From a virus: DNA of 28,502 bases. The stretch spans positions 1-28,502 of IMG/VR virus record IMGVR_UViG_3300025585_000136. The stretch is one strand, 5' to 3'. This document shows, one piece after another, positions 1 through 28,502 of this stretch (position 1 is its first letter; each line of letters starts with the position of its first letter). The notes under the pieces are model-generated. The model saw only the letters and a list, made by a program, of their open reading frames with translations. It had not been told where the DNA came from and did not search any database. The position numbers and the translations under genes are program-made.

Positions 1-1334
1 AGCTCGAAACCGTCCGCGACATCAGCAACGAGTACGAGCAGCAGGTACTCGGCATCCTGCTACAGTTCCCCGATCAGTGGGACCGCGTCGGAACCGCGCT
101 CGGGGATGAGGACTTCGGCAGTACTCCGCACCGGCTGATCTTCCAGGCAATCGCCGACTGCTGGGAGGTCGGCGACACGGTCGACGCGCTGATCGTCTGC
201 GACCGGCTGGACCGTGCCGAGAAACTCAACGTAGTGGGCGGGCTCACCTACGTGGCAGGGCTCGCGCAGGCCGTCTCCGCACCCGCGAACCTGATGCACT
301 ACGTGAAGCGGGTTCGCGACGCAGCCATCATGCGCCGCCTACGCGCCGCCGCGCAGCAGATCGACGCACTTGCTTTCCAGCCCGGCGCCGACCCCGTACA
401 GGTCGCCGACGAGGCCGAGGAAACGATCCTCAAGGTGCTGGACCGCGAGGCGTCTCAGGTCGAAACCATCGACTTCGCCGATGCCGTCGACCAGGCCGAG
501 CGGTGGCTCGACAACCCGACGAAGGGCCTGACGACGGGATTCCCCGCACTCGACAAGCTGACGGGCGGCCTCAAGGCCGGCGAGCTCGTCATCGTGGCCG
601 GGCGCCCGAGCATGGGCAAGTCGAGCCTGGCCATGGTGATCGCCGAGCACGTCGCCCGCACCGATCAGGTCGTCGTGTTCTCGCTGGAAATGTCGAGCCG
701 GCAGATCGGCGCTCGAGCACTGGCCTACCACCGGGCACAGCAGGGCAACGACAAGGCGCGGGCCTACTTGAAGGCGCTACGGCTGCGCGTGAACGACAGC
801 GCGGCCATGACCATCGGCAGCCTGCGCCTGCGCCTGCGTCGCCACAAGCGCCAGCACGGCCTCGCGCTGGTCGTCGTGGACTACCTGCAACTCATGTCGG
901 GCCCGGCCGGCGCCGAGAACCGCACGCAGGAAATCGCGGCGATCAGCCGCGGGCTCAAGGCACTCGCCAAGGACATGCAGTGCTGCGTGCTGGCGGTCTC
1001 GCAGTTGTCGCGTGGCCCCGAGAACAGGACCGACCATCGGCCGCTGCTGTCGGATCTGCGCGAATCTGGACAGGTCGAGCAGGACGCCGACCTCGTGATG
1101 ATGGTCTACCGCGACGACTACTACACGGAGGACAGCCCGTGGGCCGGCATCGTGGAAGCCATCGTCCGCAAGAATCGCGACGGGCAGACGGGGACGGTGT
1201 ACCTCGGCTGGCAGGCTGAGTTCGCGAGGATGTACCACTACACGGGCGCGCTCCCCGAGAAAGAGTCGCCCCGAAAATCGCGCCGCGTCGGCACCGTGCG
1301 TGCGGACCAGTCATACGGAGATCACCGGGCATGA
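1..1334 (+). CDS. dnaB: Replicative DNA helicase, DnaB family (5' end outside window)
   Basis: This is a hexameric ATP-dependent helicase that unwinds the phage replication fork. The reading frame is open from base 3, so the start lies upstream and about 443 residues are visible. The first ~80 visible residues match the DnaB N-terminal domain (EQQVLGILL near the start, VVGGLTYVAGL near residue 76). The RecA-like domain follows: Walker A GRPSMGKSS at about residue 200, Walker B-like VVVDYLQLMSG, the SRGLKALAKDM and VLAVSQLSR segments, and a C-terminal RKNRDGQTGTVYLGW arginine-finger region. All core motifs look intact. A GTG at 234 would remove the N-terminal domain and is not the true start. 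The stop overlaps the next ATG (ATGA), so it is coupled to the DUF1376 replication gene. Family assignment is secure; it being the phage's own main helicase is inferred from context. Confidence 0.95.
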   Translation, partial: LETVRDISNEYEQQVLGILLQFPDQWDRVGTALGDEDFGSTPHRLIFQAIADCWEVGDTVDALIVCDRLDRAEKLNVVGGLTYVAGLAQAVSAPANLMHYVKRVRDAAIMRRLRAAAQQIDALAFQPGADPVQVADEAEETILKVLDREASQVETIDFADAVDQAERWLDNPTKGLTTGFPALDKLTGGLKAGELVIVAGRPSMGKSSLAMVIAEHVARTDQVVVFSLEMSSRQIGARALAYHRAQQGNDKARAYLKALRLRVNDSAAMTIGSLRLRLRRHKRQHGLALVVVDYLQLMSGPAGAENRTQEIAAISRGLKALAKDMQCCVLAVSQLSRGPENRTDHRPLLSDLRESGQVEQDADLVMMVYRDDYYTEDSPWAGIVEAIVRKNRDGQTGTVYLGWQAEFARMYHYTGALPEKESPRKSRRVGTVRADQSYGDHRA

Positions 1335-2107
1335 ATTGGTACAAGCGTCACCTGGGCGACTACGCCAAGGACACCCCGCATTTGTCGATGATTGAGCACG
1401 GCGCCTACACGCTGCTTCTCGACTTCTACTACTCCGCAGAAACGGGCCTGCCTGCCGACATGCAGTCCCTCTATCGACTGTGCCGGGCCATGAACAAGGC
1501 CGAGCAGGCTGCAGTCAAGTCGGTCGTCGATGCGTTCTTCCCGATAGGTCCGGACGGCCAGCGGCACAACAAACGGGCCGACAAGGAAATCGCGAAACTG
1601 CGCGCACGCGGCGACCTGAGTCGCGAGTTTGGGATGCTCGGAGGTCGGCCGAAGCAATCCCAACCGGAAACCTCAAAGGTTCTCAATCAGGAAACCTTGA
1701 AGGTTACCGAAACAGAAACCTCACAGGTTATTCCGTCGGAAACCTTAGGGGTTTACATTTCAAAAGCTATCCCAGATACCAGATACCAGAAGCCAGAGAA
1801 ATACCTCCCCCCTACCCCCCTCGCTGACGCGAAGGGGGCGGGCGAAAAACCGCCGCAAGCGTCGGAAAAGCGCCGACGACGAGCGCCGCTTACCGAGGCT
1901 CCGGCCGAGTTCGCGCTGCTCGACGGCGACTACGATTGGGCTAACGGCATCGGGCTCGACGACGCCACCGTGACCCACGAAACCGCCCGCTTCCTCAACC
2001 ACGCCAAGGCTCAGGACCGCCGCTGTGCCGACTGGCGAGCAGCATGGCGGAACTGGATGCTCAAGGCCGTCGAGTTGCTCGGCCGCAAGCCGGGGAAAGC
2101 AGCATGA
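1331..2107 (+). CDS. DUF1376 phage replication protein with in-gene iterons
   Basis: The 258-residue protein begins with a typical DUF1376 domain (MNWYKRHLGDYAKDTPHLSM, residues 1-20, then HGAYTLLLDFYY), about 100 residues long. A low-complexity linker follows at about residues 112-143, made of four 8-residue repeats with an xET(S/L)xV core. The C-terminus (FLNHAKAQDRRCADWRAAWRNW) resembles the helicase-loader or DnaT-like tails of phage replication proteins. DUF1376 genes commonly sit beside dnaB or dnaC in phages. By analogy with lambda O this may be the origin-binding initiator, but that role is inferred. The start ATG overlaps the helicase stop, and its own stop overlaps the next start. 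The repeats in its DNA are described separately as a candidate origin. Confidence 0.85.
   Translation: MNWYKRHLGDYAKDTPHLSMIEHGAYTLLLDFYYSAETGLPADMQSLYRLCRAMNKAEQAAVKSVVDAFFPIGPDGQRHNKRADKEIAKLRARGDLSREFGMLGGRPKQSQPETSKVLNQETLKVTETETSQVIPSETLGVYISKAIPDTRYQKPEKYLPPTPLADAKGAGEKPPQASEKRRRRAPLTEAPAEFALLDGDYDWANGIGLDDATVTHETARFLNHAKAQDRRCADWRAAWRNWMLKAVELLGRKPGKAA
1666..1761 (+). repeat. Four tandem 24-bp iteron-like repeats
   Basis: Four units start at 1666, 1690, 1714 and 1738, with an exact 24-bp period and no spacers. The shared core is (G/A)GAAACCT(C/T)NNN(G/A)GGTT, seen as GGAAACCTCAAAGGTT in the first unit. Each core holds a partial inverted repeat, AACCT/AGGTT, typical of a protein-binding site. 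The last unit is the most diverged (AGGGGTT). Because 24 is a multiple of 3, the array stays in frame and encodes an 8-residue repeat in the linker of the DUF1376 protein. Confidence 0.85.
1666..1800. other. Candidate replication origin inside the DUF1376 gene
   Basis: The iteron array is followed at 1762-1800 by a stretch with the short tandem repeat AGATACC. By hand count the repeats contain about 42 G/C in 96 bases, clearly below the GC-rich surroundings. Lambdoid phages place iterons plus an AT-rich unwinding region inside the O initiator gene, next to the helicase-loading gene; the arrangement here is the same in outline. Origin function is inferred, not shown. Confidence 0.6.
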
Positions 2108-2346
2108 CCAACCGCCCCACCTACCGCTGCGTCGTCTGCTTAAGTCCAGCGATCAAGGTCGCCACCTGGACCACGCAGGCGGGGCACTTCGTCCGCGTCA
2201 ACTGCCGGGCCCACGGCTACGTCACGACGCTCGACGGCCAGATCCACGGCCAGCCAGAGCGCTCCGGGACCGCACGCACCGGCAACGTGACGCCGCCGCC
2301 GTTCGCGACGGGCTATCGCTGGTTTTTTCGCAGGGGTGGAGAGTGA
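2104..2346 (+). CDS. Small zinc-finger-like protein, unknown function
   Basis: This 80-residue protein starts at the ATG whose first bases overlap the DUF1376 stop (ATGA). An upstream in-frame ATG at 2044 would overlap that gene by 64 bases and is less likely. Residues C9-x2-C12 and C34-x2-H37 could form one zinc knuckle; the rest has no recognised domain. Its stop overlaps the GTG of the next gene. Its place between replication genes suggests an accessory DNA-metabolism or regulatory role, but this is only context. Confidence 0.7.
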   Translation: MTNRPTYRCVVCLSPAIKVATWTTQAGHFVRVNCRAHGYVTTLDGQIHGQPERSGTARTGNVTPPPFATGYRWFFRRGGE

Positions 2347-2651
2347 CCCCGACCCAGCGCTCCCTCGCAGCCCTGCGACAAGCCGGCTACCTGCCCGCCG
2401 TCGTCGAGAGGTGGAACCCGCACGCCCGAATCCGGCAAGACCTCTGGGGCTTCGCCGACATCCTCGCCATCCGCGAAAACGAGGTGCTCGCCGTGCAGGT
2501 AACCTCCGGCTCCAACGTCGCCGCCCGCATCCGGAAAATCACCGAGCACGAGAACCTGCCGGCCGTGCGAAAAGCCGGCATTCGCGTCGAGGTCCACGGC
2601 TGGCGAAAGCTCAAGGCGGGCTGGGCGTGTCGGGTCGAGGATCTGTCGTGA
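2343..2651 (+). CDS. Small PD-(D/E)XK nuclease-like protein
   Basis: The 102-residue protein starts at a GTG in a GTGA overlap with the preceding stop. An upstream in-frame start at 2025 would give a long overlapping extension and is rejected. The central segment DLWGFADILAIRENEVLAVQVTS followed by RIRKI has the layout of a compact restriction-endonuclease-like fold: an acidic residue after a hydrophobic strand, then a strand with an (E/Q)xQ-like pair, then a basic helix. The classical ExK is replaced by QVT, so activity is uncertain. It could act in Holliday-junction or recombination processing, as small nucleases in phage replication modules often do. The assignment rests on motif shape alone. 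Confidence 0.55.
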   Translation: MTPTQRSLAALRQAGYLPAVVERWNPHARIRQDLWGFADILAIRENEVLAVQVTSGSNVAARIRKITEHENLPAVRKAGIRVEVHGWRKLKAGWACRVEDLS

Positions 2652-2953
2652 TTTGCCTCGCCCTGCTCCTATCCCTGCTCGCCCCCCTGCAGGCCGCCGC
2701 AGCCCTGTCCTGCGCCGACCTCGCGTCCGTTGCCCAAGCCGCAGCCCTGGCCCGAGCAGCAGGCGAGGCCGAGGACAGCCTTTCCGCCCGGATCCCCGAC
2801 ATCGTCGCCCATCTGCTGGCCGACGGAGACACCGCCTCCGCGTCCGAGATCGAGGCAGCACGGCAGCTCGCGCTCATCACCTACCGCGCCAGACTGTCGG
2901 CCCGAGACGCCGCCCGACGAACCGCGCAGCAGTGCGGAGGCAAAACGGCCTGA
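2648..2953 (+). CDS. Small secreted protein with signal peptide, unknown
   Basis: The 101-residue protein starts at a GTG overlapping the previous stop (GTGA). Residues 1-20 (MICLALLLSLLAPLQAAAAL) form a clear hydrophobic signal sequence ending in an alanine-rich cleavage region. The mature part is alanine-rich and helical, with cysteines near both ends that could pair in the periplasm. The site is not a good lipobox. A longer in-frame reading starting at 2336 would overlap the nuclease-like gene and hide the signal peptide. It is the last gene of the replication module, and its function is unknown. Confidence 0.65.
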   Translation: MICLALLLSLLAPLQAAAALSCADLASVAQAAALARAAGEAEDSLSARIPDIVAHLLADGDTASASEIEAARQLALITYRARLSARDAARRTAQQCGGKTA

Positions 2954-2959
2954 TAGACT

Positions 2960-2988
2960 TTGACTATTGAAACTTCCGGTTTGATAGG
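2960..2988 (+). promoter_or_regulatory. Putative sigma70-type promoter before the packaging genes
   Basis: A -35-like TTGACT (2960-2965) and a -10-like GATAGG (2983-2988, weak) are separated by 17 bases. They lie in the only non-coding gap of the left part, just upstream of the small terminase. If used, transcription would begin around 2994-2996, which would favour the internal ATG at 3030 as start of the terminase small subunit. Confidence 0.4.
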
Positions 2989-2993
2989 GCAGC

Positions 2994-3290
2994 ATGCGGC
3001 CGGTCACGTCAACCGGTTACCGAAGTTTCATGGGCGCTCCGGTAGGAAACCAGTTTGCACACAAGGCACGCATCTGGACCGATGCGATCAAGCGTGCGCT
3101 TGAGCATCGGTCGAAGGGCGATCAGATCAAGGCACTCGATGACCTTGCCGAGAAGCTGCTGCAGCAGTGCGACATCGGCGACATGGTCGCGCTCAAGGAA
3201 CTTGGCGACAGGCTGGAGGGCAAGCCGATGCAGGTTATCCTGGGTAGCGGCGAAAACGGCGAAGTGGTCGTTAAATGGCTCGGGTCGTAA
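2994..3290 (+). CDS. Terminase small subunit (probable)
   Basis: The small subunit recognises phage DNA and feeds it to the large terminase. The frame encodes 98 residues from the ATG at 2994; a second ATG at 3030 gives 86 residues beginning MGAPVGNQFAHKARIW, which looks like the usual start of this family. Neither start has a strong ribosome site. The body (LDDLAEKLLQQCDIGDMVALKELGDRLEGKPMQ) matches the helical small terminase-like proteins that precede large terminase genes in many phages, and the size is typical. It overlaps the large subunit by 16 bases. Confidence comes mostly from position plus this signature. Confidence 0.7.
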   Translation: MRPVTSTGYRSFMGAPVGNQFAHKARIWTDAIKRALEHRSKGDQIKALDDLAEKLLQQCDIGDMVALKELGDRLEGKPMQVILGSGENGEVVVKWLGS

Positions 3291-4606
3291 CGATACCGTA
3301 CCGACCGAGAGAACAGTTCTCCGGCTACCACGGCCGGACGCAGCGATGGGCCTGCCTCGTCGCGCATCGTAGGGCAGGCAAGACGGTAGCCTGCATCAAC
3401 GATGTGATTGCTCGCGCCGTCAAGGAAGGCAAGAACGACGGCCGGTACGCCTACATAGCCCCGTTCTACTCGCAAGCCAAGTCGGTAGCCTGGGATTACC
3501 TGCTGCGCTACTCCGAGCCGATCCAGCGCGCCAAGAATGCTTCGGAGCTATGGGTTGAGCTGCTCGGTGGGCAGCGGGTACGCCTTTTCGGGGCAGACAA
3601 CGCGGACGCCCTGCGCGGCAACTATTGGGACGGGGTGGTCTGCGACGAGTACGGGGACTGGCGCCCTAGCGTGTACGGGTCGGTCATCCGACCGGCGCTC
3701 GCGGACCGCAACGGCTGGTGTACGTTTATCGGGACGCCGAAGGGGCATAACGGCTTTTACGACGTCTACAAGCAAGCCGCGAACGATCCTGCGTGGTTCA
3801 GCCAAGTCTTGAGGGCCAGCGAGACGGGCCTGCTGTCTCAGGAGGAACTGGTCGATTCGGCCCGTTCCATGAGCCGCGACCAGTACGAACAGGAGTTCGA
3901 GTGCTCGTTCGAAGCGGCTATCCAAGGCGCGTATTACGGCCGCGAATTGGCGCAGGCTGAACGCGAGGGGCGGATTTGCAGCGTCGCGTATGACCCGGAA
4001 CTGCCGGTCTACACGGCGTGGGACTTGGGCTACCGCGACGATACGGCTATCTGGTGGTATCAGGTCGTCCGTGACGAGGTGCATGTCATCGACTTCCATG
4101 CCTCAAGCGGGCAGACGGTGGCGTTCTACGGCGATCTGATCCGCTCCAAGCGATATGAGTACGCGCTGCACTGGCTCCCTCACGACGCACGCGCCAAGAC
4201 GCTTGCAAGCGGCGGCAAGAGCATCGTAGAGCAGTTGGCCGAGTTCCTGAGCATCGGGTCTATGCGCATCGTGCCTAACCTCGACGTGCAGGACGGCATC
4301 CAGGCGGCGCGGATGATGCTGCCGAAGACGTACTTTGATGCCGAACGGTGCGACGACGGCCTAGAGGCGCTCAAGCAATACCAGCGCGAGTACGACGAGG
4401 ACAAGAAAGCCTTCCGCGAACGTCCCCGGCATGACTGGACCTCGCACCCGGCCGATGCCTTCAGGATGTTGGCGGTTGCATGGCGCGAGGCTGAAAAGCC
4501 GGAGGACAAGCCTGCGCCTGTGCGCTCGCTGGTCGTCGGGCAGAACACGGTCACGCTGGACGACCTATGGAACGAACACGTACGCACATCGCGGAGGGTG
4601 GCATGA
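3275..4606 (+). CDS. terL: Terminase large subunit
   Basis: This is the ATPase and nuclease motor that cuts and packages phage DNA into the prohead through the portal. The 443-residue protein has Walker A AHRRAGKT at residues 30-37 and Walker B in WDGVVCDEYGDW. A likely coupling motif is FIGTPKGHNGFYD. The C-terminal RNase H-like nuclease shows acidic residues in AWDLGYRDDTAIWW, in LPHDARAK, and in HDWTSHPADAFRML. Length is normal for the family. The start overlaps the small subunit; there is no clear Shine-Dalgarno, so translation is probably coupled. The stop overlaps the next ATG. Confidence 0.95.
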   Translation: MARVVTIPYRPREQFSGYHGRTQRWACLVAHRRAGKTVACINDVIARAVKEGKNDGRYAYIAPFYSQAKSVAWDYLLRYSEPIQRAKNASELWVELLGGQRVRLFGADNADALRGNYWDGVVCDEYGDWRPSVYGSVIRPALADRNGWCTFIGTPKGHNGFYDVYKQAANDPAWFSQVLRASETGLLSQEELVDSARSMSRDQYEQEFECSFEAAIQGAYYGRELAQAEREGRICSVAYDPELPVYTAWDLGYRDDTAIWWYQVVRDEVHVIDFHASSGQTVAFYGDLIRSKRYEYALHWLPHDARAKTLASGGKSIVEQLAEFLSIGSMRIVPNLDVQDGIQAARMMLPKTYFDAERCDDGLEALKQYQREYDEDKKAFRERPRHDWTSHPADAFRMLAVAWREAEKPEDKPAPVRSLVVGQNTVTLDDLWNEHVRTSRRVA

Positions 4607-4872
4607 CGGCAGTCTACGAAGGCGGTAACCCGAAGAACATAACGGCCACCGGCACGGTAGATACGGGTGGCGGCACGCTGCTCGGCTTCTACGTCAATTC
4701 CACGACTAGCGGCACGCTGGTACTGCGGGATGGCGGGGCTAGCGGGACGGCTCTTAGCGGGACGATCACCCCGGCCGTGGGCTTCCATCGCTTCCCGGCG
4801 AGTTACGGTACTGACCTTCACGCCACGATAGCCAATACGCTTGACGTGACGTTTTTCTACTGTCCGGGTTGA
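4603..4872 (+). CDS. Small beta-rich phage protein between terminase and portal
   Basis: This 89-residue protein starts at the ATG that overlaps the terminase stop and follows a good ribosome site (GGAGGGTGGC). A frame-extending ATG at 4567 is less likely. The sequence is rich in Gly, Thr and Ser with alternating hydrophobic residues (SGTLVLRDGGASGTALSGTI), suggesting a small beta sandwich. No catalytic motif is seen. Position between terL and portal suggests a virion or assembly role, unproven. Confidence 0.7.
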   Translation: MTAVYEGGNPKNITATGTVDTGGGTLLGFYVNSTTSGTLVLRDGGASGTALSGTITPAVGFHRFPASYGTDLHATIANTLDVTFFYCPG

Positions 4873-4878
4873 TAGGCC

Positions 4879-7173
4879 GTGGCTGAAAAACCTCGCGTAT
4901 CGTCCGAAGTGCAGCGTTGGCTAGACTGCATCGCTCAGTACGACCGCGAGTTCAAGAAGTGGGAATCGCGCACCGACCGAATCATCAAGCGCTACAAGGA
5001 CGACGGGCGCAAGGTAGACGACGGAACGGTCAAGTTCAACATCCTCTGGAGCAACGTTCAGACGCTGGTTCCGGCTGTTTTCTCCCGCCTTCCTCAGCCT
5101 GACGTAAGCCGGCGATTTCGGGACAACGATCCTGTAGGCCGGGTGGCGAGCCTGCTGCTAGAACGGGCGCTTGATTTCGAGATCAAGCATTACACCGATT
5201 ACGCCGAGTCTCTCAAATCGTGCGTGCTTGACCGCTTCCTCGGCGGCAGGGCCACGGCATGGGTGCGGTACGAACCGCATTTCACGACGCCTGAGCAGCA
5301 CGCGGACGGGCTCCAGGTCACTGAGGATGCCGAGGTAGAGGGCGAGACGGAGGAAGCCGAGGAGCTAGAGTACGAATGCTCCCCGGTTGACTACGTTCAC
5401 TGGCGCGACTTCGGCCACACGATAGCGCGGACCTGGGAGGAAGTGACTGCGGTCTGGCGCGTGGTCTACATGGGCCGGCAGGCGCTTGTCGAACGGTTCG
5501 GCGAGGACATCGGCAACAAGATACCGCTAGACGCGAGCCCCGAGGAACTGAAGCGTTCCAAGATGGCCGGCAGCACGGATCGGGATCAGGCGTGTATCTA
5601 CGAGATTTGGGACAAGAGTACCAAGTCGGCTTTCTGGATCAGCAAGAGCCTTGGCGAAGTGCTGGACGAACGTCCGGACCCGTTGCGGCTGGAGGGCTTT
5701 TTCCCCTGTCCGCGTCCGATGTACGCGACGATCAGCAACGAGTCGCTAGTCCCTGTTCCTGACTTCTATTTGTACCAGGATCAGGCCGTCGAGCTCGACA
5801 CGCTGGCGGACCGCATCGACGGGCTTATCCGGGCGCTTCAAGTCAAGGGCTGTTACGACGCGAGCGTTCCTGAACTGGCAAGGCTGTTCTCCGAGGGCTT
5901 TAACACGCAGATGATCCCGGTCAAGAATTGGGCTGCGTTTGCGGAAAAGAACGGGCTAGACGGGGCGCTGTCGCTTGTGGACCTTGCGCCAATCGCGAAG
6001 GCACTGGAACAGTGCTACCTCGCGATGCAGCAGGTCAAGCAACAGGTGTTCGAGATTTACGGCCTGTCGGACCTCGTGCGCGGCGCGACCGATCCCAACG
6101 AGACGCTCGGGGCGCAAGAACTCAAGGGGCAATACGCCAATCTGCGGCTTCGGCACATGCAGCACGAGGTTGCCCGGTTCGCGACTGACCTGCTGAAGAT
6201 CAAGGCGCAGATCATGTGCGGCTACTACCGGCCGCAGACGATTGCGACGATTGCCGCGGCTGCGCAGTTGTCGCCCGTGGATCAGCAGGTAATCCCGCAG
6301 GCCATGCAATTGCTGATGGGGTCGCGTGCGATGGACCCGGCAGCGCCGCAGGGGCCGAATCCGCTGCGATCCTTCCGCGTCGAGGTGTCGGCCGATTCGC
6401 TGGTGCAGATCGACGAGAACGCCGAGAAGCAGGGGCGCGTCGAGTTCCTGACGGCTGTGGGCGCCTTCTTGGACAAGGCGATACAGGCCGGCACGGTTGC
6501 GCCGCAGATGACTCCGCTCCTGATGGAGTTGCTCAAGTTTGGCGTGACGGGCTTCAAGGTCGGCAAGAGCATTGAAGGCAGCTTCGACGAGACAGCCGAG
6601 CGGCTCAAGCAGGCGTCGCAGCAGCCGCAGGGCATACCGCCCGAGATACAGAAGCAGATGCAGGAGGCGCAAGCGCAGTTGCAGGCCGAGTCCGAGCGGC
6701 TTACGCAGGAGCGGCAGAAACTGGAGGGCGAGCGCACGCAGCACGCGGTAGAGAAGATCGCGCTCAAGGCGGAGAAGGACGTGTTTGGCCTTCAGAAACA
6801 GGCGACAGAGCAGGCTCTCAAGAAAGAGGCCGAGGTCGAGGAAATGGGGCGCGGGTTTGAGCAGGAGCGGATGCGCATGGCCGAGGAAGGCGCGAAGGAA
6901 CGCGAAGGCGCTGTGCAGCAGGCTTACAAGGCTGTTGATACCGGCATGTCCGAGGTAGCGAAGATCACTCAGCAGCAAGTTCAGGTGGTCGAGCAGATGG
7001 CGGCGAACATCGTGGCGTTGAACGATGCCATAACCGCGCTGGCGCAGGCTGTAAAGGGCTCGAGGCCCGTCAGCGTAGACGTGGAGTCCGGGACGGATGG
7101 TCGGGCAGCAGCGCACCGGGTCAAGTACGGGGACGGCGAGGAGCGCGTCATTCCAATTCGGAGGAAGGCGTGA
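4879..7173 (+). CDS. Portal protein with long C-terminal coiled coil
   Basis: The portal is the dodecameric ring at one capsid vertex through which DNA enters and leaves. The 764-residue product directly follows terminase and fits podovirus-type portals: an N-terminal alpha/beta region (VKFNILWSNVQTLVPAVFSRLP near residue 50), an acidic insertion near residues 150-168, and a long helical body with LYQDQAVELDTLADRIDGLIRA and DPNETLGAQELKGQ. Residues ~580-720 are a Gln/Glu/Lys-rich coiled coil, as in the barrel of large podovirus portals. The start is a GTG with only a weak AGG just upstream. The stop overlaps the GTG of the next gene. Confidence 0.9.
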   Translation: MAEKPRVSSEVQRWLDCIAQYDREFKKWESRTDRIIKRYKDDGRKVDDGTVKFNILWSNVQTLVPAVFSRLPQPDVSRRFRDNDPVGRVASLLLERALDFEIKHYTDYAESLKSCVLDRFLGGRATAWVRYEPHFTTPEQHADGLQVTEDAEVEGETEEAEELEYECSPVDYVHWRDFGHTIARTWEEVTAVWRVVYMGRQALVERFGEDIGNKIPLDASPEELKRSKMAGSTDRDQACIYEIWDKSTKSAFWISKSLGEVLDERPDPLRLEGFFPCPRPMYATISNESLVPVPDFYLYQDQAVELDTLADRIDGLIRALQVKGCYDASVPELARLFSEGFNTQMIPVKNWAAFAEKNGLDGALSLVDLAPIAKALEQCYLAMQQVKQQVFEIYGLSDLVRGATDPNETLGAQELKGQYANLRLRHMQHEVARFATDLLKIKAQIMCGYYRPQTIATIAAAAQLSPVDQQVIPQAMQLLMGSRAMDPAAPQGPNPLRSFRVEVSADSLVQIDENAEKQGRVEFLTAVGAFLDKAIQAGTVAPQMTPLLMELLKFGVTGFKVGKSIEGSFDETAERLKQASQQPQGIPPEIQKQMQEAQAQLQAESERLTQERQKLEGERTQHAVEKIALKAEKDVFGLQKQATEQALKKEAEVEEMGRGFEQERMRMAEEGAKEREGAVQQAYKAVDTGMSEVAKITQQQVQVVEQMAANIVALNDAITALAQAVKGSRPVSVDVESGTDGRAAAHRVKYGDGEERVIPIRRKA

Positions 7174-7574
7174 ATACGTTGACGAAGTGGAATCTGAAGA
7201 TTGGGAGTGCGTTCCTTGGGCTCCAATTCGTCGCTACCGGACTGTATTCGGTGTTCGACACACAGACTCGGTTTTTCATGGCGCTGAGTCAGAACGGTAT
7301 ACAGATACAGGTCGGGCTGGGGTTGATGATTGGTGGCCTTTGCACGATCTACGGGGCGCTTAGGCCGTTGCGGTGTGTCAGGCACATTGGGCAGGCCCTT
7401 ATGTGGGTCACGGGGTTTTGGCTGGCGCTCGTATTCTTGATGATCGGGTATATACCCCCGGTTGTCACGCTGACGTTCATTGGTGGCCTGGGCGTGTTCG
7501 TCATCATGATGCATGACGTGTTGAACGGTCGAAAAGTGAGGGTAGCCCGTTATGGCGCTGTCACTGAGCAATGA
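7170..7574 (+). CDS. Small membrane protein with four predicted TM segments; holin candidate
   Basis: The 134-residue protein starts at a GTG in a GTGA overlap with the portal stop, with a strong GGAGGAAGG site. Hydrophobic stretches at about residues 11-28, 45-64, 74-93 and 97-115 predict four membrane segments, followed by a basic tail (GRKVRVARYG). No enzyme motif is seen. Tandem small membrane proteins in phage late operons are often holin/antiholin pairs, but no endolysin is recognised nearby, so the lysis role is only a hypothesis. Confidence 0.6.
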   Translation: MNTLTKWNLKIGSAFLGLQFVATGLYSVFDTQTRFFMALSQNGIQIQVGLGLMIGGLCTIYGALRPLRCVRHIGQALMWVTGFWLALVFLMIGYIPPVVTLTFIGGLGVFVIMMHDVLNGRKVRVARYGAVTEQ

Positions 7575-7950
7575 GCCCATTGTTGGCCCTGCGATCTATG
7601 TCGGCGGTTTGATTGGTGCGCTGGCTGAGATTCAGATGTTGTACCTGTCGAACCCGTTGTTGGGCTTCCTGACCTGCGGCGTGCTTGGTGGTCTGTCCGG
7701 ATGGGCCTTCGCTCTGGAGATGGGGAAGTTGGACCGGGTGGAATTCAGGCGGCATGTCTGCTTTGTTGCCAGACGGCTGATGCTTGGGGTTACGTTTGCG
7801 GTGATGGCGTGGATTGTTTGGCCGGTTGATACCGGAAAGTTGCCTTCTGGCGGGATGCTGACTACGGGACTGATGGCAGCGTTTCCGCTAGAGGTCGTGG
7901 CTGCGCTGAAGGATACGGCGATGGAGTTTTTGCGGAAAAGGATGGGGTAA
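7552..7950 (+). CDS. Small membrane protein; holin candidate
   Basis: The 132-residue protein overlaps the previous gene by 23 bases and starts at ATG 7552 behind a GAGGG site. Hydrophobic segments lie at about 10-30, 34-55 and 73-91, with a weaker one at 100-118. The C-terminus (ALKDTAMEFLRKRMG) is a short amphipathic basic tail, as in many holins. It pairs with the four-TM protein just upstream. Other possibilities are a superinfection or membrane-associated factor. No family name can be given with certainty. Confidence 0.55.
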   Translation: MALSLSNEPIVGPAIYVGGLIGALAEIQMLYLSNPLLGFLTCGVLGGLSGWAFALEMGKLDRVEFRRHVCFVARRLMLGVTFAVMAWIVWPVDTGKLPSGGMLTTGLMAAFPLEVVAALKDTAMEFLRKRMG

Positions 7951-8441
7951 TGGCGACGGGCGATACTCTCTGCGCGTTCTTCCCGCAGGACAACGAGCCG
8001 ACGACTAGCAATTACGCAACGCTCGACACGCGGAACAATCATCCGCTGCTCAATTTCGACACGACGACGCAGGAGTCTGCGATCTTCACGGGACTTCTGC
8101 CGCGCAACTATGCGGGCGGTGGGATCACGGTGTACGTGCATTGGACTGCGGCGACTGCCACGACTGGGACTATCGGATGGGATGTCGCTTTCGAGCGGAT
8201 GAGCGACTCGACGACCGATATCGATGCTGATTCGTTTGCGACCGCACAGACGATCACTGCTGCGACGGTTCCGGGGACGTCTGGTGTAGTTTCCGTTACG
8301 AACGTTGCCATCAGTAACGGTGCCAACATCGACAGCATAGCAGTAGGTGACTCGTTCCGGATCAGGATTCGCCGGGATGTGGCTAACGACACGGCAACGG
8401 GAGATGCGCAGTTGCTAGCGGTCGAGATGAAGGAAACCTGA
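7950..8441 (+). CDS. Beta-rich virion-associated protein, conserved in phages
   Basis: The 163-residue protein begins MATGDTLCAFFPQDNEP and includes ATLDTRNNHPLLNF and GLLPRNYAGGGITVYVHW. This pattern is one I associate with conserved structural-region proteins of podovirus-like phages, probably a beta sandwich on the virion surface. The start overlaps the previous stop (TAATG) and the stop overlaps the next start (TGATG). No catalytic residues are apparent. A head decoration or fibre-base role is inferred from position between portal and scaffold. Confidence 0.65.
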   Translation: MATGDTLCAFFPQDNEPTTSNYATLDTRNNHPLLNFDTTTQESAIFTGLLPRNYAGGGITVYVHWTAATATTGTIGWDVAFERMSDSTTDIDADSFATAQTITAATVPGTSGVVSVTNVAISNGANIDSIAVGDSFRIRIRRDVANDTATGDAQLLAVEMKET

Positions 8442-9160
8442 TGGCGCTAAGTTTCTCAGGGACGACGGACGCCTTTGATACGGGCGTCAGTACCGGGGCA
8501 AATTTCAGCACTGGTGATTTTACGCTCGCGGCATGGGTTACATCGTCGTCGTCCGGAACGGTTGTTGCCATAGGGAAAAACAGCGGGTCCGGGGATTCGT
8601 ATTGGTTTGGCCTCGCAGGTGGAAAGTTGAGTTGCAGCGTAAACGCGACGGTGACGGAAGTCGGCAACACGGTAAATGACGGGAATTGGCATTCCATCGT
8701 TGCTACACGCATCAGCGGAACGCTCACAATCTACTCGGACGGTACGGCTAGGAACAGCGGAACGGCCAACGGATCGGCTAGCCCTGGAAACAACTTGTAC
8801 ATCGCCAAGTTCGGTAGCGGCGCGGCGTTCAACTGGCCCGGGAGCATGGCTGAGGTTGCGGTCTGGTCTGTAGGGCTTGATGCGGCTGAGGCAGCTTCTC
8901 TTGGTAAGGGTGTGTGCCCTGCGTTGATCCGCACGGCTTCGCTGGTGGATTACTGGCCTCTGATTGGTCGCAACACGGTAGATAACGGAATCAAGGGGGC
9001 CGGCAGTGGTTCGTATGCTGGCAGTCCGGCGCGTGTGGACCATCCTCGCGTCATGTGGCGTAGGCGCAGGAATACGATTGCCATGGCTGCAGCGGCCGGT
9101 GGCGGTTCAATCATTCCGGTTCTCTATCGTCAGCGGCAAATGCAAGGGATGGCGGCATGA
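8441..9160 (+). CDS. LamG/concanavalin A-like lectin-domain protein
   Basis: The 239-residue product has a LamG-type jelly roll over residues ~1-175. The typical signatures are FTLAAWV, the NDGNWHSIVATRISGTLTIYSDG block and GSMAEVAVWSVGLDAAE. LamG domains bind glycans or surface proteins. A basic tail with WRRRRN and an alanine/glycine stretch follows (DHPRVMWRRRRN near residue 200), possibly anchoring it to the virion. Start and stop overlap its neighbours. It is likely a surface adhesion or decoration protein; the ligand is unknown. Confidence 0.8.
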   Translation: MALSFSGTTDAFDTGVSTGANFSTGDFTLAAWVTSSSSGTVVAIGKNSGSGDSYWFGLAGGKLSCSVNATVTEVGNTVNDGNWHSIVATRISGTLTIYSDGTARNSGTANGSASPGNNLYIAKFGSGAAFNWPGSMAEVAVWSVGLDAAEAASLGKGVCPALIRTASLVDYWPLIGRNTVDNGIKGAGSGSYAGSPARVDHPRVMWRRRRNTIAMAAAAGGGSIIPVLYRQRQMQGMAA

Positions 9161-9741
9161 CCATATACCTGAAGCAAAGCACGGCCTCGCAAGAGGTTCC
9201 GCTCGGTTACTTCGTGGACTCGACAGACGGGAACACGGAGGAAACCGCGCTGACGATTGCCAATACTGACATCAAAATCTGGAAGGCAGGAGCGACGACG
9301 CTGGCGAACAAGAACAGCGGAGGTGCGACGCACATCAGCAACGGTATCTACTACGCCGTTCTGGACGCGACGGATACCGACACCCTAGGCTCCATGGTCA
9401 TCTTCGTCCATGTGTCCGGCGCCCTAACGGTGCGATTGGAATGCGTCGTGCTAGCGGCGAACGTGTACGACTCGATCATCGGGGGCGGGGATCTGCTTGA
9501 CGTTCAAGTGACAACCACGGATCAGAACGCTATTGCCGATGCACTGCTCGGCCGGAACGTGTCGGGAGGGTCTAGCACTGGTCGCACGGTCAAGCAGGCG
9601 TTGCACTTCATTCGTAACAAGTGGGTTGTCAGTGGAGCGACGCTGACGGTCTACGACACGGACGACACGACTAGCAGTTGGACTGCTTCTGTTACCGGGA
9701 CGGCCGGCGCCGACCCGATTACCGGGAATGATCCTTCCTAA
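9157..9741 (+). CDS. Virion surface protein A with duplicated C-terminal module
   Basis: The 194-residue protein starts at an ATGA overlap. Residues ~1-115 are a beta domain opening with MTIYLKQSTASQEVPLGYF, a form common in phage fibre-like proteins. The last 71 residues, from NAIADALLGRN to the end, form a module also found at the end of the protein at 10817-11425. The module has a short helix (VKQALHFIRNKW) and a strand pair (TLTVYDTDD) and ends in a conserved GADPITGNDPS. Function is unknown. An adaptor or oligomerisation role for the module is inferred from its reuse. Confidence 0.65.
   Translation: MTIYLKQSTASQEVPLGYFVDSTDGNTEETALTIANTDIKIWKAGATTLANKNSGGATHISNGIYYAVLDATDTDTLGSMVIFVHVSGALTVRLECVVLAANVYDSIIGGGDLLDVQVTTTDQNAIADALLGRNVSGGSSTGRTVKQALHFIRNKWVVSGATLTVYDTDDTTSSWTASVTGTAGADPITGNDPS
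9526..9738 (+). repeat. Duplicated 71-codon module, copy 1
   Basis: This codes for residues from NAIADALLGRN to the end of surface protein A. It aligns without gaps to the module at 11210-11422, with 51 of 71 residues identical by hand count. The two copies flank the SGNH hydrolase gene. Confidence 0.85.
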
Positions 9742-10820
9742 TGTCTGTATCTGTCGCAGTCACTGACGCAAACTGGTTCTTCTCCCCGTACAACTGGAAT
9801 ATTTCGGGGGGAAATGCCACGGCCGTCAATGGTGGCGCGTACTTCAAGATCGGCTTTACTGGTACGTCCATCTCAATCAGTATCGACGTGTCGTCTATGG
9901 TCGCAATCGGCATGTCTGCGGGGAATTACCCTTACCTGCGCTACAGCCGGGACAACGGCGCGCAGACGTTGACCCAACTGACGAGCGGAACGACGGCAAT
10001 CACGTTTAGCGGTCTTTCTGCCGGTTCGCACACGCTCTACATGGAACTTGACGCGGGTTTGTGGGAGGACTCCGGGACGGACCGATGGACCACTCCTGCG
10101 AACTGCTGGAAGATCACCGGGGCGTTGCTGGACGACGGGGCCGCTACAGAGGCGCCTGTGACTCGCACTGGTCGCATGCTGTGGTACGGGGATTCGATCA
10201 GCGAAGGCATCCGGGCGAACAATGCCACATCGCAGCCGACGAACCAGAACGGTTATGAGTCTGTCCCTCAGTTCATCGCTCCTGCGTTCAACTGCGAGCT
10301 TGGGAACGTGAGTTTTGGAGGGCAAGGATTTGTCAGCGGCTACGGTTCTATCCCCGCATTCAACACGGCGTATTCAAGCATCTACAACGGGGCATCTCGG
10401 CTGTCTGGTGGCGTTCTGCCGGTTGACCCGGACTACGTGTGTGTCTGGCATGGGGCAAACGGAAGCCCGACGGCAACAAACGTCAAAACGTCCCTGACGA
10501 ACATGCGGACGATAGCTCCGACGGCATCGGTGTTCATTATCGTGCCTGTTGGCGGGTACAACTCGTCGGCGATCACCACGGGGTTCAACGACTACCAGAC
10601 CGCCACGCCCGATGCGGATTGCTACCTCATCAACCTAGGGTCTACGTGGACGCCTGGGCTCTCGTCGTTCGGATCGGCAACGCAGCAAGCGATTGACGGG
10701 CTGCATCCTCGCAGCAACTGGAATGCGCGGATCGCATGTGCGATCACGCAGGCGATGCAATTGGCGCTCGGCGGTGGTAGCACCGGGGGCGTATTGACTG
10801 GCGGAAGGCTTGCCCGATGA
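9741..10820 (+). CDS. SGNH/GDSL hydrolase (carbohydrate esterase-like), virion-associated
   Basis: The 359-residue protein has an N-terminal beta domain (residues ~1-140, rich in Ser/Gly/Thr) followed by a complete SGNH core. Block I is WYGDSISEG with nucleophile Ser152, block II is the GGQGF glycine, block III is GAN with Asn240, and block V is DGLHP with Asp319 and His322. This layout matches two-domain carbohydrate acetyl-esterases, in which the N-terminal jelly roll helps bind sugar. Such enzymes in phages usually deacetylate surface polysaccharide. It overlaps both neighbours by 1-4 bases. Catalysis is well supported; the substrate is not known. Confidence 0.85.
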   Translation: MSVSVAVTDANWFFSPYNWNISGGNATAVNGGAYFKIGFTGTSISISIDVSSMVAIGMSAGNYPYLRYSRDNGAQTLTQLTSGTTAITFSGLSAGSHTLYMELDAGLWEDSGTDRWTTPANCWKITGALLDDGAATEAPVTRTGRMLWYGDSISEGIRANNATSQPTNQNGYESVPQFIAPAFNCELGNVSFGGQGFVSGYGSIPAFNTAYSSIYNGASRLSGGVLPVDPDYVCVWHGANGSPTATNVKTSLTNMRTIAPTASVFIIVPVGGYNSSAITTGFNDYQTATPDADCYLINLGSTWTPGLSSFGSATQQAIDGLHPRSNWNARIACAITQAMQLALGGGSTGGVLTGGRLAR

Positions 10821-11425
10821 GCGTCTATCTCGGCGATTTTCCTACGGGAGCGGTCGTTTACCACAAGTGGGAGACGAACGCGGCCGACGGGTCATCCGTG
10901 GCCCGAGGTACGGTGGGGACGGTCCGCATATACCGCAACGATTCGACGACGCAGCGCAGCAGTTCTGCCGGGGTAACAGACAGCGCGGAATTCGATTCCG
11001 TTACCGGCATTCAGGCGCTTAAAGTCGATATGTCGGACAACACGGACGCCGGCTTCTACGCTGCGGGCTATGAGTATCAGGCGGTTCTAGTGGGAGCGGT
11101 GATTGATGGCGTCACGGTGAATCACGTTATCTGTTCTTGGAGCTGTCAGCGGGCGGGCGGGGTGCTGGCTACGTTGCTGGCGGGGGTGTCCCTGACCTCG
11201 ACGGAACGGAACGCAACGGCGGACGCAATCCTTGGCAGGAACGTGGCGGGTGGTTCTAGTACCGGAAGGCTGGTCAAGGAGGCGCTCTACTTCCTGCGGA
11301 ATAAGTGGGCGGTTTCCGCCGGGACATTGACTGTATACGGCACGGATGACAGTACGCCGGCATGGACCGGGACCGTGACGAATACGGCTGGCGCTAACCC
11401 GATAACGAGCAACGACCCAGCATAG
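10817..11425 (+). CDS. Virion surface protein B with duplicated C-terminal module
   Basis: The 202-residue protein starts in an ATGA overlap with the hydrolase stop. Its N-terminal ~130 residues (MSVYLGDFPTGAVVYHKWET...) form a beta domain with no obvious identity to protein A. The last 71 residues are the shared module (NATADAILGRN...GANPITSNDPA). Together with protein A and the hydrolase it probably makes a surface complex. No catalytic motif is seen. Confidence 0.65.
   Translation: MSVYLGDFPTGAVVYHKWETNAADGSSVARGTVGTVRIYRNDSTTQRSSSAGVTDSAEFDSVTGIQALKVDMSDNTDAGFYAAGYEYQAVLVGAVIDGVTVNHVICSWSCQRAGGVLATLLAGVSLTSTERNATADAILGRNVAGGSSTGRLVKEALYFLRNKWAVSAGTLTVYGTDDSTPAWTGTVTNTAGANPITSNDPA
11210..11422 (+). 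repeat. Duplicated 71-codon module, copy 2
   Basis: Gap-free counterpart of the module at 9526-9738, at the end of surface protein B. The GRNV(S/A)GGSSTGR and NDP(S/A) ends are the best conserved parts. Confidence 0.85.
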
Positions 11426-11426
11426 C

Positions 11427-11924
11427 ATGGCGAACGGCTACACAGGACTGATGGCGCCGTGGATTGGTGGCGCTGCAAAGCCGGGGGCGGGGCAGGCGGG
11501 ATATCGTGGGTTTTTCGCATTCTGGATGGGTGGCGGCTCTCGGTATTCGGTAGCAAGCGATACTGGCCCGATATCCATGGCTGCGTTCTGGATGGGTGGT
11601 GCGGGGGATGATGGCGCGTCGCCTGCCGTTCTGATCGACACGCACGACGGCCTCAAGAAAAAGCGCGATTGGGGCAAGGAACGCAGGGAAAGGGACGACC
11701 TCCGGAAGCAGATACTAGAGGCAATCGACGGCCCCGAGATACGGGAAGCGGTTGCGGAGTACATAGAGCCGCAGAAAGCCGACGAGGCTCCAAAGCCGAT
11801 TGCGCAGCGGTTAGATTATGCGCGGCTGGTGCAGGACATCGAACGATTGGAGCGGGTGCGTGCGCTGATCGTTAAGCGGCAGCAGGACGAGGACGACGAC
11901 GAACTAATTATGGTGTACCACTGA
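11427..11924 (+). CDS. Protein with Phe-Trp-Met-Gly-Gly repeats, unknown
   Basis: The 165-residue protein has three hydrophobic-glycine motifs: PWIGG (11-15), FWMGG (32-36) and FWMGG (54-58), about 21 residues apart. The second half is charged and helical (KKKRDWGKERRERDDLRKQ and ERLERVRALIVKRQQDEDDDE). The N-terminal half could bind other virion proteins or membrane; the C-terminal half could be a coiled coil. No known enzyme signature is seen. It lies one base after the stop of surface protein B. Confidence 0.6.
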   Translation: MANGYTGLMAPWIGGAAKPGAGQAGYRGFFAFWMGGGSRYSVASDTGPISMAAFWMGGAGDDGASPAVLIDTHDGLKKKRDWGKERRERDDLRKQILEAIDGPEIREAVAEYIEPQKADEAPKPIAQRLDYARLVQDIERLERVRALIVKRQQDEDDDELIMVYH

Positions 11925-12208
11925 TGCGCTGGATACAAGACCCGAAAACGCTGGAACTAGTGCCGGCTACAGACTTCACCCGGGACGTGGATGCGCCCTT
12001 CGTGTGGAACGACATCCAGCCGTACCGAAGCATGGTAGACGGTTCCATTATCGGTAGCCGTTCGACGCACCGTGAGCACCTGCGCGCACACAACTGCATC
12101 GAAGTAGGAAACGAAACGAAGTACCTTAAGCCCAAGGAAGTCAAGCCGCCGCCTGGGCTAAAGGAGACGTTGATCCGGGTGGCTAACGAAAAGCTAAGGA
12201 GCAGATGA
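11924..12208 (+). CDS. Conserved small phage protein (RSxHRExLRxH motif)
   Basis: The 94-residue protein contains FVWNDIQPYRSMVDGSIIGS, then RSTHREHLRAHNCIEVGNE. This signature recurs in small proteins of the head region of many podovirus-like phages. Its role is not established; a head-assembly or scaffold-linked role would fit. The C-terminus is basic. It starts at a one-base overlap with the previous stop and ends in ATGA/TGATG with the next gene. Confidence 0.65.
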   Translation: MRWIQDPKTLELVPATDFTRDVDAPFVWNDIQPYRSMVDGSIIGSRSTHREHLRAHNCIEVGNETKYLKPKEVKPPPGLKETLIRVANEKLRSR

Positions 12209-12576
12209 TGGCACTTGCAAAGGAAATCATGGGCGGGGGCCTGTCGGCTGCGACTGCTCAGGCAATCGGCGGCGGGGTGCAGACTGGCCTGACGGCTACC
12301 GGGTCGGCGATCACGGATGCGCTGCAACTGACGGCTAGCAACGTGCAAATGGGCACGGTTGCTGCGTCCACGGGCGTTCTTCTGCCGAACGGCGTGATCG
12401 GCGACGAGGTGCTGATCTACAACGGCGGCGCGAATGCCCTGTCGGTTTACCCGCCGACTAGCGGGCAAAGCATTAACAGCGGTTCTGCGGGGGCTGCGTT
12501 CAGTGTCGCGGCAACGAAAACCGCCACGTTCAAGAAGATCACTTCCACCCTCTGGATTGCCCTTCTCGGAGCCTAA
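12208..12576 (+). CDS. Small beta-rich head decoration-like protein
   Basis: The ~122-residue protein can start at ATG 12205 or 12208. The AGGAG at 12197-12201 is better spaced (6 bases) from 12208, so that start is chosen. The body (ALQLTASNVQMGTVAASTGVLLPNG, then VIGDEVLIYNGGANALSVYPP) is a common phage beta domain of decoration or fibre-trimer type. It ends three bases before the scaffold gene. A virion-surface function is inferred. Confidence 0.65.
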   Translation: MALAKEIMGGGLSAATAQAIGGGVQTGLTATGSAITDALQLTASNVQMGTVAASTGVLLPNGVIGDEVLIYNGGANALSVYPPTSGQSINSGSAGAAFSVAATKTATFKKITSTLWIALLGA

Positions 12577-12579
12577 CCA

Positions 12580-13626
12580 ATGAGTGACGACGCAGCGCAA
12601 ACCACTTTGCGCGACATGCTGGCAGCAAACCTCGACGCAGCCGAGGTGCCCGCGCAGGGCGTTCAGGAAGCCGCTATCCCCGGTCCGACGGAATCCTCTC
12701 CAGCGGAAACCGAATCGCAGCGGGAGGAACGGCTCAGGGACGAGCGTGGGCGCTTTGCAGCGGCTCAGACGGCCGAGGCGGCACCGCCAGCACAGGAACA
12801 GCAGGCGCAGGCCCCTGCACGTCCTGAGCGTCCGTCGTCGTGGAAGAAAGAGTATTGGGAGCATTGGGACAAGCTCGACCCCTCGCTGGCTGGATACCTC
12901 CGGCAGCGCGAGGACGAGTACGCAAAGGGTGTCAGCACGTACAAGTCGGAATGGGATCGGGCCAAGCCTCTGGTCGATGCGATCACGCCCTTCCTGCCTA
13001 CGTTGCAGCAACACAACATTGACCCGGCGTCGTGGGTGACGAACCTTGGGCGGGCGCATCAAACGCTCGCCATGGCGGATCCTGCAACGAAGGTGCAGAT
13101 GTTCCGGCAACTGGCGTCTCAGTACGGGGTGCCGGTCGAGCAATTGATGCCTACGGGCGACGGGACGCAGCAGCAACCTGCGGGCGACCCTAACGTTCAG
13201 TGGCTGACCAATCAGGTGAATGAACTGCGCGGGACGCTATCCACATGGCAGACGGCGCAGGAACGGCGAGAGCAGCAGGAAGCGGAGCGTGCTATCGCTG
13301 AGTTTGCAAGCAAGGCTCCGCACTTGGAAAAGGTACGGCAGACGATGGCTGGATTACTTCAGTCGGGAGTCGCCCGTGACCTGCAAGACGCTTACGAGCG
13401 GGCTATCTGGATGGACCCTGAAATCCGCGCCTCCGAGATCGAGCGGCAACGCAAGGAATCGGAAGCGAAGGAAGCAGAGGCCAAACGGCTGGCAGCGCAG
13501 CAAGCGCGTGCGGCGGCAGTTTCGGTGCGTGGGGCTACCCCTGCGAACGCCAAGACGGCTCCGGCACAAGGTCTGCGCGCACAACTGAGCGAGGCAGTTG
13601 AGGCTCACTTGGGCGGCAGGGTGTAA
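12580..13626 (+). CDS. Scaffolding protein
   Basis: The 348-residue protein lies directly upstream of the major capsid gene. It is rich in Glu, Gln, Ala and Arg. The first ~90 residues are disordered and acidic (PTESSPAETESQREERLRDERGRF), followed by helices. The region at about residues 215-320 is a charged coiled coil (WQTAQERREQQEAERAIAEF, then IERQRKESEAKEAEAKRLAAQQ). This composition and position fit the transient internal scaffold that shapes the prohead. No protease domain is seen. It ends 18 bases before the capsid start. Confidence 0.8.
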   Translation: MSDDAAQTTLRDMLAANLDAAEVPAQGVQEAAIPGPTESSPAETESQREERLRDERGRFAAAQTAEAAPPAQEQQAQAPARPERPSSWKKEYWEHWDKLDPSLAGYLRQREDEYAKGVSTYKSEWDRAKPLVDAITPFLPTLQQHNIDPASWVTNLGRAHQTLAMADPATKVQMFRQLASQYGVPVEQLMPTGDGTQQQPAGDPNVQWLTNQVNELRGTLSTWQTAQERREQQEAERAIAEFASKAPHLEKVRQTMAGLLQSGVARDLQDAYERAIWMDPEIRASEIERQRKESEAKEAEAKRLAAQQARAAAVSVRGATPANAKTAPAQGLRAQLSEAVEAHLGGRV

Positions 13627-13644
13627 CCCGACTAGGAGTCAATC

Positions 13645-14640
13645 ATGGCTTTTGCCAACTCGTCCATTACGGACATCATCGCGACCACGATTCAGCAGCG
13701 CAGTGGCGAACTCGCGGACAACGTCACCAACAACAACGCGCTTCTCAAGCGCCTGAAGGCTCGCGGCAACGTGCGGCCGTTCGGTGGCGGTAACGTGATC
13801 CTTGAGGAACTCGCCTACAACGACAGCAGCACGAACAACACGAACAGCTATTCCGGTTACGAGACGCTGAACATCGCGCCGAACAGCCCGATTAGCGCGG
13901 CGCAGTTCAGCATCACTCAGTACGCGGCGGCAGTCTCCATGTCCGGTCTGGAAATGCTCCAGAACGCGGGCAAGGAACGCATCATCGACCTGCTGGAAGG
14001 CAGGATCATGGTGGCCGAGGCGCAACTGCAAAACCGGATCGCTGGCGACATCTACCTCGACGGCACCGGCAACGGCGGCAAGAACCTGACGGGTCTGGCT
14101 GCGGCGGTTTCGACCACTCCGACGACCGGCACGTATGGCGGCATTGACCGCGCCACGTGGACGTTCTGGCGGAACGTGGGTTACTCGGGCGTGACGAACG
14201 GCGGCGCGGCCGTGTCTGCGAGCAACATTCAGCAGTACATGACGGCGCTGGCGATCCAACTCGTCCGTGGCACTGACAAAGCCGACCTGATCGTGGCTGA
14301 CAACAACTACTTCGCACTGTACGTGAACTCGCTGCAAGCCATCCAGCGGATTCAGGGCGCGGAGGAAGGCGCTGCCGGCTTCGCGTCGCTCAAGTTCTAC
14401 GGGGGCGGGCAGTCTGCCGACGTGGTGCTCGACGGCGGTATCGGGGCGAACGCCACGGCAAACCGTATGTGGTTCCTGAACACTCGGTACATCTTCTTCC
14501 GGCCGCACCGTGACCGGAACTTTGTGCCGATTGGCGGGGAACGGCAGTCCGTCAACCAGGATGCCATCGTCAAGCTGATCGGCTGGGCGGGCAACATGAC
14601 CACCTCGGGCGCGCAGTTCCAGGGCGTCCTCTCGGCATAA
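13645..14640 (+). CDS. Major capsid protein
   Basis: The 331-residue protein begins MAFANSSITDIIATTIQQRS and has PFGGGNVILEELAY, the FSITQYAAAVSMSGLEMLQN segment, and FRPHRDRNFVPIGG near the C-terminus. These match the HK97-fold capsid protein family of podovirus-like proteobacterial phages. It starts behind a clear AGGAG. No N-terminal delta domain is evident, consistent with a separate scaffold gene. It would form the icosahedral shell. Confidence 0.92.
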   Translation: MAFANSSITDIIATTIQQRSGELADNVTNNNALLKRLKARGNVRPFGGGNVILEELAYNDSSTNNTNSYSGYETLNIAPNSPISAAQFSITQYAAAVSMSGLEMLQNAGKERIIDLLEGRIMVAEAQLQNRIAGDIYLDGTGNGGKNLTGLAAAVSTTPTTGTYGGIDRATWTFWRNVGYSGVTNGGAAVSASNIQQYMTALAIQLVRGTDKADLIVADNNYFALYVNSLQAIQRIQGAEEGAAGFASLKFYGGGQSADVVLDGGIGANATANRMWFLNTRYIFFRPHRDRNFVPIGGERQSVNQDAIVKLIGWAGNMTTSGAQFQGVLSA

Positions 14641-14651
14641 GGAGCGATAAC

Positions 14652-15140
14652 ATGCCTACGTTTAGCACTCTCACGATGGCGGGCGTCAGCATTACCGACG
14701 TGTACGCCGCTCCCGCGCCGTTTGCGGTCGGCACCAGCACGAACCTCTCGGACGGTGGCGAAGCGATCTTCGTCAAGGCGCTGTCCGAGATTTCGACCTA
14801 CGCCTATGCGCTGATCTACGTAGATGGCACGGCGCAGATGGCGACGACTACCCTTGCGGCAACCTCTCGCCGTGGTGGGTGGGCGCAAGCGTCGATCCCC
14901 TCGGGCTACTACGGGTGGATTCAGGTCAGCGGCTCGCCGAAGGGCAACCTCGCGGCGAACTGCGATGACAACGTGCCTCTCTACACAACGGCAACCTCTG
15001 GCGTGCTGGATGATGCCACGGTGTCCGGTGGCCTGATCGGCGGATGTACGTCTACGGTGACGATCTCGAACGCGACGGCGGTTACCCTGCTGGTGGCTCG
15101 CGGGCAGATGGTCATCAACGGCGCGACGCCGGGGGCCTAA
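14652..15140 (+). CDS. Capsid decoration/head fibre-like protein
   Basis: The 162-residue beta-rich protein lies 12 bases after the capsid gene, behind AAGGAG. It is rich in Thr, Ser, Ala and Gly, with a conserved-looking RRGGWAQASIPSGYYGWIQVSG segment and no catalytic motif. Phage genes directly after the capsid gene often encode decoration or stabilising proteins. It is a possible target of the glycan genes that follow at once. The function is inferred from position and composition. Confidence 0.65.
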   Translation: MPTFSTLTMAGVSITDVYAAPAPFAVGTSTNLSDGGEAIFVKALSEISTYAYALIYVDGTAQMATTTLAATSRRGGWAQASIPSGYYGWIQVSGSPKGNLAANCDDNVPLYTTATSGVLDDATVSGGLIGGCTSTVTISNATAVTLLVARGQMVINGATPGA

Positions 15141-15142
15141 GC

Positions 15143-15928
15143 ATGACCCTGCGCCAGACGAATTACCGGGCAACGGAGCGTATGCTCCCGCCGCCCGCCG
15201 ACCCGAGGGACAACATTCGGGCGAGTCTGGCGCGGGGCCTGCCGGAGTTTTCTCCTTCCCTGTTCCCGCACGACGGCCATGCCGTCATTTGCGGGAGCGG
15301 GCCTTCTCTTGTTCAGTTCGCATCAAAGATTCAGGCTGAACGGGACAACAGAAGGCCCATATGGGCAGTCAAAGGCGCTCACGACTGGCTGTGTGAGCAA
15401 GGGATAGAGCCTGACGTGTTTGTATCCTGCGAGGCCAAGCCAAGGCTTGAGAACGTGCAGCGCAAGAACAAGCGGACGCTCTACCTGTTGTCGTCGCGGT
15501 GTTCTCCTGAACTGTTCGATTGGCTGTCTGACTGCAACGTGATGATGTGGCATTCGTATAGCGACCGGGAAGCGCCGATGGAAGAATTGGTTGGGGCGCA
15601 ACTGGTAGGGGGTGGCACAACCTCCGGGCTGCGTGCGGTGACCCTTGCGTGGCTGTCGGGCTTTGCCAAATTCATCCTCTACGGCTTCGATTCATGTCTG
15701 GCCGAGGACAAGCGTAAACGCTACGACTCGGGAATTATGCAGGACGCGCAGATCGTGGATCGCATCTGTGGTGGGCGCAAGTTCCTGTGTAACGGGGCGA
15801 TGGCGATGCAGGCCGACGAATTCCAGGAGTATTACAAGTTGCTCCCGGGGATCACGTTTGACATCAAGGGTGACGGCCTGCTGGCGGCGATTGTGCGGCA
15901 ACGCAAAAAGATGGGGCTACCGGCGTGA
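15143..15928 (+). CDS. DUF115/MptE-like protein, glycosyltransferase-like
   Basis: The 261-residue protein starts at ATG 15143; an in-frame extension from 15044 overlaps the decoration gene and is rejected. It has the GSGPSL motif at 51-56 (AVICGSGPSLVQF), and FVSCEAKPRLENVQ, then TSGLRAVTLAWLSGFAKFIL and YGFDS. These are characteristic of the DUF115 (MptE-like) fold, which also occurs in flagellin glycosyltransferase-type Maf proteins. Enzyme activity here is unproven. It is coupled by GTGA to the next gene and is the first of a four-gene glycan cassette. Confidence 0.75.
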   Translation: MTLRQTNYRATERMLPPPADPRDNIRASLARGLPEFSPSLFPHDGHAVICGSGPSLVQFASKIQAERDNRRPIWAVKGAHDWLCEQGIEPDVFVSCEAKPRLENVQRKNKRTLYLLSSRCSPELFDWLSDCNVMMWHSYSDREAPMEELVGAQLVGGGTTSGLRAVTLAWLSGFAKFILYGFDSCLAEDKRKRYDSGIMQDAQIVDRICGGRKFLCNGAMAMQADEFQEYYKLLPGITFDIKGDGLLAAIVRQRKKMGLPA

Positions 15929-16806
15929 GGGTGTCATTCATCCACGGCGGCGGAAAGACGATGGCGAGCTATCGCTATCGGGCGGCTATCCCTGCGAGCG
16001 TAATCGGGGCGTCGCTGAACGAACTAGATGCAGACGTTCTGATATTCGCAAAGCCGATGCCGGCGGAACTTGAGCTTGCCATGCGAGCGGTACAGGCCGG
16101 CAGGGCCGTGCTGGTGGATTTCTGTGACGATCATTTCGAGCGGTTCCACTGGTACAAGCGATTCAGCCGGCTGGCCCACGTAGCGACGTGCCCTACAGAG
16201 GCAATGGCGCGCATCGTCAAGCATCACGACTTCCTCGCCGATCCGCAGGTCGTTCCGGACCCGTATGAGTACCCTGAGGAAGCGCCGCACTGCGCCGGGG
16301 ATGAGGTGCTCTGGTTCGGGCACAAGACTAACCTTCCTTCGCTTGAACGCGTGCGTAGGCACATCCGCAGGCCGCTGACGGTGGTCAGTAACGCGCCCGG
16401 CACTGTCCCTTGGTCGCATGACTCCATGCCGGAGCACTTTGCGAAAGCGGACATCGTAATCATCCCGGCAACGGCCGGGTACAAATCGCCTAACCGGGCG
16501 GTCGAAGCAATCCGGCAGGGTTGTTTCGTGGTGGCGGAATGGCATCCGTCGATACAGCACATCCCGGGCATCTTCGTCGGGAACATTCTTGAGGGGATCG
16601 AATGGGCAATCCAGAACCCGAGCGAGGCCAACAGCCGGACGCTACGGGCGCAGCAGTATGTGACGGAAAGATACTCGCCTCAAACAGTGGGCGATGCGTG
16701 GAAGAGCCTTTGCGAGAAGGCGAGCTCGCGCTCAATCTCGGCTGCGGGCACTGCATATGGCCCGGGTGGGTCAACGTTGACGGCTTCGACGAGCGCGCAG
16801 ACGTGA
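15925..16806 (+). CDS. GT4-like glycosyltransferase
   Basis: The 293-residue protein starts at a GTG overlapping the previous stop. Its central and C-terminal part carries the GT-B fold layout: LVDFCDDHFERF, LWFGHKTNLPSLERV, LTVVSNAPGTVPWS, and the donor-site region ADIVIIPATAGYKSPNRAVEAIRQG ending with FVVAEWHPSIQHIPGIF. The N-terminal MRVSFIHGGGKTMASYRYR is the substrate-side domain. The usual GPGTP or Ex7E signature is only partly seen. The last ~35 residues overlap the methyltransferase gene in another frame and look unrelated to the family. Donor and acceptor sugars are unknown. Confidence 0.75.
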   Translation: MRVSFIHGGGKTMASYRYRAAIPASVIGASLNELDADVLIFAKPMPAELELAMRAVQAGRAVLVDFCDDHFERFHWYKRFSRLAHVATCPTEAMARIVKHHDFLADPQVVPDPYEYPEEAPHCAGDEVLWFGHKTNLPSLERVRRHIRRPLTVVSNAPGTVPWSHDSMPEHFAKADIVIIPATAGYKSPNRAVEAIRQGCFVVAEWHPSIQHIPGIFVGNILEGIEWAIQNPSEANSRTLRAQQYVTERYSPQTVGDAWKSLCEKASSRSISAAGTAYGPGGSTLTASTSAQT

Positions 16807-17216
16807 CTGCCGACCTGCTGAAATTGCCGTATGTGGATGGCGCGGTTGATCGCATCGCGGCAATTCATGTGCTGGAGCACTTCTACCTGTGGGATGCCCG
16901 GAAGGCGCTCAAGGAATGGCTGCGGGTGCTAAAGCCTGGTGGCAGGCTGACCATCGAATTGCCGAGCATGGACGCGGTATTCGGGCACATCGGGGCGAGG
17001 ATGCGCAAGGGCGAGATGCCGAGCGCGACGTTTTCATGGCTGCCGATTTGGGGCGACCCTCGGCATGAGAACCCTGCAATGACTCACAAGTGGGGTTACT
17101 TCCGGTCGGACGCCAAAAGCATGCTGACAGAGGCGGGATTCACGGACGTGACCATCCAGCCGGCGCGGTATCACTTCCCTACGCGGGATATGCGCTGCGA
17201 GGGGGTGAAGCCATGA
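16698..17216 (+). CDS. Class I SAM-dependent methyltransferase
   Basis: The best start is a GTG at 16698, giving 172 residues; an ATG at 16602 would add 32 residues. From the GTG, SAM motif I is LNLGCG at residues 12-17, the acidic loop is VNVDGFDERADVTADLLKLP, followed by IHVLEHF and LRVLKPGGRLTIELPS. It matches Methyltransf_11-type enzymes. The start overlaps the glycosyltransferase reading frame by 109 bases, an unusually long overlap in this genome. The stop overlaps the next ATG. A sugar O-methyltransferase role fits its neighbours but is inferred. Confidence 0.8.
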   Translation: MEEPLREGELALNLGCGHCIWPGWVNVDGFDERADVTADLLKLPYVDGAVDRIAAIHVLEHFYLWDARKALKEWLRVLKPGGRLTIELPSMDAVFGHIGARMRKGEMPSATFSWLPIWGDPRHENPAMTHKWGYFRSDAKSMLTEAGFTDVTIQPARYHFPTRDMRCEGVKP

Positions 17217-17869
17217 TTCGCGTCTTTGCCGGGCGGGATATCCGGGAGTCTCGCGGGTGGGTGGTATTCGCCGAGTCCCTGTTTGCCAACACGAAGGAAC
17301 CCGTAAGCCTCGCGCCCCTCTCGGGCGAGCAAAGGGACGGAACGAATGCGTTCACCTATGCGAGATTCCTCGTGCCGGAACTGTGCGACTACAAGGGTTG
17401 GGCGATCTTCGCTGACGGCTCCGACATGATGCTGCGGGCGGATATCGCGGAACTGTATGACCTTCGGGACGAGTCGAAGGCCGTACAGGTCGTGCAGCAC
17501 GACTATCAGACGAAGTACAAGCGCAAGTACGTGGGCACTCAGATGGAGGCTGATAACGGTAGTTACCCTCGCAAGAACTGGTCTAGCGTTGTGCTGTGGA
17601 ACTGCGCGCATCCTGCAAACGGCATGGTGACCGCGAAGTTCATCGAACAGTACGGGAACCAGATGCACCGATTTTTCTGGTTGGAGCGCGACGAGATAGG
17701 AGCGTTGCCGATGGGCTGGAATCATTTGGTGAGAGAGCAGAAGCAAGACCCGGCCGCGAAGCTGGTTCACTTCACGCTCGGCATCCCGGCTTTCGAGTAC
17801 TACGCAGAGGACGAGTTTTCCGACGAATGGCGTTACTACCACGCTCGCGCCAACATGGTCGCGGCTTAG
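17213..17869 (+). CDS. GT8-like glycosyltransferase
   Basis: The 218-residue protein starts at an ATGA overlap; a longer in-frame reading from 17090 lies inside the methyltransferase and is rejected. The metal/nucleotide-sugar motif is AIFADGSDMMLRADI near residues 64-78 (a D-x-x-D pair). Further on are RKNWSSVVLWNC, RDEIGALPMGWN and a C-terminal LVHFTLGIPAF histidine region, all typical of GT-A enzymes related to GT8. It is likely to use a UDP-sugar. The acceptor is unknown; capsid or tail protein, or host glycan, are the options. Confidence 0.75.
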   Translation: MIRVFAGRDIRESRGWVVFAESLFANTKEPVSLAPLSGEQRDGTNAFTYARFLVPELCDYKGWAIFADGSDMMLRADIAELYDLRDESKAVQVVQHDYQTKYKRKYVGTQMEADNGSYPRKNWSSVVLWNCAHPANGMVTAKFIEQYGNQMHRFFWLERDEIGALPMGWNHLVREQKQDPAAKLVHFTLGIPAFEYYAEDEFSDEWRYYHARANMVAA

Positions 17870-17877
17870 GAGAAATC

Positions 17878-18489
17878 ATGCTTGCATCAGACGCGCAGAA
17901 CACTGAATTCCTCGGGGCGTATAACCCCGATTCGCGGCTCTCGGTCACGTTCTACAACCGGCCGATCCAGAACCATTTCAAGAGTTCGAAAGAGGGGCGC
18001 CCGATCTACGAAGATATGACGTTCGTCAAGATTTTTGTTCCCGGAGATTCGACGACGGTCATAGATACGGTCGTGGACGAGAGCCACAAGGCGCGGTTTC
18101 CCATGCAGTGGGCGCACTTCCAGAACACGCACGGGGCCGACGGGCTTACCATCGGGACGCCTATCACGCAATGGCCGGCGATCACTGCTGCGCAGGCCGA
18201 GGAACTGAAGGCACTGAAATTCGCCACTGTGGAACAGGTAGCGACGGCGAGCGACGCGCAGATTGCCCGGATCGGAATGCTCGCAGGGATGGCGCCCCAC
18301 GCCTTCCGGGACCGCGCCCGTGCGTTCCTGCTCGCTGCCAAGGACTCGGCACTACCGCAGGCGCAGGCCGAGGAACTGAGGAAGAAGGACGAACAGATTG
18401 CAGCTTTGCAAGCGCAGATGGCTGAACTCGCCAAGACGGTTGAAGGGCTCAAGCCCAAGCAGGAAACTCTGTCGGTCAAAAAGGGGTAG
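17878..18489 (+). CDS. Conserved virion-region protein with C-terminal coiled coil
   Basis: The 203-residue protein starts behind TAGGAGAAATC at ATG 17878; an in-frame extension from 17596 is a shadow within the glycosyltransferase gene. The N-terminus MLASDAQNTEFLGAYNPDSR, then LSVTFYNRPIQNHFKS, and GRPIYEDMTFVKIFVPGDS is a conserved block seen beside capsid genes in podovirus-like phages. The middle includes a short helical repeat region, and residues ~165-200 are a coiled coil (QAEELRKKDEQIAALQAQMAE). Its role is not known. Confidence 0.7.
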   Translation: MLASDAQNTEFLGAYNPDSRLSVTFYNRPIQNHFKSSKEGRPIYEDMTFVKIFVPGDSTTVIDTVVDESHKARFPMQWAHFQNTHGADGLTIGTPITQWPAITAAQAEELKALKFATVEQVATASDAQIARIGMLAGMAPHAFRDRARAFLLAAKDSALPQAQAEELRKKDEQIAALQAQMAELAKTVEGLKPKQETLSVKKG

Positions 18490-18492
18490 TAA

Positions 18493-19401
18493 ATGACTAC
18501 CATGCTCGCGCTGGTGCAGCAGGCTACTGCGGAGATGGGGATTCCGGTCCCCGCCACGGTTGCCGGCAACACGTCGCAGGACGTGATTCAACAGTTGGCC
18601 CTGCTCAACGCGGTCGGCTACGAACTCCAGCGCGAGTATCAATGGCAGAACTTGCTTGTAGAGTACCGATTCACCACTCAATACCTGACGACGACCGGGA
18701 CGTGGACGACCGCAGCGGCGACGGTCACGGGGATTCCGAGTACTGCGACTTTGGCGGCTAGTACCTGGATGGCGACCGGGACCGGGATCAACAACGACAC
18801 GTACATTCAGTCGGTAGACTCTGCTACGCAGGTAACCCTGTCGCAAACGCCTAGCGCGGCTGGGACTGCTGCTACGATCACGTTCGCGCAAACGAAATAC
18901 ACGATGCCGACCGATTTTGACCGGCTGATAGATCGTACTCAATGGGACAAGTCGAAACGATGGGAGATGCTCGGCCCTGAGACGCCGCAGCAGTGGCAGT
19001 GGCTCAAGTCGTCGTATATCTCAACTGGTCCTCGGATTCGGTGGACGCGGATGGGCGGGTATTTCCAGATATGGCCGGCGATTGCGGCAAACGAGTATCT
19101 CGGGCTTGAGTACATCAGCAAGAATTGGGTACTGGCTGCTGCTGACGTAACGCCCAGCAAGTCCTCGTTGACCGTCGATACCGATACCTGCATCTTCCCG
19201 GATCGGTTGATGGTGCTTGGCTTGAAATTGAAGTATTTCGAGATCAAGGGCTTCGATACTACGGCTATCTACCGGGATTACATGATGCAAAAGGACATCG
19301 CCAAAGCGAATGACGGCGGAGCCAAGATTCTGAGCATGGCGCCTCGGGATTCGCAGGTGCTTATCACTATCGCGCAGGTTCCGGACAGTGGATACGGATG
19401 A
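18493..19401 (+). CDS. Head-to-tail adaptor protein (probable)
   Basis: The 302-residue protein has an N-terminal helical part (LLNAVGYELQREYQWQNLL), a Thr/Ala-rich inserted beta region near residues 65-130, and later IWPAIAANEYLGLEY and KYFEIKGFDTTAIYRDYMMQKDIAKAN. This matches the adaptor/gatekeeper class (P22 gp4 or T7 gp11 type) that joins the portal to the tail nozzle. The inserted beta region could be an Ig-like surface domain. It is directly followed by the nozzle-like gene. The name rests on layout and synteny, not on an exact family match. Confidence 0.65.
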   Translation: MTTMLALVQQATAEMGIPVPATVAGNTSQDVIQQLALLNAVGYELQREYQWQNLLVEYRFTTQYLTTTGTWTTAAATVTGIPSTATLAASTWMATGTGINNDTYIQSVDSATQVTLSQTPSAAGTAATITFAQTKYTMPTDFDRLIDRTQWDKSKRWEMLGPETPQQWQWLKSSYISTGPRIRWTRMGGYFQIWPAIAANEYLGLEYISKNWVLAAADVTPSKSSLTVDTDTCIFPDRLMVLGLKLKYFEIKGFDTTAIYRDYMMQKDIAKANDGGAKILSMAPRDSQVLITIAQVPDSGYG

Positions 19402-20966
19402 TGCTGGCATCGCTACAGCGTAGCAGGGCACAGGGGGCGCAGCGCAAGCGGTCGATATCCTCGACTCTACCCGCTCCTATCGGCGGGTGGAATGCTCGGG
19501 ATTCGGTGGCGAACATGCCTCCGACCGATGCTGTCACGCTAAACAACTGGTGGCCGACCCCGACAGATGTTCGGCTTCGGGGAGGATATACGCGCTGGCT
19601 GACGGGCATCAGCGGTCAGGTTGAAACGCTGATGAGCTATGCCGGGGCCGCTACTACCAAAATGTTTGCGGCGGCTGGAACGGCGATCTACGACGCGACG
19701 ACTACAGGCGCGGTCGGGGCTGCGGTCGTCAGCGGCAAGACGAATGCGCGGTGGCAGTCCCAAAACATCACGACGGCGGGCGGGAACTATATGTACGCCG
19801 TCAACGGGGCGGATTCGCCGCTGCTGTACGACGGGACGAACTGGACGGTAATAACGGGTGTTTCTGTACCGGCGATTACCGGGGTTACGACCAGCACGTT
19901 TAGCGATGTGCTGCTGCACCAGAATCGTCTGTGGTTCGTGCAAAAGAACACGCTGAAGCTGTGGTATCTGCCGGTCATATCGGTAGGGGGGGCAGCGGCC
20001 GCGCTTGACCTGTCGTCCGTGGCTACGTTGGGTGGCTACATCGTATCGATCCTGTCGTGGACGATAGACGCGGGCCTAGGGGTGGACGATCACCTTGTGG
20101 TTGTCACCAGCCGTGGCGAAGTCATTGTGTACCGGGGGAACGACCCTTCGGCGGCGGGGACGTTTGCCCTGGTGGGCGTGTGGCAGATCGGTGCTCCTGT
20201 GGGTACTCGGTGCCTGATGAAGTACGCCGGGGACTGTCTGGTGGTCTGTCAGGACGGGGTCTACCCGCTTTCTGGAGCTCTACAGTCCAGCCGTACTAAT
20301 CCAAAAGTCTCGATTACGGACAAGATACAGTTTGCCGTGAGCGAGGCTGTTACGTCGTATGGGTCTAACTTCGGGTGGGAATTGTTGTACTACCCGAAAC
20401 TGAATGCCCTATGGCTGAATGTTCCGGTGGCCGAGGGTAACAATCAACAGCAGTTTGCGATGAACACGATTACCCGGTCATGGACGCAGTTCACCGGATG
20501 GAATGCGAATTGCTGGACGCTGTTCAACGATGAGCCGTTTTTCGGTGCGAACGGGTTCGTCGGGAAAGCGTGGTCCGGTGCTTCTGACAATGCAGGGGCT
20601 ATAGCGGCGAATGCCCTGCAAGCGTTCAACACGTTCCGGAATCCTGCTCTCCTGAAACGTGTGACCATGCTGCGCCCGATCTTCCAGACGAACGGGGCGC
20701 CGGCTATTCAGGTTGGGACAAACGTCGATTACAGCACGACGGACACGACTTCGCCCCTTGCGTACTCAGGGACCGCCACAGGCGCCTGGGGTAGTGGGTT
20801 GTGGGGTAGTGCGACGTGGGGCTCGGGGCTCAGCCTGCTGAACCAGTGGCAGGGCGCTACGGGGCTTGGCTATGCCATTGCTCCCCGGGTCAAGGCTACC
20901 GCCAGCGGGCTGGATGTAATATGGTCGTCTACTGATATCGTGATGGAGCCCGGAGCGATTCTGTGA
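19398..20966 (+). CDS. Tail nozzle-like beta-propeller protein (probable)
   Basis: The 522-residue protein overlaps the adaptor by 4 bases. It begins with a short basic segment and PAPIGGWNARDSVANMPPTD, AVTLNNWWPTPTDVRLRGGY, which is characteristic of tail nozzle proteins. Repeated blades with YLPV, VVVTSRGEVIVYRG and DCLVVCQDGVYPL suggest a beta propeller. Near residues 463-478 are tandem WGSG-type repeats (WGSGLWGSATWGSG). It is the counterpart of P22 gp10 or T7 gp12 by position. No enzymatic motif is seen. Confidence 0.7.
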   Translation: MMLASLQRSRAQGAQRKRSISSTLPAPIGGWNARDSVANMPPTDAVTLNNWWPTPTDVRLRGGYTRWLTGISGQVETLMSYAGAATTKMFAAAGTAIYDATTTGAVGAAVVSGKTNARWQSQNITTAGGNYMYAVNGADSPLLYDGTNWTVITGVSVPAITGVTTSTFSDVLLHQNRLWFVQKNTLKLWYLPVISVGGAAAALDLSSVATLGGYIVSILSWTIDAGLGVDDHLVVVTSRGEVIVYRGNDPSAAGTFALVGVWQIGAPVGTRCLMKYAGDCLVVCQDGVYPLSGALQSSRTNPKVSITDKIQFAVSEAVTSYGSNFGWELLYYPKLNALWLNVPVAEGNNQQQFAMNTITRSWTQFTGWNANCWTLFNDEPFFGANGFVGKAWSGASDNAGAIAANALQAFNTFRNPALLKRVTMLRPIFQTNGAPAIQVGTNVDYSTTDTTSPLAYSGTATGAWGSGLWGSATWGSGLSLLNQWQGATGLGYAIAPRVKATASGLDVIWSSTDIVMEPGAIL

Positions 20967-21376
20967 ACCTGTGCCAAGACAGTCGGCGGGTTGGTGAATG
21001 GGTGGCAAAGCGGACTGGCGGGCAGTATCGCGAAGGCTCGCAGGCCATCGGGCTTGAGGATGGCGGGTATGTGGTAGCGGGGGCGTTGTTTGACGGGTGG
21101 AACGGCGCTAGCGTGATGGCGCATGTTGCGGCAGATAAGGTCAACCGCGAATGGCTTTCGATGATCCACTGGTATGCGTTCTCGCAGTTGGGCGTGAACT
21201 GCGTCATCGGGGTTGTGAGTAGTGCGAACGGGAAAGCGCTTCGGTTTGACGAGCATCTCGGATTCAGAGAACAGTGCAGGCTGAAAGACGCCTGTACCGA
21301 TGGGGACATGGTTATCATGACGTTGCGCAAGGAAGATGCGCGTTTTTACAAGGAGCAGGCAGATGGGCAAACCTAG
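20963..21376 (+). CDS. GNAT-family acetyltransferase
   Basis: The 137-residue protein starts at a GTG in a GTGA overlap with the nozzle stop. The GNAT pattern is seen in GASVMAHVAADKVNREWLSMIH (acetyl-CoA strand and helix region) and the C-terminal GVVSSANGKALRFDEHLGFREQCRLKDA block typical of N-acetyltransferases. GNATs of this form occur in podovirus tail clusters, where the target is unproven. It could modify a virion protein, a host protein or an amino sugar. Its start overlap and location imply late expression. Confidence 0.75.
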   Translation: MNLCQDSRRVGEWVAKRTGGQYREGSQAIGLEDGGYVVAGALFDGWNGASVMAHVAADKVNREWLSMIHWYAFSQLGVNCVIGVVSSANGKALRFDEHLGFREQCRLKDACTDGDMVIMTLRKEDARFYKEQADGQT

Positions 21377-22394
21377 CGCGCCTCCGACCCCGGATTACGT
21401 AGGGGCAGCGAATGCAACCGCCGCAGGGAACCAGGAAGCGGCGAGGGTCGGCGTCAAGGGTAACCGTGTGGACCAGTACGGTCCCTATGGGAATATCGTG
21501 TACACGCCCGGCATCGGCGGCGATCAGGACCGCTGGCGCATGGACACGACGCTATCGCCTCTCGGTCAGGAGATGTTCGACCAGAATCAGAGTCTCCAGT
21601 CCGGACTGCTTGGCATTGCGAACCAAGGGCTCGGCAAGGCTGGAGAAATTATCGGCCAGCCGGCAATCGACAATTCTCTGTTGCCTCAGCAGTCGGTGAA
21701 CCCGGGCCAGACAGGGCAAGAGGCGATCATGTCGCGCCTCCGGCCGGAGATCGACCGGCAGAACGCGCAACTCGAGGCGCGGCTAGTCGGGCAAGGATTG
21801 AGGCCCGGAGGGGAAGCCTACGACACAGAGCAACGGCTCAATTCTCAGCGGCAGAACGATTTGATGTTGCAGGCGGCTTCGCAGGGCATCGGCATCGGCC
21901 AGCAGGCGCGGCAGCAGGGGATTCAAGAACAGGCATTCTCAAAGCAGTTCCCGATCAACATCATCAACGCCCTGAGGTCTGGAAATCAGGTGCAGATGCC
22001 GACGTTCCAGAACGTGCCGGGGCAGCAAACGGTGGCAGGCCCGGACATCCTTGGGGCGACGATGGCGCAGGGGCAGGCGGCAAACAATGCGTACAATCAG
22101 CAGGTGGCCGGTAGCAATGCGCTGATGGGTGGATTGTTCAATCTGGGCGGTACGGCGATGAGCACGTACTTTAGCGACCGTCGGCTCAAGTCGAACGTGG
22201 AACGGGTAGGTACTCACCCGCTCGGGATTGGAGTCTACGAATACGACATTTACGGCATCCGGCAGCGCGGGGTGATGGCGGACGAGGTAGAGACGGTCAT
22301 GCCTGATGCTGTGAGCGAGCATCCTAGTGGATACAAGATGGTCCGATACTCGCTGATTGGCAGCGGTCTGCCGTTCCACGTGAAACGGGGGTAG
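21363..22394 (+). CDS. Virion protein with C-terminal S74-like chaperone domain
   Basis: The start is ATG 21363 behind AAGGAG; an ATG at 21336 is a less likely upstream start. The 343-residue protein has a Gln/Gly-rich helical body (QSLQSGLLGIANQGLGKAG, QQARQQGIQEQAF) and a C-terminal block SDRRLKSNVERVG, starting at Ser271. This is the S74 intramolecular chaperone signature of tail spikes and fibres. The domain is short (about 75 residues, against a usual ~100 or more). The usual use is trimerisation and self-cleavage. The body resembles an ejection protein (P22 gp7 class), so it may be an internal protein with a borrowed tail. Confidence 0.65.
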   Translation: MGKPSAPPTPDYVGAANATAAGNQEAARVGVKGNRVDQYGPYGNIVYTPGIGGDQDRWRMDTTLSPLGQEMFDQNQSLQSGLLGIANQGLGKAGEIIGQPAIDNSLLPQQSVNPGQTGQEAIMSRLRPEIDRQNAQLEARLVGQGLRPGGEAYDTEQRLNSQRQNDLMLQAASQGIGIGQQARQQGIQEQAFSKQFPINIINALRSGNQVQMPTFQNVPGQQTVAGPDILGATMAQGQAANNAYNQQVAGSNALMGGLFNLGGTAMSTYFSDRRLKSNVERVGTHPLGIGVYEYDIYGIRQRGVMADEVETVMPDAVSEHPSGYKMVRYSLIGSGLPFHVKRG

Positions 22395-22396
22395 CG

Positions 22397-23800
22397 ATGG
22401 CGCAGCAGATGGGAGTACCTAACGACTACTCGCTTGAGCTTGAGCAGATCGCAAGGCGCCGCCGAATGGCGGAACTGCTCCAGCAGCAGGCCGGCGAGCC
22501 CATGCAACAGCAAATGGCGGGCGGATTTGTCGTGCCGCATAGTCCGCTTGCAGGGTTGGCTAAAGTCCTGCAAGGGTACACGGCAAAGAAAACGCTGGAC
22601 GAAACAGACGCGCAGGCAAAGGCGCTTGGCAACAAGTACAACGAACAGCGAAGCGCAGACTTTGGCGCGTTGGTGTCTGCGCTGCAAGGACGTGAGGCAA
22701 TGCCGGCGCAAGACATGGGTACGGACCCGCTGACCGGTCAGGCCATGGGACGCCCGGAAATACCTGCCATTGCTCCCGGGTCGTTGAATCCCGCGATTCT
22801 CAGCGCGCTGAAAACGCCGGAAGCGATGCAAATGGGGCAGCAGATGCTAATGCAGCAACTGACCCGCGAAAACAAGCCGCTCATATTCAAGCCTGGGGAA
22901 ACGGCCGTTCACCCGACGACGTTCAAGCCGCTTTACTCTGCGCCAGAACCGCAGAAGTACCACGCAGTCGCCCCTGGCTCTAGTCTGGTCGCAGAGCCAC
23001 CGCGTGGAGTGCCGGGCGTCCCTGCTCCCGGCGCCGTACCGGGCGCTGTGTTCACCGCTCCGCAGAAAGAGGAAAAGAACGAGGCGCAGAAACTCACGGA
23101 CGTGCTTGTGAATGCCGGTATTGACCCGGAAAGCCCGGAAGCTCGCGGCTTGTTCAAGCAACTGGCGGCGAAGATTGCATCTCATCAACCGCCGGCCAGT
23201 CAGAACGTTCAGGTGAACACGGAAAAAGGCTATTTCGGCAACATAGCCGAGGGTGTGGCCAAGCAAGACCTTGCGGTTATTGACGCAGGACGGTCAGCGC
23301 CGGACCGCGTCGAGAGTGCTCGGCGGGTGAAGGAACTGCTTAAGCAAAACCCGATTACCGGCACTGGCGCAGAGGCTAGGCTATCGCTCAACAAGGCGCT
23401 AGCAACCGCTGGCATCATTGATGGCAGTCAGGTGCGAGCAACGGAGAATCTTGCATCCAACCTTGCATCTTCGACCTTGGATGCAATCAAGACAAGCGGG
23501 CTCGGTTCCGGTCAAGGGTTCACGGACAAGGACCGCCAATTTCTTGAACGCGCCAAATCCGGTAACCTTGAAGTCAACGCCGCAACGCTGCGAGATTTGG
23601 CCGACCTGAACGAGCGGGCCGCGAAGGCTTCTATTGTCAGGGCAAACGAAGTTATCAAGCGTATCGGCGCCGCGCCTCAGATGGGGGCTGTCAGCGGGCA
23701 GATTGCGCCGATTGCGGAGCCCCCGGCAGGCGGGCTGAACCTGAGTCCGCAAGCAAGAGAATTCCTTGAAAAGGCGAAGCGCAGTCAGGGGGTGAAATGA
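22397..23800 (+). CDS. Internal virion/ejection protein candidate
   Basis: The 467-residue protein is Ala/Gln/Lys-rich and mostly helical, with a Pro-rich middle (PPRGVPGVPAPGAVPGAV). Residues ~255-420 form a charged helical region (KLTDVLVNAG, SAPDRVESARRVKELLKQ). The N-terminus lacks a signal peptide. Position between an S74-tailed protein and the 642-residue protein matches the three-gene internal-protein block of podoviruses. No lytic motif is seen. The assignment is from synteny. Confidence 0.6.
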   Translation: MAQQMGVPNDYSLELEQIARRRRMAELLQQQAGEPMQQQMAGGFVVPHSPLAGLAKVLQGYTAKKTLDETDAQAKALGNKYNEQRSADFGALVSALQGREAMPAQDMGTDPLTGQAMGRPEIPAIAPGSLNPAILSALKTPEAMQMGQQMLMQQLTRENKPLIFKPGETAVHPTTFKPLYSAPEPQKYHAVAPGSSLVAEPPRGVPGVPAPGAVPGAVFTAPQKEEKNEAQKLTDVLVNAGIDPESPEARGLFKQLAAKIASHQPPASQNVQVNTEKGYFGNIAEGVAKQDLAVIDAGRSAPDRVESARRVKELLKQNPITGTGAEARLSLNKALATAGIIDGSQVRATENLASNLASSTLDAIKTSGLGSGQGFTDKDRQFLERAKSGNLEVNAATLRDLADLNERAAKASIVRANEVIKRIGAAPQMGAVSGQIAPIAEPPAGGLNLSPQAREFLEKAKRSQGVK

Positions 23801-25725
23801 GTCCGCAAGAGCAACGGGCATTTGAGCAGGCCATAGAGGCCGCTGCTGCGTCCGGGAACGTGCAGGCGGCACTAGAACTTAGTCAGGCGGCGGAATCTGC
23901 TATGCGCGCTGTAGGGGTCGAGCCTCCGGCCAAGTTTCAAATCCCTACGCTACGCCAGTCGGTCAAAACAGAGGCGGAATCCCGCGCCCCTTGGGAACAG
24001 GTGCTGTCCGGAGTCGGGTCCGCAGCGGTTCGGGCTGGCGAAGGGCTGAAAGCCATTGCGCCAAATCCTGGCGTAGTTCCTATGCGCGGCATGTACACGA
24101 ACGAACCGCCTTTGCAAGTCGTTCCGGGCGGTCCAGAACTCAATAAAGCGCGGGTAGCCGACTGGACTGCGGTCCGGGACGCGACTCCGTACACGCAAGG
24201 CGGCAACATTGGCGGCAATCTCGGCATGGCGGCGGTCGCTCCCGCCGCTGCCGGGTCAACGATTGCGCGTGCTGCCGGCGTTTCCCCCGGAATCCTTGGC
24301 AGTCGAATGGGTATGACTGCGGATACCATGTTGACGGCCGGCGCAGTAAACGCGGCAATGGAACCCGGCACGGTTCAAGAACGCGCCAAGGCCGGTATTA
24401 CTGCGGCGCTTATGGCGGGCGTTCCTACCGCAGCAATGGGCGCATCTCAGGGTGCTCGCAGGATGACAACCCGGGCCGGTAAGCAAATCAGCGTAGGCGA
24501 AGGGTTGCGGCGGGAATTGGGCGATGACGTGGCCGATACGCTTGCAGCAAAACTGGCTGCTGGCGAAGATGATGTCGCCCGGGTGCTAGGGACTCGTCCG
24601 AGCGCATCTCAGTTGACGGAAAACCCTACTCTGCAAACGCTGGAAAGCGGGTCAAGAACGAACCGCGGGGATTTGTGGCGTCCGTTTGACCAAGCGAACG
24701 CGCAGGCGAGATGGGATGCGTTGCAGGGCAGGGCGGGGACTCCTGAGGCGCTGGAACAAATGCGCCTGTCGCGGGATCAGTTGACTGCTCCGATGCGAGA
24801 ACAGGCTCTCACAAAAGCCAGTCAAGCAATCCGGTCAAATCTTGGCGATACGGCAGAAGTATCCGCTCCGATCCGCCAGCTAATCGACCGATTGCAGACA
24901 GGGGACATGCGTCCCAACCAGCAAGTCCAGACGATGGTTAGCTTTGTTCAGAAGGAACTAGAACAGGGCGCTACGCCTGGGCAGATTTACCAGATTCGCA
25001 AGCAGTTGACCGACGGGATTGCAAACGCGCCTACAAGCGAACTGTCCCAAGCGGCGAGAAGTGCCCGCCCGCAGCGCATGGAACTAATCAAATCGCTGGA
25101 CGATGCTCTAGATAATTTGTCCGGAGGGCAGTGGTCAAAGTACATGCAGACGTATGCGGCAGAGTCCCCGCCGATTACGTCAATGACCGCCATGCAAAAA
25201 ATCGTTCAAGCGTTGGAGCGGGGGCAGGAGACTGGTCGCGTTCCGACCTTGATGGGTGGTGGGGATTCCCCTGCATGGAAAACGATGGGAAACCTTCGGG
25301 ACAGGTTTGGGGAAAAGATGTTCGGCAATAAGACAATCGATCAATTCGTACCCGAGGACCGAGCGATTGTCGATGCGCTGGTTGCCAGTCTCAAGAGACA
25401 ATCCGAAGGAATGGGCGGCGCAAAAGCTACGCTAGGATCGCATACGGCGCCGCTGATCGCTGCCGCCAATCGAAGCGATGCCGTGGCTAGGACACTGGCG
25501 AACGGAGCGGCAGGAAGCGCAATGCCCATGGTAGGAGGCATCCTAACGTCTAAGTTGTTCGACTCAATGGGACGCAAGGCAGAAGAAGAATTGGCGCGTG
25601 TGCTTCAAGACCCTCGCTTGCTGGCGCAGGCAATGGAACGCGCTAAGAACGCAAGGATGTTGATGGAAAGTTCGCAGCGCGTTGGTGCTGCTGCCGGGCG
25701 TGGATACGCCACCAATCCCGACTAA
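23797..25725 (+). CDS. Large internal virion/ejection protein candidate
   Basis: The 642-residue protein starts at an ATG overlapping the previous stop. At about residues 130-225 there is a Gly/Ala-rich segment (GGNIGGNLGMAAVAPAAAG and onward) resembling glycine-zipper or membrane-inserting helices. The remainder is helical with many Arg/Glu residues. Large internal proteins of podoviruses are ejected with the DNA and form a channel through the cell envelope, and this layout would fit. No transglycosylase motif was recognised. The next gene is a tail fibre. Confidence 0.65.
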   Translation: MSPQEQRAFEQAIEAAAASGNVQAALELSQAAESAMRAVGVEPPAKFQIPTLRQSVKTEAESRAPWEQVLSGVGSAAVRAGEGLKAIAPNPGVVPMRGMYTNEPPLQVVPGGPELNKARVADWTAVRDATPYTQGGNIGGNLGMAAVAPAAAGSTIARAAGVSPGILGSRMGMTADTMLTAGAVNAAMEPGTVQERAKAGITAALMAGVPTAAMGASQGARRMTTRAGKQISVGEGLRRELGDDVADTLAAKLAAGEDDVARVLGTRPSASQLTENPTLQTLESGSRTNRGDLWRPFDQANAQARWDALQGRAGTPEALEQMRLSRDQLTAPMREQALTKASQAIRSNLGDTAEVSAPIRQLIDRLQTGDMRPNQQVQTMVSFVQKELEQGATPGQIYQIRKQLTDGIANAPTSELSQAARSARPQRMELIKSLDDALDNLSGGQWSKYMQTYAAESPPITSMTAMQKIVQALERGQETGRVPTLMGGGDSPAWKTMGNLRDRFGEKMFGNKTIDQFVPEDRAIVDALVASLKRQSEGMGGAKATLGSHTAPLIAAANRSDAVARTLANGAAGSAMPMVGGILTSKLFDSMGRKAEEELARVLQDPRLLAQAMERAKNARMLMESSQRVGAAAGRGYATNPD

Positions 25726-25736
25726 GGAAATAGACG

Positions 25737-26678
25737 ATGCCTCGCGACGGAAGCGGAACGTACAGCGCCCCTAGCAATTCCTGGAATCCCCCCGTTGACG
25801 GGACGGCGATCAATACGACCGATTGGGCGTCGATCTTGGCCGACCTGTCCTCCGCGCTGACGGCTAGCGTGTCCAAGGACGGGCAGACGACCATCACGGG
25901 CAATATCCCGATGGGCTCCAACAAACTGACGGGGCTCGCCAACGGTTCCGCCCGTACCGATAGCGGTCCTCTAGGGCAGATTCAGGACGGCGGATTCTGC
26001 TACCTGACAAGCACGGCGGGGACGAACACGATAACCGCTACGGCGGCGTACTCCATGAGTGCGTATACCGCAGGCCAGCGGTTCGTTTTCATCCCGGCAA
26101 ATTCCAACACTGGCGCCACGACCATCAATATCAACAGCATCGGGGCGAAGAACGTGTTTGCCTGGGGCGCTGCGTGCGTTGGAGGCGAACTGGTCGCCAA
26201 CCTGCCGACCGAGATCATCTACGATGGCACGCAGTTTCACTGCATCACGCCATACCTGAATCTGCCCAAATACTCCGTTTCTCGGTCCGCGAATCAGACG
26301 GCCATCGCTACGGCTACTTTTACGAAAGTGCAGTTCAACAGCGAGGCATACGATACGCACGGATGGTACGACAATGCCACGAACTTCCGATTCACACCAC
26401 TACGGGCCGGCAAGTACCAGATAACCGCCTCGGTCGATTGGGTCAGTATGGGGGATCAGGCGACTATCCAAACGCTGGTCTACAAGAACGGCAGCGTGTT
26501 TGCGTTCAACGAGATTGGAGCCTCGGGGACTGGTGCGGTAGGGTGCCAGTGCAGCGCCACGGTTACGATGAACGGCACTACGGATTATCTTGAGGTCTAC
26601 GTGTCCCAAAACTCCGGCATCAACCGGGACATCCTGGCCGGGACAGGAACCTACGTAACCGGGAACCTGCTGCCGTGA
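25737..26678 (+). CDS. Tail fibre/spike protein with C1q-like tip
   Basis: The 313-residue protein starts behind AAGGAAA. The N-terminal ~85 residues (MPRDGSGTYSAPSNSW, then PPVDGTAINTTDWASILADL) are a virion-anchor form common to phage tail fibres. The middle is beta-rich with NTGATTININSIG-like strands. The C-terminal ~130 residues (ATFTKVQFNSEAYDTHGWYD, FRFTPLRAGKYQITASVDW) look like a C1q/TNF jelly-roll receptor-binding tip. This is the likely host-recognition protein. The length is short for a fibre, so another receptor protein may exist outside the window. Confidence 0.75.
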   Translation: MPRDGSGTYSAPSNSWNPPVDGTAINTTDWASILADLSSALTASVSKDGQTTITGNIPMGSNKLTGLANGSARTDSGPLGQIQDGGFCYLTSTAGTNTITATAAYSMSAYTAGQRFVFIPANSNTGATTININSIGAKNVFAWGAACVGGELVANLPTEIIYDGTQFHCITPYLNLPKYSVSRSANQTAIATATFTKVQFNSEAYDTHGWYDNATNFRFTPLRAGKYQITASVDWVSMGDQATIQTLVYKNGSVFAFNEIGASGTGAVGCQCSATVTMNGTTDYLEVYVSQNSGINRDILAGTGTYVTGNLLP

Positions 26679-27094
26679 GGGCGCTTCTAGCGGCTATCCT
26701 GCTGTCCCCCGCGTTGTTGTGGGGGCAGTCGGTGTGTTTTGTTCACAGCAAACTTGTCCCGCCTCTTACGGAGGTAAGCCTATCAGGCGCCAATCCGTTT
26801 CAATACAACTCCGCTCAGAAACGGGAATACCCTTTCATCGTCCCTGCCGGTCAGGAACTGCGGATCACGACTGCGGTGCTATCGGTAAAGCTGCTCCGGA
26901 ACGGGCGGGCGTCTATGCTGGTGCTCGACAACGTCATTGCGGTAACCGCGCACGCGCCCGTTGTGCGGTTTGAGCCTGGAGTCGTCTTGCCGGCCGGCGC
27001 GGTGCTTACAGCAAAACTCATCAACAACGACGAAACGGAAGCCCAATGGATGGGTTCCGTTGTCTGCGGCGTGCTAGAGGTTGCCCTATATTAA
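26675..27094 (+). CDS. Secreted beta-rich protein closing the late operon, unknown
   Basis: The 139-residue protein starts at a GTG overlapping the fibre stop. Residues 1-18 (MRALLAAILLSPALLWGQ) look like a signal peptide with cleavage near residue 19. The mature part is beta-rich, with LRITTAVLSVKLLRNGRAS and NDETEAQWMGSVVCGVLEVALY, and two cysteines (VCF near the start and VVCG near the end) that could pair. It is directly downstream of the receptor-binding fibre. A periplasmic or surface role such as receptor masking is possible but unproven. Confidence 0.6.
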   Translation: MRALLAAILLSPALLWGQSVCFVHSKLVPPLTEVSLSGANPFQYNSAQKREYPFIVPAGQELRITTAVLSVKLLRNGRASMLVLDNVIAVTAHAPVVRFEPGVVLPAGAVLTAKLINNDETEAQWMGSVVCGVLEVALY

Positions 27095-27107
27095 CGGATA
27101 TAGGGCA
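27082..27107. terminator. Perfect 10-bp inverted repeat between convergent operons
   Basis: TGCCCTATAT (27082-27091) pairs with ATATAGGGCA (27098-27107) around the six-base loop TAACGG. It lies at the end of the rightward late operon and before the leftward genes. No U-tract follows on either strand, so it is not a textbook intrinsic terminator. It may be a bidirectional or factor-dependent terminator, or an operator. Confidence 0.4.
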
Positions 27108-27120
27108 TTCATATAGGGCA
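27098..27120 (+). repeat. Direct repeat of ATATAGGGCA
   Basis: ATATAGGGCA occurs at 27098-27107 and again at 27111-27120, a 13-base period. The second copy can also pair with TGCCCTATAT at 27082-27091, giving two alternative hairpins. Confidence 0.7.
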
Positions 27121-27144
27121 TCTAGTTTCCTAAAATCGACTAGA
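27121..27144. terminator. Second small hairpin in the convergent gap
   Basis: TCTAGT (27121-27126) pairs with ACTAGA (27139-27144), with an AT-rich loop. The stem is only 6 bp, so it is weak. It could assist termination of the leftward operon, whose last stop is at 27161. Confidence 0.25.
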
Positions 27145-27160
27145 AGTCTTAGCCGCGCCG

Positions 27161-27379
27161 TCACTCGACCCCGTACCGTTCCTTGATTCTCTGCTCGATC
27201 ATCTTCGCGACCAAGCCTACCGTCCCGTGCGGGAACTCGTCGCTGAATTGGCGCGCAATCTCGGCGCAGTCCTTGGCGACGGCTGCGGCGAAGGCGCGGC
27301 GCCGTAACGATCTGTGTCCGATTGCGTCGTAGTTCGCTTCAGACTCCATGTCGCGCAGCTCCTCGTCCGTGATCCTCAT
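27161..27379 (-). CDS. Small helical phage protein, unknown
   Basis: The 72-residue protein starts at ATG 27379 behind a very strong GGGAGGGGAAGGA site; a longer reading from 27403 would begin inside that site. The sequence MRITDEELRDMESEANYDA, then FAAAVAKDCAEIARQF, is helical and charged, typical of small early-region phage proteins. No known family is named. It is the last gene of the leftward operon and overlaps the stop of its upstream neighbour (ATGA). Confidence 0.65.
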   Translation of the reverse strand: MRITDEELRDMESEANYDAIGHRSLRRRAFAAAVAKDCAEIARQFSDEFPHGTVGLVAKMIEQRIKERYGVE

Positions 27380-27585
27380 TCCTTCCCCTCCCTCGGCTCC
27401 CACAGCTTACCGGCCCGCCCGCAGGGGCCATCGGCGATGGACCGCTCGTAGGAAGCGCTTGTTCCGTTTGTATCGCCGGCAAGGAATCTAGGATCGCGCT
27501 TTGCTACATCAATCTGCGTGCAAGACACCGCCCCGCTCGGATCAATCTCGCTGTGCCCGCACTTGTTGCACCGCTTGACGGTCAT
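27376..27585 (-). CDS. Small zinc-ribbon-like protein
   Basis: The 69-residue protein starts at ATG 27585 behind AAGGAG. The N-terminus carries C6-x2-C9 (MTVKRCNKCGH), with further cysteines at C22 (AVSCTQ) and later in DGPCGRAG, so a zinc site of C4 type is plausible. A longer in-frame start at 27681 lies inside the upstream gene and lacks this context. Function is unknown. Such small zinc proteins are common among early phage genes. Confidence 0.65.
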   Translation of the reverse strand: MTVKRCNKCGHSEIDPSGAVSCTQIDVAKRDPRFLAGDTNGTSASYERSIADGPCGRAGKLWEPREGKE

Positions 27586-27938
27586 GCTTGCTCCTTCCTC
27601 GCCGCGTCGATGGCTTTCAGCGCGGTATCGATGTAGTCCTTCTGGATTGTTCGGCACTCCGGTTCCGCGCATGGCTGGCACTCCCCGAGAGCCGCCTCGG
27701 CAACGGCGAGGACTTTCCGCCGCCGCTCGACCTCGGCCCGCGCCTCGTCGCGTTCGCGGGTGACGTCGCGGGTGACGGCGGCTAGTTCGCGTTCAAGCCA
27801 ATCAAGCCTGTCCGCCGCCTCTAGCGCGTACTGGTCCCACCAGTTTTTCAGGCGAGCAGGGTCGCGCAGTTTGTCTTGGATGCGGCCCGTGTTCGGTCCT
27901 TCGATTCCGTACAGGTCGTCGTCTCGAAACTCGCTCAC
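27582..27938 (-). CDS. Coiled-coil protein with Cys cluster, unknown
   Basis: The 118-residue protein starts at a GTG (27938) with GGAG eight bases upstream; an ATG at 27983 is further upstream and would overlap the previous gene. Residues ~45-85 are a coiled coil (LDWLERELAAVTRDVTRERD, then EARAEVERRRKVLAVAEAAL). A cluster C-x2-C-x4-C (ECQPCAEPEC) follows. No named family was recognised. It couples to the next gene by ATGA. Confidence 0.6.
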   Translation of the reverse strand: MSEFRDDDLYGIEGPNTGRIQDKLRDPARLKNWWDQYALEAADRLDWLERELAAVTRDVTRERDEARAEVERRRKVLAVAEAALGECQPCAEPECRTIQKDYIDTALKAIDAARKEQA

Positions 27939-28074
27939 TTGTAATCTCCAGTTACGGTATCGGCGCTTCCGCACTTCGGGCACTCAAGCGCGTCCCAAGT
28001 GCGTAAACTGCCTGCCACTCGTGGGCGCATTGCAGGCATTGCGCATGATCGGTGGTCCACAGTTCTTCAGTCAT
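27935..28074 (-). pseudogene. Zinc-ribbon gene with an apparent one-base frameshift
   Basis: From ATG 28074 the frame reads MTEELWTTDHAQCLQCAHEW, then QAVYALGTR, a first CxxC knuckle as in C4 zinc ribbons, and stops at 27952 after only 40 residues. In the next frame the DNA reads LECPKCGSADTVTGDYK, a perfect second CxxC knuckle, and stops at 27935 in a GTGA overlap with the next gene. So one base is missing near 27988-27994. The restored frame recovers both the second knuckle and the coupling pattern used throughout this genome. It is either a real broken gene or an assembly error. Confidence 0.7.
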
Positions 28075-28330
28075 GCGCGCCCATCCGATTCGCCTTTGCT
28101 TGCCGGATAAGGTCAGGTATTGACCCGTCCGGGTTAGGGAACAGTGCCTTGTACGCATCGCGGCCACGGTAGGTTGCGGCCTGCCATCCGTCGCTTCCTT
28201 TGACCAATACGCGCACTGCGAAACCGGCCTGTATCAGCGCATCGCGTCCCCGCTTGCTCGGCACGTCTCCATCCCAAAGCGGCCCCTGTTCAACGAGAGC
28301 AATCAACGTGTCTTTCTCTGCGCTGTTCAT
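28067..28330 (-). CDS. Small phage protein, unknown
   Basis: The 87-residue protein starts at ATG 28330 behind GAAGGGGGCG, since the 40-residue extension to 28447 overlaps the next gene. The sequence includes DTLIALVEQGPLWDGDVPSK and RGRDALIQAGFAVRVLVKG, a winged-helix-like layout, then YRGRDAYKALFPN. A small DNA-binding role is possible but not shown. Its stop overlaps the zinc-ribbon start by 8 bases. Confidence 0.6.
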   Translation of the reverse strand: MNSAEKDTLIALVEQGPLWDGDVPSKRGRDALIQAGFAVRVLVKGSDGWQAATYRGRDAYKALFPNPDGSIPDLIRQAKANRMGAHD

Positions 28331-28502
28331 TTCGCCCCCTTCGCTGCGGCGCGGATTGCGGTCGCGCAGTACAACCCATCGGCAAAGCCTTCGTATCCTC
28401 CGGCCTTTTCCATCTCGCCCTGAAGGCGCTCGCACACCTTCGCGCACGCCTCCGCCGTCTCCGCGATGGCTAGGCGGATGGCGTCCTCGGTGATTGTGGT
28501 AG
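28327..28502 (-). CDS. Partial small phage protein (start outside window)
   Basis: The frame is open to the right edge and stops at 28327 in an ATGA overlap with the next gene. The visible end reads TEDAIRLAIAETAEACAKVC, then ERLQGEMEKAGGYEGFADGL and YCATAIRAAAKGAK. It is helical and charged, in the style of short phage early proteins. No family assignment is possible from this fragment. Confidence 0.55.
   Translation of the reverse strand, partial: TTITEDAIRLAIAETAEACAKVCERLQGEMEKAGGYEGFADGLYCATAIRAAAKGAK

Follow-up and report, generated by a model that had tools for sequence, protein, structure and literature searches.

Predicted glycosylation genes in the head operon of Mx8-type phages are exchanged together with a putative capsid decoration gene

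What do genes for sugar-modifying enzymes do in the head operon of a phage, and which molecule do their products act on? Glycosylation of phage virions is known in few cases, and its acceptors are hard to predict. We addressed this question in a 28.5-kb IMG/VR fragment (28,502 nucleotides, hereafter the window) from a podovirus that resembles Myxococcus phage Mx8. A preliminary description had proposed that a DUF115/MptE-like protein, two glycosyltransferases, and a methyltransferase encoded at 15143-17869 build a methylated glycan on the capsid, tail, or decoration protein. The four open reading frames were found at these coordinates, all on the positive strand, as were the motifs GSGPSL, LNLGCG, and ADGSD by which their families had been recognized.

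The enzyme genes lie in the late head operon, between a decoration gene and the homologue of Mx8 p50, and all genes discussed in this paragraph are on the positive strand. The left border of the module is the gene for the Mx8-type major capsid protein, or MCP (13645-14640; phrog_9953, 5e-108), whose product is 52% identical to its Mx8 counterpart. It is followed by the gene for a long decoration protein of the Mx8 p49 family, decoL (14652-15140; 162 aa). The p50 homologue (17878-18489; phrog_20268, 1.3e-16; 30% identity to Mx8 p50, 6e-22) forms the right border in the window, and the adjoining tail protein gene, corresponding to Mx8 p51 (18493-19401; phrog_6013, 2.4e-42), served as a backbone control. 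The window and Mx8 have the same gene order, MCP, decoration, p50, p51, p52. In Mx8 and Mx9, the head operons likewise run MCP, decoL (p49), p50, p51, but enzymes between the decoration gene and p50 are absent.

The four genes are coupled to one another, as had been noted. The decoration gene stops at 15140 and the DUF115 gene (15143-15928; 261 aa) starts at 15143, after a gap of 2 nt. The latter overlaps the gene for a GT-B (GT4-like) glycosyltransferase (15925-16806; 293 aa) by 4 nt (GTGA at 15925), and an overlap of the same size (ATGA at 17213) joins the methyltransferase gene (16698-17216) to that for a GT8-like, GT-A glycosyltransferase (17213-17869; 218 aa). The GT4-like and methyltransferase frames share a long overlap. 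No convincing promoter or terminator was found inside the cassette, where consensus scans gave no more hits than in shuffled sequences, and the p50 start at 17878 is preceded by a good ribosome-binding site.

The DUF115 protein matches PF01973 (Maf_flag10/MptE-like; 1.1e-17, above the cut-off); an NCBIfam search returned no informative name. When a profile of 16 relatives was compared with the PDB, it matched the flagellin O-glycosyltransferase Maf of Magnetospirillum magneticum (5mu5) at 1.6e-14, the archaeal HPPK 8sd5 at 1.1e-5, and bacterial alpha-2,3/8-sialyltransferases at 0.015. The AlphaFold model (pLDDT 86) has a Maf-like fold: in the Foldseek search that the preliminary description had recommended, 5mu5 ranked first (2.1e-9) and HPPK second, with mammalian sialyltransferases at about 2e-3. 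The alignment covers only the central Maf domain (5mu5 residues 263-432), which resembles the sialyltransferase Cst-II (PMC11339370). Maf O-glycosylates flagellin on Ser/Thr with nonulosonic acids (PMC11339370). The phage protein shares the DUF115/Maf_flag10 domain with Maf, but has 261 rather than 666 residues and lacks the three-domain architecture of N-terminal Rossmann-like, central, and C-terminal helical parts. Whereas Maf is associated with flagellin, the phage gene lies in a late operon that contains no flagellin, behind capsid and decoration genes in all 87 of the loci described below, and its product, unlike Maf, has GT4-like, GT8-like, and methyltransferase partners, either fused to it or encoded after it.

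Membership in the same Pfam family, together with the second rank of 8sd5 in both fold and profile, would also suit an HPPK/MptE-type pyrophosphokinase, in which case the gene set might make a small molecule or a nucleotide modification. Both comparisons favor Maf, however, and the partners of the protein, to which it may also be fused, are glycosyltransferases. We regard this explanation as very improbable.

Among the other families proposed, the methyltransferase is firmly placed and the GT8-like protein has good support at the family level, whereas the GT4-like assignment of the window protein is weak. Alone, this protein matches Pfam GT-B families at 0.007, below the curated cut-off; its relatives match Glyco_transf_4, Glyco_trans_1_2, and Glyco_trans_1_4, with a best value of 2e-4. 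An SPNRxxEA..GCF motif is conserved in the family, whose profile matched no solved structure in the PDB. The methyltransferase belongs to class I of the SAM-dependent enzymes, with a Methyltransf_11 match of 1.1e-10 (42.4 bits against a cut-off of 21.2), a GxG motif, and a match to phrog_6636 at 1.4e-9. Its frame is open from an ATG at 16602. Judged by third-position GC, which is 0.53 at 16602-16697 and 0.76 from 16698, an N-terminal extension from 16602 is unlikely to be coding, and the GTG at 16698 is the likelier start. The GT8-like protein of the window matches PF01501 at 0.0025, below the cut-off, and phrog_28018 at 4.6e-32; seven of eight relatives match PF01501 (best 4.9e-9), and the family profile matches WbbM (0.0012) and the GT8 enzyme 5gvv (0.008) in the PDB. 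The DxD motif is found in the relatives and takes the variant form DGSD in the window.

Gene fusions place the enzymes in one pathway. In at least 44 relatives, DUF115 and GT4 form a single protein; a 440-470-aa form joins DUF115 to a methyltransferase, and a 655-aa form joins it to both a glycosyltransferase (phrog_1962) and a methyltransferase, in the order GT-DUF115-MT. Since DUF115 also occurs alone, it is the core of the set; GT8 is an optional member. The place of the GT8-like gene in the module varies, as it can lie upstream of MCP or separate DUF115 from GT4 (L343, L418; L370, L404). In L013 (7235-7972) and its relatives, which have the DUF115-GT4 fusion, a divergent second DUF115 copy ends the cassette.

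Although decoL has no match in Pfam, its AlphaFold model (pLDDT 82) has a cement-like fold. The best PDB matches in Foldseek were chain G of the cyanophage Pam3 capsid, the capsid stabilizing protein of TW1, the Sf11 capsid, and the head fibre base of phi29. The modeled fold and the position of the gene next to MCP identify decoL as a predicted capsid cement or decoration protein. Its relatives include Mx8 p49, whose annotation reads "major virion structural protein"; by analogy, decoL is expected to be present on virions.

We evaluated how the cassette is distributed among related phages. A tblastn search of 50,697 phage records with the DUF115 and GT4 proteins gave no match, and a scan of IMG/VR with a single-sequence DUF115 pattern found nothing. 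Therefore, capsid proteins were taken as bait, so that loci were gathered without regard to the enzymes; a small number of loci reached through the GT4 protein were included as well. The interval from MCP to p50, here called a slot, was collected from IMG/VR, phage, and GTDB genome records and was read with profiles built from the first set of loci. Out of 253 complete slots, 87 contained both decoL and DUF115, and 36 contained decoL without DUF115. The others had a short decoration gene (27), another decoration gene or an unread one (50), or no decoration gene (53). Thus, all 87 slots with DUF115 had decoL, and none of the 130 slots without decoL had DUF115. The 253 rows include close relatives; a thinned set of 124 rows gave 37 with decoL and DUF115, 27 with decoL alone, and 60 without decoL, with no exception to the pattern. 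Three distant cassette bearers from metagenome-assembled genomes (L269, L330, and L332) also have the long decoration type.

The linkage is strict in one direction only. The first 80 loci had suggested a two-way rule by which decoL always occurs with the cassette, which we rejected because phages of the Mx8 clade carry decoL alone. With 36 of 123 decoL slots, Mx8 included, lacking the cassette, decoL does not depend on it everywhere. Scans from the enzyme side with DUF115 and GT4 alignments gave the same linkage: 42 of 42 new DUF115 loci and 16 of 16 new GT4 loci follow MCP and decoL. These 58 loci are those with enough upstream sequence among the closest of several hundred matches, so more distant DUF115 relatives may behave differently. 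The dispersed, unlinked homologues that would have spoken against the preliminary description were not seen among these loci, and recurrence in many relatives shows that the cassette is not a chance arrangement. Contigs with an Mx8-type capsid came from metagenome-assembled and other genomes of many proteobacteria and other hosts. The nearest named genome, a contig of Pandoraea iniqua, has a short decoration protein and no cassette. In the literature on DUF115/MptE proteins in phages, mostly open-access papers, we found no description of such a cassette.

The decoration gene and the enzymes were replaced together. On the MCP tree, gain or loss of the cassette is seen 11 times. In the six independent pairs on well-supported branches, decoration type and cassette shift in the same direction in 3.8 on average and in opposite directions in none, too few pairs for a sign test to reach 0.05 (median p, 0.125). 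In three close pairs with and without the cassette (L076/L035, L055/L032, and L084/L066), DNA homology stops at the MCP stop codon or at most about 20 bases away and returns at the p50 gene or at a gene of the family that we call C2. Between these breakpoints, the long decoration gene plus the enzymes in one phage is swapped for a short decoration gene in the other; in L084/L066, the swap also includes C2. The functional unit should start at 14652, with the decoration gene, rather than at 15143 as first proposed.

Such a pattern could arise if the site between MCP and p50 were simply a recombination hotspot and decoL and the cassette were functionally unrelated passengers. Genes of the HNH endonuclease type lie exactly between MCP and the decoration gene in L024 (8879-9334), L091 (8945-9436), and L087 (4805-5269), two of which were tested and match HNH_3 at 3e-8 and 7e-8, and the site accepts other cargo, such as the holin/endolysin of BUCT555 and the C2 and C6 genes. 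A mere hotspot, however, does not account for the absence of the enzymes from all 130 slots with other contents, for the co-divergence described below, or for enzymes that are conserved and fused rather than decaying. We find this explanation distinctly unlikely. The HNH genes at the module breakpoint might nevertheless drive the swapping.

The sequences of decoL and DUF115 diverge together. Their pairwise identities correlate at 0.67, and the partial Mantel correlation given MCP is also 0.67 (p = 0.001). In the controls, decoL and the tail protein correlate at 0.07 given MCP, MCP and tail distances correlate at 0.92, and DUF115 and MCP distances correlate at 0.19.

These numbers also bear on the possibility that the cassette glycosylates another virion protein, such as MCP, p50, or a tail or fibre protein, and that the decoration gene merely travels along. 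There is a precedent in mycobacteriophages Che8 and Rita, for which PMC11256854, citing Freeman et al. (2023), mentions glycans on the major capsid proteins. In the phages analyzed here, however, presence of the cassette is not mirrored in the MCP and tail sequences. Phages with very similar MCPs can differ in whether they have it (L076/L035 and L055/L032), and DUF115 hardly tracks MCP. Modification of another protein would also leave the constant long decoration type unexplained. We therefore judge it unlikely.

A different target would be the host surface (LPS or capsule) or free decoys, whose modification might, for instance, keep out superinfecting phages. In favor of this alternative, phages commonly carry glycosyltransferase genes for surface conversion. 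The cassette, however, is strictly coupled to a virion gene in a late operon, and its position is fixed in all relatives. Surface-conversion genes have no need to be swapped with a decoration protein. A flippase or membrane enzyme is absent from the cassette, none of whose proteins has the strongly hydrophobic 19-residue stretch typical of a membrane enzyme. A role at the host surface is quite improbable.

The explanation that we consider fairly probable is that 14652-17869 forms an exchangeable unit whose Maf-like enzyme, together with its partners, O-glycosylates the capsid decoration protein. The proposal that the genes form a glycan pathway for a virion protein is clearly strengthened, and of the three acceptors suggested, the decoration protein is the one to which the comparative data point: the enzymes come and go with decoL, share its divergence, and are produced alongside it. 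Joint movement of adjacent genes need not mean that their products act on each other. In the proposed scheme, the DUF115 protein would act in the cytoplasm as a Maf-like enzyme and would transfer the first nucleotide-activated sugar to Ser/Thr of newly made decoL. This sugar would probably come from the host pool. That no gene for sugar-nucleotide synthesis was recognized in the 28.5-kb window speaks against the scheme. The GT4-like and GT8-like enzymes would then lengthen the sugar, and the methyltransferase would cap or methylate the sugar, rather than a protein. Modified decoL would finally join the head as an acceptor displayed on the capsid surface, creating a sugar coat that recombination could change. 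Shielding, stability, and attachment to surfaces are candidate benefits. It is also quite possible, if somewhat short of probable, that the Maf-like enzyme works only with its own decoL and that the cassette is exchanged whole, switching the head coat and leaving the rest of the particle unchanged.

The sequence of decoL itself contains a suggestive pointer to its role as acceptor. Alignment columns 125 and 142 (numbered by the window decoL, which has S125 and T142) are mostly Ser/Thr in proteins that occur with the cassette and rarely so in those without it. L095 and L096, the only cassette-less decoL proteins in the capsid clade of the window, have Ser/Thr at neither column, and exceptions to the pattern are L028, L084, L269, L330, and L332. 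The combined Ser and Thr fraction is 0.21-0.22 in decoL with the cassette and 0.16 in decoL without it; kinship confounds both this difference and the pattern at the two columns. As a separator of decoration types, this fraction was discarded, the short decoration protein having a value of 0.235.

The proposed system can be compared with several known ones. Maf acts on a multicopy surface protein, as the phage enzyme is proposed to do, but in the phage the modified protein would be a capsid decoration protein rich in beta structure. As here, phage-encoded glycosyltransferases of Che8 and Rita are proposed to decorate the head; the account of these phages in PMC11256854 reports a modified MCP and describes no swap of a decoration gene, whereas in the Mx8-type phages a Maf-like enzyme is tied to one decoration family. 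The Manatee Spring phages ctDrO704 and ctTUS972 resemble the window in having glycosyltransferase and methyltransferase genes between the capsid and tail/adaptor genes, and the GT8-like protein of ctDrO704 is 39% identical to that of the window. These two phages were not recovered by the search with Mx8-type MCP, and DUF115 is absent from the annotation shown for them.

A module that keeps enzymes and probable acceptor together through inheritance and exchange allows the acceptor to be named from sequence alone, as a testable prediction. If correct, this prediction would carry the Maf family beyond flagella to the capsids of viruses, provide small enzyme-substrate pairs for O-glycosylating proteins, and suggest that the outer head surface is under selection in environmental phages.

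Other accessory genes occur in and around the module. The C2 (117-127 aa) and C6 (about 275 aa, the end weakly resembling BclA_C) families are often found between the cassette and p50, as in L074 (10413-10796) and L076 (11263-12090), but occur with or without the cassette; they are possibly further head decorations. In the window, the p52 homologue is followed by a GNAT-type acyltransferase gene (20963-21376; phrog_4470, 1.3e-33), and several cassette-less relatives have such a gene annotated in this position. A second accessory zone, at 7170-12576 between the portal and scaffold genes, encodes a protein with a Laminin_G_3/ConA-like lectin domain (8441-9160; 9.5e-18), and the product of 9741-10820 weakly resembles a GDSL-like esterase and also matches a neck passage protein family.
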